From positions 4,650,001-4,714,000 of the forward strand of contig NZ_CP097263.1 of the NCBI RefSeq assembly GCF_028622115.1: 64,000 nt of DNA. The letters are read 5' to 3'. The notes below the pieces were generated by a model. That model had not been told where the DNA came from and searched no databases. It was given only the letters and a program-made list of their open reading frames with translations. The DNA is from Kutzneria chonburiensis (GTDB taxonomy: Bacteria; Actinomycetota; Actinomycetes; Mycobacteriales; Pseudonocardiaceae). Positions 1-64,000 of the stretch are shown piece after piece. Positions within the stretch are counted from its first letter, which is position 1. Each line of letters opens with the position of its first letter. The translations under genes were made by a program, and so were the position numbers.

Positions 1-306
1 CGCCTTGGCGTAGGCGGCTTCCCAGTTCAGCACGACCTGGCTGACGGTGGCCGCGCCACCGAGGTCGACCTCCAGCCACTGCGGGTCGCTGAAGGCGGAC
101 GACCAGCGGGTGCCAGTGTTGCCGTCAACCGCGTTCGCAGCGCCGAAACCGGCGTTCTCCGTGGACGACGAGGTGGCGGGCTTGCCTTGCGAGATCAGGG
201 TTCCCGCAGCGTGTGCGGGTGCGATGCCGAGAAACGTGGCCGTGACGGCGACGGTGGCCAGCAGGGCGGCGCGAAGCCGCCGCCGCGGCGGTGCGGTGGT
301 GGACAT
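1..306 (-). CDS. Secreted discoidin (F5/8 type C) domain protein, 5' part only
   Basis: The reading frame is open from an ATG at 306 to the window edge, giving 102 codons with no stop, so the 3' part lies outside. Residues 1-33 form a signal peptide (Arg-rich start, hydrophobic core, AHA-A cleavage region). A discoidin/F5-8C (CBM32-like) domain begins at about residue 35 (SQGKPATSSSTEN, DGNTGTRWSSAFSDPQ), a fold that usually binds carbohydrate outside the cell. The rest may hold a glycoside hydrolase. A GGAGAGGG ribosome site precedes the ATG. It diverges from the GH16 gene at 537, whose last domain is very similar, and shares two LacI-type palindromes with it. Confidence 0.85.
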   Translation of the reverse strand, partial: MSTTAPPRRRLRAALLATVAVTATFLGIAPAHAAGTLISQGKPATSSSTENAGFGAANAVDGNTGTRWSSAFSDPQWLEVDLGGAATVSQVVLNWEAAYAKA

Positions 307-337
307 GGTCCCTCTCCAGAGCCGGCAGGGGCAGGGG

Positions 338-349
338 GAGAGCGCTCTC
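338..349. promoter_or_regulatory. LacI-family operator-like palindrome, copy 1
   Basis: Perfect 12-bp palindrome GAGAGCGCTCTC, 32 bp upstream of the leftward discoidin gene start. The central CG and GAG arms resemble operators of LacI-family sugar regulators such as CebR in actinomycetes. An identical copy lies at 450-461. The regulator gene is not in the window. Confidence 0.6.
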
Positions 350-449
350 AAGGGGCAGGCTCATATGATTTCCGGCAGATGTCAAGGATGTTGACGCATC
401 TGGCGGCACACCCCTTGACGTCAACGGAATCGAGGGAGATGCTTCCGGT

Positions 450-461
450 GAGAGCGCTCTC
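450..461. promoter_or_regulatory. LacI-family operator-like palindrome, copy 2
   Basis: Second exact copy of GAGAGCGCTCTC, 75 bp upstream of the GH16 start. The two copies are 112 bp apart centre to centre and each is closer to one of the two divergent genes, which suggests joint repression of both secreted proteins by one LacI-type regulator. Confidence 0.6.
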
Positions 462-536
462 GCAATCTCCCTGTTACCTGCCTAGGTGACGCCTCCCGCC
501 AGATGCGGTCGCCCTGCCCGCCCGCAAGGAGTGCCC

Positions 537-2299
537 ATGTCGATCAGGGACAAGTGCGCGCGCCTGGTCCGCTCGCCCGGACGGCTCGCCACCGGCCTGC
601 TCGCGTTGACCCTGACAGCAGCCGGCGCGATCGGAATGACCGCGCCCACCACCGTGGCGGCCGCCGTCGCGCAGCCCGCCGCGGTGCCCGCGCCACCCGC
701 GGGATTCACCACCACCTGGAGCGACGACTTCACCGGCGCCGCGAACACCGGCCTGGACACCGGAACCTGGCGCTACGACGCCGGTCCCGGCTCCAGCTTC
801 GGCACCGGCGAGATCGAGACGACCACCACCAGCACCGACAACGTCTACCACGACGGCGCCGGCCACCTCGTGCTCAAGGCGCTGCACTCGGGCAGCGATC
901 CCAACGCCGGCTGGACATCCGGCCGGGTCGAGACCCAGGCCGACGGCTTCGGCGCGCAGCCCGGCGGCGTCGTGCGGATCCAGGCGTCCATCCAGCAGCC
1001 CAACCTGTCCACCGCCAACGGCGCCGGTTACTGGCCGGCATTCTGGATGTTGGGCGCGCCGCTGCGGATCGGCCAGGTGTGGCCCGGTTCCGGCGAGGTC
1101 GACATCCTCGAGGACATCAACGGCCGCAGCTCGCTGTTCGGCACGCTGCACTGCGGCGTGAGCCCGGGCGGCCCGTGCAACGAGGGCACCGGCATCGGCA
1201 GCGGCGAACGCGCCTGCGGCGGCTGCCAGACCGGGTACCACACCTACGCCGTCGAGCTCGACCGCTCCACCTCGCCCGAGCAGATCCGGTGGTACCTCGA
1301 CGGAACGCAGTACTTCTCGTTGAACTCGACCCAGGTCGACGCCACCACCTGGGCCAATGCCGTCGACCACAGCTTCTTCATCATCTTCGACCTGGCCATC
1401 GGCGGCGCCTTCCCGGCCGCGTTCGGCGGCGGCCCCAACGCCGCCACCGCCTCCGGCGGGTCGCTGAACGTCGACTACGTGGCCGTGTACAACAAGAATC
1501 CCGACTACGGCACGAACATCGCCCAGGGCAAGCCCACCACCGCGTCGTCGACCGAGAGCGCGCAGTTCCCGGCCTCCAACGCCACCGACGGCGACATCAC
1601 CACCCGGTGGTCGTCCGCGTTCAGCGACCCCCAGTCGATCCAGGTCGACCTCGGGCAGAACTACAACCTCACCCACGCCACCCTGACCTGGGAGGCCGCC
1701 GCCGCGTCGGCGTACCAGCTACAGACGTCGACCGACGGCAACAACTGGTCGACCGTATACACCAACAACAACTCCCCACAGGACATCCAGTCGACAGCGC
1801 TGTCGGCCACCGCCCGCTACGTCAAGGTCGTCGCCACCAGCCGGGCTTCCCAGTGGGGCGATTCCCTTTACGAGCTGGCACTGTACGGCTCGCCGACCTC
1901 CGGCGGCGGCACCGCGACCCTGCTGTCGCAGGAAAACCCGCCACCGCGTCGTCCACCGAGAACGCCAGTTTCGGCGCCGGCAACGCCGTTGACGGCAATC
2001 CCGGCACCCGCTGGTCGTCCGCCTTCAGCGATCCCCAGTCGCTCCAGGTGGATCTCGGCGCCACCCACACCATCAGCCGGGTCGACCTGAACTGGGAAGC
2101 GGCCTACGCCACGGGCTTCCAGATCCAGACGTCGAACGACAACGTCAACTGGTCGACCATCTACAGCACCACCACCGGCACCGGCGGCAACCAGTCGCTG
2201 GCCGTCACCGGCACCGGCCGCTACGTGCGCATGAACGGCACCCAGCGCGCCACCCAGTACGGCTATTCGCTGTGGGAGTTCCAGGTCTACGGCAACTGA
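537..2299 (+). CDS. Secreted GH16 beta-glucanase with two discoidin domains; frameshifted
   Basis: The ATG at 537 follows AAGGAG. Residues 1-45 are a signal peptide. Residues about 50-325 are a GH16 catalytic domain with the ExDxxE signature (E187, D189, E192 in GEVDILE), as in laminarinases and other endo-beta-glucanases. Two F5/8C discoidin modules follow. After codon CAG at about 1930 the frame is lost: the second module (GKPATASSTEN to the stop at 2299) continues in the -1 frame, and one G added in the run at 1931-1932 restores a product of about 587 residues. This may be a sequencing error or a real mutation that removes the last module. The GH16 assignment is firm; the exact glucan is not known. 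Confidence 0.85.
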
Positions 2300-2314
2300 A
2301 CCGACCGGTTCACG

Positions 2315-3037
2315 TCAGCGGGTGGTGTGCGCACCCCCGTTGACGTGAACCGTCTGCCCGGTGACCTGCCGGGCGCCCGGCGAGGCCAGGAACTCCACCA
2401 TCGCCGCGACATCGTCGGGCACGCCGGCCCGACCCGTGTGGGTCCGGCCGATCAGGGTCTCGCGGCGTCGCTCGGTGAGGCGGCCCTGGAAGAACTCGGT
2501 GGCCTCGATGTAACCCGGCGACACCACGTTCGCGGTCAGGCCCCGCGGGCCGATCTCCGCCGACAGCCCGGCCGTCCAGGCCTGCAACGCCGCTTTCGCC
2601 GCGCCATAGCCACCGCCCGCGTACTCCGCCCCGATCGAGCCCACGTTGATCACCGTGCCGCCCGGGCGCAGCTTGTCCAGCACCGCCGTGGTCGTGATCA
2701 CCGCACCGACCAGGTTGGCGTCCAGATTCGCCCGCCATGACGCCGCCACGTCGTCCAGGCTCGCCGCCGCCGGCCGACCGAAGTCCGTGTTGCCGCCGGC
2801 CATGTTGACCACGACGTCCAGTTCCGGCCCGATCGCGTCGGCCAGCGCCTGCACCTGCCCCGGATCCACGCCGTCACACACGATCGGCACGGCGGCGATC
2901 TCCTTCGCCGTCATGGCCAGCCGCTCCGTGTCCCGGCCGGTGATCACCACCGTGTCCCCGGCCGCGCGGAACCTCGCCGCGACCGCCTTGCCGATACCGC
3001 TGCTACCACCCGTGACCAGCACCTTGCGCGCCATCAT
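2315..3037 (-). CDS. SDR family oxidoreductase
   Basis: A 240-residue classical short-chain dehydrogenase/reductase. It has the NAD(P)-binding motif TGGSSGIG at residues 9-16, NMAGG for the NAG motif, a catalytic Ser in NVGSIG and YGAAK as the YxxxK pair. The C-terminal PGYIEATEFF segment and VNGGAHTTR end are typical of FabG-like members. The substrate cannot be read from the sequence. It is divergent from a MarR regulator at 3090, with a 22-bp palindrome between them, so induction by a small molecule is likely. Confidence 0.9.
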   Translation of the reverse strand: MMARKVLVTGGSSGIGKAVAARFRAAGDTVVITGRDTERLAMTAKEIAAVPIVCDGVDPGQVQALADAIGPELDVVVNMAGGNTDFGRPAAASLDDVAASWRANLDANLVGAVITTTAVLDKLRPGGTVINVGSIGAEYAGGGYGAAKAALQAWTAGLSAEIGPRGLTANVVSPGYIEATEFFQGRLTERRRETLIGRTHTGRAGVPDDVAAMVEFLASPGARQVTGQTVHVNGGAHTTR

Positions 3038-3052
3038 CCACCCCCGAGTCTG

Positions 3053-3074
3053 CTACGTTAAGCGCTAAACGTAG
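3053..3074. promoter_or_regulatory. MarR-type operator between SDR and MarR genes
   Basis: 22-bp near-perfect inverted repeat CTACGTT-AAGCGCT-AAACGTAG with one mismatched pair. It lies 16 bp from both start codons and would overlap both divergent promoters. Its size, AT-rich flanks and AGCGCT core fit a dimeric winged-helix repressor, presumably the adjacent MarR protein. Confidence 0.65.
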
Positions 3075-3089
3075 CCAGTGGAGGTGCCG

Positions 3090-3605
3090 GTGTCCAACTA
3101 TCCGCTCGACGATCCGCGGTCGACATGGCCGGTGGCGGACATCGCGGAGGCGTGGCGGCGGGAGTTGCCGGGCGCGGACACCGACTCGATCGCGGTGATC
3201 ACGCCGCTGTGGCGAACGGCCAAGGCGCTGGCCGATGATCGACGGCGGACGCTGGCGGTCATCGGCATCGATCCGGCGACGTTGGATCTGCTGAGCGTGA
3301 TCCGGCGCGCGGGCCCGCCGTACGAGTTGACGACGCGGGAGATCACCGAACGCACGCTCGTGACGGCGGGGGCCATCTCGCAGCGCATTGCCCGGGCGGA
3401 GGAGGCCGGGCTGGTGGAGCGAGCGCCGTCGAATGCCTCGCGGCGGGCGGTGGCGGTGCGGCTCACCGACGCCGGTCACCGTCTGATCGAAGACGCCGTC
3501 CAGCGGCTGCTGGCCCACGAGTCCAGGGTGGTGGCCGCGCTGACCGACCAGGAGCAAAGCGTGCTCGCGACGTGCCTGGCCAAGATAGATGCCGCCCTGG
3601 CGTGA
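3090..3605 (+). CDS. MarR family transcriptional regulator
   Basis: A 171-residue winged-helix protein. GTG at 3090 is chosen because GGAGG lies 5 nt upstream; an earlier in-frame GTG at 3078 would have no ribosome site and would overlap the operator. The DNA-binding region is at about residues 65-125, with the recognition helix in TAGAISQRIARAEEAGLVER and a wing rich in Arg (SRRAVAVRLTDAG). The family represses neighbouring genes until a phenolic or similar ligand binds. The probable target is the divergent SDR gene and itself. Confidence 0.88.
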   Translation: MSNYPLDDPRSTWPVADIAEAWRRELPGADTDSIAVITPLWRTAKALADDRRRTLAVIGIDPATLDLLSVIRRAGPPYELTTREITERTLVTAGAISQRIARAEEAGLVERAPSNASRRAVAVRLTDAGHRLIEDAVQRLLAHESRVVAALTDQEQSVLATCLAKIDAALA

Positions 3606-3649
3606 CGGGTGCGCTATACATGGGGCTGTCCGAATTCTGAGGGGAATCG

Positions 3650-4450
3650 ATGGACGGCCTGTCGGCGCTGGACTATGAACGCATGCTGGACCTGGCGGCC
3701 GCGGTGATGGACACGACGGCGCCGGAGTCGCCATGGCCGCTGGTGGCGGACGAACTGGCACGGGCGCTGGGCGGCACGATGGTGCTGCTGACGGACGTGC
3801 GCGGACCGACGGCGAAGGTGGAGGCCTGGGCGCCGGAGTGGATCGGCTCGCTGCCACTGAACACGTTGCTGCGTAAAGGACTTGACGGCGGCCACCCGCT
3901 GCCGGAGCACTACGCGCGCACGGGCGATCAACGCCCGCTGGCGGTGACGGACGTGGCGGAGATGAGCGTGTGGCGGCGAACCGAGGCGTACGCGACGCTG
4001 CGCGAGACGGTCGGCGTCACCAGGCACATCGCGATTCCTTTGCCGGCAAGGGAAAGCGGCCGGTTCCGGACGTTCGTGGTGCACCGGGACGGCGGCGAGT
4101 TCGACGACCGGGAGCGCAGCTACGTGCAACGGCTGCAACCGCTGCTGGTGAGCGTGGACCGGTTCGTCAGACAGTTGGCGGAGTGGACGGAATCGGTGCG
4201 GGAGGAGGAAAAGCCGCAAGAATCGGCGGCGGAGGCAGGTCTGACGCCGCGGGAGATCTCGGTGCTGAGCCTGCTGGCCGACGGCATGACGGCGGAGGCG
4301 ATCGGCCGCCGGCTGGGCATCTCCAACCGGACCGTGCACAAGCACACCGAGAACCTGTACCGAAAGCTGTCCGCGACCGACCGCCTCACGGCCGTCCTGC
4401 GGGCCCAGTCGCTGGGCCTGCTGAGCGCTACGACCGGCCCGGCGAGGTGA
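3650..4450 (+). CDS. LuxR family transcriptional regulator with GAF-like sensor region
   Basis: A 266-residue protein starting at ATG 3650 behind GAGGGGA. Residues about 1-180 look like a GAF-type sensor (VTRHIAIPLPARESGRFRTF). Residues about 196-260 form a LuxR/GerE helix-turn-helix (LTPREISVLSLLADGMT, AIGRRLGISNRTVHKHTENL). There is no phosphoacceptor receiver domain, so it is a one-component regulator. Its 3' end overlaps the convergent gene at 4428 by 23 bp. Ligand and targets are unknown. Confidence 0.85.
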   Translation: MDGLSALDYERMLDLAAAVMDTTAPESPWPLVADELARALGGTMVLLTDVRGPTAKVEAWAPEWIGSLPLNTLLRKGLDGGHPLPEHYARTGDQRPLAVTDVAEMSVWRRTEAYATLRETVGVTRHIAIPLPARESGRFRTFVVHRDGGEFDDRERSYVQRLQPLLVSVDRFVRQLAEWTESVREEEKPQESAAEAGLTPREISVLSLLADGMTAEAIGRRLGISNRTVHKHTENLYRKLSATDRLTAVLRAQSLGLLSATTGPAR

Positions 4451-5102
4451 TCCGGTCGGTACGGTCCCGGTCGGCGGCGAAGGCGACGCCGCGAGCCCGG
4501 GGCACGGTCGGCACGCCGCCGATCGGGTAGTCGAGGGCCCGCAGCACGTCGTCGGGCAGCGACTCGGCCGGCACGCCAACGCGCAGCAGCAGCTCGCGCA
4601 CCTGGATCGGGCGGGAGCGCGTGAGAATGTCGAAGACGCCGGCCCGCAGCAGGGTCAGCCGCCGCATGAAACGCTGGATGTCGACCGGCCGGCCGCCACG
4701 CAGGTCACGCCATTCGGCCTGGTGCTTGCGGGCCATCTCGGTCAGCCGCACGTAGTCGAGCAGGCTGCTGCCGGAGCCGGAACGGGCCACGTCGGTGAAC
4801 TCGGAGCCGTCGATCACCGGCTGCGGCCACTGGCGGTGGTAGTCGGCCGCCGACGGGGCCGGATAGGCCCACAGGAATACTCCGTCGCCGTCCGTTGTTT
4901 GCACGATCAGCGAGGTCGGCGGCAGCCCGTAGGCCTCCGCAATCCGGCCGGCCGCGGCCATCCCGAGCTGCGATGACGTTCCGCTGACCTGTCCGCACCA
5001 CCCGTGCGGCGTCGGCAGCGCGTCGAGCGTGCTTCCCGGCAGCGGCCCCGTCTCGGACGCGATCTCCCGCGCCCACACCGCGACGATCTCCCCACGCTCC
5101 AT
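4428..5102 (-). CDS. Hypothetical protein, 224 aa
   Basis: No family is recognised. ATG at 5102 is chosen because an upstream extension would run into the leader and coding region of rho. The protein is soluble, with no signal peptide or membrane segment. It has an acidic N-terminal half (LIVQTTDGDGVFLWAYP, a beta-rich region) and an Arg-rich helical C-terminal half (DIQRFMRRLTLLRAGVFD) that could be a small helical domain. No clear ribosome site is seen, so translation may be leaderless. The 3' end overlaps the LuxR gene by 23 bp in convergent orientation. Confidence 0.6.
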   Translation of the reverse strand: MERGEIVAVWAREIASETGPLPGSTLDALPTPHGWCGQVSGTSSQLGMAAAGRIAEAYGLPPTSLIVQTTDGDGVFLWAYPAPSAADYHRQWPQPVIDGSEFTDVARSGSGSSLLDYVRLTEMARKHQAEWRDLRGGRPVDIQRFMRRLTLLRAGVFDILTRSRPIQVRELLLRVGVPAESLPDDVLRALDYPIGGVPTVPRARGVAFAADRDRTDRITSPGRS

Positions 5103-5246
5103 GGCGCAACGATAGCGCCCCGGAACAACAGGGCTTGCGCGGCCGACGGGCAGTGCCCTACCATCCGGATTGTCTACCTCATGTGGGTGCGGAGCTCTCC
5201 CCCACCAGAGGAACTCACCACCGAGATCCACGAGCGATCTCTGTCC

Positions 5247-5262
5247 GCGGCGTGTCCGCCGC
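5247..5262 (+). promoter_or_regulatory. Small hairpin in the rho leader
   Basis: GCGGCG-TGTC-CGCCGC forms a 6-bp stem with a 4-nt loop, ending 24 nt before the rho start codon and shortly before its AAGGAA ribosome site. rho genes are commonly autoregulated in the leader; a role for this hairpin is only inference. Confidence 0.3.
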
Positions 5263-5286
5263 ATCCATCGAAGCAAGGAAACACCC

Positions 5287-6390
5287 ATGAACACCACCGA
5301 AAACACCGCGTTCGAGGATGTCGGCGGCATCCTCGACATCGTCGGAAACCGAGCACAGCTCAGGATCGACGGCTATCTGCCGGGTCCGAACGACGTGCAG
5401 GTGAGCCCGGCGCAGATCCGTGAGCACGGGCTGCGCCGCGGCGACACCGTGCACGGAAAGGCCACCGCCGAAGGGAAACTGACCCAGGTCGACTCGGTCA
5501 ACGGGCAGCGGCCGGGGCACGCCAGGCCCCGGTTCGAGGACCTGACCCCGTTGTACCCCAACGAAAGGCTCCATCTGGAGACCGAGCCGCACCTGCTCAC
5601 GACCCGGGTCGCCGACCTGGTGACGCCGGTCGGCAAGGGCCAGCGCGCCCTCATCGTCGCCCCGCCGAAGGCGGGCAAAACCTCGGTGCTGCAAGCGATC
5701 GCGCACGGCATCAGCAAGAACCACCCCGAGTGCCACCTGATGCTGGTGCTGGTCGGCGAACGGCCGGAGGAGGTCACGGACCTGGCCCGGTCGGTGCCGG
5801 GCGAGGTGATCGCGGCGACCTTCGACCAGCCGCCGAAGGAGCACACGGCCATCGCCGAGCTGGCCATCGAGCGGGCCAAGCGCCTGGTCGAGATGGGCCG
5901 GGACGTGGTGGTGCTGCTGGATTCCCTGACCCGGCTGGGCCGCGCCTACAACCTGGCCGCGCCGAACTCGGGCCGCATCCTGTCCGGCGGCATCGACGCC
6001 GGCGCGCTGGCGCCGCCCAAGCGGTTCCTGGCCGCGGCCCGCAATATCGAGGACGGCGGCTCGCTGACCATCTTCGCCACCTCGCTGGTCGACACCGGCT
6101 CGCTCGGCGACAACCTGATCTTCGAGGAGTTCAAGGCCACCGGCAACGCCGAGCTGCGGCTGGACCGCAAGGTCGCGGCCAAGCGGGTGTTCCCGGCGGT
6201 GGACGTGACCGGCTCCGGCACCCGCCACGAGGAGCTGCTGATGACTCCCGCCGAGCTGGCCGCCACCCGCCGCATGCGCCGCGCGCTGGACGGCCGGGAG
6301 GTGGACGTGCTGCTCGACGGCCTGCGCAAGACCAGCACGAACGCGGAGTTCCTGACGCAGATCATGCAGACGACACCGCCGGCGCGCTGA
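5287..6390 (+). CDS. rho: Transcription termination factor Rho, short form
   Basis: A 367-residue hexameric RNA helicase. ATG 5287 follows AAGGAA. Residues about 10-60 are the cold-shock-like primary RNA-binding domain (GGILDIVGNRAQLRIDGYL). The ATPase core carries Walker A PPKAGKTS (about 126-133), Walker B VVVLLDSLTRLGRAYN (D212), the Q-loop region SGGIDAGALAPPKR and the R-loop LGDNLIFEEFKATGNAELR. It lacks the N-terminal Rho_N helix bundle and the long charged insertion normal in actinobacterial Rho (usually over 600 residues), so it is probably a second, accessory Rho. All key catalytic motifs are intact. Confidence 0.92.
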   Translation: MNTTENTAFEDVGGILDIVGNRAQLRIDGYLPGPNDVQVSPAQIREHGLRRGDTVHGKATAEGKLTQVDSVNGQRPGHARPRFEDLTPLYPNERLHLETEPHLLTTRVADLVTPVGKGQRALIVAPPKAGKTSVLQAIAHGISKNHPECHLMLVLVGERPEEVTDLARSVPGEVIAATFDQPPKEHTAIAELAIERAKRLVEMGRDVVVLLDSLTRLGRAYNLAAPNSGRILSGGIDAGALAPPKRFLAAARNIEDGGSLTIFATSLVDTGSLGDNLIFEEFKATGNAELRLDRKVAAKRVFPAVDVTGSGTRHEELLMTPAELAATRRMRRALDGREVDVLLDGLRKTSTNAEFLTQIMQTTPPAR

Positions 6391-6406
6391 ACGTAAACTC
6401 GGAATT

Positions 6407-7279
6407 GTGCGGACTCGACCGACCCTGACCTGGACAGATCCCGGTGTGGAGCTGCCACGCACCACCAGTCTGGCCGAGGTCGTCGACGTGGTCGGGCGCG
6501 GCCGGGTCGCCGTGCTCAGCGGCGCCGGCATCTCCACCGAGTCGGGCATCCCCGACTACCGCGGCGACGGCGGCAGCCTGCGCCGGCACACCCCCATGAC
6601 CTACGACGACTTCGTGGCCAGCGAGCACGGCCGGCGGCGGTACTGGGCCCGCAGCCACGTCGGCTGGCGCACCATCGCCCGCGCCGCCCCCAACGACGGC
6701 CACCGCGCCGTGGCCGAGCTGCAGAAGCGCGGCCTGCTGACCGGTGTCATCACGCAGAACGTGGACGGCCTGCACCAGGCCGGCGGGGCCAGCGACGTGA
6801 TCGAGCTGCACGGCAGCCTGGACCGGGTGATCTGCCTCGGCTGCCGGGAGACCTCGGCCCGGGCCGAGCTGGACCGGCGGTTGCACGCCGCCAACCCCGA
6901 CTTTGGTGGCGTCGCCACCCGGATCAACCCGGACGGCGACGTCGAGCTGGACGAGCAGCTGGTCGCCGGCTTCGCACTGGTCGACTGCACCGGCTGCGAC
7001 CGGGGCGTGCTCAAGCCGGACGTCGTGTTCTTCGGCGAGAACGTGCCACGGCCCCGCGTCGAGCAGTGCTACCAGCTGGTCGAGGATTCCGACGCCTTGC
7101 TGGTGCTGGGCTCTTCGCTGACGGTCATGTCCGGGCTGCGGTTCGTCCGCCGCGCGGCGCAGGCCGGCAAGCCGGTGCTGATCATCAACAAGGGCCGGAC
7201 GCGCGGCGACAAGGAGGCCGCGGTCCGGGTCGACCGGCCGCTCGGCCAGGCCCTGACTGAACTCGTCAGTTCAGTCTGA
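6407..7279 (+). CDS. Sirtuin NAD-dependent protein deacylase
   Basis: A 290-residue Sir2 family enzyme that removes acyl groups from lysine using NAD. It has GAGIS (39-43), PDYRGDGGSLR, TQNVDGLH with the NAD-site Asn and Asp, and the catalytic His in IELHGS. Two CxxC pairs (CLGC and CTGC) bind the structural zinc. GSSLTVMSG and IINKG complete the Rossmann fold. The sequence resembles class II (SIRT4-like) bacterial sirtuins. The GTG at 6407 lacks a strong ribosome site; GTG 6446 is an alternative. The 3' end overlaps the convergent hydrolase gene by 14 bp. Confidence 0.9.
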   Translation: MRTRPTLTWTDPGVELPRTTSLAEVVDVVGRGRVAVLSGAGISTESGIPDYRGDGGSLRRHTPMTYDDFVASEHGRRRYWARSHVGWRTIARAAPNDGHRAVAELQKRGLLTGVITQNVDGLHQAGGASDVIELHGSLDRVICLGCRETSARAELDRRLHAANPDFGGVATRINPDGDVELDEQLVAGFALVDCTGCDRGVLKPDVVFFGENVPRPRVEQCYQLVEDSDALLVLGSSLTVMSGLRFVRRAAQAGKPVLIINKGRTRGDKEAAVRVDRPLGQALTELVSSV

Positions 7280-8042
7280 GCCGGAACCACTCGGTCAGGC
7301 CACGATCGACCACGGCCGCCCCCGCCGACTGCGGCGCGGGCTCGATACCGGGTCGCTCGGCCAGCGCGTGTTCCAGTCCTGGCACGGACAACAGCTCGTT
7401 GCCGGGCTCGGACGCCAGCTTCAGGGCGTCAGCACGGAAATCGGCGTGGTCGAGTTCACCGCTGACCACCAGCAGTGGCGCCCGGATCGCCGTCGCCCTG
7501 GCCACGAAGTCCAGGCTGTCGACGATCGCGGTGGTCTCCTCGTCGTACGGATAGTCGGGCCGGATCAGCCCGACCACCGGGCGCATGGTGATGGCGGCGT
7601 TGACGACGGCGCCGGCGAACACGGGAATGCTGGTGTCGGCCAGCACACGCAGGGCGACCGCGCCGCCGAGGGAGCCACCAACCACTCCGATGGGGCCGTC
7701 CCCGATCGGGAACTGCTCGCGCAGCGACGCCAAGGCGGTCGGGAACTCCGTGACGGCCTGCGTTACGAAAGCGTGCAGGTAGTCCAGCAGCGGATCCTGC
7801 TGCGCCAAAGCCATGATCGCGTTCATGCCGCCGTCGACCATCCGCGCCCCGCACATGGGCATGCCCAGATGGATCCGCCAGGCCGGGACGTCGAGCATCG
7901 GCAGCGCCGCGGCGAACGCGGCGTTGCTGGCCGGGGCGTCGATCATGTGCCACGTGACGATCAGTGGTGCTGGACCGCCGTTGACCGGGGGCAGGGCGGT
8001 GAAGGGCACGCCGGCGGCGGTACCGGTGATCGCGGAATCCAT
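7266..8042 (-). CDS. Alpha/beta hydrolase
   Basis: A 258-residue alpha/beta-fold hydrolase. The nucleophile elbow is GGSLGG in GVVGGSLGGAVALRV, the acid is likely Asp in SGELDHADF and the His lies in GLEHALAER, all in the expected order. ATG 8042 is chosen because the upstream extension has no hydrolase features and only 95 bp separate it from the next gene. There is no signal peptide, so it acts in the cytoplasm. The N-terminal oxyanion region (LIVTWHMIDAP) is compatible with an esterase or lipase; the substrate is unknown. Confidence 0.82.
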   Translation of the reverse strand: MDSAITGTAAGVPFTALPPVNGGPAPLIVTWHMIDAPASNAAFAAALPMLDVPAWRIHLGMPMCGARMVDGGMNAIMALAQQDPLLDYLHAFVTQAVTEFPTALASLREQFPIGDGPIGVVGGSLGGAVALRVLADTSIPVFAGAVVNAAITMRPVVGLIRPDYPYDEETTAIVDSLDFVARATAIRAPLLVVSGELDHADFRADALKLASEPGNELLSVPGLEHALAERPGIEPAPQSAGAAVVDRGLTEWFRLRLN

Positions 8043-8137
8043 GGCGCCAACCGTAGATCCCGCCGTCGGCGGCCAGAGCTGTTTCGCCCCAAGGGGCAGC
8101 AGGCCGTCAGGGCGGCCTTGGTGCGGCAGGAACGGGG

Positions 8138-8968
8138 TCAGTGCGCGGTGATGGCCGGCGGCGCCGGCAGTTCGTAGCCGGAAGCGCCGAGATTGGCCTG
8201 CGCGGCCGCCCTCCACGCTCCGGTGCTGATCATCTTCTGCAGGGCGGCGTCGACCTTGGCCATGCCGTCCGGGTCGCCCTTGCGCAGGCCGATGCCGTAC
8301 GCGTCGTTGGTGAACGGCTTGCCCACGATGCGCAGCAGCTCAGGGTTCTGCGCGGCGTAGCCGGCCAGGATGACGTCGCCGGTGGTGACCGCGTCGACGA
8401 GGCCGGCCAGCAGCGCCGTGATGCAGTCGGTGTACCGCGGGTACTCGACCAGCTTCACCTCGTGCGCGAACTTGTCCTTCACGGCCTGCGCCGAGGTGGT
8501 GTTGACCACCGTGCACAACCGCTTGCCGTTCAGCGACTCCGGCCCGACGATCGACTTGTCGTCCTGCCGGATGAGCAGGTCCTGGCCGAGCGTGAAGTAC
8601 GGGCCGGCGAAGTCGACGAGCTTCTTGCGCTCGTCGCTGATGGTGTAGGCGGCCACCACCATGTCGACCTTGGCGCCGGTCAGCAACTTCTCCCGATCGG
8701 CCGGCTGGGCCTCCTTCCAGGTGATGTTGTCCGGGCTGACGCCCAGCTCGTTGGCCACGTACTTGGCCACCTCGACGTCGAAGCCCTTGAACTCGCCGTT
8801 GAGCGTGCGCTCGCCGAGCCCGGGCTGGTCGAACCGGATGCCGATGGTCAGGTGGCCCTGGGCGGCGTCGGCGCTGAGCGAGCCGGCGGCCCCGCGTGAG
8901 CCGCACGCGGCAATCAATGCCAGCGTCGCGAACACGGCCACTATTCGTAATCTTCCCTGGCGGCGCAT
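8138..8968 (-). CDS. Amino-acid ABC transporter substrate-binding lipoprotein (SBP family 3)
   Basis: A 276-residue lipoprotein with lipobox LIAAC (Cys22) after an Arg-rich N-terminus. ATG 8968 gives a normal signal peptide; an extension upstream would bury it. The mature part is a periplasmic-binding-protein fold of family 3 (GEFKGFDVEVAKYVANELG, KVDMVVAAYTISDERKK, VDAVTTGDVILAGY), close to glutamate-binding GluB of actinobacteria. No permease or ATPase gene is adjacent, so it is an orphan binding protein or works with a distant transporter. Confidence 0.88.
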   Translation of the reverse strand: MRRQGRLRIVAVFATLALIAACGSRGAAGSLSADAAQGHLTIGIRFDQPGLGERTLNGEFKGFDVEVAKYVANELGVSPDNITWKEAQPADREKLLTGAKVDMVVAAYTISDERKKLVDFAGPYFTLGQDLLIRQDDKSIVGPESLNGKRLCTVVNTTSAQAVKDKFAHEVKLVEYPRYTDCITALLAGLVDAVTTGDVILAGYAAQNPELLRIVGKPFTNDAYGIGLRKGDPDGMAKVDAALQKMISTGAWRAAAQANLGASGYELPAPPAITAH

Positions 8969-9258
8969 GGGTCCTGGCGTCTCCTCAAGTTCGAATTGCA
9001 CGGCAAAACAAACCTCAGGCAGGCAGACCTGAACTTTCATCGCACCTTAACTTATGACCCACATCACACACCACTGTGCGTAATCGGACACCGGTGTCCA
9101 CAATCTCGCCGAACCGCAGGTGGACGCCATCCTTCGCGCGCCGCATCCACAACGCGACGGTATGTGTTGACGGATGCCCAGGAATTCAGGCCGGCGAAAT
9201 ACGGCAAGAAATACGGAACACAAAGCCTATTCAGACTTCGCCCCCCGACGACCGCCGC

Positions 9259-10626
9259 CTACGAGCGCGGCAGGCGGCCCGGGTTCTTGTGCAGGTCGGC
9301 CAGCAGATCGCCGTGCTTGTCCAGGCGGGCCAGCACGTCCGGGGCCGTGAACATCAGGTCCGCCGGCTCACGACAACGCTCGACCTCGCGCCACGTGACC
9401 GGAGTGGACACCGTGGGCAGCTCGCGGGCCCGCAGCGAGTAGGGCGCGACGGTCGTCTTGGCCGGGTTGTTCTGGCTCCAGTCGACGAAAACCCGGCCGG
9501 TGCGGCGGGCCTTGGCCATGACGGCGACGTAGCGGTCGGGATCGGCCGAGGCGAGCCGCTGGGCCACCGCCTTGGCGTACTCGGAGGTGCGCTCCGGATC
9601 CCGCACCTGAACCGGCACGTACAGTTGCAGGCCCTTGGACCCGCTCGTCTTGGGGTAGCCGACCAGGTCGTCCTCGGACAGGATCGACCGGATCATCAGG
9701 GCCGCCGCACAGCACTCGACCACGGTCGTGTCCGGTCCCGGATCGAGGTCGAAGACGAGCAGGTCCGGCGGCCGCACGCCGCCACGGGGACCGACCGTCC
9801 ACTGTGGAACGTGCAACTCCAGCGCGGCCAGATTGGCCGCCCATACCAGGCCGGGCAGGTCGTCGAGCATGGCGAAGTCCAGCGTCTCGGCCCCGCGCGA
9901 GCTGCCGGGCGTCGGCAAGGTCATGGTGCGCAACCATTCCGGCGCGTGCCGGGAGACGTTCTTCTCGAAGAAGGACTGCGAGTCGACGCCGTCGGGAAAG
10001 CGCTTCAACGTGACCGGCCGCTCGGCCAGGTGGGCCAACAACACCGGCGCGACCTGCCGGTAGTAGTCGATGACGTGCGCCTTGGTGAAGCCGTCCGACG
10101 GGTAGAGGATCTTCTCCAGGTTGGTCAGCTTGAGCCGGCGGCCGTCGACCTCGACCGTGGTCGAGGTGTTGACCTGCTTGCCGCGCTTGCGGACCAGCCA
10201 GTCCTTGTCCTCCTTGTGGATGAAGACGTAGCGGCCGTCCAGCTTGTCGCCGTGGAACGTCACGTCGATCTCGTGGTCGGTCCACTTGTGCGTCTCGTAG
10301 GTGCCACGGTCCCAAATGGACACATGGCCGCCGCCGTACTCCCTGCGCGGGATGTCGCCCTCGAACGAGGCGTACTCCATGGGATGGTCCTCGGTGTGCA
10401 CGGCCAGCCGCACCGAGCCGGGATTCATCAGCAGCCCCTTGGGCACGGCCCACGACACCAGCACGCCGGCCCGCTCGAACCGCACGTCGTAGTGCAGCCG
10501 GGTGGCGTGATGCTCCTGCACCACAAAGACGTCGTCGTCGCCGACCGGCAGCGGGCCGTCCGCGGGCACCGGCTCCGGGGTGCGCCGGGCATCCCGTTTG
10601 CGCCGGTACTCGCGTAGATCGGCCAT
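9259..10626 (-). CDS. LigD-like protein: 3'-phosphoesterase plus polymerase domains, no ligase
   Basis: A 455-residue protein of the bacterial non-homologous end-joining type. Residues about 30-150 are the 3'-phosphoesterase domain (HHATRLHYDVRFE, GDIPRREYGGG). Residues about 165-430 are the archaeo-eukaryotic primase-like polymerase domain with the catalytic FDLDPG acid pair and TSGSKGLQLYVPV. The ATP-dependent ligase domain of full LigD is missing, so ligation would need a separate enzyme. In actinomycetes such PE-POL proteins accompany Ku and stand-alone ligases; neither is here. It starts 9 bp after the UMP-kinase gene and is probably cotranscribed with it. Confidence 0.88.
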   Translation of the reverse strand: MADLREYRRKRDARRTPEPVPADGPLPVGDDDVFVVQEHHATRLHYDVRFERAGVLVSWAVPKGLLMNPGSVRLAVHTEDHPMEYASFEGDIPRREYGGGHVSIWDRGTYETHKWTDHEIDVTFHGDKLDGRYVFIHKEDKDWLVRKRGKQVNTSTTVEVDGRRLKLTNLEKILYPSDGFTKAHVIDYYRQVAPVLLAHLAERPVTLKRFPDGVDSQSFFEKNVSRHAPEWLRTMTLPTPGSSRGAETLDFAMLDDLPGLVWAANLAALELHVPQWTVGPRGGVRPPDLLVFDLDPGPDTTVVECCAAALMIRSILSEDDLVGYPKTSGSKGLQLYVPVQVRDPERTSEYAKAVAQRLASADPDRYVAVMAKARRTGRVFVDWSQNNPAKTTVAPYSLRARELPTVSTPVTWREVERCREPADLMFTAPDVLARLDKHGDLLADLHKNPGRLPRS

Positions 10627-10635
10627 GCGGCCAGG

Positions 10636-11379
10636 CTACCGCCGATCGTGCGCGTGCACCGATCGCTCGACGTCCGGCCCGATGTAGGTGCCGAGCCGTT
10701 CGCCCTGGCAGATCGCGGCCATCACGCCGGTGCGCTCGATGTCGAACACGTGCATCGGCAGCTTGTGGTCGCGGGCCAGGATGAACGCGGACTGGTCCAT
10801 CACGCCGAGTTCCCGCTCCAGCACGTGGGCGTAGGTCAGCTTGGCGAAACGCAGCGCCTCGGGGTGTTCGCGCGGATCGCTGTCGTAGACGCCGTCGACG
10901 CCGTGTTTGGCCACCAGCAAAGCGTCGGCGCCGATCTCGACGGCCCGCTGCACGCTGGGATAGTCGGTGGTCAGGAACGGCTGGCCGATCCCGCCGGCCA
11001 GAATGACCACGGACCCCTTCTCCAGATGGTGCACCGCCCGCAGCCGGATGTACGGCTCGGCGACGGCGTCGATCGGCACCGCGGTCATCACCCGCACGTC
11101 GTGCTCGCCGAGCGCGGTCAGCCGGCCCCGCAGCAGCAGGCTGTTGATCACCGTGCCGAGCATGCCGATGTTGTCCGCTTCGACCCGGTCGATGCCCCAG
11201 GACTCGGATCTGTTGCCCCGAAAGACATTGCCGCCGCCGACCACCACGGCCACCTGGATGCCCAGCCGGCGAACCGAGACCACTTCGGACGCCAGGTGGT
11301 CCAGCGCGCCCGCGCTGAACCCGTACTCGTCGGGCCCGGCGATGGCCCGGCCGCTCAGCTTCACCACGATGCGACGCAC
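10636..11379 (-). CDS. pyrH: UMP kinase (PyrH family), probable paralogue
   Basis: A 247-residue amino-acid-kinase-fold enzyme that makes UDP from UMP. It shows the family hallmarks VVKLSGRA (residues 5-12), VVGGGNVFRG, DNIGMLGTVINSLLL, VILAGGIGQPFLTTDY and KHGVDGVYDSDP. GTG 11379 gives the normal length; the ribosome site is weak. Housekeeping pyrH normally sits between tsf and frr, which are absent here, so this is likely a second copy with a special role. It lies just upstream of the LigD-like gene (9 bp gap) and diverges from a DUF218 gene. Confidence 0.85.
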   Translation of the reverse strand: MRRIVVKLSGRAIAGPDEYGFSAGALDHLASEVVSVRRLGIQVAVVVGGGNVFRGNRSESWGIDRVEADNIGMLGTVINSLLLRGRLTALGEHDVRVMTAVPIDAVAEPYIRLRAVHHLEKGSVVILAGGIGQPFLTTDYPSVQRAVEIGADALLVAKHGVDGVYDSDPREHPEALRFAKLTYAHVLERELGVMDQSAFILARDHKLPMHVFDIERTGVMAAICQGERLGTYIGPDVERSVHAHDRR

Positions 11380-11434
11380 GACACGGAGCCTAGATCCCGG
11401 CAACGCCGGGGCGCGATGCGACGATGTACCGGCT

Positions 11435-11980
11435 ATGGAGCAGCCGGTCGCCACCACCTGGCGTCGCAAGCTGGCCGTGGTCGTCGTGCTGGTGCTGGTG
11501 GTGTTCGGCGTGGCGACGGTCCGCCTGTTCGTGCTGCCCGACCTCGCCCCGCTGCCGGCGCACGCCGACGCGATCATCGAGCTGGCCGGTCCGGGCAATC
11601 GGGACGCCACCACCATGGAGTTGGTGCGCGCCGGCAAAGCGCCGGTGGTGGCGCAGTCGACCGTGCCGGTCGAGGCCGGCACGCACAAATGCCTGCCGCC
11701 GGTCGACGGCGTCGAGGTGCTGTGTTTCAACCCCGATCCCGGCACCACCCTCGGCGAGGCCCGCTACATCGGCCAGATGGCGGCGCAGCGGCACTGGCAG
11801 TCGGTCATCATCGTGACCACCCCTGACCACGCCCTGCGGGCGCAGCTGCGGGTCAGCCGCTGCTTCCCCGGCACGGTCTACGTGGCGACCTCGACGCTGC
11901 CGTGGTGGGACTGGTTCAAGCAGATCCCGTACCAGTGGGCGGCCAGCGGCAAGGCCCTGCTGTTCCAGACCGACTGTTAG
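11435..11980 (+). CDS. DUF218 (YdcF/SanA/ElyC-like) membrane-anchored protein
   Basis: A 181-residue protein with one N-terminal membrane segment (about residues 11-31, LAVVVVLVLVVFGVATVRLFV) and an extracytoplasmic DUF218 domain. Typical strands and loops are ADAIIELAGPG, a Thr/Leu/Gly-rich TTLGEARYIGQM segment and SVIIVTTPDHALRAQL. Family members influence cell-envelope integrity but their chemistry is unsettled. ATG 11435 lies 55 bp from the divergent pyrH start. The TTAG at its end gives both this gene and the convergent XRE gene their stop codons. Confidence 0.78.
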   Translation: MEQPVATTWRRKLAVVVVLVLVVFGVATVRLFVLPDLAPLPAHADAIIELAGPGNRDATTMELVRAGKAPVVAQSTVPVEAGTHKCLPPVDGVEVLCFNPDPGTTLGEARYIGQMAAQRHWQSVIIVTTPDHALRAQLRVSRCFPGTVYVATSTLPWWDWFKQIPYQWAASGKALLFQTDC

Positions 11981-12558
11981 GCGTTGCGAGGCGCGGCCCG
12001 GACGTGCATGCGCTCGCCCTGCGGGCCGAACAGGCTGAGGAACTCCACCGGGCGGTCGTCGCCGTTGCCGAACCAGTGCGGCACGTGCGTGTCGAACTCG
12101 GCCACCTCCCCCGCCTTCAGCACCACGTCGTGCTCGCCCAGCACCAGCCGCAGCCGGCCGGTCAGCACGTACAGCCACTCGTAGCCCTCGTGCGTGCGAG
12201 GTTCCGGCTTGAGGCGGACCCCGGCCGGCAGGATGTGCTTGAACGCCCGCAGGCCGCCGGGCTGGCGGTTGAGCGGGATCATCGTCTCGTCGCCCCGGTG
12301 GATCGGTTGCAGGTGCACCCTCGGGTCCCCCGTCGGCGGCGCGCCGACCAGCTCGTCCAGCGGCACCTGATGGGCCTTGGCCAGCGGGAGCAGCAGTTCA
12401 AGGCTGGGCCGCCGGCCGCCGGACTCCAGCCGGGACAGCGTGCTCACCGAGATGCCGGTGGCCTTGGACAGCGCCGCCAGCGTGATGTTGCGGCGCTCCC
12501 GCAGAGCCCTCAGCCGCGGCCCCACCTCGGTCAGCACCTGCTCCAGCTCGTCACCCAT
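11977..12558 (-). CDS. XRE family regulator with C-terminal cupin domain
   Basis: A 193-residue regulator. Residues about 12-70 are a lambda-repressor-like helix-turn-helix (LAALSKATGISVSTLSRLES). Residues about 105-185 are a small cupin (HEGYEWLYVLTGRLRLVLG, HVPHWFGN) that probably binds a small ligand. This layout is common for regulators of amine, sugar or amino-acid genes. The start is an ATG behind GGGGG. It ends convergently with the DUF218 gene, overlapping by 4 bp. Confidence 0.88.
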   Translation of the reverse strand: MGDELEQVLTEVGPRLRALRERRNITLAALSKATGISVSTLSRLESGGRRPSLELLLPLAKAHQVPLDELVGAPPTGDPRVHLQPIHRGDETMIPLNRQPGGLRAFKHILPAGVRLKPEPRTHEGYEWLYVLTGRLRLVLGEHDVVLKAGEVAEFDTHVPHWFGNGDDRPVEFLSLFGPQGERMHVRAAPRNA

Positions 12559-12605
12559 CCCCCCATTGCAGTTTCAGCAACCCAATTTGTCAATTCAGCA
12601 CACTC

Positions 12606-12650
12606 GGAACGGACCATTCCTCAACTCGGAGTAGAGGAATGGTCCGTTCC
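12606..12650. terminator. Long perfect hairpin (family copy 1)
   Basis: Two perfect 17-nt arms (GGAACGGACCATTCCTC and its complement) separated by an 11-nt loop that contains ACTCGGAGT. It lies 26 bp beyond the stop of the aldo/keto reductase gene, the last gene of the leftward catabolic operon, and before the XRE gene promoter. There is no T-run, so it would be a bidirectional or Rho-assisted terminator. The loop core recurs in the hairpin at 47885. Confidence 0.65.
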
Positions 12651-12675
12651 TAACTTCACGACGTGGATGAAGGGG

Positions 12676-13581
12676 TCAGGCCGAGGCGAGGGTGAGGGCG
12701 TCGAGGTGGGACTGGGTGAGCTTGAGGGAGGACGCGGCCAGCAAGGCCGGGAGCTGGGAGAGTTTGCGGGCGCTGGCGATGGGGGCGGCGACCTGCTTGC
12801 GCGAGCTGAGCCAGGCCAGGGCGATGGAGGCCGGCTCGGCGCCGGTCTGGGCGGCGACGGCGTCCAGGGCGGCGAGGACCTTGTTGCCGCGCTCGGTGCC
12901 GACGTACTGGGCGACGCCGCCGCCGCGCACCGAGTCGACCTCGACGCCGGGGCGGTGCTTGCCGGTGAGGAAGCCCATGGCCAGGGAGAAGTACGGGAAC
13001 ACGGCGAGGTCGAACTTCTCGGCGACGGCGGCGAGCGGCCCCTCGTAGCTGTCCCGCGACATCAGGCTGTAGTGCGGCTGCAACGCCACATAGGCGGCCT
13101 TGCCCTCGGTGGCGGAGTACTCCAACGATTCGGTCAGTCGCTCGGGCGACACGTTGGATGCGGCGATCTCGCGCACCTTGCCCGCCCGGACCAGGTCGTC
13201 CAGGGTGTCGATGATCTGCGGAACGGTCACCGACGCGTCGTCGTGGTGGGTGTAGAGGAGGTCGATCCGGTCGGTGCGCAGCCGCTGGAGGCAGCCGTCG
13301 ACCGAGGCCCGGACGGTCTCCGGCTTGAGCCCCGGGTGCGTCGGGTCGTCCGGCCAGCCGATCTTGGTGGCGATCACCACGCCGTCGCGCTTGCCCCACT
13401 GCCCGATGTAGGTCTCGGACAGGTGGCCGCCGTACAGGGCGGCGGTGTCCACATGGTCGCCGCCGCCGTCGACGAAGGCGTCCAGGATGCGGGCCGCGCC
13501 CGCGGCGTCCACCGAGCGACCGAAGACGTTGGTGCCGAGGCAGTGCGGGCCGACGGTCAGAGAGCCGATCGTTGTGGTCAT
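12676..13581 (-). CDS. Aldo/keto reductase
   Basis: A 301-residue (beta/alpha)8 NADPH-dependent oxidoreductase. The catalytic tetrad is visible as Asp in DHVDTAALYG, Tyr in LYGGHLSE, Lys in VIATKIG and His in LLYTHHDD. The C-terminal cofactor loop region contains PIASARKLSQL. It follows the nitrilase by 10 bp on the same strand and is therefore probably the last gene of the operon that starts at 17074. Its role there (for example reducing an aldehyde or ketone from an aromatic precursor) is not known. Confidence 0.88.
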   Translation of the reverse strand: MTTTIGSLTVGPHCLGTNVFGRSVDAAGAARILDAFVDGGGDHVDTAALYGGHLSETYIGQWGKRDGVVIATKIGWPDDPTHPGLKPETVRASVDGCLQRLRTDRIDLLYTHHDDASVTVPQIIDTLDDLVRAGKVREIAASNVSPERLTESLEYSATEGKAAYVALQPHYSLMSRDSYEGPLAAVAEKFDLAVFPYFSLAMGFLTGKHRPGVEVDSVRGGGVAQYVGTERGNKVLAALDAVAAQTGAEPASIALAWLSSRKQVAAPIASARKLSQLPALLAASSLKLTQSHLDALTLASA

Positions 13582-13591
13582 ACAACCAACC

Positions 13592-14546
13592 CTAGGCCGT
13601 GAAGGTCACCGGCGCTCGCGGGGTGTCGTCCACGGTCAGGTGGAAGATGTCGAAACGGTTGTAGTGCCCGATGATGTCGTGCATCTGCTTGGGCTGGATG
13701 CACCGGGCCAGGTCGATCTCGGCGTAGACGATGCCGTCGGCGTCGACCAGCGGGTCGACCAGCGGCCGCCCGTCGGGGCCGAAGATGCCGGACAGGGCGC
13801 TGCGCTTGCGGCGCATCCGCTCGGCGATCACGGCGTTGTCGCCGGCGGCGATCTCGATCATCTCCTCGGTGATGGTCGAGCAGGCGACGATGGAGAACAG
13901 CTTGCCCTCGAAGCAGTGCGCGGCGGTGCGGATGGCGATCGCCTCGGACATGTCGTAGTCGGCCGGCGCGACCGGCAGCGAGATGTAGCTGGCCACGTGC
14001 ACGAGCTCGCCCTGGGCCAGCAGGGTGAAGCGGGCCAGCGTGTTGGTGTTCTCGCCGCAGGCCAGCGCGCCGAGCGGGCCGATCGGGGTCTGGTGCACCT
14101 TCAGCGAGCTGGCGTCGCCGTTGGTCCACGTCAGCTTCTCGGCCCAGGTGGGCACGAGTTTCCGGTGCACGCCAAGGAGAACGCCGTCGGGGCCGATGGT
14201 AAGGATGGTGTTGTAGAGCACGCCGAGGCTGTGCGGACCGCGTTCGTTGACGCCGATGACGACCGTGCAGTTGGCGGCTTTGGCCGCCGCGCACAGGGTT
14301 TCCACGTGCGGCCCGGGCACGTCGATCGACGAGCGGTAAAGCCTTTCGTACCAGGGGGAACCGTCGACCGGGTTCATGGTCCAGTTCCAGTACGGATACC
14401 CCGGCACGAAAACCTCGGGGAACGCCACCAGGGACGCGCCGTTGGCGGCGGCTTCGTGGATCAGCGACACCACCTTGTCCACGGTCGCGGCGGCATCCAG
14501 GTAGACCGGAGCGGCCTGCACCGCGGCGGCGGTGAACCGCGGGAAC

Positions 14547-14554
<8 letters not shown>
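13592..14554 (-). CDS. Nitrilase (carbon-nitrogen hydrolase)
   Basis: A 320-residue nitrilase-superfamily enzyme with the full catalytic triad: Glu47 in FPEVFVPGYP, Lys132 in VHRKLVPTWAE and Cys166 in GALACGENTN. The CGEN motif is typical of branch-1 nitrilases that convert nitriles directly to acids plus ammonia. ATG 14554 follows GGAGGG, and the start overlaps the stop of the hydroxylase gene by 8 bp, so translation is coupled. The position suggests supply of an aromatic acid from a nitrile, for instance 2-hydroxybenzonitrile to salicylate, but the substrate is inference. Confidence 0.9.
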
Positions 14555-16672
<2,118 letters not shown>

Positions 16673-16676
<4 letters not shown>

Positions 16677-17074
16677 GAGTCGCCTCCCGTATTGGACGAA
16701 CCGAGGGCCTGCACGACCTCGTCCGGCCACGGTGTCGCCTTCTCCTGATCGGGTTCGGCGTGCACGACCACAACCGTTCCGGTGGCCGCGAGGCCGCTCG
16801 ATCCGTGCACCTCGAACGCGAAGGTCAGCGAGGTCCGGCCCATGCTCTGCACCCAGAACCGGGTCTTGCCCAGCTCGCCGAACCACAGCCGGGACCGGTA
16901 GCTGACCTCGTGGCGGACGCGGGGTGTGCGGCCGAACAGCCAGGCCACGCCGTGCCGGCGCAGCAGCTCCGCCTCGGCCGCCTCGGCCCACCGCAGGATC
17001 ACCGAATGGTGCTGGTGGCCGGCGGCGTCGGTGTCGTACCACTCGACGGCGCGCTCGATCGTCACCTCGGGCAC
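16673..17074 (-). CDS. Hotdog-fold acyl-CoA thioesterase (4-hydroxybenzoyl-CoA thioesterase type)
   Basis: A 133-residue thioesterase starting at GTG 17074 behind a strong AAGGAGG. The active-site region is WYDTDAAGHQHH (catalytic Asp16), followed by the hotdog helix LRWAEAAEAELLRR. In this cluster it most likely hydrolyses gentisyl-CoA to gentisate, linking the CoA-dependent hydroxylation to ring cleavage. It is the first gene of a leftward operon (thioesterase, hydroxylase, nitrilase, aldo/keto reductase) and diverges from the gentisate dioxygenase gene. Confidence 0.85.
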
Positions 17075-17085
17075 GGGTGCACCTC

Positions 17086-17128
17086 CTTGACACCTCCACG
17101 GTATAGCGCGACGATGACGACCGTCAAG
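17086..17128. promoter_or_regulatory. Overlapping divergent promoters with TGAC-N4-GTCA operator
   Basis: Rightward -35 TTGACA at 17087-17092 with a possible -10 GACGAT at 17110. Leftward -35 TTGACG (17127-17122) and -10 TATACC (17105-17100), spacing 16. TGACGACCGTCA at 17115-17126 is a TGAC-N4-GTCA inverted repeat overlapping the leftward -35. The same motif overlaps the -35 of the CoA-ligase gene at 19974, so it is the best candidate site for the PaaX-type regulator. Confidence 0.55.
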
Positions 17129-17144
17129 ATAAGGAGATAACGGC

Positions 17145-18263
17145 ATGACCCTCAGCGATGACGTGCTCGGCCGCGCGCGGGTGGTCGACACGGACGATCT
17201 CAAGGCGTACTACGCGAAACTCGGCCAGTTCCAGGCCGGTGCACTGTGGACGGTCGCGAACGACATCGAACCCTGGCACCCCCAGCCGAAATCGGTGCCC
17301 ACGCTGTGGTCGTACCGGGAGCTGCGGCCGCTGGTGCTCGAGGCGCTCGGCCTGGTCACCGGCGACGACGCCGGCCGCCGCGTGGTGATGCTGGTCAATC
17401 CGGGCCGCAAGGACATCTCCGCCTCCGTCGGCCTGCTCTACAGCGGGCTCCAGGTGATGGGCCCCGGCGAATCCATGACCGCGCACCGGCACCAGGCCGC
17501 CGCGCTGCGGTTCGTGCTGGAGGGCCAGGGCGCGTGGACCGTGGTCGACGGGCAGAAGCTCAAGGTCGGGCCGCGCGACTTCGCCATCACCCCCAACTGG
17601 ACCTGGCACGAGCACGGCAACGAGGGCTCCGACGAGCCGGTGATCTGGCAGGACGGGCTGGACATCCCGCTGGTCAACGCGCACGACGCCGGCTTCTACG
17701 AGGTGCATCCCGACCTGTACCAGAAGCAGGGCGAGGTGGTGAACTCCTCGCTGCTGACCTACGGCCACGGGCAGCTGCGCCCGTACGGCTACGAGGCCTG
17801 GGACAGGCGCTACTCGCCGCTGTTCGCCTATCCGTGGGAGCAGACTTATCAAGCGCTGCTTGACGTTGCCGCGGCCAGCGACGGATCTCCTTACGACGGC
17901 ATCATCCTGGAGTACAGCAACCCGCTGACCGGCGGCTCGGTGATGCCGACGATGAGCGCGCACCTTCAGCTGCTGCGGCCGGGCGAGGCCACCAAGGCCC
18001 ACCGCCACACCGGTTCCGTGATGTACACCGTGGCCAAGGGCAGCGGGCACTCGGTGATCGCCGGGAAGCGCTTCGACTGGCACGAGGGCGACGTGTTCTG
18101 CGTGCCGTCGTGGGCCTGGCACGAGCACGCCAACGGCAGCGTGACCGATGACGCGGTGTTGTTCTCGTACAACGATTTCCCGGTGATGCGGTCGCTCGCG
18201 TTCTGGCGCGAGGAGGCCTACCCGGACGACAACGGCCACCAGACCGTCGAACAGGGGCTGTGA
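17145..18263 (+). CDS. Gentisate 1,2-dioxygenase
   Basis: A 372-residue bicupin Fe(II) enzyme that opens the gentisate ring to maleylpyruvate. The first cupin has the iron ligands H114 and H116 in MTAHRHQAAALRF and the later His in NWTWHEHGN (155-157). The second cupin repeats the pattern (ATKAHRHTGSVMYTV, SWAWHEHANG). ATG 17145 follows AAGGAG. It heads a rightward operon with fumarylpyruvate hydrolase (1 bp gap). The assignment is supported both by the sequence and by the flanking CoA-hydroxylase and FAH-family genes (compare SdgD of the Streptomyces salicylate pathway). Confidence 0.93.
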   Translation: MTLSDDVLGRARVVDTDDLKAYYAKLGQFQAGALWTVANDIEPWHPQPKSVPTLWSYRELRPLVLEALGLVTGDDAGRRVVMLVNPGRKDISASVGLLYSGLQVMGPGESMTAHRHQAAALRFVLEGQGAWTVVDGQKLKVGPRDFAITPNWTWHEHGNEGSDEPVIWQDGLDIPLVNAHDAGFYEVHPDLYQKQGEVVNSSLLTYGHGQLRPYGYEAWDRRYSPLFAYPWEQTYQALLDVAAASDGSPYDGIILEYSNPLTGGSVMPTMSAHLQLLRPGEATKAHRHTGSVMYTVAKGSGHSVIAGKRFDWHEGDVFCVPSWAWHEHANGSVTDDAVLFSYNDFPVMRSLAFWREEAYPDDNGHQTVEQGL

Positions 18264-18264
18264 G

Positions 18265-19092
18265 ATGCTGCTGGTCACGTACTCGATCGGCGACGGGCCG
18301 CATCGGGTCGGTTCCCTGCGGGACAACGAAATCGTGGAGACCACCGCCGAGTCGATGGCCGACGTCATCCACAATGGACTGATCGAGACCGGGCCGCGAC
18401 ACCCGCTGGCCGCGGTCACGCTGCACGCGCCGCTGCGGCCGGGCAAGATCGTCGGCATCGGCCTGAACTACACCGAGCACGTGGCCGAGTCGGCCAGGAC
18501 GCTGGACACCGACAAGGAGTTGCCGCAGCGGCCGGTGCTGTTCTCCAAGCCGGCCACCGCGGTCGTCGGGCCGGAGGAACCCATTCAGCACAACGGGAAC
18601 CTGACCCAGCAGCTGGACTGGGAGTGCGAGCTGGCCGTGATCATCGGGCGGACGGCTCGACGCGTCCGGCCCGAGGACGCGCTGTCGCACGTGTTCGGGT
18701 ACAGCATCATGAACGACATCAGCGCCCGTGACCAGCGCCGCTCCGGGCAGTGGTTCTTCTCCAAGGGCCAGGACTCCTACGCCCCGTTCGGGCCGGCGAT
18801 CCTCACCGCCGACGAGGTGGCCGACCCGCACGACCTCGACCTGTCGCTGCGGGTCAACGGCGAGGTGAAGCAGAAGTCCAACACCCGCTACATGTTGTTC
18901 CGCATTCCGGAGCTGATCGCCGACATCAGCTCGGGCATGACGCTCGAGCCGGGCGACGTGATCTCCACCGGCTCGCCGGCCGGCGTCGGCGCGAGCTTCA
19001 CGCCGCAGCAGTTCCTGCGGCCGGGCGACGTCGTCGAGGCGACAATTGAACGCATCGGTACACTTCGCAATCCCGTTGTCGACGCGCGCTGA
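18265..19092 (+). CDS. Fumarylacetoacetate hydrolase family protein, probable fumarylpyruvate hydrolase
   Basis: A 275-residue FAH-family enzyme with the usual metal-binding and substrate loop motifs (VGIGLNYTEHVAES, VLFSKPATAVVGPEEPI, DWECELAVIIGRTA, YSIMNDISARD, GDVISTGSPAGVG). It starts 1 bp after the gentisate dioxygenase stop, so both are translated from one message. In the gentisate pathway it would split fumarylpyruvate into fumarate and pyruvate. The isomerase that makes fumarylpyruvate from maleylpyruvate is not in the cluster, so either it lies elsewhere or maleylpyruvate is cleaved directly. Confidence 0.88.
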   Translation: MLLVTYSIGDGPHRVGSLRDNEIVETTAESMADVIHNGLIETGPRHPLAAVTLHAPLRPGKIVGIGLNYTEHVAESARTLDTDKELPQRPVLFSKPATAVVGPEEPIQHNGNLTQQLDWECELAVIIGRTARRVRPEDALSHVFGYSIMNDISARDQRRSGQWFFSKGQDSYAPFGPAILTADEVADPHDLDLSLRVNGEVKQKSNTRYMLFRIPELIADISSGMTLEPGDVISTGSPAGVGASFTPQQFLRPGDVVEATIERIGTLRNPVVDAR

Positions 19093-19116
19093 GACCGGTC
19101 AAGTTAGAGTGCCGAC

Positions 19117-19956
19117 ATGGCGATCACTGCGGCCGGGGAGGCCTTCGCGGACGGTGATGCTGGCGCGCGTTCCGCTCAGCCGCGCCAGTTCATCGTCACC
19201 GTGTACGGCCTGTACGCGCGCGCCGACGGCGGGTGGCTGTCGGTGGCGTCGCTCATCGCGCTGCTCGCCGACCTGGACATCGACGAGCCGGCGGTGCGGT
19301 CGTCGATCTCGCGCCTGAAGCGACGCGGCATCCTCGTCGCCGAGCGGCGCGGCGGCGCCGCCGGCTACGCGCTGTCCGACGAGGGCCTGGCCGTGCTGCG
19401 TGAGGGCGATGAGCGGATCTTCCGACGGGAGCGCTCCACGCTGGCCGAAGGCTGGCTGCTGGCCGTGTTCTCGGTGCCGGAGTCCGAGCGCAACAAGCGG
19501 CACGTGCTGCGGTCCCAGCTGACCCGGCTGGGCTTCGGCACGGCCGCGCCCGGCGTGTGGATCGCGCCCGCGCACCTGCACGAGGCGACCGCGGCCATGC
19601 TGCGCCAACAGGATCTGGACGGTTACGCCGACCTGTTCCGCGCCGACCACGTGGCCTTCGGCGACGTGGCCAGGAAGATGCGGCAGTGGTGGGATCTGGA
19701 CGAGCTGGAGCGCCAGTACACCGCGTTCCTGGACGACCACGAACCCGTCGGGAAGCGCTGGCGGGGGCCCGGCGAGGGCCGCGAGGCGTTCGTCGACTAC
19801 GTGCGCGTGCTGACGTCGTGGCGGCGGCTGCCGTACCTGGATCCCGGTCTGCCGGTGGAACTGCTGCCGGCCGACTGGGTCGGAACCCGCGCCGCGGACC
19901 TGTTCTTTGCCTTGCGCGAACGGTTGGAAGCGGGCGCGCGGGCCTACGTCTCCTGA
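19117..19956 (+). CDS. PaaX family transcriptional regulator
   Basis: A 279-residue PaaX-type regulator. The N-terminal winged helix (residues about 25-90; DEPAVRSSISRLKRRGILVAE) is followed by the PaaX central domain (WLLAVFSVPESERNKRHVLR, GTAAPGVWIAPAHL) and a C-terminal domain (FVDYVRVLTSWRRLPYLDPGLP). In the phenylacetate system PaaX represses CoA-dependent aromatic catabolism and is released by the aryl-CoA. Here the likely effector is salicylyl-CoA or gentisyl-CoA and the likely operators are the TGAC-N4-GTCA sites at 17115 and 19974. Confidence 0.9.
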   Translation: MAITAAGEAFADGDAGARSAQPRQFIVTVYGLYARADGGWLSVASLIALLADLDIDEPAVRSSISRLKRRGILVAERRGGAAGYALSDEGLAVLREGDERIFRRERSTLAEGWLLAVFSVPESERNKRHVLRSQLTRLGFGTAAPGVWIAPAHLHEATAAMLRQQDLDGYADLFRADHVAFGDVARKMRQWWDLDELERQYTAFLDDHEPVGKRWRGPGEGREAFVDYVRVLTSWRRLPYLDPGLPVELLPADWVGTRAADLFFALRERLEAGARAYVS

Positions 19957-19972
19957 GCTTTATCGCGTTCTC

Positions 19973-20000
19973 TTGACTGTCGTCAGGACCGATGCATACT
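19973..20000 (+). promoter_or_regulatory. CoA-ligase promoter with TGAC-N4-GTCA operator
   Basis: -35 TTGACT (19973-19978), 16-bp spacer, -10 CATACT (19995-20000), 32 bp before the ligase start. The inverted repeat TGACTGTCGTCA (19974-19985) overlaps the -35. Thirteen of 14 bases of TCTTGACNGTCGTCA match the leftward promoter at 17115-17129, pointing to one common regulator. Confidence 0.55.
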
Positions 20001-20032
20001 GGTGGCAACCCCTCAGCAAAGAGGTGCTGTCG

Positions 20033-21646
20033 ATGCCGGTTGTCAGATCAGCGCACGTGGACACCTTCTGCCGGGACCACCTCCCGCCCGCCGACGCCTG
20101 GCCGGACCTGGTCTTCGACCTCCCGGAACTGCACTACCCCGACTGGTTGAACTGCGCCGACTCACTGCTGGACGACACCGTGCGGCGGCTCGGGCCGGAC
20201 CGGCCGTGCCTGCGCACCGAGACCGGCACGTGGACCTACGGCGAGCTGCTCAGCGCGGCCAACCGGGCCGCGCACGTGCTCACCGAGCACTTCGGACTCC
20301 AGCCCGGCAACCGCGTTCTGTTGCGGGGCCCCAACAATCCGTGGCTGGTGGCCACCTGGTTCGCCGTGCTCAAGGCCGGCGGCGTCGCCGTCACGACCAT
20401 GCCGCTGCTGCGGGCCCGCGAGGTCGCCGACCTGGTCTCGTTGACGCAGCCCGATCTGGCCGTGTGTGATCACCGGTTCTTGGAGGAGTTGCAACTAGGT
20501 GCACATTCGTTGCGTACCGTCGCCTACGGCGGCCCGGGGCCGGAGGACCTGACCGCCCTGGCGGCCTCCGCGAGCGACACGTTCACCAGCGTCGCCACCG
20601 CCGCCGACGACGTCGCCATTCTCGCGCCGACCTCGGGCACCACCGGCAAACCCAAGGCCACCATGCACTTCCACCGAGATCTGCTGATCTGCGCCGACAC
20701 CTTCTCCCGCAACATCGTGCGGCCCACCCAGGACGACGTCTTCGCCGGCTCACCGCCGATCGGCTTCACCTTCGGTCTCGGCGGCCTGGTGCTGTTTCCG
20801 TTGCGGGCCGGCGCTTCCACGCTGCTGCTGGAGCGGGCCACGCCGGTCGAGCTGGCCGATGCCGTGGCCAAGCACCGTGTCACCGTGCTGTTCACCGCCC
20901 CGACGGCGTATCGTGCGATGTTGGCCGGCGGCAAGGCATCCGCGCTGACCGGCCTGCGCCGCTGCGTGTCGGCCGGCGAGCACCTGCCCCCCGCGACCTG
21001 GCGGGATTTCCTGGCACAGACCGGGATCCGCATCATCAACGGCATCGGCGGCACCGAGATGCTGCACATCTACATCGCCGCCGCCGACGAGGAGATCCGC
21101 CCCGGCGCCACCGGGCGCGTGGTGCCCGGCTTCCACGCCGTGATCCTCGACGATGACGGCAATCCCGTGCCGGACGGCGTTTCCGGGCGGCTGGCCGTCA
21201 AGGGACCGACCGGCTGCCGGTACCTGGGCGACGAGCGTCAGCGCACCACCGTCCACAATGGCTGGACGCTGACCGGCGACAGCTACCACCGTGACGCCGA
21301 CGGCTACTACTGGTTCGAGGCCCGCAACGACGACATGATCGTCTCCTCCGGCTACAACATCGCCGGGCCCGAGGTCGAGGCCGCGCTGTTGGACCACCCC
21401 GACGTGCTGGAGGCCGCCGTGATCGGCGCGCCCGACGCCGAGCGCGGTGCCGTGGTCAAGGCGTTCGTCGTGCCGCGACCGGGAAGCTCGGTCACCGCCG
21501 CCGAGTTGCAGGATTTCGTCAAGCAGGGTCTTGCACCGTACAAATACCCGCGCGAGGTCGTGTTCCTGGACAGCCTGCCCCGGACCGCGACCGGCAAGGT
21601 GCAGCGCTATCGGCTGCGGTCCATGCCCCCATCCGGTCGACTTTGA
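20033..21646 (+). CDS. Aryl-CoA ligase, probable salicylyl-CoA synthetase
   Basis: A 537-residue ANL-superfamily adenylating enzyme of the benzoate-CoA ligase branch. Motifs: P-loop TSGTTGKPKATMHF, NGIGGTEMLHIY (A5), TGDSYHRDADGYYWFEARNDDM (A7/A8 region) and the C-terminal catalytic Lys in RTATGKVQRY. ATG 20033 follows AAGAGG and is downstream of a good promoter. As the first step of the pathway it would activate salicylate with ATP and CoA for the hydroxylase at 14547. Another 2-substituted benzoate, such as anthranilate, cannot be excluded. Confidence 0.88.
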   Translation: MPVVRSAHVDTFCRDHLPPADAWPDLVFDLPELHYPDWLNCADSLLDDTVRRLGPDRPCLRTETGTWTYGELLSAANRAAHVLTEHFGLQPGNRVLLRGPNNPWLVATWFAVLKAGGVAVTTMPLLRAREVADLVSLTQPDLAVCDHRFLEELQLGAHSLRTVAYGGPGPEDLTALAASASDTFTSVATAADDVAILAPTSGTTGKPKATMHFHRDLLICADTFSRNIVRPTQDDVFAGSPPIGFTFGLGGLVLFPLRAGASTLLLERATPVELADAVAKHRVTVLFTAPTAYRAMLAGGKASALTGLRRCVSAGEHLPPATWRDFLAQTGIRIINGIGGTEMLHIYIAAADEEIRPGATGRVVPGFHAVILDDDGNPVPDGVSGRLAVKGPTGCRYLGDERQRTTVHNGWTLTGDSYHRDADGYYWFEARNDDMIVSSGYNIAGPEVEAALLDHPDVLEAAVIGAPDAERGAVVKAFVVPRPGSSVTAAELQDFVKQGLAPYKYPREVVFLDSLPRTATGKVQRYRLRSMPPSGRL

Positions 21647-21704
21647 CCGGTTCCGGCCAGGCCGGCGGTAGGCTCCGGGCGGATCTCGTATCGAGGGGGA
21701 ACCG

Positions 21705-22496
21705 GTGACCGTCAACCAGGCCGCGTGGGTGCCGAAGGACGTCAACGTCGATCTGCCCAGCGCCGCCCGGGTGTACGACTACCTGCTCGGCGGGGCGCAC
21801 AACTTCGCCGCCGACCGGGCCGTCGGCGAACGGGTGCTCCAGGTGCTGCCCGATGGGCGGCAGGTCGCCATCTCCAACCGCTCGTTCCTGCGGCGGGCCG
21901 TGCGGTACCTGGTCGAGCAGGGCATCACCCAGTTCCTCGACCTGGGTTCCGGCATTCCCACCTCGGGCAACGTGCACGAGATCGCCCCGACGGCCCGGGT
22001 GCTGTACGTCGACCACGACGAGGTCGCCGTCGCGCACAGCGACCTGCTGCTCGCCGGCAACCCCAACGCCACCATGCTCGCCGCCGACCTCACCACCCCG
22101 TCCGTCGTGCTCGACGCCCCGATCACCCGGGAGTTCCTCGACTTCAGCCGCCCCATCGGGCTGCTCATGGTCGCCGTTCTCCACTTCGTGCCCGATGCTT
22201 CCGACCCCGCCGCCATCGTCGCCGCCTATCGCGACGCCCTCCCCGCCGGCAGCTACGTCGCCCTGTCCCACCTCACCGCCGACCACCAGCCCGAGGCCAT
22301 GGCCGGCGTCGTCGAGGCCATGCGCAACAGCCGGGACCCCATGTACTTCCGTACCTATGACGACGTCGTGCCCCTGTTCTCCGGGCTCTCCCTCGTCTCC
22401 CCCGGCCTCGTCAGCGCCCCGTCGTGGCGGCCCGACGCCGGTCTCCGCGACCCCGGTCCCGACGGCGTCTACGCCGGCCTCGGCCAACTCAGCTGA
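21705..22496 (+). CDS. SAM-dependent methyltransferase, DUF574 (Methyltransf_19) family
   Basis: A 263-residue protein of an actinomycete-expanded methyltransferase family. It has the typical opening (DVNVDLPSAARVYDYLLGGAHNF), motif I FLDLGSGIPTSGNVHE, VLYVDHDEVAVAHS and a C-terminal YFRTYDDVVPLF element. GTG 21705 follows GAGGGGGA. Substrates of this family are mostly unknown. It lies after the salicylate cluster but nothing ties it to that pathway. The 3' end overlaps the convergent Imm33-like gene by 8 bp. Confidence 0.88.
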   Translation: MTVNQAAWVPKDVNVDLPSAARVYDYLLGGAHNFAADRAVGERVLQVLPDGRQVAISNRSFLRRAVRYLVEQGITQFLDLGSGIPTSGNVHEIAPTARVLYVDHDEVAVAHSDLLLAGNPNATMLAADLTTPSVVLDAPITREFLDFSRPIGLLMVAVLHFVPDASDPAAIVAAYRDALPAGSYVALSHLTADHQPEAMAGVVEAMRNSRDPMYFRTYDDVVPLFSGLSLVSPGLVSAPSWRPDAGLRDPGPDGVYAGLGQLS

Positions 22497-22794
22497 ACCA
22501 CACGTCCTCGTGGTCCGGGGCCACCAGGAACCGCCAGCCCACCGGCAGGCTCAGATAGCGCGCCACTTCCGGCCGCGCCTTCAACAGATGTTCGACATGC
22601 ATGGGGACGAAGAAGTCGTCATCGTCCGACATCTCCCCGCCCGACCAGACGTACCAGCCACACGTCCCGCCCTCCGCCGCGAGCCGGACGCCGTTGAGCG
22701 GCCACTCGCCGGACAACGCCTCCCGTGACACGCCGAGCTTGTCGCGAGCCGTGACGGGTTGGGGCGTCGCACCGACCCGGCGGCAGACGTCCAC
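22489..22794 (-). CDS. Imm33-like (DUF2185) small protein
   Basis: A 101-residue acidic protein, translated from GTG 22794 with a GAGGAG site upstream. The core (GGTCGWYVWSGGEMS, DFFVPMHVEHLL, YLSLPVGWRFLVAPDHEDVWF) resembles the Imm33/DUF2185 domain found in immunity proteins of polymorphic toxin systems and in stand-alone proteins. No toxin gene is adjacent, so an immunity role is not shown here. It overlaps the methyltransferase 3' end by 8 bp. Confidence 0.7.
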   Translation of the reverse strand: MDVCRRVGATPQPVTARDKLGVSREALSGEWPLNGVRLAAEGGTCGWYVWSGGEMSDDDDFFVPMHVEHLLKARPEVARYLSLPVGWRFLVAPDHEDVWFS

Positions 22795-22906
22795 CTGGTC
22801 ATCTCCTCATCGGTGTCACCCGGCCGCCGGTACTGGATCGGCCGCCAACCTCGTAGATCTTGTTCTGCGGCCATCCTCGCACGGTTTTGGAGACGCGCCT
22901 GTCTCG

Positions 22907-22937
22907 GTAATCTGATTACGGATGTAGTCGGATTACC
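22907..22937. promoter_or_regulatory. Candidate TetR operator upstream of M14 peptidase operon
   Basis: GTAATC-T-GATTAC (22908-22920) is a perfect 13-bp palindrome, and GGTAATC pairs with GATTACC again at 22931-22937. The site ends 16 bp before the peptidase start. The operon's second gene encodes a TetR protein, which probably binds here and controls its own operon. Confidence 0.55.
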
Positions 22938-22953
22938 ACAGCGGAGGTGGCCC

Positions 22954-24255
22954 GTGATCCCGACCGTCGACCAGGTGGTCTCCGAGGTCGAGAAGCTGGC
23001 CGCCGACCGGCCGGAGGTGTGCCGCACGCGGCGGATCGGCACGTCCAGGCTGGGTGAGCCGCTGCGGATGCTGTCGGTGGGGCACGGACGGCGCAACGCG
23101 CTGGTGGTGGGCTGCCCGCACCCGAACGAGCCGATCGGCCTGCGCACGGTGCTCGACCTGGCCAAGCGGGTGGCCACCACGCCGGAACTGCGGGAGGGGA
23201 TGGACTTCAGCTGGCATTTCGTGCCGTGCATCGACCCGGACGGCACCCGGCTGAACGAGGGCTGGTTCGACGGCCCGCTGACGATCCGCGGCTACCACGA
23301 GAACTTCTACCGGCCGGCCTTCGAGGATCAGCCGGAATGGACCTTCCCGGTGCTGGACGAGCGGGCCTTCTTCGACCGCACGCTGCCGGAGACGCAGGCA
23401 CTGGCCAGGGTGATCGACGAGCTGCGGCCGAAGTTCCAGTACTCCTTGCACAACGCGAACTTCGGCGGTGTCTTCTTCATCCTCAACGGCGGTTTACCGG
23501 GCATGGGCGAGGATCTGGGCCAGGTGGCGGCGGAGCAGGGTGTGCCGCTGTCGCTGGGGCCGGTGGACACGCTGGGCTGGGAGACGGCGGCGCCGGCGGT
23601 GTACCTGATGCCGCCGGCCTCGAAATTGATCGAGTCGGCGGCCCGGGGCACACGGAACTCGGTGCGGCACGGGGGATCCAGCGCGCACTACGCCGAGCGG
23701 TACGGCACGACGACGCTGATCACCGAGGTGCCGTTCTGGCACGACGCCCGCGCCGACGACCTGTCCGACGCGGGCCGGTCCTACGCGGACACTCTCCGAC
23801 ACGCGGCGGTCGAACTGCGGGACGATAGGTCGGTGCTGTCCGACTTGTACGAGCAGATGCAGCCGCGGCTCGTGGTGCCGACGCCGATGCGACGGTCCAT
23901 CGCCGACACGCTGGCCACCGCCTCATCGGCGGCCGCGGCCAACGACGCGGTGGCCGACCACGCGCCGGACCGGCCGGCCACGGTGGCCGAGGCGTTCGCG
24001 GCGTCGACCCTTGTGCACATGCTGCGGCTGCGGGCCAGCGGCATGATGCGCCGGCAGCTGGCCGTCGAGCACGCCGCCGGCAACCAGCCGCCCGAGTCCC
24101 GCCGGCTCAAGCGCCGTCTCGACGAGCTGTTCGACACCTGGTGCGCCGCCGCCGAAACCGAGCTGTCGCAGGACACCTTTCCGGTGCGGCAACTCGTTTC
24201 CGTGCAGTCCGAGGCGGCGCTGGCGGTGGTCAGAAGGCTGGCGTCATGCGATTGA
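22954..24255 (+). CDS. M14 family zinc carboxypeptidase-like protein
   Basis: A 433-residue cytoplasmic M14 metallopeptidase. Zinc ligands are His56 and Glu59 in CPHPNEP and His165 in YSLHNANFG; the catalytic Glu is in TTLITEVPFW near 257. There is no signal peptide, so a cytosolic substrate (peptide, amino-acylated metabolite or similar) is expected. GTG 22954 follows GGAGG. A TTA leucine codon occurs near residue 181. The last 10 bp overlap the TetR gene, and the C-terminal 150 residues (Ala-rich, helical) are not part of the peptidase domain. Confidence 0.83.
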   Translation: MIPTVDQVVSEVEKLAADRPEVCRTRRIGTSRLGEPLRMLSVGHGRRNALVVGCPHPNEPIGLRTVLDLAKRVATTPELREGMDFSWHFVPCIDPDGTRLNEGWFDGPLTIRGYHENFYRPAFEDQPEWTFPVLDERAFFDRTLPETQALARVIDELRPKFQYSLHNANFGGVFFILNGGLPGMGEDLGQVAAEQGVPLSLGPVDTLGWETAAPAVYLMPPASKLIESAARGTRNSVRHGGSSAHYAERYGTTTLITEVPFWHDARADDLSDAGRSYADTLRHAAVELRDDRSVLSDLYEQMQPRLVVPTPMRRSIADTLATASSAAAANDAVADHAPDRPATVAEAFAASTLVHMLRLRASGMMRRQLAVEHAAGNQPPESRRLKRRLDELFDTWCAAAETELSQDTFPVRQLVSVQSEAALAVVRRLASCD

Positions 24256-24833
24256 CCCGTTCCCAGTCGCGGCAGCGCAACCGGGACGCGCTGATCGACG
24301 CCGCGCTGGTGGAGATGGCCGAGCGCGGCTACCAGCAGGCCCGCCTCGACGACATCGCCGAGCGGGCCGAGCTCACCACCGGCGCGGTGTACTCGATCTT
24401 CGGCAGCAAGCGGAACCTGCTGCTGGCCGTGGTCGCCCGCTACGCCGACGAGCTCGACGGCCTGCTGGCCGAGCTGTCCGATCCGCGGCTGTCCCTGTCC
24501 GAGGTGCTCACCGGCTGCGCCGACGCCTTCCACCTCGTCGCCACCGCCTCCGACGCCCGCCGCCGCGTCGCCTTCGAGCTCGAACTCGCCGGTCTCATGC
24601 TGCGCGACCCCACTGTGCTGTCCCTGACCACCACCAGCCGCCTCGCCGCCCTGTTCGTCGACCGGTCGTTCACCGGCGGCGAGGTCACCGCCGAGCAGGC
24701 CGAGCAGCTGGCCCCCGCCCTCGGCGCACTGCTCGGCGGTCTGGTCCGCCGTGCCGTGCTCGAACCGGGCACGGTTGACCAGGAGTACTTCCGCCGCTCG
24801 GCACTGGCCCTGACCTGCCTGCTCAGAACGTGA
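24246..24833 (+). CDS. TetR family transcriptional regulator
   Basis: A 195-residue TetR protein with an N-terminal helix-turn-helix (RLDDIAERAELTTGAVYSIFGSKRNLL, residues about 30-60) and a helical ligand domain. It overlaps the peptidase gene by 10 bp and probably represses that operon through the palindrome at 22907. Its last codons (CTC AGA ACG TGA) fall inside the left copy of the 20-bp repeat that bounds the Shango cassette, so its end is shared with the insertion boundary. Confidence 0.9.
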   Translation: MRLTRSQSRQRNRDALIDAALVEMAERGYQQARLDDIAERAELTTGAVYSIFGSKRNLLLAVVARYADELDGLLAELSDPRLSLSEVLTGCADAFHLVATASDARRRVAFELELAGLMLRDPTVLSLTTTSRLAALFVDRSFTGGEVTAEQAEQLAPALGALLGGLVRRAVLEPGTVDQEYFRRSALALTCLLRT

Positions 24834-24840
24834 GGACGAG
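24821..24840. repeat. 20-bp direct repeat, left copy, flanking the Shango cassette
   Basis: GCTCAGAACGTGAGGACGAG, identical to 30935-30954. This copy contains the last codons and stop of the TetR gene. The bases on either side differ between the copies, so the duplication is exactly 20 bp. The two copies enclose the three defence genes with little else. Confidence 0.85.
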
Positions 24841-24932
24841 CCGACGACGATGTCGATCAGATCACGGCCGTAATGCCCTTCATCCGGATCGCGATGTGAG
24901 CGAGGTCAGCCGGCGGAGGTACCGCGGCACGG

Positions 24933-27383
24933 GTGACCAAGGGGGCGTCCACACAGGTGTCCGGTCTGATCGGCCTTCTGCTACTGGCGGGGGTCATCTG
25001 GTATCTGGTCCGCCGACACCGTCGTCGTGCGGCACGCAACCGAACGAACCCGATCGCGGCAGGGCCGGCGCGACCCGCGATGCAGCCGATCCAACCGATG
25101 CCGAGAAGCACCGGAATGCCATTCGTACCGGTGATGCAACCACCGCCTGCGATGCCACCGCCTCCCGCTCCGGCACCGTGGCCCGCCGTGGCACCGCCGG
25201 CGCCGATACCGCCGCCGACCATCACGCACACGGTGATCGCACAGCCGGCACCGCCCGTCCCGAAAAGACCGCAACGCCGTCCGGGCCGGAGCATTCCCGG
25301 CGCGTTGTGGCTGCCCGCCGGGACCAGGTTCGACGTGTCAGGGCTGTCGATTCCGGGCGGAATGGTCTATCTCGGCTCGCATCTGCCCGCCGAGAACGGT
25401 CACGGCGAAGAACCCGCGCTGATCGTGCCGAATCTACCGGTCGATCTCCGACGACCCGATGTCCGAGGCGAGTCGATGGGCTACTGGCCGTCCTACTCTC
25501 GGATCACGCCGGCCGCACGTGGGGCCTACCTCCGCTGGCTCGCCGGCGGACGCGTGGATCCCAACGCCTACATCGGCTATGTCTTCCTCTACTTCTACGG
25601 GCTCGAGCGGCGGCTGTTCGTGGACGGCTTGAACACACCACTGACCACCACGGAGCAAACCGCCCTGCTCGACGAGGTCCGCCGACTGCTGTCGATCTAC
25701 CAGCACAATGGCTCGTTCCGTGGCTACGCGCAGAACCTGTTGAACGCCATGGCCGTGCTCTCACCGCCCCCTCGACCCGAACACCCACCGACAGCACCGG
25801 GCGGCTGGTCCGAACAGCTGCCGCTCGAACTCCGTGTCGGGCTTTCCCAGCTGTGTGCGGAAGGAACGCCGGTTCCCGTGGATTGGGCCCTCGCCTGGAT
25901 CACGCAACTGCCGGACACCTATCTCCGCACGCCGGCCACGCGCTGTTCGACACAGTTCGAACAACTCTTCGCGCTGCGCTACCGCGAGTCGTACGGTTCG
26001 GGCGTGGTCCTGAGGGCAGGACCGCGAAAGCTGTCCGTCTACCACCACTTGGCCAGCGGCGGTATTTCCAACCGCGCCGCATTCCAGAACCCTCGGCTGA
26101 GCGAGGTCAGCGACGACGGGCGAACGATCTCCGCACTACGCCAGATCGTCGAACGCGCGACGACCGAGCTCGACTCCTACAGCCGCTACCTGGGGCGACA
26201 CCCGGAGGGGGCGGACGACTCCGCCGCCCTTGCCCTGCTGCCGCCCGCATTGGTTGTCGAGCCGCCCCCTTCCGTCCGCGCCCTGTGGTCATGGGCCGAC
26301 GAGGAGTTGGGATCCGCCCAGCGGACAGTGACGTCAACCGAGAACATGCTCGCGCACTGGCCCGACGCCCCGGCAAGCGGCAAGCTGGTCAAGGCGGACA
26401 TGGTCGTGCTCGCACAACTGCTGGACCGCAGGGGCATCGGCATCGAACCAGATGTTCGGTTCGGGGGCAGCCCGGCCCAAGCCGGCAAGCCGCTGGTGCT
26501 TTTCCGCCGTGCGGACCACCAGGTGACGGCGCCGACCCCGGAATACCCGATCGGTCTCGCCGCGGTCAATCTCGGCATGCTCGTCGCCGTCGCGGACGGC
26601 GTCGTGAGCGACCAGGAAACGAAGACGCTGCGGGAGATGGCGGTCGATCCGCTCGATCTGTCCCCGGACGAACGTCGTCGGCTGGAGGCGCATGAGGCAC
26701 TCGTCGCGGCGAATCCTCCGACACCGGCGGTGCTGAGACGACGAATCGGCGTCCTGTCCGAGGATCGCAAGACAGCTGCGGGACACCTCCTGATCAGCAT
26801 CGCGGCCGTCGACGGTGAGATCACCAGTGACGAGGTCCGCAAGCTCGAGTCATTGTTCCAGGGCCTCGGCCTCGACCCGAAACTGATCTACTCCGCCCTG
26901 CACGAGGCCGCCACCACCAGCATCACGGACGACGAACCCGTCGTTATGAGCACGACGGGCACCGCAGCGCCACGCGTGCCGGTGCCTCGCCCGACCCGCA
27001 CGTCGGCGGCTCGCACCGGGCTGGTGCTCGACCCGGCGTTACTCGCGGCGAAACGGGCCGAGTCCGCCCGTGCCGCAGCCCAGTTGGCCGAGATATTTGC
27101 CGCCGACGACGAACCGGCCACCGCCGCGACCGCGGTCGCGGAAGACGTGGACGTGGTATCCGGTCTCGACCAGGCGCATTCCAGCCTTTTCCGGCAGCTC
27201 GTGACGCGAGAGCAATGGGCTCGGGTCGAGGTGGAGCGAATGGCGGCCGATCTCGGGCTGCTGCCCGACGGAGCGCTCGACCTGCTCAACGAGACCGCGT
27301 TCGACCACACGGACGGCCCACTGTGGGAGGGCGACGACCCGATCACGATCGATCCCGACACCGCGAAGGACATGCACGGATGA
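24933..27383 (+). CDS. sngA: Shango defence protein SngA, TerB-domain protein with N-terminal membrane anchor
   Basis: An 816-residue protein. Residues about 12-27 are a membrane segment (LIGLLLLAGVIWYLV) followed by an Arg-rich stop-transfer and a Pro-rich linker (42-112). A TerB_N-type domain follows (YWPSYSRITPAARGAYLRWLAGG, VFLYFYGLERRL), then a TerB region with two acidic helical repeats (VADGVVSDQETKTLREM; AAVDGEITSDEVRKLESLF) and a TerB_C-like end. It is the first gene of a TerB/ATPase/helicase trio matching the Shango anti-phage system. GTG 24933 has GGAGG rather far upstream. A TTA codon lies at 27039. The last 4 bp overlap sngB as ATGA. Confidence 0.85.
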   Translation: MTKGASTQVSGLIGLLLLAGVIWYLVRRHRRRAARNRTNPIAAGPARPAMQPIQPMPRSTGMPFVPVMQPPPAMPPPPAPAPWPAVAPPAPIPPPTITHTVIAQPAPPVPKRPQRRPGRSIPGALWLPAGTRFDVSGLSIPGGMVYLGSHLPAENGHGEEPALIVPNLPVDLRRPDVRGESMGYWPSYSRITPAARGAYLRWLAGGRVDPNAYIGYVFLYFYGLERRLFVDGLNTPLTTTEQTALLDEVRRLLSIYQHNGSFRGYAQNLLNAMAVLSPPPRPEHPPTAPGGWSEQLPLELRVGLSQLCAEGTPVPVDWALAWITQLPDTYLRTPATRCSTQFEQLFALRYRESYGSGVVLRAGPRKLSVYHHLASGGISNRAAFQNPRLSEVSDDGRTISALRQIVERATTELDSYSRYLGRHPEGADDSAALALLPPALVVEPPPSVRALWSWADEELGSAQRTVTSTENMLAHWPDAPASGKLVKADMVVLAQLLDRRGIGIEPDVRFGGSPAQAGKPLVLFRRADHQVTAPTPEYPIGLAAVNLGMLVAVADGVVSDQETKTLREMAVDPLDLSPDERRRLEAHEALVAANPPTPAVLRRRIGVLSEDRKTAAGHLLISIAAVDGEITSDEVRKLESLFQGLGLDPKLIYSALHEAATTSITDDEPVVMSTTGTAAPRVPVPRPTRTSAARTGLVLDPALLAAKRAESARAAAQLAEIFAADDEPATAATAVAEDVDVVSGLDQAHSSLFRQLVTREQWARVEVERMAADLGLLPDGALDLLNETAFDHTDGPLWEGDDPITIDPDTAKDMHG

Positions 27384-28729
27384 GCTCCCCCGCACCAAAA
27401 CCCGCCCGGCTTCGGTCGAAGGACCGCGACACGATCATCAATGCCCTGCGCTCCGGTGTGGTGCCGAGAGTGGGCTTTCAGCACATCCAGGTCGGACGCG
27501 CCGACGAGATCACGGCGTTCACCGATGACGTCCGGCGCATCGCCGACGGCGGCGCCGCCGTGCGGTTCGTCATCGGCGAGTACGGCGCCGGCAAGACGTT
27601 CTTCCTCAACCTGATGCGCTCGGTGGCGGCCGAGCACAAGCTGGTCACCACCGCGGCCGACCTGACGCCGGACCGGCGCCTGCAGGCGAGCGGCGGCCAG
27701 GCTCGTGCCCTGTACAGCGAGCTCATGCGCAACATCTCCACCAGGTCCGCACCGGACGGTGGGGCGCTGCCCGGTGTGGTCGAGCGATTCGTCACCTCCG
27801 CCGTGCAGGAGGCCACGGCGGCGGGCACGGCCCCGGACACGGTGATCGCGCGCCGGCTCGACGCACTGTCCGAGAACGTCGGCGGTTACGACTTCGCGCA
27901 AGTCATCGCCGCGTACTGGCGTGGCCACGACACCGGCAACGAGCAGCTGAAGTCGGACGCGATTCGTTGGCTCCGCGGCGAGTTCAGCACACGCACCGAC
28001 GCCAGGGCCGCGTTGGGCGTGCGAACCATCGTGGACGACAACAACTTCTACGACCAGCTCAAGTTGCTCGCGCAGTTCGTACGGCTGGCCGGTTTCGGCG
28101 GCCTCATGGTCTGCCTGGACGAGATGGTCAATCTGTACAAACTTGGGCACGCCGGTGCCCGCAAGTCCAACTACGAGCAGGTGCTGCGCATCGTCAATGA
28201 CGGTCTCCAGGGCACTGTGACGGGACTGGGTGTCTATTTCGGCGGTACTCCTGAGCTGCTGATGGACACCCGCCGCGGCCTCTACAGCTACGAGGCCCTG
28301 CGCAGTCGGCTGGCGGAGAACGCGTTCGCGGTCGGCGGCCTGGTGGACCACACAGGCCCGGTGCTGCGCCTGGCCAGCCTCACCCCGGAGGACATGTACC
28401 TGCTGCTGGAGAAGCTGCGTCATGTCTACGCCGGCGGCGACCCGGACCAGTACCTCGTGCCGGACGAGGCCCTCGGCGCGTTCATGGGTCACTGCTCGGA
28501 CAAGGTGGGGGACGCCTACTTCCGCACCCCACGCAACACGATCAAGGAGTTCGTCAACCTGCTGGCCGTCCTGGCGCAGAACCCGGGTGTGCGTTGGGAG
28601 GACACGCTCTCGCAAGTGAGTGTCGCTGCCGAGAGCAATCCCGATCTCGTGCCGTTCGAGGATGACGCGGACGGGCTCGGCGGCATCGACGAGGCTGGCG
28701 ACGATGAGCTCAGCTCGCTCCGGATCTGA
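27380..28729 (+). CDS. sngB: Shango defence ATPase SngB (DUF2791/BrxD-like)
   Basis: A 449-residue P-loop ATPase of the DUF2791 family, which is shared with BREX BrxD. Walker A is GEYGAGKT (66-73, Lys72), Walker B is GGLMVCLDEM (Asp247, Glu248), and sensor-like residues follow in GVYFGGTPELL. The N-terminal segment (INALRSGVVPRVGFQHIQVGR) is typical of the family. It overlaps sngA by 4 bp and sngC by 26 bp, so the three proteins are made together. No BREX core genes (pglZ, brxC) are present, which supports Shango over BREX. Confidence 0.9.
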   Translation: MSSPAPKPARLRSKDRDTIINALRSGVVPRVGFQHIQVGRADEITAFTDDVRRIADGGAAVRFVIGEYGAGKTFFLNLMRSVAAEHKLVTTAADLTPDRRLQASGGQARALYSELMRNISTRSAPDGGALPGVVERFVTSAVQEATAAGTAPDTVIARRLDALSENVGGYDFAQVIAAYWRGHDTGNEQLKSDAIRWLRGEFSTRTDARAALGVRTIVDDNNFYDQLKLLAQFVRLAGFGGLMVCLDEMVNLYKLGHAGARKSNYEQVLRIVNDGLQGTVTGLGVYFGGTPELLMDTRRGLYSYEALRSRLAENAFAVGGLVDHTGPVLRLASLTPEDMYLLLEKLRHVYAGGDPDQYLVPDEALGAFMGHCSDKVGDAYFRTPRNTIKEFVNLLAVLAQNPGVRWEDTLSQVSVAAESNPDLVPFEDDADGLGGIDEAGDDELSSLRI

Positions 28730-30947
28730 GCCGGCGGCGTCCGGGTTCGACCTGCTGCACCGGGATGTCCAGCGGTGGGTGTGGCAACGTGGCTGGTCCG
28801 ACCTGCACGACGTGCAGGATCGCGCCGTTCAGCCGATTCTGGGCCGGGAACGGGACGTCCTCATCGGCGCCGCCACCGCCGCCGGCAAGACCGAGGCTGC
28901 GTTCCTGCCGATCTGCTCCGACCTGGTGTCGGCCGGGTCGGCGGGCGCCGGTGTGCAGGTGCTCTACCTCAGCCCGCTCAAGGCCTTGATCAACGATCAG
29001 TTCCGGCGCGTCGACGACCTGTGTGAGGGCCTTGGCATCCCGACCCACCGCTGGCACGGCGACGTCGCGCAGTCGAAGAAGACCGCGCTGGTCAAGGATC
29101 CAGGCGGCATCCTGCTCACCACCCCCGAGTCGCTGGAGGCGATGTTCGTCCGTCGCGGCCCGCAGCTCAGAACGCTGTTCGCCGGCCTGCGCTACGTCGT
29201 CGTGGACGAGCTGCACTCCTTCCTGGGCGTTGAACGGGGCACCCAGCTGATCTCGCTGCTGCACCGCCTGGAGACCGCGCTCCGTGACCGCGTGCCGCGA
29301 ATCGGCCTTTCGGCGACGCTGGGCGACATGTCGATCGCCGCCGAGCAGCTTCGGCCTGGCGGGGGCACGCAGGTGACTGTGATCGATTCGCCATCGGGCG
29401 GGCAGGACGTCCGTCTTCAGATCCGGGCGTTCGTGGACCGACCGCCACCACGGGAGAATCCGGCCGCCTCGGATCCGGACATGACGAGCGGGCCGGCGGT
29501 GGACCAGGTGGCAGCGCACCTGTTTCGCGTATTGCGGGGTTCCACGAACCTGGCGTTCGCCAACTCACGAAACATGGTCGAGGCGCTCGCCAGCAGGCTC
29601 GCCGACCTGTCGCAGCAGACGCACGTGAGCAACGAGTTCCATCCGCACCACGGCAGCCTGGCCAAAGAGCTGCGCGAGGACGTGGAGGCAAGCCTGCGGG
29701 ACCCGAGTCGCCCCAGCACCGCCGTGTGCACCAGCACGTTGGAGATGGGGATCGACATCGGTGACATCGCACAGGTGGCTCAGATCGGTGCACCACCGTC
29801 CGTTGCCGCATTGCGCCAGCGGATCGGCCGTTCCGGCCGCCGTGGAACGCCGGCAGTGCTGCGTGGCTACGTGACCACCTCGGAGCCGGACGCGCACAGC
29901 ACTGTGCTCGACCGCCTGCACCCGCACGTCGTTCAGCTGGTTGCCGACGTCGAACTGTTGCGGGAGCACTGGTGTGAACCTCCGCGACCGGCTCGCCAGG
30001 ATCTGTCCACATTGGTGCAACAGCTGCTCTCGCTGATCGTCCAGCACGGCGGAGCGCGGCCGGAGGAGGCGTACCGGGTGTTGTGCGGCCGTGGTGGGCC
30101 GTTCACCTCGGTGAGCCAGCGGCATTTCGGGATGTTGCTCCGCGATCTGGCGACGCACGAGGTGCTGACGCAGTCCGACGACCGCACTCTGCTCGCCGGC
30201 CCCAAGGGCGACCTCGAGGTGAATCACTACAGCTTCTACGCCGCGTTTCACACCGCCGAGGAGTATCGCCTGGTCCATGGCGACGCCACGCTCGGCACGC
30301 TGCCGGTCGACCAAGCCCTCCACGAAGAGCAACTGATCATCTTCGCCGGCCGGCGCTGGCGTGTGGTGGCCGTCCATGACGAGGACAAGATCATCCAGCT
30401 GATGCCGGCGCCTGGCGGCAAAGCGTCGATCTTCGGGCTGTCATCTGGCCGGGTGCACGCGACTGTACGGGCCCGGATGCGGTCGATCCTCGCCGGTGGT
30501 GGCTCCTTTCCGTATCTGGACAGCGTGGCACGGCAGATCCTCGAGCAGGGTCGGCGTGCGTTTGCCGAACTCCGCCTCGACGAACGCGGGTTCGTCCGCG
30601 AGGGGCGGGACGTGCTCGTGCTGCCCTGGACCGGCGATCTCGAACTGGACACACTGGCCCAATTGCTGATCTTGCAAGACCTGGATGTCGCAGCGACGAA
30701 CGTGGCTCTGGTCGTCTCGGGCGCCGATGTCGACGAGGTGCGGGCCGCTGTCAAGACCGTCTCTGAGACGCCGCCGCCCGCCGAGATCGAGCTCGCCAGG
30801 ACCGTGCTGAACAAGATGTCCGCCAAATACGACAAATGGCTCGGCGACGAGCTGTTGGCCGTGCAGTACGCGAGCATGAATCTTGATTGCCCGGCCGCCG
30901 TGCAGGTCGCCAAGGCCCTCGCCGCCGTGGAGCAGCTCAGAACGTGA
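28704..30947 (+). CDS. sngC: Shango defence helicase SngC (DEAD/DEAH-like SF2)
   Basis: A 747-residue superfamily-2 helicase. Motif I is ATAAGKTEAA (Lys62), motif II DELH (168-171), motif III GLSATLG, and motif VI QRIGRSGRRG near 380. The helicase core is followed by about 330 residues of Lhr-like extension without an obvious nuclease motif. ATG 28704 is chosen as the first Met before the conserved region. The protein ends VEQLRT, with the last residues and stop coded by the right 20-bp repeat, like the TetR end (CLLRT). It presumably acts on phage DNA with SngA and SngB. Confidence 0.9.
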   Translation: MSSARSGSEPAASGFDLLHRDVQRWVWQRGWSDLHDVQDRAVQPILGRERDVLIGAATAAGKTEAAFLPICSDLVSAGSAGAGVQVLYLSPLKALINDQFRRVDDLCEGLGIPTHRWHGDVAQSKKTALVKDPGGILLTTPESLEAMFVRRGPQLRTLFAGLRYVVVDELHSFLGVERGTQLISLLHRLETALRDRVPRIGLSATLGDMSIAAEQLRPGGGTQVTVIDSPSGGQDVRLQIRAFVDRPPPRENPAASDPDMTSGPAVDQVAAHLFRVLRGSTNLAFANSRNMVEALASRLADLSQQTHVSNEFHPHHGSLAKELREDVEASLRDPSRPSTAVCTSTLEMGIDIGDIAQVAQIGAPPSVAALRQRIGRSGRRGTPAVLRGYVTTSEPDAHSTVLDRLHPHVVQLVADVELLREHWCEPPRPARQDLSTLVQQLLSLIVQHGGARPEEAYRVLCGRGGPFTSVSQRHFGMLLRDLATHEVLTQSDDRTLLAGPKGDLEVNHYSFYAAFHTAEEYRLVHGDATLGTLPVDQALHEEQLIIFAGRRWRVVAVHDEDKIIQLMPAPGGKASIFGLSSGRVHATVRARMRSILAGGGSFPYLDSVARQILEQGRRAFAELRLDERGFVREGRDVLVLPWTGDLELDTLAQLLILQDLDVAATNVALVVSGADVDEVRAAVKTVSETPPPAEIELARTVLNKMSAKYDKWLGDELLAVQYASMNLDCPAAVQVAKALAAVEQLRT

Positions 30948-30954
30948 GGACGAG
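30935..30954. repeat. 20-bp direct repeat, right copy, flanking the Shango cassette
   Basis: Exact copy of 24821-24840. It contains the stop codon of sngC on the + strand and the stop and last codons (LVLTF) of the oxidoreductase gene on the - strand. Before insertion the TetR and oxidoreductase genes would have overlapped by 11 bp in this sequence. Confidence 0.85.
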
Positions 30955-31788
30955 TTTGCCGCGGACGCCGGCGTCGGCGCGGCGGTGGGCCTCGACGGCA
31001 TCCGAGGCGGGGACGGCGTCGGCGAGGCGGGACTGGAGCCGGCCGGCGGCGTAGGCGGCGATGAGGGTGTCGAGGGTGTCGCGGTCGGGCTTGACCTGGA
31101 CCTGGTCGACGCGGATGTCACGGTCGGGCGTGGGCTTGGCGGCGGCGTTGACGGCGACGAAGACGCCGCCGGCACGGACGGCGGTGATCAGCCCGGGACC
31201 GGCGATGCCGGCGTCGAGTACGGCGTCGAACTGGCCGTCGACCTCGCCGCGGCCGATGACGGACTTGGCGCCGAGGGAAGAGACGTACTCGGCGTCGGAG
31301 GCCATGGCGGTGACGTGCACGCCGGCGGCGGAGGCGAGCTGCACGGCGAAGCCGCCGACGGCCCCGCCGGCACCGGTGATCAACAGCGACTGCCCGGGCT
31401 GCACGCCGAGCAGGTCGAGGGCCTGCTTCGCGGTCTGCCCTGACAGCGGCACGGTGGCGGCGGCGACGGGGTCGACGCCCTCGGGCAGCGGCACGAACCA
31501 CTCGGGCCGGACCGCCACCAACTCCGCATTGGTACCGCGTCGCGCCACGAACCACGGAACCATGCCAACGACCGGACGGCCGTCGACGGTGCCGGCGAAG
31601 TCCCAGCCCAGCACCACCGGCGCGGCCAGGTTGGGGATGCGCCCGGCCCGGACGGCCCGGTCGACCGGGTTGACGGTGCTGGCCCGCACCCTGACCAGGA
31701 CCTCGTTCTCGGCCACGACCGGCTCCGGCCGGTCGACCAGGGTCAGGACCTCGGGACCGCCGAACCGCGGCACCTCGATAACTCGCAT
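30937..31788 (-). CDS. Quinone oxidoreductase-like NADPH:zinc-independent MDR protein
   Basis: A 283-residue medium-chain reductase. ATG 31788 follows AAGGAGG. The N-terminal GroES-like part (NEVLVRVRASTVNPVDRAVRAG, LGWDFAGTV) lacks the usual structural-zinc Cys set, and the NADPH fold is at LLITGAGGAVGGFAVQLA. This fits quinone or enone reductases. It diverges from an HxlR regulator with a YodB-like box between them, an arrangement known for quinone-sensing pairs. Its 3' end lies in the 20-bp repeat beside the Shango cassette. Confidence 0.88.
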   Translation of the reverse strand: MRVIEVPRFGGPEVLTLVDRPEPVVAENEVLVRVRASTVNPVDRAVRAGRIPNLAAPVVLGWDFAGTVDGRPVVGMVPWFVARRGTNAELVAVRPEWFVPLPEGVDPVAAATVPLSGQTAKQALDLLGVQPGQSLLITGAGGAVGGFAVQLASAAGVHVTAMASDAEYVSSLGAKSVIGRGEVDGQFDAVLDAGIAGPGLITAVRAGGVFVAVNAAAKPTPDRDIRVDQVQVKPDRDTLDTLIAAYAAGRLQSRLADAVPASDAVEAHRRADAGVRGKLVLTF

Positions 31789-31833
31789 GACTGCCTCCTT
31801 GGTGGATGTGCTGCCACCATTCGGGGCCATGGG

Positions 31834-31848
31834 TACTGTTGGTAAGTA
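31834..31848. promoter_or_regulatory. HxlR (YodB-like) operator
   Basis: TACT-GTTGGTA-AGTA, a TACT-N7-AGTA inverted repeat like the box described for the quinone-sensing HxlR-type repressor YodB of Bacillus. It is midway between the divergent oxidoreductase (31788) and HxlR (31890) starts. GGTAC/GTACC half-sites at 31832 and 31850 extend the symmetry. Confidence 0.65.
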
Positions 31849-31889
31849 GGTACCGAAAAGTGCCCAAGGGAGTCAGGAGGAGGCTGGAG

Positions 31890-32285
31890 ATGGCGCGGAC
31901 GGCTGAGCAGCGGCGATCCGAGGAGAAGGTGGTCTACAACGCCTTCATGGCCACGTGTCCGACGCGCCAGGTGCTGGCCACCATCGCCGAGAAGTGGGCC
32001 GCGCTGGTCGTGTCCGCCCTCGCCGACGGCCCGCGCCGGCACGGCGAGCTGATGCAGACCATCCGCGGCGCCAGCCAGAAGATGCTCACCCAGACCCTGC
32101 GCAAACTCGAGCGCGACGGCCTGCTCACCCGCACCGTCACCCCCACCGTCCCGGTGCGCGTCGACTACGAGCTCACCGACCTCGGCCGCACCCTCGTGCC
32201 GGTGCTACTCGCCGTCAAAACCTGGTCGGAGACGCACATCGAGGCAGTCATGGCCGCCCGCGACGCCTTCGAAGCGCAGCGCTAG
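31890..32285 (+). CDS. HxlR family transcriptional regulator, possible quinone sensor
   Basis: A 131-residue winged-helix regulator. ATG 31890 follows AGGAGG. The N-terminal Cys in FMATCPTRQVLATIAEKW is the position used for redox or quinone sensing in the HxlR/DUF24 family. The recognition region is SQKMLTQTLRKLERDGLLTR. It diverges from the quinone oxidoreductase and probably controls it through the box at 31834. Its CTAG stop is shared with the convergent TetR gene. Confidence 0.9.
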   Translation: MARTAEQRRSEEKVVYNAFMATCPTRQVLATIAEKWAALVVSALADGPRRHGELMQTIRGASQKMLTQTLRKLERDGLLTRTVTPTVPVRVDYELTDLGRTLVPVLLAVKTWSETHIEAVMAARDAFEAQR

Positions 32286-32875
32286 GCGGGAGAGCCCTCG
32301 CGGGAGAAGCTGCGCGCGATGATGCCCAGTGCCTCGACGATGTCGTCACCGTTCAACGCGGTGGCGGGGTCGATCAGCCACTGGGCCATGATCCCGGTCA
32401 GCAGCGCCTGGTTGAACGCGCCGAGCAGCGCCGCCCGCCGCTCGTCCGCCTCGGGGTCGACGTTGTTGAAGAGCAGGCCGAGACCGGGCTGGGCATCGGC
32501 ATTGTCGGCGGTCAGCACCTGGCGGACGTCCTCGGCGTGCTCGACCTGCGCCAGCACCTCGAACTGCGCGGTCAACAGCGGTTGGTCGGCACCGAACAGC
32601 TCGACGACGCGTCCCCAGATCGCCGCGTACCGCTCGCGCGGGCCCAGGTGGTCGACCTCGGCCTCGGCCAGCGTCTTCGCCAGCTGGTCGCCCCACACCC
32701 GAGCCGACTGGATCAGGGCCTGGTTCAGCAGGGCCTCCTTGGACCCGTAGTGGTAGCCGATGGACGCCAGATTGGCGCCGGAGGCGGCCACGATGTCCCG
32801 CGCGGTCGTCCTGGCGTATCCCTTTTCGACGAGGCAGCGCTTGGCGCCGGCGAGCAGGTCTTCCCGATGTCCCAT
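32282..32875 (-). CDS. TetR/AcrR family transcriptional regulator
   Basis: A 197-residue TetR protein. The N-terminal DNA-binding domain is clear (TTARDIVAASGANLASIGYHYGSKEALL, residues about 23-50); the C-terminal domain is TetR_C-like and helical. The ligand is unknown. An AT-rich partial palindrome lies 20 bp upstream and may be its own operator. No target gene is adjacent on its upstream side except the orphan response regulator at 33074. Confidence 0.88.
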   Translation of the reverse strand: MGHREDLLAGAKRCLVEKGYARTTARDIVAASGANLASIGYHYGSKEALLNQALIQSARVWGDQLAKTLAEAEVDHLGPRERYAAIWGRVVELFGADQPLLTAQFEVLAQVEHAEDVRQVLTADNADAQPGLGLLFNNVDPEADERRAALLGAFNQALLTGIMAQWLIDPATALNGDDIVEALGIIARSFSREGSPA

Positions 32876-32894
32876 GGCGCGATTCTAGCGCCTT

Positions 32895-32913
32895 TCTATA
32901 CATATGTCATAGA
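32895..32913. promoter_or_regulatory. Candidate TetR operator
   Basis: TCTAT-ACATATGTC-ATAGA: outer arms TCTAT/ATAGA match and an ACATATGT palindrome sits inside, in an AT-rich patch unusual for this DNA. It lies 20-38 bp upstream of the TetR start. The rest of the 32876-33073 gap shows no other clear signal. Confidence 0.4.
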
Positions 32914-33073
32914 CAAATTTCAGGACGACCGAAGGGCTTTATTCGCACCGCGTGACCACCATTTCAGAATCGCCGTCCCGGCGTCACGGAATAGTCACGA
33001 ACCGGGATTTGAACGGGATATGAACGCCTTGCCCTAGCGTCAACGCCAGCTGAGGACCTTGGGGGTCAGGACG

Positions 33074-33769
33074 ATGGCGATGAGCAACGTGGCGGCCGCG
33101 GGGGCCGTCCTCACGCTGCCGGCGCGGCGGGCGGTCACCGATGCGGTGTCGGTCGTCGTGGCCAGCGGCGAACCGGTGGTGAGACTCGGCCTACGGGTGC
33201 TGTGCGGGGACTTCGACGTGGTCGGCGAGGCCTCGTGCGCGCGCGACGCCGTGCGGGAGGTGCTGCTGCACCGGCCGGACGTGCTGGTGCTCGACCTGGC
33301 CGACAGCGACGCCGTGCTGACCGAGCTGCGGCGGTCGGCGCGGCACGTGGCCGTGCTGGCGCTGACGTCGTCGGACGACGACGACTCGCTGCGGGCGGCG
33401 CTGCGCTCCGGGGTGCGCGGCTACCTGCACAAGGACGCGGGACGCGACGAGATCGTGCGGGCGATCGCGGGCGTCGCGGCCGGCGAGATGATCTTCGGAC
33501 GGGCGGCCGCCGACCGGCTGCTCGGGCTGGTCGGGCGGCCGCTGAGCGTGGCGACGACGCCGTTCCCGGGGCTGACCGGGCGCGAGCGGGAAGTGCTCAA
33601 CCTGGTCGCGGCGGGGCTGTCCAACCAGCTGATCGCGCGGCAACTGCGGCTGTCGCCGAAGACCGTCAGCAACCACCTGTCGGCGATCTTCGCCAAGCTG
33701 CGGACCGGGTCGCGGGCCGAGGCGATCGTGCTGGCCCGCGAGGCCGGGCTGGGCACAATGCAGGCGTGA
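33074..33769 (+). CDS. NarL/LuxR-type response regulator, orphan
   Basis: A 231-residue two-domain protein. The receiver domain (about 27-145) keeps the phosphoacceptor Asp in VLVLDLADSD and the switch Lys in GYLHKDAG, but it starts with SVVVASGEPVVRLGL, lacking the usual DD acidic pair, so phosphorylation may be weak or absent. The C-terminal LuxR helix-turn-helix is LTGREREVLNLVAAGLSNQLIARQL. No kinase gene is next to it. GGGGGTCAGG precedes ATG 33074. Confidence 0.87.
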   Translation: MAMSNVAAAGAVLTLPARRAVTDAVSVVVASGEPVVRLGLRVLCGDFDVVGEASCARDAVREVLLHRPDVLVLDLADSDAVLTELRRSARHVAVLALTSSDDDDSLRAALRSGVRGYLHKDAGRDEIVRAIAGVAAGEMIFGRAAADRLLGLVGRPLSVATTPFPGLTGREREVLNLVAAGLSNQLIARQLRLSPKTVSNHLSAIFAKLRTGSRAEAIVLAREAGLGTMQA

Positions 33770-33782
33770 TTCGATCGCGTGA

Positions 33783-33815
33783 GCCGGGCGATCCGCCGTC
33801 GCGGCGACGCCCGGC
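33783..33815 (+). terminator. Hairpin after the response regulator gene
   Basis: GCCGGGCG and CGCCCGGC form a perfect 8-bp outer stem, with an inner GTCGC/GCGAC pairing in the 17-nt loop, 14 bp after the stop codon. There is no T-run. The remaining gap to 33943 shows nothing clear. Confidence 0.45.
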
Positions 33816-33943
33816 ACTCGCCTGTTCGGCGAATTGGCCGACACGGGTGAGTCAACCTGATCCGCGCCTTATGAATCCTTCGACACAATCCAGCTTTTCG
33901 CGCAAGGCCTTTGAACTGGCCGATCAGACCGCTGTCCGCAGTA

Positions 33944-35148
33944 TCAGCCGACCCGCCGCCGGGCGAAGCTGTCGAGGACGGACCGGGGCGCGCCAACGGC
34001 CTTCTCGACCTCGGCCGGGTCCAACGCGCCGCAGTCGAGGCCGCGGACGAGGGCGGCGCTCATGGCCTGGGCGGTGGCGGGCTCGTCGAGGAACGTGCCG
34101 GAGGTCTTGGACAGGTACGCCTTGAGCCGGGCGGCGGCCTGAGGGAAAGCGTTGCGGTAGAAGGAGAAGGTGGCCAGGTAACGGGTGGGGAGCTGATGCG
34201 GGTGCAGGTCCCAGCCCTGGTAGAGGGCATGCTCAAGGGACCGAGTGACGAGACGGGTGTGCAAGCGCCAACCGGCGTGGACGGCGTCGGAGTCGCCGAC
34301 GGGCAAGATGTTGGTGGAGCCGTCGGAAACGGTGACGCCGGTGCCGGCGGCGGCCAACAGCATGACGTTCTTGGCGTAGTCGGCGACGGGATGGGCCATG
34401 GACTGGTGCGCGGCCGTGACACCGCAGGCGGCGCTGTAGTCGTAGGTGCCGTAGTGCAACGACGTGCAGCGGCCCTCGGAGGCGTGGATCATGCGCGCGA
34501 CGGTGGCGGCGCCGTCGGGACCGAGCACGGCCTGGGTGGTCTCGATCTGGAGCTCGAAGCGGAGCTCCCCGGGAAACCGCTCCAGCTGCGTGCAGAGCCA
34601 CACCATGGACTCGACCTGCTCGACGGACGTGACCTTGGGCAGGGTGACGACGAAGTTGGGCGGCAAGGGATTCAGCGCCTCGAGCAACAGTGCGAGGGTC
34701 CGAACGCCGCGACGACGGCCGGCAGGCTCGAAGCCCTTGATGCGGACGCCACAGAACGGAGACTGAGCAGCGCGAAGGACTTCGGCCGCGGCGAGCACGT
34801 GCCGGTCCTCGGTGGCATCGTCGGGAAAGCCGTAGCCGTCCTCGAAATCGATGCGCAGATCCTCGATCGGCTCACGGGAAAGCTTGTCCCGCAACCGATC
34901 GTAGACACCGACGGCGTCGAAGCCGGTGGCATCGGTCAGCGCGCCGGCGTTGGGGGCGAAGGTGTCGAGGGCGGCCAGGGCCCGGCCGCCCCACGTGCCG
35001 ACCAGGTCGGGCCCGACCTGGTCCGCCGGCACGTACACGGTGTGCACGGGCTGGCGGACGCCGGTCGAACCCGGGAACAGCTTGTCCCGCAGGGCATCCA
35101 CATCGGACAGTTGGCTGTCCAGTTCGGACACCAGCTTGTCGACGTCCA

Positions 35149-35149
<1 letters not shown>
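33944..35149 (-). CDS. HpcH/HpaI aldolase/citrate lyase-like protein (DUF6986)
   Basis: A 401-residue CoA-ester-lyase-like TIM-barrel protein. Signature segments are RIDFEDGYGF, FVVTLPKVTS, RFELQIETTQAVLG and LHYGTYDYSAACG, with acidic metal ligands as in citrate lyase beta and malyl-CoA lyase relatives. ATG 35149 overlaps the malate synthase stop by one base (TGATG), so it is coupled to it. The coupling suggests a role in glyoxylate or malyl metabolism, but the reaction has not been read from sequence. Confidence 0.82.
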
Positions 35150-36690
<1,541 letters not shown>

Positions 36691-36700
36691 CGTGGAGTTT

Positions 36701-36711
36701 TTCTTCCAGAA
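36701..36711. promoter_or_regulatory. Candidate IclR operator
   Basis: TTCT-TCC-AGAA palindrome in the 78-bp gap between aceB and the IclR gene, 11 bp from the aceB start. Its position would block the aceB promoter. Assignment to the IclR protein is by neighbourhood only. Confidence 0.4.
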
Positions 36712-36768
36712 CCGTCGGCAGCCACGCTACCCTTGGGGTCCAGCCAAGTACAGGGAGACCCTGATCGC

Positions 36769-37524
36769 ATGACGAACAACGGTGGGGTGCAGTCGGTCGA
36801 GCGCACCTTCGAGCTGCTGGAGCTGATGGCCGAGGCCGGCGGCGAGGTCGCGCTCAGCCAGCTCGCGGCCAGCTCGGGGCTGCCGCTGCCGACGATCCAC
36901 CGGATCATGCGCACCCTGGTCGGCGGCGGCTACGTGCGGCAGCAGCCGTCCCGCCGCTACGCCCTCGGCCCGCGGCTCATCCGGCTGGGCGAGACCGCCA
37001 GCCGCACCCTCGGCGCGTGGGCCCGGCCCTATCTGGCCGAGCTGACCGAGGTCACCGGTGAGACCTCCAACATGGCCGTGCTGGACGGCGACCAGGTGGT
37101 CTATGTGGCGCAGGCGCCGTCGCGGCACTCCATGCGCATGTTCACCGAGGTCGGGCGGCGGGTCGACGTGCACTGCACCGCCGTGGGCAAGGCCATTCTG
37201 GCCCAGCTGCCGGACGAGACCATCGAGCAGGTGCTGGCGCGGGCGACCATGAAGCCGCAGACCGAGCGGTCGATCACCACCGTGGACGCCATGCGCACCG
37301 AGCTGACCGTCATCCGCGAGCAGGGCTACGCCGTAGACGACGGCGAGCAGGAGATCGGCGTGCGCTGCCTGGCCGTGGCCGTGCCCGGCTCACCGTCCAA
37401 CGCGGCGATCTCCATCAGCGGGCCGGAAACGCGGATGGGCCTGATCGCCGTGGACGAGGTGGTGCCGCTGCTGACCAAGGCGGCCAAGGTGCTGTCCCGG
37501 GAAATGGACGCTGTCAAGGGATAA
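36769..37524 (+). CDS. IclR family transcriptional regulator
   Basis: A 251-residue IclR protein. The N-terminal winged helix (VALSQLAASSGLPLPTIHRIMRTL) and C-terminal effector domain (VDVHCTAVGKAILAQLP, GYAVDDGEQEIGVRCLAVAV) are complete. It diverges from aceB and therefore likely represses the malate synthase operon in response to glyoxylate or a related acid (AllR/IclR type). CAGGGAG precedes ATG 36769. Its TAA stop overlaps the next start (TAATG). Confidence 0.92.
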   Translation: MTNNGGVQSVERTFELLELMAEAGGEVALSQLAASSGLPLPTIHRIMRTLVGGGYVRQQPSRRYALGPRLIRLGETASRTLGAWARPYLAELTEVTGETSNMAVLDGDQVVYVAQAPSRHSMRMFTEVGRRVDVHCTAVGKAILAQLPDETIEQVLARATMKPQTERSITTVDAMRTELTVIREQGYAVDDGEQEIGVRCLAVAVPGSPSNAAISISGPETRMGLIAVDEVVPLLTKAAKVLSREMDAVKG

Positions 37525-38021
37525 TGGGCCCTGTGCCCCAACCCGGTCAGTCTGCCCTGATCATTCCCGTGCCCACCGCCGCGCCGCTGCTCGCCCGTGT
37601 GCGGGCGGCGTTTCCGGACGTGGTGCGGGAGGGCGACACCGGGCACGTCACGATGCTCTATCCGTTCACCACCGTCAGCCCCTCGCAGCTGGAGGACGTC
37701 GCCGCGTCGCTGACGCCGGTCGACGTTGTACTCGACCGTACAGTTCGGGAACCGGGATTTGTGGCGCTGACCTCGACGGCACTGGCGCCGCTGACCGAGC
37801 AGGTGCGGCGGAATTGGCCTGAGGTCGTGCCTTATGGCGGCCGTTTCGGGCCGTCGCCGGAGGCTCATCTGACGTTGGCGATGGGCGTGTCCGATGCGGA
37901 CGCCGCCACCATCGCCGCTTTGGTTGCGCCGGTGCCGGCGAGGCTTGATCAGCTGTGGCTGCTCAGCTTCGCCGGCACGTGGCAGGTCACCGGGCGCTAC
38001 GCGTTTCGGGGCGGTCGATGA
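37524..38021 (+). CDS. 2'-5' RNA ligase family protein (2H phosphoesterase)
   Basis: A 165-residue 2H phosphoesterase-fold protein with both HxTx motifs: HVTM at 41-44 and HLTL at 115-118. Members hydrolyse or ligate 2',3'-cyclic or 2'-5' phosphates. It is translationally coupled to the IclR gene (TAATG) although no functional link is evident. The 3' end overlaps the convergent SnoaL-like gene by 35 bp. Confidence 0.88.
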   Translation: MGPVPQPGQSALIIPVPTAAPLLARVRAAFPDVVREGDTGHVTMLYPFTTVSPSQLEDVAASLTPVDVVLDRTVREPGFVALTSTALAPLTEQVRRNWPEVVPYGGRFGPSPEAHLTLAMGVSDADAATIAALVAPVPARLDQLWLLSFAGTWQVTGRYAFRGGR

Positions 38022-38346
38022 CGCGCAGCCAGGAGCCGTCGGCCTGCTTGCGGACCAGCTGAACCCGGCCGCCGGTGTTGTCCGAGGGGATCGTGGAGGT
38101 CAGGGCCAGGTCGTCGCCCTGGTAGACGGTGGGCAGGGCCGGCTCGACGGTGAACGTGCCGCCACGGGCGACGAGCTGCGCCATCAGCTCACGGATGGCG
38201 GCGCGGCCGACGGTCTGGGAGCCGGGCGGGAAGGCGAGCACGGCGTCGGGCTCGTACAGGTTGGCCATGCCGTCGGCGTCGCCGGCGTTGGCCCGCTCGA
38301 CGAACAGGCGGGACAGGTCTTCCGGAGTCATCGCTGCGGTTGTCAT
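37987..38346 (-). CDS. SnoaL/NTF2-like protein (DUF4440 type)
   Basis: A 119-residue alpha+beta cone-fold protein (LSRLFVERANAGDADGMANLYEPDAVLAFPPG; GRAAIRELMAQLVARG). The family includes ketosteroid-isomerase-like enzymes and ligand binders, so no reaction can be assigned. It diverges from a LysR regulator with a palindrome between them and is probably its target. Confidence 0.85.
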   Translation of the reverse strand: MTTAAMTPEDLSRLFVERANAGDADGMANLYEPDAVLAFPPGSQTVGRAAIRELMAQLVARGGTFTVEPALPTVYQGDDLALTSTIPSDNTGGRVQLVRKQADGSWLRVIDRPETRSAR

Positions 38347-38385
38347 GGCTCAAGCCTGCGCGGAGTGAAGCCAGAAGTCCAAGAA

Positions 38386-38405
38386 CTAGTCGCGCTTGCT
38401 ACTAG
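38386..38405. promoter_or_regulatory. LysR-type binding site
   Basis: CTAGT-N10-ACTAG inverted repeat, 11 bp before the LysR start and 39 bp before the SnoaL-like start, in the 70-bp divergent gap. The dyad spacing fits a LysR recognition half. Confidence 0.5.
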
Positions 38406-38416
38406 AATCCGTGGTT

Positions 38417-39298
38417 ATGGAACTTCGCCAGCTGGAGTACTTCGTCGCGGTGGCCGAGGACGCCAACTTCACCCGTGCGGCGGAACGCCTGCACGTGGCG
38501 CAGCCGGGCGTGAGCGCGCAGATCAAGCAGCTGGAACGGGAGCTGGGCCTGCCGCTGCTGGACCGCACCGGCCGCACGGTGACGCTGACCGAGGCGGGTG
38601 CGGCGGTGCTGCCGTTCGCCCGGGCCGCGCTGGGCGCTGTCGCGGGGTCGAAGCAGGCCGTAGATGAACTGACCGGTATGGTTCGCGGCCGGGTGGCGAT
38701 CGGCACCATCACGTCCTGCCCGGCGGTGGCCATCGCCGACCTGATCGACGGCTTCCACCGCACGTACCCGGGCATCGAGATCACGTTGTCACAGGACAAC
38801 TCCGACCGGCTGGTGGACTCGGTCCGGGCCGGTGCCCTCGACCTGGCGGTGATCGCGCTGAGCTCGTCGACCAGCTACCCGGGCGTGGCGCTGAAGATCT
38901 TCGTGGACGAGCCGATGGTCGCCGCGGTCGGCGACGGCGACCCGTTCGCCGGCAGGGAATCGTTGCCCATCAAGGCGTTCCGCGACCGCGACCTGATCAG
39001 CATGCCGGTCGGCACCGGCATCCGGTCCTGTGTGGACGAAGCGTGCGCGCTGGCCGGCTTCACGCCGCGGATCGCCTTCGAGGCCAACGATCCGAACATG
39101 GTGATGCAGCTGGCACGACGCGGCCTCGGCGTCGCGTTCCTCCCGACGTCGATGGCCGCCGGGCCCGGACTCCACCCGATCGCCGTGGCCAGCCCGGCCC
39201 TACGGGGCCAGTTGGCGTTGGCGTGGCGGGCAGATGGTCCGATCAGCCCGGCGGCCACCGCGTTGATCGATCACGGCATCGCCGCACTCGTTTCCTAG
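38417..39298 (+). CDS. LysR family transcriptional regulator
   Basis: A 293-residue LysR protein. The winged helix is MELRQLEYFVAVAEDANFTR through RLHVAQPGVSAQIKQLERELG; the effector domain follows (RVAIGTITSCPAVAIADLI). ATG 38417 gives the standard MELRQL start. It probably controls the divergent NTF2-like gene. It ends with CTAG shared with the convergent propeller gene. Confidence 0.92.
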   Translation: MELRQLEYFVAVAEDANFTRAAERLHVAQPGVSAQIKQLERELGLPLLDRTGRTVTLTEAGAAVLPFARAALGAVAGSKQAVDELTGMVRGRVAIGTITSCPAVAIADLIDGFHRTYPGIEITLSQDNSDRLVDSVRAGALDLAVIALSSSTSYPGVALKIFVDEPMVAAVGDGDPFAGRESLPIKAFRDRDLISMPVGTGIRSCVDEACALAGFTPRIAFEANDPNMVMQLARRGLGVAFLPTSMAAGPGLHPIAVASPALRGQLALAWRADGPISPAATALIDHGIAALVS

Positions 39299-40665
39299 CA
39301 GCTGACCAGAAGCGAGGTCAGCGCCGAGCACGTGACGGTGGAGCTGTCGTTGGCGGCGTTGCCGTCGGTCGGCGTGCTCGCGGTCCGCGTCGCGGTCACC
39401 GGCATCGAGCCGGAGATCGTCAGCAGACCCACGGTCAGCCGCAGCGACTTGCTGGCCGACGCCCCGTTGGCGATGGCGCCGAAGTCACAGGTCGCGGTGC
39501 GGGCACCGGCGTTGATGGTGCAGCCCGGCGCGTACGGCGAGACGAAACCGTTGGCGTAGCTGAACTTCACCGTGGAACTGGTCGAGATACCCGGGCCGTT
39601 GTTCTTCACCGTCGCGGTGAACGTGACCTCGTGCACCAGCAGGCCGGCCGGGTTGGCCGTCAGCTTCACCGACAGGTCGGCGCTGCGTGCGCCGATCGCG
39701 ACCTCGTACGGCTGGCTGCTGTCCGGCGTCGGGATCACCGTGCTGACGGTGTTGCTGGCCGTGCTCAGCACGCTCACGCCGTTGCCGAAGTAGTTGCCCA
39801 CGTACAGCGAAGCGCCGTCCGGGGTGGCCGCGATGCCGCCGAGCACGTTGGTGCGCACCGGGATCGTGGCCGTGACAGCGCCGTTGTTGAGCACCGAGAC
39901 GGTGCCGTCGGCGGCGGTGACGTACAGCAGTCCCTGCGTGTAGGCCAGTTCCTGCGGGCTGCCGGCGATCGGGGTGCTGCCCGTCTGCGCGCCGGTGGCC
40001 GTGGCGAAGCGGGTCACGGTGTTGCCGACCGCATCGACCACCGCCAGCTCGCTGCCGTCCGGCGAGACCGCCAGCGCGCTCGGGTGTGAGGTGGCGATCG
40101 TCGACGTGACGGTGTTCGTGGCGGTGTCGATCTTGTACACGGTGCCGGCATTGGTGCTGGCCACGTACACGGCCTTGCCCTCCGGCGTGATCACCGCGAC
40201 GCCCGCCGCCACCGAGCCGACCTGAATCGTGGCCGTCACGGTGTTGGTGGCCGTGTCGATCACGTTCAGCGAGTTCGTGCCGTCATTGCTGACGTACACG
40301 TGCTTGCCGTCCGGGGCGCTCGTCACATAGTTCGGGGCCCCGGTGACCGGGATGGTCGCGCTGACCGTGCTGGTGGCGGAGTCGATCACCGAGACCTGGG
40401 CGCTGCCGTGGTCGGCCACGTAGACCCGACTGCCGTCAGGAAGAACGGCCAGGCCATGGGGATTGACCCCGACCGGCACCGTCGCGGTGATCGCGTTGGT
40501 GGCCGTGTCGATCACGTACACCTGGTTCTGCCGGCTGTCGGTGACAAAGGCGTTGAAGCCGCCACCGGTGGCGGCCGAGGCCGGTGCGGCCAGGCCGAGT
40601 CCCGCGAGAACCACCGCGGTTCCCGCCACGACGAGTCTTCGGATCCCCTTGCCCGCACCACTCAT
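39295..40665 (-). CDS. Secreted YVTN/YncE-type beta-propeller protein with DUF11-like tail
   Basis: A 456-residue secreted protein. Residues 1-32 are a signal peptide (LAGLGLAAPASAA). Seven blades follow with recurring VYVIDTATNAITATVPVG and PDGSRVYVADHG type repeats, a fold used for binding or surface display. Residues about 335-450 are a DUF11/CARDB-like immunoglobulin domain (FTATVKNNGPGISTSSTVKF). The N-terminal Arg-Arg precedes the hydrophobic core. Function in the envelope is unknown. Its 3' end overlaps the LysR gene by 4 bp. Confidence 0.88.
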   Translation of the reverse strand: MSGAGKGIRRLVVAGTAVVLAGLGLAAPASAATGGGFNAFVTDSRQNQVYVIDTATNAITATVPVGVNPHGLAVLPDGSRVYVADHGSAQVSVIDSATSTVSATIPVTGAPNYVTSAPDGKHVYVSNDGTNSLNVIDTATNTVTATIQVGSVAAGVAVITPEGKAVYVASTNAGTVYKIDTATNTVTSTIATSHPSALAVSPDGSELAVVDAVGNTVTRFATATGAQTGSTPIAGSPQELAYTQGLLYVTAADGTVSVLNNGAVTATIPVRTNVLGGIAATPDGASLYVGNYFGNGVSVLSTASNTVSTVIPTPDSSQPYEVAIGARSADLSVKLTANPAGLLVHEVTFTATVKNNGPGISTSSTVKFSYANGFVSPYAPGCTINAGARTATCDFGAIANGASASKSLRLTVGLLTISGSMPVTATRTASTPTDGNAANDSSTVTCSALTSLLVSC

Positions 40666-40810
40666 AGCTCACTCCCGTCGACGTCCACCGCCGACAGGGC
40701 TCCGCCGGCGCATCGGGATTAGCGCGGTTGAGCCCAAAAGGGTTACACGTCACGTTCCGTGGGTGTCGTGCGATAGGACCACTGTTGCGCACCCCACCCA
40801 GGAGCTGCCG

Positions 40811-41953
40811 ATGCCGAAGCCGGGAGTCGCCGTGCAGGTCGTGACGGCGATCGAGACCGTGTACGGCCTGCGGTTTCCGATCGGGATGCGCGCGTGGGAC
40901 GGCAGCCGCGCCGGCGCCCCCGACGGGCCCGTCGCCGTGCTGCGGTCCCCGCGCGCCGTTCGGCAGCTGCTGCTTCGACCCGGGCGGTCCGGGCTGGTCA
41001 AGGCGTACGTGACCGGCCACCTCGACATCGACGGCGACTTCGCGGTGGGGCTGCGGCACTGTCGTGAGCTCGTCGCCCATGTGCACGCCCAGGGTCCGCC
41101 CGGCCCCGCGCACTGGCCGCGGCTCATCGGGCTGATCGCTCGTACCGGCATCGGTGGCCGGCGCGTGCCAGTCGACACCGAGCGGTCCACTGTGGACTTT
41201 CCACCGTCCATTCTGGACGACACCCTGGCCCGGTCGTGCGGGTATTGGACGTCTGACGGGCCCGAGTACCACCTGTCGGACGCGCAGCACGACAAGCTCG
41301 ACCTGGTGTGCCGGAAATTGGGGCTGGGACCGGGGATGCGGCTGTTGGACGTCGGGTGCGGGTGGGGTTCGCTGGTGCTGCACGCCGCCCAGCACTACGG
41401 GGTCGTGGCCACCGGGATCACCGTGTCGGCCGAGCAGCGCGAATTCGTTCGCGCGCGGGCGGTTGAGCACGGGTTGTCGGAGTCGGTGCGGGTGTTGCGG
41501 GTCGCTCCTCGGGATATCGCGGACGGTTCGTTCGACGCCGTCGCGTCGATCGAGACCGGTGAGCACGTCAGCGCTCGGGACTATCCCGCTTACTGCCAGA
41601 CCTTGCGGCAGTTGCTGCGGCCGGGCGGGCAGTTGTTGATGCAGCAGACTTCTGGTGGCGGGATGTTCACCGCGTCGTACATGACGCCGGCCATGGCCAC
41701 GCGGCCGGTCGAGCACACCTTGGGACAGCTGCGGGATGCCGGGCTGGAGATCAAGGACGTCATGTCGATGCGGGAGCACTACGTTCGGACGATTGACGCT
41801 TGGCGGCACGCGTTGGACTTCAACTGGGAGGACGTGGTCGGCCGGGTCGGGTCGTCACGGGCCCGGATCTGGCGGTTGCAGTTGGCGGACAACGCGTTGG
41901 CCTTCGCCGACGAGAAGATGAGCGTGCATCAGATACTGGCGGTTCGGCCGTAA
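40811..41953 (+). CDS. Cyclopropane-fatty-acyl-phospholipid synthase family protein
   Basis: A 380-residue SAM-dependent enzyme of the CFA/mycolic-acid cyclopropane synthase family, which adds methylene groups to unsaturated lipid chains. The SAM site is [20 protein letters not shown], followed by [16 protein letters not shown] and [12 protein letters not shown]. The N-terminal lipid-binding part (residues 1-110) is present. ATG 40811 follows CAGGAG. The gap 40666-40810 upstream holds no clear further signal. Confidence 0.9.
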
Positions 41954-41958
41954 GCCGA

Positions 41959-43118
41959 TCACACCGCCCCCACGAGATGCTCCAGCGCGAGCTGCGACAG
42001 GCGCACGAAGCCGTACCCCTGGCCCCGACCGCGTCCGGATCGAACTCGGTGTCGGCGGCGCGGAGATCGGCCACGGTCTCGCGGCGGGACAGCGTGGGCA
42101 GCAGGATCTCGTCAACCTTGGCCGCCCGCAACGCTTCCTGCACATCCGGGTCAGCGCGGAAAGCGGCCGCGCGTTCCTTGAGCAGCAGGTAGGTCCGCAT
42201 GTTCGCGGCCGCGCTCGCCCACACGCCGTCGATGTCCTCGGTGCGCAGCGGCTTGTAGTCGAAGTGCCGCGGGCCTTCGTATCCGGCCTGCTCCAACAGG
42301 TCCACCAGGAAGAAGGCGGACAGCAGGTCGCCGTGGCCGAAGATCAGGTCCTGGTCGTAGCGGGGGCCGCGCTGGCCGTTGAGGTCGATGTGGAACAGCT
42401 TGTCCTGCCACAGGGCCTGCGAGATGCCGTGCACGAAGTTGAGCCCGGCCATCTGCTCGTGCCCGACCTCCGGGTTCACGCCGACGAGGTCGGTGTGCTC
42501 CAGCGTGGAGATGAAGCCGAGGGCGTGGCCGATGGTCGGCAGCAGGATGTCGCCGCGCGGCTCGTTCGGCTTGGGCTCGATGGCGAACCGCAGGGTGTAG
42601 CCCTGGTCGACGACGTACTGGGTGAGCACGTTCATCGCCTCGCGGTAGCGGTCCAGGGCCGCCCGGACGTCCTTGGCCGCGTCGGTCTCCGAGCCTTCCC
42701 GGCCGCCCCACAACACGTACGTGCCGGCGCCGAGCTCCGCCGCCAGATCCACATTGCGCAACACCTTGCGCAGCGCGAAGCGCCGCACCGAGCGGTCGTT
42801 GCTGGTGAAGCCGCCGTCCTTGAAAACCGGATGGGTGAACAGGTTCGTGGTGGCCATCGGCACGACCATGCCGGCATCGTCGACCGCCTTGCGGAAACGC
42901 TTCACCCGCTCCTCGCGCACGGCGTCGTCGGCGCCGAACGGGATCAGGTCGTCGTCGTGGAAGGACACACCCCACGCGCCGAGCTCGCCGAGGCGGTGAA
43001 CCGATTCGACGGGGTCGAGCGCCGGCCGGGTCGGCTCGCCGAACGGGTCGTTGGCGCGCCAGCCCACGGTCCACAGGCCGAAGCTGAATCTGTCCGCCGG
43101 TGTCGGGTCCGCGGCCAC
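41959..43118 (-). CDS. xylA: Xylose isomerase with C-terminal frameshift
   Basis: The protein matches actinomycete xylose isomerase. With GTG 43118 (GGAGG 5 nt upstream) the metal/catalytic residues fall at the classical positions (His54, Asp57 in [10 protein letters not shown]); [25 protein letters not shown] and HIDLNGQ follow. At [10 protein letters not shown] the frame is lost near 42029-42032; inserting one G in the GGGG run restores [18 protein letters not shown] and a stop at 41959, giving about 386 residues. Unrepaired, the frame would run on to 41820 with a nonsense tail. Probably a sequencing error; xylB is not adjacent. Confidence 0.85.
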
Positions 43119-43141
43119 GTCGACCTCCATCTGGCTTAGTT

Positions 43142-43154
43142 AGTTCGCCGAACT
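43142..43154. promoter_or_regulatory. Candidate sugar-regulator operator upstream of xylA
   Basis: AGTTCG-C-CGAACT, a perfect 13-bp palindrome within TTAGTTAGTTCGCC and its AT-rich flank, 24 bp upstream of the xylA start. The TTAGTT flank resembles ROK-type XylR sites. It also lies 26 bp before the divergent kinase start. Confidence 0.5.
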
Positions 43155-43179
43155 TACGCATCGGCAAGTCGGGCAGTCA

Positions 43180-44439
43180 ATGACAGCCCGATTGCCCGTG
43201 GGCGAACGCGGGTACCTGGTCAGGGTGAGTCCTAGCGAAGCTTCGCCGCCGACGCCAGTGGCCGGAAGATACGCACTGGTCAGGACGCTGGGCGCGGGCG
43301 GAATGGGCGTCGTGTGGCTGGCCAGGGACCTGCTGCTCGGCCGCGAGGTCGCGGTCAAGGAGGTCACCGGTCAGGGTGAACGGGTGCTGCGGGAGGCCCG
43401 CACCGCGGCCCGGATCGTGCACCCGAACGTCGTCACCGTCTACGACGTGGTCGAGCACGACGACCGGCAGTGGATCGTCATGCAGCACGTGGAGTCGCGG
43501 ACCCTGGCCGACGTGATCGCCGAGGAGGGTCCGCTGTCCCCCGACCGGACCGCGGAGATCGGCCTCGACCTGCTGGCCGCGCTGCGGGCGGCGCACGACA
43601 GCGGCGTGCTGCACCGTGACGTCAAGCCGGGCAACGTGTTGCTGGACCCCGCCGGGCGGGCGTACCTGGCCGATTTCGGCATCGCCAGCGCCGACGGCGA
43701 CGCCAGCCTGACCGCGGCCGGCACGTTGGTCGGCGCACCGGCCTACATGGCGCCGGAGCGGCTGCGCGGGCTGGCCTGCGGGCCGGCGTCGGACTACTGG
43801 TCCCTCGGCGTGACGCTCTACGCCGCCGTGGAAGGGATCGTGCCGTTCGACCGCACGGATCCGTTGGCCACCATGACCTCCACGCTGACCGACCCGCTGC
43901 CGCCGCCGGTACGGGCCGAGTTCCTGGCCCCGCTGCTGATCCGGCTGCTGGACAAGGACCCGGATGGCCGCCCCGAGCCGGCGGAGATCTTCACGGCGCT
44001 GAGCGGCTCCGCACTCGTGCAGGCCACCGTGCCGATGCAGCCCGGTCCCCCGCACCGGCGGCGGGCCCCGATGGCCGTCGGCGCGTTCGTGCTGGCCGCC
44101 GTGGTCGGCGTGATGTTCCTGCTGCTCAGGACCGCTCCCCCGGGGCACCAGCCCGGCCACGACCCGGCCGCTCCCCCGTCGGCGACCACGACTTCCCAGC
44201 AGCCGGACCGCATCGCACCGGTGGTCGCCACCAACCCTTCGACCAGTAGCACTGGTTCGACCACCGAGTCGACCTCGGCCACGACGACCACGACCGGCGA
44301 GCCGACCACGACCGAGCCGCCCACCACGACGCCGCCGACCACCACCGAGCCGCCCACGACGACGGCGCAGCCGACAACGACACCCGAGAGCACCAGCACC
44401 CAGATCGAGGAAGAGACTTCCGTTTCGCCCACAGGTTGA
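43180..44439 (+). CDS. Membrane Ser/Thr protein kinase (PASTA-less)
   Basis: A 419-residue Hanks-type kinase. The kinase domain (about 28-280) has the glycine loop LGAGGMGVV, VAVKEV (Lys), HRDVKPGNVLL, DFGIAS and APE. A membrane segment (about 288-310, AVGAFVLAAVVGVMFLLL) leads to a Thr/Pro-rich extracellular tail of about 100 residues, with no PASTA or sensor fold visible. GTG 43225 is an alternative start closer to the kinase domain. Signal and targets are unknown; it diverges from xylA. Confidence 0.9.
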   Translation: MTARLPVGERGYLVRVSPSEASPPTPVAGRYALVRTLGAGGMGVVWLARDLLLGREVAVKEVTGQGERVLREARTAARIVHPNVVTVYDVVEHDDRQWIVMQHVESRTLADVIAEEGPLSPDRTAEIGLDLLAALRAAHDSGVLHRDVKPGNVLLDPAGRAYLADFGIASADGDASLTAAGTLVGAPAYMAPERLRGLACGPASDYWSLGVTLYAAVEGIVPFDRTDPLATMTSTLTDPLPPPVRAEFLAPLLIRLLDKDPDGRPEPAEIFTALSGSALVQATVPMQPGPPHRRRAPMAVGAFVLAAVVGVMFLLLRTAPPGHQPGHDPAAPPSATTTSQQPDRIAPVVATNPSTSSTGSTTESTSATTTTTGEPTTTEPPTTTPPTTTEPPTTTAQPTTTPESTSTQIEEETSVSPTG

Positions 44440-44455
44440 TGTTGGGAGGACGAGG

Positions 44456-45061
44456 GTGAAGTGGTACGCGGACCGGCCAGGCCGGTTCCTGCGGCAGGTG
44501 CTCGCCGATGTCGTCGCGCTCGCGTGGATCGGTGGCTGGATCTGGCTCGGTGTCCAGGTCCATGACACCGTGCAGCGATTACGGGGCCCGGGTGACGGGC
44601 TCGTCAACGCCGGCGGCGGGCTGCGGGACACCTTCCGCGACGCCGCGGCCAGCGCCGGCAAGGTGCCGTTCGTCGGCGAGCAGCTGGCCAACGCGCTCGG
44701 GGCCGGCACCCATGCCGGGTCGAGGCTGGTCGACGCCGGCAACGGGGAGATCGACATCGCCGAAAGCCTGGCGTTCTGGGTGCCGGTGGCGCTCGTGCTC
44801 GCGCCGGTGCTGTTCGCGTTGCTGCTCTGGTTGCCGCTGCGTGTCCGCTACGCGCGGTCGGCCGCGGCCGTGCGTCGGATCGGCGCTCTGGACGGCGGCG
44901 ACGACCTGCTCGCGCTGCGGGCGCTGACCCGGCTGCCGCTGCGGACGCTGGCCCGGGTCAGCGACGATCCGGCCGGGGACTGGCGCAAGGGCCGCCGCCG
45001 GGTGATCGGCGAGCTGGCCGCCATGGAACAAAACTCGCTCGGATTGCGTCGCTCTACGTAG
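44456..45061 (+). CDS. Two-TM membrane protein, unknown function
   Basis: A 201-residue protein. Membrane segments lie at about 16-33 (VLADVVALAWIGGWIWLGV) and 105-128 (FWVPVALVLAPVLFALLLWLPL); between them is a glycine/alanine-rich external loop (SAGKVPFVGEQLANALGAG). The cytoplasmic tail is Arg-rich. GTG 44456 follows GGGAGGACGAG. It begins 16 bp after the kinase gene and may be cotranscribed with it. No family was recognised. Confidence 0.78.
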   Translation: MKWYADRPGRFLRQVLADVVALAWIGGWIWLGVQVHDTVQRLRGPGDGLVNAGGGLRDTFRDAAASAGKVPFVGEQLANALGAGTHAGSRLVDAGNGEIDIAESLAFWVPVALVLAPVLFALLLWLPLRVRYARSAAAVRRIGALDGGDDLLALRALTRLPLRTLARVSDDPAGDWRKGRRRVIGELAAMEQNSLGLRRST

Positions 45062-45087
45062 AGAAAGTCCGAGCTTGAGGAGTTGTG

Positions 45088-45732
45088 GTGCGCGTCGACG
45101 TCTGGTCCGACATCATCTGCCCGTGGTGCTATCTGGGCCGCGCGCGGTTCGAGCAGGCGCTGGCCGGGTTCGAGCACCGGGACCAGATCGAGGTCGTGCA
45201 CCACTCCTTCCAGCTCGACCCGTCCTACCCGGCCGGGCACACCGAGCTCTCCACGGAGATGCTGTCCCGCAAGTACGGCATGGACGTCGCCGAGGCCGCC
45301 GCGATGGAGGCCAAGATGGAGCAGACCGCCGCGGCCGAGGGCCTCGAGTACCACATGGACGGCCTGCACATCGGCAACACCTCCGACGCCCACCGCCTCG
45401 TGCACCTGGCGGCTGACCACGGCCTCCAGGACGCCATGGTCGAGCGCCTGTTCCGGGCCCACTTCACCGAGCGGCGCTCCGTGTTCTCCCGGGAATCCCT
45501 GGTCACGCTGGCCGTCGAGGTCGGGTTGGACGCCGCCGAGGCACGCTCCGTGCTGGAGTCCGACCGCTACACCGACGCCGTCGCCGAGGACGCCGCCACG
45601 GCCGCCCGGCTCGGCGCCAACGGCGTGCCGTTCTTCGTCATCGACATGCGCTACGGCGTCTCCGGCGCGCAGCCCACCGAACTGTTCACCCAGGCCCTCA
45701 CCGAGGCCTGGTCAACCTCCGCCCGAAGTTGA
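45088..45732 (+). CDS. DsbA family (FrnE-like) oxidoreductase
   Basis: A 214-residue thioredoxin-fold protein of the 2-hydroxychromene-2-carboxylate isomerase/FrnE type. The CPWC motif is in WSDIICPWCYLG, the helical insert follows, and GVPFFVIDMRYGVSGAQP is the cis-Pro region. It is cytoplasmic. Of two tandem GTG codons, 45088 is chosen because GAGGAG is then 5-6 nt away. FrnE-like proteins affect disulfides or polyketide-related chemistry; here the role is open. Confidence 0.88.
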   Translation: MRVDVWSDIICPWCYLGRARFEQALAGFEHRDQIEVVHHSFQLDPSYPAGHTELSTEMLSRKYGMDVAEAAAMEAKMEQTAAAEGLEYHMDGLHIGNTSDAHRLVHLAADHGLQDAMVERLFRAHFTERRSVFSRESLVTLAVEVGLDAAEARSVLESDRYTDAVAEDAATAARLGANGVPFFVIDMRYGVSGAQPTELFTQALTEAWSTSARS

Positions 45733-45900
45733 GTCGTGCTATGCGCATCCCCAATCGCCCCAGCTCACAGCGTCCCCCCGCCGGCCGGCCGTGGCCTCGC
45801 CGCCCCGAGGCCCGCACCGTCACCACTCGCTGAACCCGGGCCTGCCAGGTTCGCCGAGTAGAATTGAATCTTGGGGGATCCCAGGAGAAGTTGATCTTCG

Positions 45901-45938
45901 GGTCGGGAGTTGCCGGTCGGGTCGGGAGTTGCCGGTCG
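45901..45938. repeat. Tandem duplication of 19 bp
   Basis: Two exact tandem copies of a 19-bp unit (GGTCGGGAGTTGCCGGTCG) at 45901-45919 and 45920-45938, just beyond the amidase stop. The gap 45733-45944 contains nothing else recognisable. Confidence 0.6.
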
Positions 45939-45944
45939 GCTCGG

Positions 45945-47366
45945 CTAGGCCGTCGGCAGGTCGGCCCGTCGCGGCACCCAGCCGCTGGCCGCCTCCAACT
46001 GGGCGCTGAGCGAGATCAGCGTCGCCTCGTCGCCCGGACGGCCGGCCAGCATCGCGCCGATCGGCAGGCCGTCGGCCGTCCAGTGCACGGGCAGTGACAC
46101 CGCCGGCTGGCCGGTGGCGTTCTGGAGCGGCGTGAAGGCCACGAACTGCATGGTCCGCTCGAACTCGGCCGCCGGGTCGTCGCCGTCGGTGAACCAGCCG
46201 GCCGGCCGGGGCGGCATCGACAAGGTCGGGCAGAGCACGACGTCGTAGTCGGCGGTCCGGTCGATCACGAGCCGGGCCGCGCCCTGGAGAGCGGCCAGGA
46301 TGGTCATCGCCTCGGCGCCGCCGATGCCGGCCCCGAGCTCCCGCAGCATCCGCGTCACGGGCCGGAGCAGCGACTCCTTGCCGGCCGGCACGGGCGCGCC
46401 GGCGGCCTTGAGCGCCCAGACCTTCGTGAACAGGTCGGCGAACTCCGGCCCGGCCGGCGGCTTGATCTCCTCCACCTCGTGCCCGGCGCCGGTCAGCAGC
46501 TCCGTGGCGACGTCGACGGCCCGCACGCACTCCGGATCCACGTCGACCCCGTTCGGCGCGACGGTGAACCGGCCGATGCGCAGCCGCCCCGGATCCCGGT
46601 CGGCCTGGGCCAGGTACGTCCCGTCCGGCCGAGGCAGCGGCACCAACCCGCCCGACCGGTACGCGACGAGGGCGTCCAGGCCGGCGGCGGAATCCCGCAC
46701 GGTCCGGGTCAGCACGCCCCGTACGGCCAGCTGAGCGGGGTCGGGTGGCGTGGGGCCGCCGGACTCACGCCCGAACGACGGCTTGAGCCCGACCAGCCCG
46801 CACACGCTGGCCGGGATGCGGATCGACCCGCCGGCATCGCTGCCCTGGGCGATCGGCACCAGCCCGGCGGCCACCGCGGCCCCGGCCCCGCCGCTGGAGC
46901 CGCCGGCGGAGTGACCGAGATCCCACGGTGTCCGGGGCTCCTCGCCGAACTCGGTGCGTGAATGCGCGGTCAGCCCGAACTCCGGCGTCGCGGTCTTGCC
47001 CAGGCTGATCAGCCCGGCCCGCCGCAGCCCCGTCACGACGTGGGCGTCCAGGGGCGACTGGAAGCCGACCAGCGCCCGCGAGCCGAACGCCGTCGGGGCG
47101 TCTTTGGTGACCGACAGGTCCTTGATCGCCGTCGGCACGCCGTGCAGCGGCGGCAGCTCAGCGGCCGGCGTGCTGACTACCGCCTGCTCGGCTTCCTTGG
47201 CCTGCTCAAGCGCCAGCTCCGGGGTCGTCGTGACGAAGGCGTGCAGCAGGCCGTCCAGCCGGGCGATGCGGTCCAGGTGGTGCTCGACCAGCTCCACCGG
47301 GCTCACCGTCCGCGACCGGACAGCCGCGGCCTGCTCCAGCGCCGACAGCTCGTGCAACTCGGCCAT
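45945..47366 (-). CDS. Amidase (amidase signature family)
   Basis: A 473-residue amidase-signature enzyme that hydrolyses C-N bonds. The Ser-cisSer-Lys triad is visible: Lys in VPTAIKDLS, Ser in [13 protein letters not shown], and the nucleophile Ser in [17 protein letters not shown]. It is complete and cytoplasmic, with no GatB/GatC neighbours, so it is not the tRNA amidotransferase GatA. The substrate is unknown. Confidence 0.92.
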
Positions 47367-47391
47367 GCCGATCCCCGTCTAGGCTTGATCC

Positions 47392-47880
47392 ATGAGCATC
47401 CTGGATCTTCAGCTGACCACACTCGGCGGCGAGCCGACCACCCTGAGTGCGCTCGGTGACAAAGCACTACTGCTGGTGAACGTGGCCTCCCGCTGCGGCC
47501 TGACCCCGCAGTACGCCGGCCTCGAGCGGCTGCACGAGCGCTACGCCGACCGCGGCTTCACCGTGGTCGGGCTGCCGTGCAACCAGTTCATGGGCCAGGA
47601 GCCCGGCAGCAACGAGGAGATCCAGAGCTTCTGCTCGACCACGTACGGCGTGACCTTCCCGATGATGTCCAAGATCGAGGTCAACGGGGACGGGCGGCAC
47701 CCGCTCTACACCGAGCTGACCCAGACCGCCGACGCCGACGGCGAGGCCGGCGACGTGCAGTGGAACTTCGAGAAGTTCCTGGTCGCGCCGGGCGGCAAGG
47801 TGGTCGGCCGGTTCCGCCCCCGCACCGAGCCCGAGGACGCCGGCCTGGTCGCCGCGGTCGAGGCCGTGCTGCCGGCCTGA
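47392..47880 (+). CDS. Glutathione peroxidase family protein
   Basis: A 162-residue thiol peroxidase of the GPx family. The peroxidatic Cys35 is in NVASRCGLTPQY, a second Cys63 in GLPCNQF, and the Trp/Asn of the active site in VQWNFEKFLV. Because actinomycetes lack glutathione, the electron donor is probably thioredoxin or mycothiol. It starts 25 bp from the divergent amidase start. Confidence 0.93.
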   Translation: MSILDLQLTTLGGEPTTLSALGDKALLLVNVASRCGLTPQYAGLERLHERYADRGFTVVGLPCNQFMGQEPGSNEEIQSFCSTTYGVTFPMMSKIEVNGDGRHPLYTELTQTADADGEAGDVQWNFEKFLVAPGGKVVGRFRPRTEPEDAGLVAAVEAVLPA

Positions 47881-47884
47881 CGCC

Positions 47885-47942
47885 GATGCTGGGAAGGGGG
47901 CCTTCCTGCACTCGGAGTGTAGGAAGGCCCCTTCCCAGCATC
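47885..47942. terminator. Long hairpin (family copy 2), bidirectional
   Basis: Left arm GATGCTGGGAAGGGGGCCTT (47885-47904, continuing CCT to 47907) pairs with 47921-47942, with one bulged G; about 22 bp. The 13-nt loop contains CACTCGGAGTG. It lies exactly between the convergent GPx gene (47880) and the kinase gene (47948). Confidence 0.75.
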
Positions 47943-47947
47943 AGGGG

Positions 47948-49489
47948 TCAGCTCTCCGGCTTCGCCGCGCCGATCTTGTCGATCTTCTGGATGTAGAGCT
48001 GGGTGTTCTCCCACTTCAGCCCGACGCCGATCTGCTGCACCGACTTGACGCCGTCCTTGGTGACGATGTGCTCGGTGGCGCGGATGTAGTAGTTGCCGGG
48101 CTGGACGTCGCTCAGCGTCACCGTCTTGGCCTTGCTCATCTCGGCCAGGAAGGCATCCGCGCCGCCCTGGAACCCGGGGAGCAGGTAGGCGGTGGCGGCG
48201 TTCTGCGCATTGCTCGGCAGCTGCGCGAAGAAGTCGGTGACCGTCTTCATCTGCACGTCCGGGCCGGGGTCGCCGTCGCCGGACAGCGGCTGCCGGTTGA
48301 TGACCGTCGCGGCCGGCGTGGTCGACGCGGAGGTCGTGCTGCCGCCGCCACCGGTCGAGCCGCCGGTGCCGTCCGAGCCGCCGGCGTTGTTGTTGCCGCC
48401 GTGGTTGATCACCACGATCACGCCGACTATCACCGCGATGACAACCGCCGTGACAATCCCGATCAGCGGCCCACGCTTCATGCCGCCCGACTGCTGCGGC
48501 CCCTTCGGCCGAACGGGCGGCATTGCGGTGGTCGAGGTGGCTCGCGGGGCACCGCCGACCGGCGGACGCTGGTCGAGCCGGGTCGCCATCGGCATCGGGC
48601 GCTGCGCGGCCGTCGCCACGGTCGGCATGTGGGCCTGCTGCGGCACCGGCATCGGCGGCGCGGGCTGGCCCGCGGCCACCGCACCCAGCGCGTCCCGGCA
48701 GCGGACCATCGTCACGCGCTCGGTCGGCTCGGCCGACAGCAGCGACAGCAGCGGCTGCGTGAGCGGTCCCGCCTGGCGCGGCGGGTCGATCTGCCCGGAC
48801 GCCACCTTGTGCAGCAGCGCCAACGGGTTGTCGCTGAGGCCGAACGGCGGAATGCCTTCCACCGCGGCGTAAATCGTTGCCCCGAGGGAGAAAACGTCGG
48901 ACGACGGGGTCGGGTCATGGCCCTTGGCGATCTCCGGCGCGAGATAGGCCGGCGTGCCGGCGAGCATGCCGGTGGCGGTCACCGTCGAGTCGCCCTGAGC
49001 GCGGGAGATGCCGAAGTCGGTGATCTTCACGGTGCCGTCGTCGCCGAGCAACACGTTGCCGGGCTTGACATCCCGGTGCACGATGCCGGCGGCGTGCGCG
49101 GCGGCCAGCGCGTTGGCCACGTGCATGCCGATGCGCGCGGCCTCCTGCGGCGCCAGGGTCCCCTGCTCTTCCAACAGCTGGGACAGGCTGCGCGACGGCA
49201 CGTACTCCATCACCAGCCACGGCATGCCGTCGCCCTCGTCAACGACGTCGAACACCGCGACCGCGTTGGGATGCTGCAGGCGCGCGGCGATCCGGCCCTC
49301 ACGCATGGCGCGGCGACGCGCCTCCTCGGCGTCGGCCTCGCTCTGGCCCGGCTGCAGCAACAGCTGCTTCACCGCGACGGTGCGGTACAGCAGTTCGTCG
49401 TGCGCCTGCCATACGACGCCCATCGCGCCGCTGCCGATCCGTCGGCCCAAGCGGTAACGGCCCGCGACTACCCGGCCATCGACGGTCAC
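47948..49489 (-). CDS. Membrane Ser/Thr protein kinase with extracellular domain
   Basis: A 513-residue Hanks-type kinase. Kinase domain about 10-265: IGSGAMGVV, VAVKQLL, HRDVKPGNVLL, DFGISRA, APE. A Pro-rich linker leads to a membrane segment (about 340-365, LIGIVTAVVIAVIVGVIVVI), then a Gly/Ser/Thr linker and a C-terminal extracellular domain (TDFFAQLPSNAQNAATAYLLPGF, TEHIVTKDGVKSVQQIGVGL) that could sense an external signal. No PASTA repeats. It is unrelated by neighbourhood to the kinase at 43180. Confidence 0.92.
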   Translation of the reverse strand: MTVDGRVVAGRYRLGRRIGSGAMGVVWQAHDELLYRTVAVKQLLLQPGQSEADAEEARRRAMREGRIAARLQHPNAVAVFDVVDEGDGMPWLVMEYVPSRSLSQLLEEQGTLAPQEAARIGMHVANALAAAHAAGIVHRDVKPGNVLLGDDGTVKITDFGISRAQGDSTVTATGMLAGTPAYLAPEIAKGHDPTPSSDVFSLGATIYAAVEGIPPFGLSDNPLALLHKVASGQIDPPRQAGPLTQPLLSLLSAEPTERVTMVRCRDALGAVAAGQPAPPMPVPQQAHMPTVATAAQRPMPMATRLDQRPPVGGAPRATSTTAMPPVRPKGPQQSGGMKRGPLIGIVTAVVIAVIVGVIVVINHGGNNNAGGSDGTGGSTGGGGSTTSASTTPAATVINRQPLSGDGDPGPDVQMKTVTDFFAQLPSNAQNAATAYLLPGFQGGADAFLAEMSKAKTVTLSDVQPGNYYIRATEHIVTKDGVKSVQQIGVGLKWENTQLYIQKIDKIGAAKPES

Positions 49490-49627
49490 GCCATCTCCTC
49501 GTTCATGGGTTCGCGCTGCTGCGCATGCGCCCGCCGAACCATGTCACCAGCCACGCGCGCCACGCTGCTGGCAGCCAACAACGGCAGACCGCCGTAGACA
49601 ATACCCAGCCCCGCGCGAATGGAGGCA

Positions 49628-49642
49628 TTGACACGGTGTCAA
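49628..49642. promoter_or_regulatory. Perfect palindrome upstream of the sugar-binding lipoprotein gene
   Basis: TTGACAC-G-GTGTCAA, 15 bp, 55 bp before the gene start. The TTGACA may also serve as a -35 element, so a bound repressor would block transcription. The regulator is not in the window. The rest of the 49490-49696 gap shows nothing certain. Confidence 0.55.
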
Positions 49643-49696
49643 ACCGTCTTCACTGTCGTCCCCACGCAACTGGGGTCCCGGCGGGGGGATGATCAT

Positions 49697-50947
49697 ATGA
49701 GACGGGTGCGCGGCTTCGGTGTGACGGTCATGGCGCTGGCGCTGCTGGCCGCCGGGTGCGCCGCGACGCCGGCCGCGCCGTCCGGGCCGACCACCACGCT
49801 CACCGTGTGGTTGATGAAGGAAAGCGCGCCGGACAACGTCATCTCCGAGCTCGACCAGCAGTTCCACACGCTGCACCCGGACGTCGAGGTGAAGCTGACC
49901 ACCCTGGAATGGCCGGGACGGGACGCGCGCTGGCAGGCCGGCATGGCCGGCGCGACGCCGCCGGACGTGATGGAGATGGGCAACAGCGACGTGCTGGCCT
50001 ACGCCAGCGCCGGCAAGCTGGCCGATCTCAGCAAGCAGGACTTCGAGAACTCCGACACCTGGCTGACCGGCCTGCGCGACGCCGGCAGCTACCAGGGCCG
50101 GCTCTACGGCGTGCCCTACTACGGCGGCGACCGGGTCGTCATCTACCGCAAGGACCTCTGGCAGCAGGCCGGCCTCGGCGATCCGCCGACCACGCTGGCC
50201 CAGTTGCAGGCCGACGCGCTGAAGTTGATGAACGCCAACAAGGCCACCGATTTCTCGGCGCTGTACTTCCCCGGTCGCTATCAGTACGCCGCCCTGCCCT
50301 TCGTGCTCGACGCCGGCGGGGCCATCGCCACGCAGCAGGACGGGAAATGGGCCGGTGCCCTGTCGTCGTCCAAGTCTCGGGCCGGGTTGCACGCCTGGGC
50401 CGACTTCGTGGCGAAGGTCTCCCGCGCGCCGGCCGACAAGGACGAGACCAGCGACGTGGACGCGCTGGGCAGCGGCCGGGCCGCGATGATCATCGACCAG
50501 GGCGTGACGGCCGGCGCCGTGGCCAAGAAGTACCCCACCCTCGGCGAGCAGCTGGGCGTGTTCCCGATGCCCGGGGCCACCGGGCCGATGCCGGTGTTCC
50601 TCGGCGGCTCCAACCTGGTCGTGCCTACCGCCGGTCACCACGCCGATCTGGCCGCGCAGTGGATCCGGCTGCTGACCGGCACCCAGTACGAGGGACTGCT
50701 CGGCCAGAGCGGGCTGGTGCCGAACAGCACCGGCCTGTCCACTTTTGTCAGCGGCATCACCGCGGTGGAGCTGACCGCCGCCGGCAAGTCCTGGTTCACG
50801 CCGCTGTCCACGCGGTGGTCGGCGGTGGACAACGCGAACGTGATCCAGGACATGCTCGAGTCGATCTACAACGGCCGGGCCACCGTCACCGAGGCGACGA
50901 CGGCGGCCGATGCCAAGATTGGGCAGTTACTCAACGCGCCGGGCTGA
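49697..50947 (+). CDS. Sugar ABC transporter substrate-binding lipoprotein (SBP family 1)
   Basis: A 416-residue lipoprotein with lipobox LLAAGC (Cys21). The mature domain is a family-1 binding protein (TLTVWLMKESAPDNVISELDQQF, GVPYYGGDRVVIYRKDLWQQAG, FLGGSNLVVP, WIRLLTGTQYE), typical for oligosaccharides. ATG 49697 is fixed by a stop in the competing frame. No permease or ATPase genes follow, so it is an orphan, perhaps served by a shared MsiK-type ATPase and distant permeases. Confidence 0.9.
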   Translation: MRRVRGFGVTVMALALLAAGCAATPAAPSGPTTTLTVWLMKESAPDNVISELDQQFHTLHPDVEVKLTTLEWPGRDARWQAGMAGATPPDVMEMGNSDVLAYASAGKLADLSKQDFENSDTWLTGLRDAGSYQGRLYGVPYYGGDRVVIYRKDLWQQAGLGDPPTTLAQLQADALKLMNANKATDFSALYFPGRYQYAALPFVLDAGGAIATQQDGKWAGALSSSKSRAGLHAWADFVAKVSRAPADKDETSDVDALGSGRAAMIIDQGVTAGAVAKKYPTLGEQLGVFPMPGATGPMPVFLGGSNLVVPTAGHHADLAAQWIRLLTGTQYEGLLGQSGLVPNSTGLSTFVSGITAVELTAAGKSWFTPLSTRWSAVDNANVIQDMLESIYNGRATVTEATTAADAKIGQLLNAPG

Positions 50948-51067
50948 TTGCTCCGATGAATACCGGCTCTCGGGCCAAAAATCCCGCTCGGATCGTGTTG
51001 AGATCCGATGTCTGTGGGTATTGTCACCCCACCCGCCACAGTGACGTGCCGAGTGGAGCAGCCCGTG

Positions 51068-52255
51068 ATGAGAAGACCCTTGCTGGTGGCCCTGGTGGCC
51101 GCGACGACGCTGACCGCCGGCGCGCTCCCGGCGTCCGGCGCGGCCGCCCAGCGGCTGGCCGCCTGGGCCCCGAGCATGACCATCGGTGGCCCGAACTTCA
51201 ACGACCAGACCATTCGCATGGTGGTGCACAGCAGCATCGCCGGCACCTCGCCGCGCATCACCCTGTCCAACCTGCGCAGCACCACGCCGTTGGCCGTCGG
51301 GGCCGTTGACGTGGCCGTGCAGGGCAGCATGGCCACCGCGGTGGCCGGCACCCACCACACCGTCACCTTCGCCCGGTCGAAGACGCCGACCATCGCCGCC
51401 GGCGCCGAGGCGGTCAGCGACCCGATCCCGATGACCGTCGGCGCCGGGCAGAACCTGCTGGTCAGTGTGTTCCTGCCGAAGGCGACCAGCTCGGCCACCT
51501 GGCACTCGGACGCCTTCGACACCACGTTCCTGTCCCGCACCGGCGACCACACGCGGGACGACGCCGACGGAAACTACGTCGCGGCAAGGACTTCCTGGTT
51601 CTATCTGTCCGGTTTGGACGTCGTGCCGAGCACGGCCCGCAGCACCGTGGTCGCGTTCGGCGACTCCATCACCGACGGCTACAACACGCCGACCGGCGCG
51701 TACCAGCGCTGGCCCGACGACCTGGCCCGCCGCCTGGCCGCCGCCGGAACTCCCCGCGGCGTCGTCGATGCCGGGATCGGCGGCAACCGCGTGCTGACCG
51801 ACGTGCCCAACATCTGGCAGGGCATCAGTGCCCTCAAGCGTTTCCAGCACGACGCCCTCACCATCGCGGGCGTGAAGACCGTGATCCTGTTGGAGGGCAT
51901 CAATGATCTACACGCCGGCGTGAACACCGCCGGCGGCCCGCTGACCGCTCAAGACCTGATCAACGGCTACCAGCAGCTCATTGCCCAGGCGCACAAGGCA
52001 GGCGTGCGGATCATCGGCGGCACCATCATGCCGGACAACGAACCGGCCGACCGCGAGGCCATGCGCCAGACCGTCAACGACTGGGTCCGCACCAGCGGCG
52101 CCTTCGACGGCTTCGTGGACTTCGACCACGCGATGGCCGACCCGGCCAATCCGCACAGCCTCAACCCGCCGTACAACTCCGGCGACGGCCTGCACCCCAA
52201 CGCGACCGGCATGCAGGCCATGGCCGACGCCGTGAACCTGACGCTGATCAGCTAG
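51068..52255 (+). CDS. Secreted SGNH/GDSL hydrolase
   Basis: A 395-residue secreted esterase. A signal peptide covers residues 1-28 (LLVALVAATTLTAGALPASGAAA). Block I is VVAFGDSITDGYN with the nucleophile Ser200; block II has IGGNRVL, block III EGINDLH, and block V DGLHPNAT with the Asp/His pair. The N-terminal 190 residues form a beta-rich domain often seen in secreted rhamnogalacturonan-acetylesterase-like and lipase proteins. ATG 51068 is preceded by a weak GGAG. Confidence 0.92.
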   Translation: MRRPLLVALVAATTLTAGALPASGAAAQRLAAWAPSMTIGGPNFNDQTIRMVVHSSIAGTSPRITLSNLRSTTPLAVGAVDVAVQGSMATAVAGTHHTVTFARSKTPTIAAGAEAVSDPIPMTVGAGQNLLVSVFLPKATSSATWHSDAFDTTFLSRTGDHTRDDADGNYVAARTSWFYLSGLDVVPSTARSTVVAFGDSITDGYNTPTGAYQRWPDDLARRLAAAGTPRGVVDAGIGGNRVLTDVPNIWQGISALKRFQHDALTIAGVKTVILLEGINDLHAGVNTAGGPLTAQDLINGYQQLIAQAHKAGVRIIGGTIMPDNEPADREAMRQTVNDWVRTSGAFDGFVDFDHAMADPANPHSLNPPYNSGDGLHPNATGMQAMADAVNLTLIS

Positions 52256-52257
52256 GA

Positions 52258-52314
52258 ATGCAGGGAAGGACGCCTTACCTGCGTTGGACGCAGGTAAGGC
52301 GTCCTTCCCTGCAT
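52258..52314. terminator. Perfect 27-bp hairpin (family copy 3), bidirectional
   Basis: Arms 52258-52284 and 52288-52314 (ATGCAGGGAAGGACGCCTTA..., continuing CCTGCGT) are perfectly complementary over 27 bp with a 3-nt loop. It separates the convergent SGNH hydrolase and beta-helix genes. The GGGAAGG arm pattern is shared with the hairpin at 47885. Confidence 0.75.
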
Positions 52315-52324
52315 AACATAACGG

Positions 52325-54913
52325 TCAGACCGTTATCTGGAAGCCGTCGACGAGGAAGTACGTGCCGTCGACCTTGCTCACGGTCAGCGTGTGCTGGCCG
52401 GCCGGCAATCCCGTGACGGTGAACACCTTCTGCTGCACGCCGCGCTGCGCCGTGTTGGCGGTGACGTTCGGCTTGGCCACGCCGTCGAGCGTCACGCCGA
52501 TCGTGCCCTCGTCGGAGTTGGTCTCGGTGATGAACGAGATTCCGGTGCCGGTGAAGGTGATCGTCGCCGACGCGCCGTCCTGCTGGCTGTAGTGGACGTT
52601 GCCGTTGAGGTCGCCGAAGCTGCGCCCGCCCTGGAACGACCAGCTGCCACGGTAGGCGATCCGCAGATCGTCGTCGTCGACCAGGGTGGACTTCGGCGTG
52701 TCCGGTCCGGCCGCGGCGAGGATGGCCAGTGCCGCCGGCGGCCAGTTCTGGTCACCGACCACAGTGGACGGTTGGAACGTGATGTTGGTGCCGTTGTTGT
52801 TGTAGTTGCCGGTGTCGGTGTAGTTGTCCACGATCTTGTCGTCGTGGATGGTCGGCGTCCACAGGTTCAGCCACAGCGAGCCGCCGATCGACTTCACCAC
52901 GTTGTCGTGCGTGTACCACAGCGAGCTGCCCTCGTCGTGGTAGATGGCGTTGCAGCCGTTGACGCACTCGCCGAGCACGTTGCCGGTGAACTCGGACTGC
53001 GACGCCTGCCCGCCGAGGGTGTAGATCGGACCGCCGTCGTTGAGCTCGCCCATCACGCTGTGCACGTGGTTGCCGACGACGTGGTTGCCGCCGGTGTAGG
53101 TGGTGCCGTGCGCGCAGGGCTGCGGAAGTCCTTGCTTGGCCTGGAGATCGCAGCTCGACGCCCAGCCCCAGCCCCAGCCGATGGAGACGCCGGAGTACGG
53201 CGTGTAGCCGATGTCGTTGTGCGACAGCGTGGTGTTACGGCTGTGCCCGACGAGAATGCCGACGGAGTCGGCGAACTCCTGGCCGACGTACTGGATCGTG
53301 TTGTCGGACACCGAGTTGCCGCTGGTCATCAGCGCGGTCTGGGTCTGGTAGTAGTCGTCGACCTCGCCGACCGCGACGCCGATGCCGGACGTGTCGGTGA
53401 CGGTCGAGCGGTAGACCGTGGAGTCCTGGGTCTGGTCGGCGAGATCGATGCCGCTGGTGCCCAGGTTGCGCACGGTGTCGTCGGAGAAGGTGATGCGCTG
53501 GCCGCGGTGCACCTGCACGGCGGCGGGAATGCGGATCGGGGAGCGGGTGGTCGGGTCCCACAGCACGCCCGCCTGGTTGTCGACGTACCCCTCGGCGGTG
53601 GGTGCGTTCCAGGTCGTGTAGGCGAACGTGATGCCGGAGAAGGTGATGTCGTGCACGGTGTTCACGACGTCGGGGATGACCGTGATGCCGTCGACCAGCA
53701 TGTACTGCCCGCCGGTCTTCACCAGCTTGACCGTGTGCGGCCCCTTGGCCAGGCCGGTGACGCTCACGATCGCCTGCTGGGCAAGGCGTTCCGGTGAACT
53801 GGCGTTGACGGTCTGGGTCTTGGCGCCGTCCACGTAGACGTCGATCGTGCCCTCGTCGGAGTTGAGCTCCGAGAGCACCTGGACGCCGGTGCCGGTGAAG
53901 GCGTAGCTGAAGGAGTCGCCGTCGGTGCTGGTGTAGTGCACGTCCGCGCCGAGGTCACCGGTCGGCCGGCCGCCCGAGTAGCCCCAGCTGCCGGTGTAGG
54001 TGGCGCGCCAGTCGCTGTCGTTGAGCGGCGCGAGGTGGCCCGGCGTGCCGCTGATGTCCAGGAGTTGTTGCGCCGTCGGCAGTTCCACGTCGGCCTTGGC
54101 CAGGTTCTCGCCGGGTCGCGGCACGTAGTACAGGTAGCCGGCCGCGCCGTCGAGGTAGAACTGGCCCGGCGTGCCGAGCAGCTGGTAGGCGTTCTCCAGC
54201 CAGCTGATGCCGCCCAGCGAGGGCAATCCCGCGCCGTTGAACGGAAAGCCCGGGTTGGGCACGTTGTTGTGGTTGTTGTTCCAGCAGCCCGGATCGACCG
54301 TGAGGTCCGAGCCGCCGGCCGCGTTGTGCGTGATCGAGGCCAGCGGGCAGCGCATCTGCTTCCATGCGTTGTCGTTGACCACCTCCACCTGGCTCTGGTT
54401 GGTCCAGTTCGCGTACGAGCCGTCGGCCGTGGTGAATCCCGTTGCCGTGGCGGAGAAGCCGCCCGGGTTGGCCGCGCTGCGGGCTCTGAGCGCCCGTTTG
54501 CCGTCCACGAACAGATCCCGGCTCTCGGTTCCCTTCGGCACCGTGGCCCGGTAGATGTTCTTGGCCGCGTCGACCTTCGTGAATCCGTGCACCTGGCTCG
54601 CACCGCTGAACACCGGCCGCTGCCCCGCCGCCGCCCGGTAGACGACCGCGTGCCCCGATCGGCCAGAATCCTGCGGGCCTAAGGCGAACGGGCTGGTCAG
54701 CCGGTACGTGCCGCCGTTCAGCTCGACGACCACGTCACCCTGCTTCTGCCGGGCCTGGTCCCGCGCCGTGGTCAGGCTGCACGGCGCCTCGGCCCGGCAC
54801 TGCGTGCCGCGCCCATCAGGCGAAACGTGCAGAACGTCCGAGGTATAGCTGGCCACACCCGCAGTGGTAGCGGCTGCTACCAGGTGTGCGGCGACAACAA
54901 TGGCGAACCGCAT
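52325..54913 (-). CDS. Secreted right-handed beta-helix protein with two repeated modules
   Basis: An 862-residue secreted protein. ATG 54913 follows GGAGG; residues 1-22 are a signal peptide. The main fold is a parallel beta-helix of the polysaccharide lyase/glycosidase type (ITFSGITFAYTTWNAP, SGIDLADQTQDSTVYRSTV, HNDIGYTPYSGVSIGWGWGW). A module of about 115 residues (SDWRATYTGSWGYSGGR ... VDGITVI) is inserted near 315-435 and recurs at the C-terminus (DLRIAYRGSWSFQGGR ... VDGFQITV), probably carbohydrate binding. The catalytic activity is not identified. Confidence 0.85.
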   Translation of the reverse strand: MRFAIVVAAHLVAAATTAGVASYTSDVLHVSPDGRGTQCRAEAPCSLTTARDQARQKQGDVVVELNGGTYRLTSPFALGPQDSGRSGHAVVYRAAAGQRPVFSGASQVHGFTKVDAAKNIYRATVPKGTESRDLFVDGKRALRARSAANPGGFSATATGFTTADGSYANWTNQSQVEVVNDNAWKQMRCPLASITHNAAGGSDLTVDPGCWNNNHNNVPNPGFPFNGAGLPSLGGISWLENAYQLLGTPGQFYLDGAAGYLYYVPRPGENLAKADVELPTAQQLLDISGTPGHLAPLNDSDWRATYTGSWGYSGGRPTGDLGADVHYTSTDGDSFSYAFTGTGVQVLSELNSDEGTIDVYVDGAKTQTVNASSPERLAQQAIVSVTGLAKGPHTVKLVKTGGQYMLVDGITVIPDVVNTVHDITFSGITFAYTTWNAPTAEGYVDNQAGVLWDPTTRSPIRIPAAVQVHRGQRITFSDDTVRNLGTSGIDLADQTQDSTVYRSTVTDTSGIGVAVGEVDDYYQTQTALMTSGNSVSDNTIQYVGQEFADSVGILVGHSRNTTLSHNDIGYTPYSGVSIGWGWGWASSCDLQAKQGLPQPCAHGTTYTGGNHVVGNHVHSVMGELNDGGPIYTLGGQASQSEFTGNVLGECVNGCNAIYHDEGSSLWYTHDNVVKSIGGSLWLNLWTPTIHDDKIVDNYTDTGNYNNNGTNITFQPSTVVGDQNWPPAALAILAAAGPDTPKSTLVDDDDLRIAYRGSWSFQGGRSFGDLNGNVHYSQQDGASATITFTGTGISFITETNSDEGTIGVTLDGVAKPNVTANTAQRGVQQKVFTVTGLPAGQHTLTVSKVDGTYFLVDGFQITV

Positions 54914-54921
54914 CGGACCTC

Positions 54922-54941
54922 CATCGGACAGACGTCCGATG
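54922..54941. promoter_or_regulatory. Palindromic operator upstream of beta-helix gene
   Basis: CATCGGAC-AGAC-GTCCGATG, perfect 8-bp arms, 9 bp upstream of the start codon and overlapping the leader. A further CATCGGAC half-site covers the start codon. Likely site for a repressor not encoded nearby. Confidence 0.5.
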
Positions 54942-55090
54942 AATATAGACAGTCCCCCACCCCACGGCGAGAGCCAACTTTCGGTACCCGACCCGAACAC
55001 CCTCCGCCACACCTCGTGTCACATGCGGTCCGGAGGTGCCGCAGGGAGGCAACAACGACGCTCATGTGACATTTGGGCGAGCTTGCGGGG

Positions 55091-55567
55091 TCAGGCCGAG
55101 GGGAGCAGGCGGGCGCTGGGGCCGGGGGTCGCCGTGACGTCGCGGGGGGCGAGCTGGCCGTGGCCGGCGTCGCAGCGGAGCTCGGCGTGCACGGGGGCGC
55201 CGCAGTCGCGGTGCTGGAGCAGCAGGGCGGGGCCCTCGGGGTCGGCGACGTGGCGGTCGCCCCAGTCGAGCAGGGCGACCAGGATGGGGTACAGCTCCTT
55301 GCCCTTGGCGGTGAGCCGGTACTCGTGCCGCGACCGCTGCCCGGGTTCCTGGTAACTCTGACGGTCGAGGATGCCGTGCTCGACCAGGGTGGCCAGCCGG
55401 GTGGCGAGCAGGTTGCGGGCGATGCCGATGCGCCGCTGGAACTGCTCGAACCGGCGGTTGCCGTAGAACGCCTCACGCAGGATCAACAGCGACCACCGCT
55501 CGCCCACGATCTGGAGCGTGCGGGCGATGGAGCAGTTCTCGGCGCTGTACGTGGTGCTGTCGGTCAC
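55091..55567 (-). CDS. HxlR family transcriptional regulator
   Basis: A 158-residue winged-helix protein with the HxlR core (SAENCSIARTLQIVGERWSLLILREAF, FQRRIGIARNLLATRLATLVEHGIL). GTG 55567 is chosen because it gives the standard distance to the conserved Cys. A C-terminal extension of about 40 residues has a CGAPVHAELRCDAGHG motif with two Cys and two His that could bind zinc. It diverges from the miniature SDR-like gene. Confidence 0.88.
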   Translation of the reverse strand: MTDSTTYSAENCSIARTLQIVGERWSLLILREAFYGNRRFEQFQRRIGIARNLLATRLATLVEHGILDRQSYQEPGQRSRHEYRLTAKGKELYPILVALLDWGDRHVADPEGPALLLQHRDCGAPVHAELRCDAGHGQLAPRDVTATPGPSARLLPSA

Positions 55568-55578
55568 GCGGGCCAGTG

Positions 55579-55605
55579 TACTCTGGGTCCCAATCTGATA
55601 CTCAG
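55579..55605. promoter_or_regulatory. Candidate HxlR site, TACTC direct repeat
   Basis: (G/A)TACTC(T/A)G occurs twice, 20 bp apart (55579 and 55599), that is two helical turns, in the 55-bp gap between the HxlR gene and the divergent SDR-like gene. Confidence 0.4.
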
Positions 55606-55622
55606 ACGGAGGATCGGGCGCG

Positions 55623-56021
55623 ATGAAGCTGGCCGGCAAGACCGCTTTCGTTGCACCAGACGCAACCAACGCCGCAGTGGTGGCGGTGCTGCGGCGTGAG
55701 GGCGCACGGGTGGAGACCGAGGGGACGCTGGCGGCCGCGGCCGAGAAGTTCGGGGGCATCGACATCGTCTTCACCGGGGCCGGGCCCGACGCTCTCCCCC
55801 ACCTGCGCGACAACGGCACCGTCATCGTCTACGGCCGCGCCCTCGCCCATCCGCCGGCTGCGCTGCTCGAACCCCGCCGGCTCCGGGTCAACTACGTGGT
55901 CGCGGACGCCAGGACCCCGCATCACGAGATCGCCGAGGCGGTGCTGTACCTCGCCTCCGACGACGCCTTCACGACGCAGGGCGAGGAGGTCGTGCTGACC
56001 CGCCTCGCCCTGGCGTCGTAA
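55623..56021 (+). CDS. Miniature SDR-like protein, probably non-catalytic
   Basis: A 132-residue protein that aligns in order with pieces of a classical SDR: MKLAGKTAFV start, REGARVET (second strand), AEKFGGIDIVFTGAG (NAG region), DNGTVIVYG, and EIAEAVLYLASDDAFTTQGEEVVL end. The cofactor Gly-rich loop (replaced by VAPDATNAAV) and the catalytic YxxxK are missing, and the length is half of normal. It looks like a reduced relic kept in frame, controlled by the divergent HxlR protein. ATG 55623 follows GGAGG. Confidence 0.7.
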   Translation: MKLAGKTAFVAPDATNAAVVAVLRREGARVETEGTLAAAAEKFGGIDIVFTGAGPDALPHLRDNGTVIVYGRALAHPPAALLEPRRLRVNYVVADARTPHHEIAEAVLYLASDDAFTTQGEEVVLTRLALAS

Positions 56022-56025
56022 CGGT

Positions 56026-56946
56026 TCAGGCGTTAGCTGCCACCCGCGCCGCAGCTCGCAGGGCCCGCAGCGTCCGGGAGTCGGAGAAGCCGACGGCCCG
56101 CGCCGCCCCCTCCACGGTCGTCCCGCTGGTGATCAGGTGCTCGGCCCGCTCCAGCCGCAGCGCCTGCTGGTAGCGCAGCGGCGTGAGCCCGGTGGCGTCC
56201 CGGAACCGCCGCGTGATGGTCCGCTCGCTGCAACCGAACTTGCGGCTGAGCTCAGCCAGCCGCAGCGGCTCGGTGTAGCGCTCGTCGATCACGTCCTGCA
56301 ACCGGTGGACCAGGTCGGACAGGTGGCTGCGGTGCCGCAGCAGCGCGCTGACCTGCTCGTCGGTGCCGTTGCGGCGGGCGTACACGACCAGCGCCCGCGC
56401 GATCCGGCCGGCCATGGTCGGCCCGTGCCAGGTGGCCACCAGGTGCAGGCACAGGTCGATACCGCTGGCGATCCCGGCGGACGTGGCCAGATTTCCGTCC
56501 ACTGTGTACAGAACGTCCCGCACGACCTCGGCCGCCGGGTAGCGTGCGGCCAGCTCGTCCTGGAGCTGGTGATGGGTCGCGCAGCGCCGCCCGTCGAGCA
56601 GCCCGGCCCGGCCGAGCGCCTCGGTGGCGGCGCAGACGCTGACCACCATGCCGCCCTGGCGGTGGTGCGAGCGCAGCATGGACAGCGCCCGCTCGCTCGG
56701 CGCGATGTCCTCAAGGGTCGCGCACTGTCGCCCCGGGACGATGATGATGTCGTTGGGAGACAACGTGGGCCACGTCGTCGAGGTCCGGACCGGCAGCAGC
56801 TCGGCGGTGATCACCTCGGGCTCGTCGGCCACATAGGACAGTTCGTAGGGCAGGCCGTAGTCACGCGCGGTGTGGAACACCTCGGCGGGACCTGCCAGGT
56901 CGAGCAGGTACACCTGCGGCTGAACCAGGAACACCACGCGGCGCAT
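56026..56946 (-). CDS. GlxA family AraC-type regulator (DJ-1/PfpI plus AraC)
   Basis: A 306-residue regulator. Residues 1-185 are a DJ-1/PfpI-like amidotransferase-fold domain (VFLVQPQVYLLDLAGPAEVF, IIVPGRQ, VVSVCAATEALGRAGLL with the family Cys). Residues about 205-300 are an AraC DNA-binding domain with two helix-turn-helix motifs (LRLAELSRKFGCSERTITRRF; TVEGAARAVGFSDSRTL). The start follows GAGGAGG. Targets are unknown; it ends 4 bp from the convergent SDR-like gene. Confidence 0.92.
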   Translation of the reverse strand: MRRVVFLVQPQVYLLDLAGPAEVFHTARDYGLPYELSYVADEPEVITAELLPVRTSTTWPTLSPNDIIIVPGRQCATLEDIAPSERALSMLRSHHRQGGMVVSVCAATEALGRAGLLDGRRCATHHQLQDELAARYPAAEVVRDVLYTVDGNLATSAGIASGIDLCLHLVATWHGPTMAGRIARALVVYARRNGTDEQVSALLRHRSHLSDLVHRLQDVIDERYTEPLRLAELSRKFGCSERTITRRFRDATGLTPLRYQQALRLERAEHLITSGTTVEGAARAVGFSDSRTLRALRAAARVAANA

Positions 56947-57015
56947 CGGACGCCTCCTCAGCTGACACCGGCCGGACTGTCCGGCGATGCTAGCGATGGT
57001 GTGGTTTCCGAGCCG

Positions 57016-57585
57016 TCATGTCGACCGGATGCATCCGCTTTCTGACTGGAAAACCGGGACTGCTTGCCCACGCGGGCAGCCGTTGGCCAGCCTGATGCCG
57101 CTGAAGCCCAGCGAGCTGACCGTCACCCGGTCCCAGAACGGCCACAGGTTCGGCAGCACGCGGAGCTGGATGCCGGCCGAGGCGTGCAGGTCGAACAGGT
57201 TGCCGACCCGCTCGGCCGGGCCGAGCGGGTGGACGGTGCGCGTCGACACGTGACAGTAGTCACGGAAGGGCTCGAACTCGTCCGCCGGCAGCCGGTAGGC
57301 ATACAGCTCGACGGTCCGCATGGCCTCCAGCCAGCCGTACTCGACGGCGTGTATCCGCTGCTCATCGCCGATGATCCTCAGGCGGTCGTCCTCGGTGGTG
57401 TACTCCTCGGTCCAGGCCATGGCCCGCGGGCACAGCCGCGGGAACCAGTAGTCCGGCGCGCGATCGTGGTCCACGGCCCAGACGTAGGGTTCGGCCTGCT
57501 TGGCCGTCGCCGCGACGTGCGGCTCGAAGACGGTGATCGTGGGATCCTCGGAGAAGTGCAGTACCTGCCCAGGTTCAGGTCGCAT
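57016..57585 (-). CDS. DUF6886 family protein
   Basis: A 189-residue protein with the features of an actinomycete DUF6886 protein: RPEPGQVLHFSEDPTITVFEPH at the start, YVWAVDHDRAPDYWFPRLCPRAM, IHAVEYGWLEAMRTVELYAYRLP and LRVLPNLWPFWDRVTVSSLGFSGIRLAN. Function is unknown. The last 20 residues (PVFQSESGCIRST) run past the usual family end. It lies 9 bp from the response regulator stop. Confidence 0.75.
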   Translation of the reverse strand: MRPEPGQVLHFSEDPTITVFEPHVAATAKQAEPYVWAVDHDRAPDYWFPRLCPRAMAWTEEYTTEDDRLRIIGDEQRIHAVEYGWLEAMRTVELYAYRLPADEFEPFRDYCHVSTRTVHPLGPAERVGNLFDLHASAGIQLRVLPNLWPFWDRVTVSSLGFSGIRLANGCPRGQAVPVFQSESGCIRST

Positions 57586-57594
57586 CCGTCCAGG

Positions 57595-58251
57595 CTATTG
57601 GCCCCGCACAAGTCCGTTCAGGTGCGCGTAGACGACGGCGTGCACGCGGTCGCGCAGGCCCAGCTTGGCCAGGATCCGCGACACGTGGGTCTTCACCGTC
57701 TCCTCGCCGACGTGCAGCTTGGCCGCGATCTCGGCGTTGCTGTCGGCCGCCGCGACCAGCTGCAACACCTCGCGTTCACGGGGCGTGAGCTGGGCAAGCG
57801 CCGGCGGCTCCGACGGCGGCGCGACGGCCGTGGCGAAGCGGGTGATCAGCCGCTGCGTCACCGACGGGTCGATCAACGCGTCGCCACGGGCGGCCACCCG
57901 CACCGCGGTGATCAGCTCCTCCGGCGGCAGGCTCTTGAGCAGGAAACCGCTGGCCCCGGCCCGCAGCGCCCGGTACACGTACTCGTCGTGGTCGTAGGTG
58001 GTCAGCACGATGATCTTGGTGCGGTTGCCCGGCGCGGCCAGGATCGCCTCGGTCGCGGCCAGCCCGTCCATCTTCGGCATCCGCACGTCGAGCACGGCCA
58101 CGTCCGGCCGCAGCCGCACCGTCTCGGCGACCGCCGCACTGCCGTCGCCGACCTCGGCCACACAGCGGAACTCGGCCTGGGTGTCGAGGATCGCGCGCAT
58201 GCCGGAGCGGAACATCGCGTGGTCGTCGGCCAGCAACACGTCAACACTCAC
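57595..58251 (-). CDS. NarL-type response regulator
   Basis: A 218-residue response regulator. Receiver: DVLLADDHAMFRSGM with the acidic pair, phosphoacceptor Asp in VAVLDVRMPKMDG, and Lys in GFLLKSLPPEEL. Effector: LTPREREVLQLVAAADSNAEIAAKL helix-turn-helix. GTG 58251 overlaps the kinase stop as GTGA, so both partners are made in coupled fashion. It probably controls the divergent envelope operon at 59520. Confidence 0.95.
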   Translation of the reverse strand: MSVDVLLADDHAMFRSGMRAILDTQAEFRCVAEVGDGSAAVAETVRLRPDVAVLDVRMPKMDGLAATEAILAAPGNRTKIIVLTTYDHDEYVYRALRAGASGFLLKSLPPEELITAVRVAARGDALIDPSVTQRLITRFATAVAPPSEPPALAQLTPREREVLQLVAAADSNAEIAAKLHVGEETVKTHVSRILAKLGLRDRVHAVVYAHLNGLVRGQ

Positions 58252-59390
58252 AGCGGGAACACCACCGACGTGCGCCACATACCGTCCTGGGGACCGCTGT
58301 CGGCAACGCCGCCGAACATGCCCGCCCGGTTGGCGATGCCGGCCAGGCCCCGGTGCGGGCCGTCGGACCCGCGGGTCTGCGCCGGCAGCGGGTTGGTCGT
58401 GGACAGCATGAGCGAGGTCTCGCCGTAGTCGATACGCATGGCGACGGACCTTCCGTCGCCGTGCCGCAGCGCGTTGGTGAGCATCTCCTGCGCGATCCGG
58501 TACAGCGCGATGTCCAGGGAATTCGGCAGGTCACGACGCCGGCCGGTGATCTTCAGCTCGGCCTGGAGACCGGCGTTGCGCACCCCGTCGAACAGCTCGT
58601 CGATGTTGTCAAGACCGGGCTGGCGGGTGCTGGCCCCGCTGTCGCCGTGCAGCAGGTCCAGCAGGTGCCGCAGCTCGACCATGGCCGAGCGGGCGGCGCT
58701 CTCCACCGCCGTCACGGACTTGCCGAGCTGCGGATTGCCCTGGTCGCCGGCCATGATCAGGCGCGCCGCGCCGGCGTGCACGTTGATCGCGCTGACGTGG
58801 TGCGCGATGACGTCGTGCAGGTCGCGGGCGATGGACGCGCGCTCCTCGCCGACCGCCTTGGCCACGGCTTCATTGGCGTCACGGCGTTCCTGCTCGGCCC
58901 GCAGCTCCAGCTCGGCCAGGTAGGCGCGGCGGGTCGTGGTGTAGCGGCCGACCAGCCACGGCAGCAGCCCGAACTCGACCATCATCAGCGGGATGAGCGG
59001 CCAGTTGTGCAGGCCGTTGGCCAGCAACCGGGCCAGGCCGACGCACGCCGTGGTGGCGACCAGGCTCAGCCGGGCCGGCCAGCCACGCAGCCAGGCGCCG
59101 GCCCGGTAGCCGGCGATCATGATGCCGGCGGTGTTGCCGCCGGCGCTCGGCGCGATCGCCAGCACGGCCAGGATCCGGACCAGCCCGTGCGCGACGGCGA
59201 CGTAGCCCGACAGCCGCGCCGGGCCGGCCAGCCACAGGTCGACGCCGATGATGGCCAGCAACGCCACCACCTGCACGATGGTGGCGGGAAAGCAGTCGGC
59301 ATAGAACACGTAGCCCACGTCCACGACCACGCACAGGGCGCTGACCAGCAACGACTGGCGCGCCAGCGTGCCGCGCACGGTCATGTGCAT
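58248..59390 (-). CDS. Sensor histidine kinase (HisKA_3 type)
   Basis: A 380-residue membrane kinase. About five membrane segments occupy residues 10-155 with little external loop. A coiled linker leads to the H-box IARDLHDVIAHHVSAINV (phospho-His in DLHD) and an HATPase domain (RIAQEMLTNALRHGDGR, GLAGIANRAGMFGG). ATG 59390 follows GGAGG. The lack of an external sensor domain suggests it senses the membrane or a partner protein, perhaps products of the divergent operon. Confidence 0.94.
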   Translation of the reverse strand: MHMTVRGTLARQSLLVSALCVVVDVGYVFYADCFPATIVQVVALLAIIGVDLWLAGPARLSGYVAVAHGLVRILAVLAIAPSAGGNTAGIMIAGYRAGAWLRGWPARLSLVATTACVGLARLLANGLHNWPLIPLMMVEFGLLPWLVGRYTTTRRAYLAELELRAEQERRDANEAVAKAVGEERASIARDLHDVIAHHVSAINVHAGAARLIMAGDQGNPQLGKSVTAVESAARSAMVELRHLLDLLHGDSGASTRQPGLDNIDELFDGVRNAGLQAELKITGRRRDLPNSLDIALYRIAQEMLTNALRHGDGRSVAMRIDYGETSLMLSTTNPLPAQTRGSDGPHRGLAGIANRAGMFGGVADSGPQDGMWRTSVVFPL

Positions 59391-59454
59391 ACGTTCCTCC
59401 CCTGGTCCCGGCCCTGATCATGCGTGAGTCACCCCTGAGACCGGATCCCTCCCG

Positions 59455-59473
59455 CGGGGGACAATGATCCCCG
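59455..59473. promoter_or_regulatory. Candidate response-regulator site between the TCS and envelope operon
   Basis: CGGGGGA-CAATGA-TCCCCG, an almost perfect inverted repeat, 47 bp upstream of the 59520 start and 65 bp from the kinase start. Position suits control of both directions. Confidence 0.4.
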
Positions 59474-59519
59474 CCGACGTGGTGACCGCGGGGGTTTCGG
59501 TTCCCTAGCGTTGCCGACG

Positions 59520-61199
59520 ATGAAAGCCACCGTTCTCGCCCTGCTGCTCGGGTTGCTGCTCGCCGTCCCGGCGTACGCGGATTCCGCGTCCGGCGGCGGG
59601 GACGTGCATGTCGCGCAGACACTCGGCGACCGCGAGCTCACCGTCACGCTGCGGCGGATCACCGGAGTGCCAGGACCCCTGCACGTCGACGTGCTCACGC
59701 ATGCGGGATCGCCGGCGGGCACGCTGCGGCTGTCGATCACCGGTCCGGGGACCGCCGAGGGGACCGCCGTCGCCCTCGGCTCGCGGCCCGGGTCGTACGG
59801 CGGTGATCTTTCCGTCGACGCGGCCGGGCGGTGGGAGCTGGCCATCGACGACGGGCAGGAGGTCGCCCGGATCCCGTTCGTGGTGGCGGCGCAGCCGATC
59901 AGCCCGCCGGAGATGGCCGTGTACCTGGGGTTTCTCTTCGCCGGGGGCTGTCTGCTGGCGACGTTGGTGGTGGCGACCCGGGCGCGGCGCGGGTGGTGGG
60001 CCTTCGTGCCGGTCGGCGGGGCGGTGGCCGGGGTCGCGGTGGCGTTGACCGGCGCCGTGTTGTCGACTTCGCTGCCGTTGCCGCCTTTACCTGGTGTGCA
60101 GGTGGATGCGGATGGTGTGAACACCACTTCGCCGTATCAGCTGGCGCAGCCGTTGACTGCGGACTACTCGCGGCAGCCGGTGAATCTGTCGCTGTCGGCC
60201 AGTTCCGTGGTCACTGGGCAGAAGTCGTTGCTGTCGTTGGCTTTGAGCGACGGTGCGACCGGGCGTCCGGTCGATGACCTGATGGTGCACGACAGCGCCT
60301 TGATGCACCTGATCATCATCGGACCGTCGGGGCAGCTGTGGCACCTACACCCGATTCGGGTTGCGCCGGGGAAGTTCCAGGTGCCGTTGACGTTCCCGGT
60401 CGCCGGGCACTACGCCGTGGCGGCGGAGCTGGCCCGCATCGGTGGCGGGGTGCAGTTGGTGCGGTCGGCCACCGGGGTCGACGTCAGCGGTGATTCCGTT
60501 GCGGTTTCTGGTGATCCGTCGGGTGCGCAGGTAACCGTGCCGGACTTTGTCGCCGGACAGCCGGGCACCGTTGTCGCCCATGTCGGGTCGGACCTCCAGC
60601 CGTGGCTGGGAATGCTCGGGCACCTGATCGCCGTCGGGCCGCTGGGGCCGGGTGGTGCGCAGGCCGCGCCGGTGTGGGTGCACGCGCACTCGATGGGCGG
60701 CGACATGACCGGCATGGCGATGGCCGCCGGGTCGATGGGCGGGCTGATGCCGGTGAACGGGGACAGCGCGCCGGACGAAACCGTTGCCGCGTATGGACCG
60801 AACGTGGCCTTCACGTACACGTTCCCGCTGGCCGGTGATTACCGGGCGTGGATACAGGTGGAGCGGAACTACCACATCGAGACGATCCCGCTGACCATTC
60901 ACGTGGCGGCTGCACCCGTTGTCGGGCAAGGGAAGCATTCAGTGCAGGCCCGGCTGGTGGACACCGGGACCGTGGAGCTGGACGTGACGCCGTCGGCCGG
61001 CGCGAACGTGAGCGTGCAGGCCGTGCAGCCGACGACCGGGTACTCATCGGGCGTTGTACAGGCCGTGGCAACGGATGTCGGGAAGTTCCGCGTCACCGGG
61101 CTGCCGCTGATGACGCCCGGGCAATGGGAGATCGTCACCACCGTACGAGATCAGTCCGGAGTGGACGAACACGTGTCGCCGGTGACGGTGACCGGATGA
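59520..61199 (+). CDS. Envelope protein with His-rich YtkA/FixH-like domains, unknown function
   Basis: A 559-residue protein. Residues 1-22 are a signal peptide; an Ig-like external domain follows to about 130; two membrane segments lie at about 138-190 (YLGFLFAGGCLLATLVV; VPVGGAVAGVAVALTGAVL); then a long external part. It contains two related motifs: DSALMHLIIIGPSGQLWHLHP (near 262-282; written here in part) and MLGHLIAVGP followed by VWVHAHSMGGDMTGMAMAAG. The His/Met pattern suggests copper or other metal binding. A TTA codon occurs at 60087. No clear ribosome site is seen at ATG 59520. Confidence 0.75.
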   Translation: MKATVLALLLGLLLAVPAYADSASGGGDVHVAQTLGDRELTVTLRRITGVPGPLHVDVLTHAGSPAGTLRLSITGPGTAEGTAVALGSRPGSYGGDLSVDAAGRWELAIDDGQEVARIPFVVAAQPISPPEMAVYLGFLFAGGCLLATLVVATRARRGWWAFVPVGGAVAGVAVALTGAVLSTSLPLPPLPGVQVDADGVNTTSPYQLAQPLTADYSRQPVNLSLSASSVVTGQKSLLSLALSDGATGRPVDDLMVHDSALMHLIIIGPSGQLWHLHPIRVAPGKFQVPLTFPVAGHYAVAAELARIGGGVQLVRSATGVDVSGDSVAVSGDPSGAQVTVPDFVAGQPGTVVAHVGSDLQPWLGMLGHLIAVGPLGPGGAQAAPVWVHAHSMGGDMTGMAMAAGSMGGLMPVNGDSAPDETVAAYGPNVAFTYTFPLAGDYRAWIQVERNYHIETIPLTIHVAAAPVVGQGKHSVQARLVDTGTVELDVTPSAGANVSVQAVQPTTGYSSGVVQAVATDVGKFRVTGLPLMTPGQWEIVTTVRDQSGVDEHVSPVTVTG

Positions 61200-61209
61200 G
61201 GGGAAGGCA

Positions 61210-62247
61210 ATGAGGCCGATAGGGGCCGGATTCGTGTTACTGGGCACGGGAATATCGTTGATCGGGACCTCGTGGGACGTGCAGTGGCACATCGACGTGG
61301 GGCCGGACACCTTCTTCACGTTGCCGCACCTGTTCATCTACGCCGGCAGCGCCATCGCCGGCATCGCCGCACTGTCGGTCGTGCTCGCCGTGACGGCCGC
61401 GCAGCGCCGCGGCGAGACGCCCGATCCCCGTGACGGCGGCGTGCCGATCCGGGTGTTCGGCGGCGCGTTCACCGCGCCGCTGGGCTATCTGGTCACCGGC
61501 GTCGGCGCTGCGGCATTCCTGTTGTACGGGCTCACCGATCTGTGGTGGCATACTGTATACGGCTTCGACGCAGTGCTGAATTCGCCGCCGCACGTCGCCC
61601 TGTTCACCACCATCTCCATCACCATGATCGGTGCCGTGATCGTGGCCGCGTCGGCCCGCGAGCTGTTGTGGGGCCGGATCGCCATGGCCATCAGCGTTCC
61701 CGTGCTGATGACGTTCTTTCCCATCACCGCCAACGCCTTCCAGGGCTTGCCGGTGCCGTTCGACAGCATCGTCGTGGCCACCGCGCTGATCATCGTGCTC
61801 TTGCTGGTGCTCACCCGTGTTGCCATCGGCCGGCCCGGCACGGCATTGGCCACCGCCGCCGCTTTGCTGGTGATGCAAGGGATTCTGTGGGTGTTCACAC
61901 CGTGGGCCACCTCGCTGTACGCCGACTCCGTCGGGTTGCCGATGCGGGACGGCATGGGCGGTGAGCCGTCGCTCATCCCGTCCGGGATTCCGTTGGCCGG
62001 CATCGTCGCCGCCCTGGTGATCGAGCTGCTGTTCCGCCGCGGGGCACTGATCAGCGGCGGGGTCGCCGGCCTGATCCTCGGGTTCACCTTTGTCCTGCAA
62101 CGGCCTTGGCTCGGCTATGCGGCCCCGGTGACCACCGTGGAGCTGATCGCCACGACCATCGCCGGCTGTGCTTTCGGCGTGGTGGGCGCGTTTCTCGGCC
62201 TGCGCTTCGGTGCCACGCTCCGGCTTCGGGAGAAGGTGACCGCGTGA
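61210..62247 (+). CDS. Polytopic membrane protein with repeated WH/PH motifs, unknown function
   Basis: A 345-residue protein with about ten membrane segments. Two copies of a similar element stand out: SWDVQWHIDVG...LPHLFIYAG near residues 21-48 and DLWWHTVYGFD...SPPHVALFTT near 109-135, each an acidic residue, WH and a following PH at a membrane boundary. These His could bind a metal or cofactor. A TTA codon is the tenth codon. It begins 10 bp after the 559-residue protein and overlaps the next gene as GTGA. Confidence 0.78.
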   Translation: MRPIGAGFVLLGTGISLIGTSWDVQWHIDVGPDTFFTLPHLFIYAGSAIAGIAALSVVLAVTAAQRRGETPDPRDGGVPIRVFGGAFTAPLGYLVTGVGAAAFLLYGLTDLWWHTVYGFDAVLNSPPHVALFTTISITMIGAVIVAASARELLWGRIAMAISVPVLMTFFPITANAFQGLPVPFDSIVVATALIIVLLLVLTRVAIGRPGTALATAAALLVMQGILWVFTPWATSLYADSVGLPMRDGMGGEPSLIPSGIPLAGIVAALVIELLFRRGALISGGVAGLILGFTFVLQRPWLGYAAPVTTVELIATTIAGCAFGVVGAFLGLRFGATLRLREKVTA

Positions 62248-62804
62248 TCAAGCGTCTGTTCGCGCTGTTGGCCGCGATCGTGTTCGTGCCGATCGCCACT
62301 GCCGCACCGGCGATGGCCTACGAGCCGGTGAACATCGTCCACACCGAGCACGTCCAGGTCGGGCCGTACGGTTTGACCGTCGGCTTCTCGACGTGGCCGC
62401 TACGGGCCATGCAGTCGTTGGACTTCACCTTCGCACCCGACGGTGGCCTGGACGGCAAGACCGGGACCTTCATGCGCACCGGGCCTTCCGGCTCCCACAC
62501 CCGGCCCGCATCAATGGTGAGGCATCCTCGAAAACGGGACGTCTGGGGCTTGGACGTGTTCGCCTTGCCGGTCGAGGGCCCGTGGAAGTTCGACTTCACG
62601 ATCGACGGTCCGCAGGGCCACGGCACCGGCACCCTCTCCGGGCTCCAGGTGCTCCCCCAGCCCGGCCCGCCGCTCACGTTGAGCTGGATCGTGTGCGCAC
62701 TGCCGTTCGTCGCGTTGATCGGCTTCTTGGTCGTGGTCTGGCGGCGCGGAAACCCGGGGCGGATTCGGGCATCGGGCGTGCCGACTGGCGTTGCCGCTGG
62801 TTGA
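62244..62804 (+). CDS. Secreted, C-terminally anchored envelope protein
   Basis: A 186-residue protein with a signal peptide (residues 1-26), an external beta domain (IVHTEHVQVGPYGLTVGFS; GPWKFDFTIDGPQGHGTG) and a C-terminal membrane anchor (about 148-170, LSWIVCALPFVALIGFLVVV) followed by Arg residues. The HV-x-LTV element resembles the first domain of the 559-residue protein. GTG 62244 overlaps the previous stop by 4 bp. It is the last gene before a strong terminator. Confidence 0.78.
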   Translation: MIKRLFALLAAIVFVPIATAAPAMAYEPVNIVHTEHVQVGPYGLTVGFSTWPLRAMQSLDFTFAPDGGLDGKTGTFMRTGPSGSHTRPASMVRHPRKRDVWGLDVFALPVEGPWKFDFTIDGPQGHGTGTLSGLQVLPQPGPPLTLSWIVCALPFVALIGFLVVVWRRGNPGRIRASGVPTGVAAG

Positions 62805-62817
62805 GGCATGCGTGAGG

Positions 62818-62850
62818 GCCGGTAGCGGGAAGCTTCCGCTACCGGCTTTT
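62818..62850 (+). terminator. Intrinsic terminator of the envelope operon
   Basis: GCCGGTAGCGG and CCGCTACCGGC form an 11-bp GC-rich stem with a 7-nt loop, followed by TTTT, 13 bp after the last stop. This is the only hairpin in the window with a clear T-run. Confidence 0.88.
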
Positions 62851-62881
62851 CCTTGCGGTTGTACGGTTTGGTGCCCGCCCG

Positions 62882-63120
62882 CTGGTGGCGAGCTACCACC
62901 ACCGCGCGGGCACCGCCGGCCACCGCAACGTCATCAGCCCGGCCTTCGGCATCGCCGGCCCGCCAGAGCAGTGCGTCGAGCGGGTCAAGGAGCTGGCGGC
63001 GCTCGGCCTGGACCGGATCGTCGTGCTCCCGGCGCTGAGCCAGGAGCCCACCGACCGCGACGACGTCGCCATCAGCCGGCGACGATGGAGCACGAGATCG
63101 TGTCCGCGTTGCGGGACTAG
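62882..63120 (+). pseudogene. C-terminal fragment of an LLM-class flavin-dependent oxidoreductase
   Basis: About 80 codons resemble the C-terminus of a luciferase-like F420/FMN oxidoreductase (SPAFGIAGPPEQCVERVKEL, LAALGLDRIVVLPALSQ). The N-terminal 250 residues are absent, there is no start or ribosome site, and near 63080 the frame shifts to TMEHEIVSALRD and a stop at 63120; one added G there would restore it. It follows the terminator directly and ends 4 bp into the convergent Fe-S gene. Confidence 0.65.
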
Positions 63121-63962
63121 GTGTTCTGCACGTGCTGCCAGCCGAAACGGCCCTTGATGCAGAGGTTGCCGTGGGTCACCGAGCTGTCGTGCGGCGAGGT
63201 GACCTTGACGATCTCGTTGTCCTGCACGTGAAGCGTGAGGTTGCAGCCGACACCGCAGAACGTGCAGACGGTCGTGGTGGCGGTCTGGGCCGACTCGTCC
63301 CAGGTGCCGTCGGCCCGTTTGTCGAACTCACGGCGGAAGCTGAGGGCACCGGTCGGGCAGACCTCGATGCAGTTGCCGCAGTACACACAGGCGGAGTCGG
63401 GCAGCGGGGCGGAGAACTCGGTGGAGATGTGCGAGTCGAAGCCCCGCCCGGCGACGGCGATGGCGAACGTGTTCTGCCACTGGTCACCGCAGGCGTCGAC
63501 GCACTTGTAGCACATGATGCACTTCGAGTAGTCGCGCACGTAGAGGGAATTGTCCACCAGTGCGGGCTGGGCGACGGTGGCGGCGTCGGGGCCGAAGCGC
63601 GCGGGATCGGCGCCGACGTCGGCCATCCAGTCGGCCACCTGGGGCGTGGTGGACAAATCCGTTGCCGAGCCAAGAAGTTCGAGCACCAGCCGACGGCTGT
63701 GGCGGGTGCGTTCGGTGTCCGTGTGCACGACCATGCCGGGCTCGACCTTGCGGGAACAGGACGGCACCAGCGTTCGCGAGCCCTCGACCTCGACCATGCA
63801 CACCCGGCAGGCGTTGGCCGGCTCCAAGGTGTCGCCGTAGCACAGCGTGGGCATGTCCTTGCACGCGCTGAGAATGGTCGAGCCCTCCGGCACCGTGACG
63901 GGTGAACCGTCCAAAGTGAACTCGACCAGACGGCGCGGCAGTCCGATGTCGACAACAGTCAC
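63117..63962 (-). CDS. 2Fe-2S/4Fe-4S protein, formate dehydrogenase (FdhF/NuoG-like) N-terminal type
   Basis: A 281-residue iron-sulfur protein. Residues about 10-80 are a 2Fe-2S ferredoxin domain (Cys41, 52, 55, 69 in LCYGDTLEPANACRVCMVEV and VPSCS). A His/Cys-ligated region and two 4Fe-4S sets follow (YSKCIMCYKCVDACGDQW; SACVYCGNCIEVCPTGAL), then the Fe-S part of a molybdopterin domain (TFCGVGCNLTLHV, NLCIKG). The protein stops at GRFGWQHVQNT, exactly where the catalytic Mo/W domain would begin. GTG 63962 overlaps the upstream gene by 4 bp. Either a separate electron-transfer subunit or a truncated enzyme. Confidence 0.85.
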   Translation of the reverse strand: MTVVDIGLPRRLVEFTLDGSPVTVPEGSTILSACKDMPTLCYGDTLEPANACRVCMVEVEGSRTLVPSCSRKVEPGMVVHTDTERTRHSRRLVLELLGSATDLSTTPQVADWMADVGADPARFGPDAATVAQPALVDNSLYVRDYSKCIMCYKCVDACGDQWQNTFAIAVAGRGFDSHISTEFSAPLPDSACVYCGNCIEVCPTGALSFRREFDKRADGTWDESAQTATTTVCTFCGVGCNLTLHVQDNEIVKVTSPHDSSVTHGNLCIKGRFGWQHVQNT

Positions 63963-64000
63963 AGCCCCACCTCGCTGACGCTCGGCCGGTCTGCGACCGT
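63959..64000 (-). CDS. 3' end of an upstream gene, probably a NuoF-type subunit (partial)
   Basis: Thirteen codons and a stop (TVADRPSVSEVGL) are open to the window edge and end as GTGA with the start of the Fe-S gene, showing that a gene of the same operon enters from the right. In related formate dehydrogenase operons this position holds a NuoE/NuoF-like NAD-binding subunit; the fragment is too short to confirm it. Confidence 0.5.
   Translation of the reverse strand, partial: TVADRPSVSEVGL

Follow-up and report, generated by a model that had tools for sequence, protein, structure and literature searches.

How did a complete three-gene defence operon come to be placed between two adjacent genes of an actinomycete without damaging either of them? 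Most discussion treats defence systems as cargo of phages, plasmids and islands. The operon studied here lies in a window of 64,000 nucleotides (the whole stretch of DNA that was analysed), and the original prediction for it was that a perfect 20-bp direct repeat precisely bounds a Shango cassette, as a target-site or att-type duplication left by a carrier without an integrase of its own or one that had lost it. The anatomy of the site, the same junction in related genomes, the distribution of the repeat and the borders of other Shango loci have been analysed, and together they point to a gain in the lineage of the window, probably by the capture of a linear fragment at a staggered break.

Anatomy of the insertion site

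The direct repeat GCTCAGAACGTGAGGACGAG was found in two exact copies, and the recognised genes between them are the three Shango genes, coding for a TerB protein, an ATPase and a helicase (Table 1). A third copy was found neither in the window at up to three mismatches (0 in 100 shuffles) nor in the 10.4-Mb genome of the window at up to two mismatches. The TetR gene stops at 24833 and the oxidoreductase gene, on the minus strand, at 30937, and on removing the insert with one repeat copy the ends of these two convergent genes overlap by 11 bp. Both neighbours are whole because the duplicated 20 bp include this overlap. The stops of TetR, helicase and oxidoreductase all lie in the repeat, with TetR and SngC both ending in LRT-stop inside it. 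In all these points, namely the perfect repeat at both borders, the gene content, the 11-bp overlap and the three stops, the original prediction agreed with the coordinates.

Table 1. Features of the insertion site with their coordinates in the window
Feature	Coordinates	Strand	Remarks
TetR-family gene, left neighbour	24246..24833	+	Reading frame intact
Left repeat copy, original TetR 3' end	24821..24840	+	Continuous with TetR in four congeners
Inserted DNA, 6,094 bp	24841..30934	+	Absent from the same junction in congeners; empty site in G001-G004
GACGATGTCGATCA	24846..24859	+	One insertion from GACGATTCGATCA, which sits upstream of SngA in related loci
SngA (TerB_N, TerB, TerB_C), 816 aa	24933..27383	+	GTG start; predicted by Pfam and PADLOC
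SngB (BrxC/BrxD-type ATPase), 449 aa	27380..28729	+	Predicted by Pfam BrxC_BrxD and PADLOC
SngC (DEAD/Helicase_C helicase), 747 aa	28704..30947	+	Last codons and stop from the right repeat
Right repeat copy, original oxidoreductase 3' end	30935..30954	+	Runs straight into the oxidoreductase end in congeners
Zinc-binding oxidoreductase gene, right neighbour, convergent	30937..31830	-	Reading frame intact

The insert is made of a 92-bp leader followed by SngA, SngB and SngC, with the genes overlapping at both the SngA/SngB and SngB/SngC joins. The PADLOC Shango models matched the three proteins with E values of 3.5e-83, 1.5e-173 and 3.7e-254, respectively, and the homologues are adjacent and co-oriented, as defines Shango; by these profile matches the operon is a predicted Shango phage-defence system. 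The SngC frame has no stop before the repeat and ends in ...VEQLRT-stop, its final residues being target sequence, and thus the helicase has borrowed its stop from the target. After the conserved LD, 19 residues remain in the SngC of the window as against 13 to 31 (median 20) in 11 relatives, a comparison that leaves out L089, whose end is at a junction too, and six loci in which SngC has a long C-terminal extension. Because of this similar tail length, the insert appears to end near the usual end of the SngC gene.

A comparison of the two 300-bp ends of the insert showed no inverted 8-mer in common, and the ORF list and family scans revealed no transposase, tRNA, integrase or excisionase gene in it. 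A transposon was rejected since neither the terminal inverted repeats nor the transposase by which a DDE transposon or insertion sequence is recognised was found. SngC runs into the repeat, with no space at the right end of the insert for the attC that follows the gene in an integron cassette.

The empty site in congeneric genomes

A test had been set beforehand, according to which relatives lacking the cassette should have an intact junction with one copy of the 20-mer. The genus sample contained seven genomes, including that of the window, and the test was passed in four of the six congeners (G001-G004), in which an uninterrupted TetR/oxidoreductase junction with a single 20-mer was found; in the other two (G005 and G006), the 18-mer core was not found when one mismatch was allowed. 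The single copy is identical at 20/20 positions in G002, G003 and G004 and at 19/20 in G001. TetR identity to the window was 90.9% in G002, 89.4% in G003, 88.5% in G004 and 85.8% in G001. The oxidoreductase was matched nearly at full length in G001 (residues 6-297) and as fragments only in G002 (3-kb piece searched), G003 and G004, with its 3' end retained in all four genomes.

The simplest history on parsimony is that 6,094 bp with SngABC were gained in the lineage of the window together with a 20-bp target duplication, because its nearest relatives are among those with the empty site. The reverse history, an ancestral cassette deleted precisely in the congeners through recombination between the repeats, is highly improbable and was rejected on parsimony. 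Such recombination between flanking repeats has been proposed for segment loss in E. coli and H. pylori comparisons (available text of PMC2884548 and PMC10423294), but here every one of the four congeners with the junction, even the nearest, would have had to lose the cassette, and an insertion would still be required to account for the repeat. A repeat arising by chance, unrelated to the cassette, was also considered, as GC-rich genomes do hold such repeats: the longest was 13 bp in 300 random pairs of stretches and up to 16 bp for random pairs in the Shango-border test described below. However, the exact coincidence of the 20-mer with the insertion borders and the single-copy empty sites of four congeners refute it and leave it a practically negligible probability, in line with the earlier view that a chance 20-bp match at these borders is very unlikely.

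Assessment of integrase-mediated insertion

Att cores are typically perfect matches of about this length at the 3' end of a gene, and the repeat resembles them in length, perfection and position. The insert could then be a circular non-autonomous element integrated by a tyrosine integrase acting in trans, with the 20-mer as att core at the oxidoreductase 3' end and the gene restored on integration. The genome does have nine PF00589 genes elsewhere, the nearest being 155.7 kb from the locus. Scans of eight neighbouring genes (19.9-24.3 and 31.8-36.7 kb) gave ordinary functions throughout, the genes coding for an AMP-binding enzyme, a methyltransferase, a carboxypeptidase, HxlR, TetR and LuxR-type regulators, DUF6986 and malate synthase. 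Hence the genome-wide PF00589 search, the ORFs and these eight neighbours gave no recombinase inside or beside the element.

The distribution of the repeat was analysed in 390 genomes of the family, where the 18-mer at up to one mismatch was present in 13, with two copies in the genome of the window and one in each of the 12 others; no other element using the 18-mer, in the same or other strains, was seen among them. Eight of the 12 single-copy genomes lie outside the genus, and in seven of these eight, covering two genera besides that of the window, the 18-mer was found on reading to end an oxidoreductase-like frame. The 18-mer looks conserved as coding sequence for a gene end, because it closes oxidoreductase-like frames outside the genus. 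Two viral contigs were found to contain it; in the one examined, the 18-mer is inside an integrase-like reading frame and does not look like an attP.

The integrase in trans is therefore weighed as follows. The 18-mer with one mismatch at gene ends in two other genera, the nine PF00589 genes and a 2025 preprint describing defence-carrying elements with flanking 16-20 nt repeats, one of them in a tRNA gene end (available text of PMC12458937), speak for it, whereas the lack of a recognised tRNA, integrase or excisionase in the insert, the absence of a second two-copy genome among the 390, the viral 18-mer in an integrase-like frame and the absence of border repeats at 34 of 35 other Shango loci speak against it, and we consider it unlikely. 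An att island was rejected, as no integrase and no second use of the sequence were seen. The original proposal of a target-site or att duplication thus stands in one half, the clean insertion with a duplicated 20-mer. The other half, an att site of an integrase-less carrier, is not supported, since no recombinase or carrier gene was seen between the repeats, the nearest PF00589 gene is distant, and two copies were found in none of the eight genomes of the family that have a near-identical 18-mer beyond the genus. Elsewhere, a listed integrase is near the cassette in at least 2 of the 16 genomes that have another Shango locus or a remnant of one; among the matches listed, it is about 4 kb from the SngC frame end in G194 and about 12 kb in G569.

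Borders of other Shango loci

A search of other Shango loci for flanking direct repeats had also been proposed, and it returned no border repeat above background in 34 of the 35 loci: no repeat shared by the leader and the SngC end reached 12 bp there (and in three of them none reached 8 bp), many borders in this test being set at the end of the SngC match and not at a proven junction. The exception is L055 (Micavibrio) with a 14-bp repeat (p=0.006, one of 35 tests), of which the right copy begins 1 bp past the SngC stop and the left copy is within the likely SngA frame. A search of 18 other loci for repeats of at least 13 bp within 2.5 kb found none longer than 13-14 bp, and these were not at the borders.

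Two loci could be compared with relatives in detail. At G409 (L089), similarity to the cassette-free congeners ends on the left by 5077/5078, at the motif GTGACGATTCGATCAAG common to G404, and the target resumes at 11076-11080 in 7/7 genomes fetched for L089; in comparison to G404, its SngC has seemingly lost its own stop. At G421 (L093), target similarity stops at 4903/4904 in 10/10 fetched loci with the left flank, the exact left border being uncertain within about 30 bp, and the target resumes at 10919, one base past the SngC stop at 10918, in 2/2 (G397 and G430), with the convergent neighbour apparently losing its own stop. Neither locus has a border repeat above background (a 9-bp repeat at the G421 borders has p 0.91). 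With three candidates scored per genome, the G409 flanks were far apart in congeners having both, e.g. G389, G392 and G393, and no listed congener had both G421 flanks. These two are rearranged loci rather than simple insertions, and their lack of border repeats counts against a general duplication mechanism. For the G440 and G380 cassettes, the flanks were uninformative as to an empty site, three candidates per genome being scored in part of this comparison.

Further, a 27-base upstream motif (up to eight substitutions) was present in 7 of 10 loci, namely L087, L088, L089, L091, L093, L095 and L096, the match in L091 being by construction since the motif was defined from it; it was not found in L090, L092 or the window, and it occurred in 0/300 random 610-bp stretches of own chromosome. 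In G409 and G421 the left ends lie at distances of 0 to about 50 bp from this motif; in the window the distance is about 5 bp, and the match is partial. There, the 14-mer given in Table 1 is the sole match to GACGATTCGATCA at up to one edit. The same 14-mer recurs once in 450 kb of the same genome, along with one other single-edit match, and for this reason the 14-base likeness to the motif core, 5 bp inside the left border, could be chance.

That the right end falls near the SngC stop three times (in the window, G421 and, with less certainty, G409) suggests on sequence grounds a defined unit. Shango may then be a discrete mobile unit reaching from the left promoter motif to the SngC stop and moved by an unrecognised enzyme with target duplications of variable length. 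The left ends near the upstream motif and the L055 repeat that begins 1 bp beyond the SngC stop are in agreement with this, but no common sequence was seen at the right ends, the left motif may be just a promoter and is absent in its full form from the window, the G409 and G421 flanks are not adjacent in congeners, and the left L055 repeat is inside likely SngA coding sequence. On balance such a unit is rather improbable. Selection for intact genes in gene-dense DNA could also drive the surviving breakpoints to gene ends. A broader proposition is speculative and equally improbable: Shango, and possibly further defence operons, would travel as minimal units from promoter to stop, with ends that are real although sequence-poor, and an unrecognised process would capture them at gene ends and could leave target duplications of variable length. 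If true, this 'naked operon' mobility would be a class in which the mobile unit brings no recombinase.

Probable mechanism of insertion

The explanation which we prefer, with a probability of about 0.55, is that a linear, operon-sized fragment was captured at a staggered break whose 20-nt ends were filled in, duplicating the target. The incoming DNA would have been linear and foreign, with little beyond the Shango operon. The chromosome would have broken in the overlapping 3' ends of the convergent TetR/oxidoreductase pair, leaving 20-nt staggered ends, which may then have been filled in and ligated to the fragment by end joining, either Ku-dependent or through other illegitimate repair; an equivalent template switch during replication repair may have served instead. 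With neither neighbour destroyed, the insertion could persist, because the duplication covers the entire 11-bp overlap and spares both genes. Any trimming after arrival would have spoilt the perfect repeat, so the arriving DNA was presumably already as compact as the present insert.

Plasmids are a plausible source of such DNA. An SngB relative was found in 680 plasmid records, 671 of which cover at least 80% of its length, with 449 in Klebsiella and 144 in Salmonella. Phage records gave no SngB relative at E 1e-40 (tblastn), and viral contigs gave no close relative. As 680 plasmid records carry one, DNA with Shango does enter cells by routes other than phage. The genome of the window has three Ku genes, which is weak evidence, as such genes are widespread in actinomycetes.

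Several observations touch the capture of a linear fragment. The insert ends share no inverted 8-mer, the PF00589 genes are distant, the neighbours are ordinary and Ku genes are present, all of which fit it. On the other hand, a random break of the donor DNA is not expected within a few codons of the SngC stop, and right junctions this close to it are seen in the window, at G421 and, with less certainty, at G409. As a usual route, it should also leave varied border repeats, which are lacking at 34/35 loci, though old ones may have decayed, and among the 36 inserts compared in the last section no other was seen that has the size of an operon and a short, exact duplication.

Comparison with known systems and significance

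The class named 'insertion with long target duplication', which restriction-modification genes often show, is credited to Nobusato et al. 2000, for H. pylori, in the available text of PMC1643837, PMC3031569 and PMC4978471. The insert of the window appears from its anatomy to match this class, having a single repeat copy at the empty site of relatives (G001-G004, 4 of 6 congeners) and, in the wording used for the class, no transposase, integrase or terminal inverted repeats of its own. Six H. pylori systems have flanking repeats of 65-395 bp, present as single copies in strains without them (available text of PMC10423294). The likeness lies in defence genes placed within a direct repeat of the target that is single where the genes are absent, whereas the window differs in having Shango, a 20-bp repeat in place of 65-395 bp, and an actinomycete host with Ku genes. 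The 20-bp value comes from one event with a proven empty site. New in comparison to the known cases are thus Shango, an actinomycete and the shorter repeat, and no Shango cassette with a target duplication was found reported in the open-licence literature searched.

The Shango system of P. aeruginosa PA14 likewise has a TerB-like protein, an ATPase and a helicase, and the gene order in the window fits the PADLOC models; unlike the one studied here, it sits in a core defence hotspot, and the main text of PMC10250203, the source for both points, does not contain the term 'direct repeat'. Satellite or prophage-like elements with 16-20 nt direct repeats carry ARMADA and Druantia III and so resemble the window in having defence genes between repeats of similar length, but they encode integrases and use a tRNA gene end, neither of which was found at the window (available text of PMC12458937). 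Flanking repeats were reported on 10-18% of variable segments, 66-94% of these repeats being shorter than 30 bp, and illegitimate recombination or deletion between repeats was proposed for them (available text of PMC2884548). That survey covers mostly small segments of E. coli, S. aureus and S. pyogenes, whereas the window has a defence operon.

A whole three-gene defence operon gained alone, at an empty site resolved to the base, is a clean example of carrier-free gain. With it, the pattern known for restriction-modification genes now covers a further defence type and a further phylum, and the junction is concrete enough to test end-joining capture against integrase action.

Background of other insertions

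The frequency of comparable events was assessed by aligning 450 kb of the window's own genome to 400-kb pieces each of G003 and G004, of which 257 kb and 333 kb were chained. The Shango insert itself was not listed by the automatic insertion filter and was added by hand. A total of 36 other apparent insertions was found, some counted twice, once per genome; none was seen to be a second operon-sized insert with a short exact duplication. Their near-border repeats were 6-12 bp long, bar one of at least 68 bp in G004. The 12-bp repeat comes with an inserted segment of 1.8 kb in G003, and the main ORF of this segment looks on reading like an integrase-core transposase.

Sequence features associated with Shango loci

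A motif close to GTGACGATTCGATCAAGTTGGTAACTC, probably a promoter or operator, is conserved 5' of SngA in several family members (loci L087, L088, L089, L091, L093, L095 and L096). The stretch just inside the left border of the window's insert matches this motif only partially. At the Micavibrio Shango locus L055, a perfect direct repeat of 14 bp was found, the left copy of which lies within the likely SngA reading frame and the right copy of which begins 1 base past the SngC stop.

Coordinates of the features described
Feature	Sequence	Position
Partial motif match	window	24846-24859
Repeat, left copy	L055	7753-7766
Repeat, right copy	L055	13495-13508
SngC remnant	L094 (G003)	9231-10328
Apparent insertion	G004 piece, reverse-complemented	42171-44644

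The SngC reading frame is extended by an additional C-terminal part in six family members (L097, L098, L099, L100, L102 and L103), which, judging by a sequence motif, appears to resemble a DnaQ-type exonuclease; the SngC of the window is without this extension.

Shango remnants, an apparent insertion and the oxidoreductase gene in other genomes

The congener G003, in which the 20-mer site is empty, carries an SngC remnant elsewhere on its chromosome, aligned to SngC residues 379-739 with 66.8% identity, and no SngA or SngB matches were found near it within the 19.5 kb searched. A short SngA-like stretch is present in genome G423, and short Shango-like stretches also occur in G425 and G413.

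In the congener G004, an apparent insertion of 2.5 kb has a copy of one repeated sequence, at least 68 bp long, on either side. The oxidoreductase gene to the right of the 20-mer is whole in the window and nearly full-length in G001; it was recovered as fragments only in G002 (3-kb piece searched), G003 and G004.
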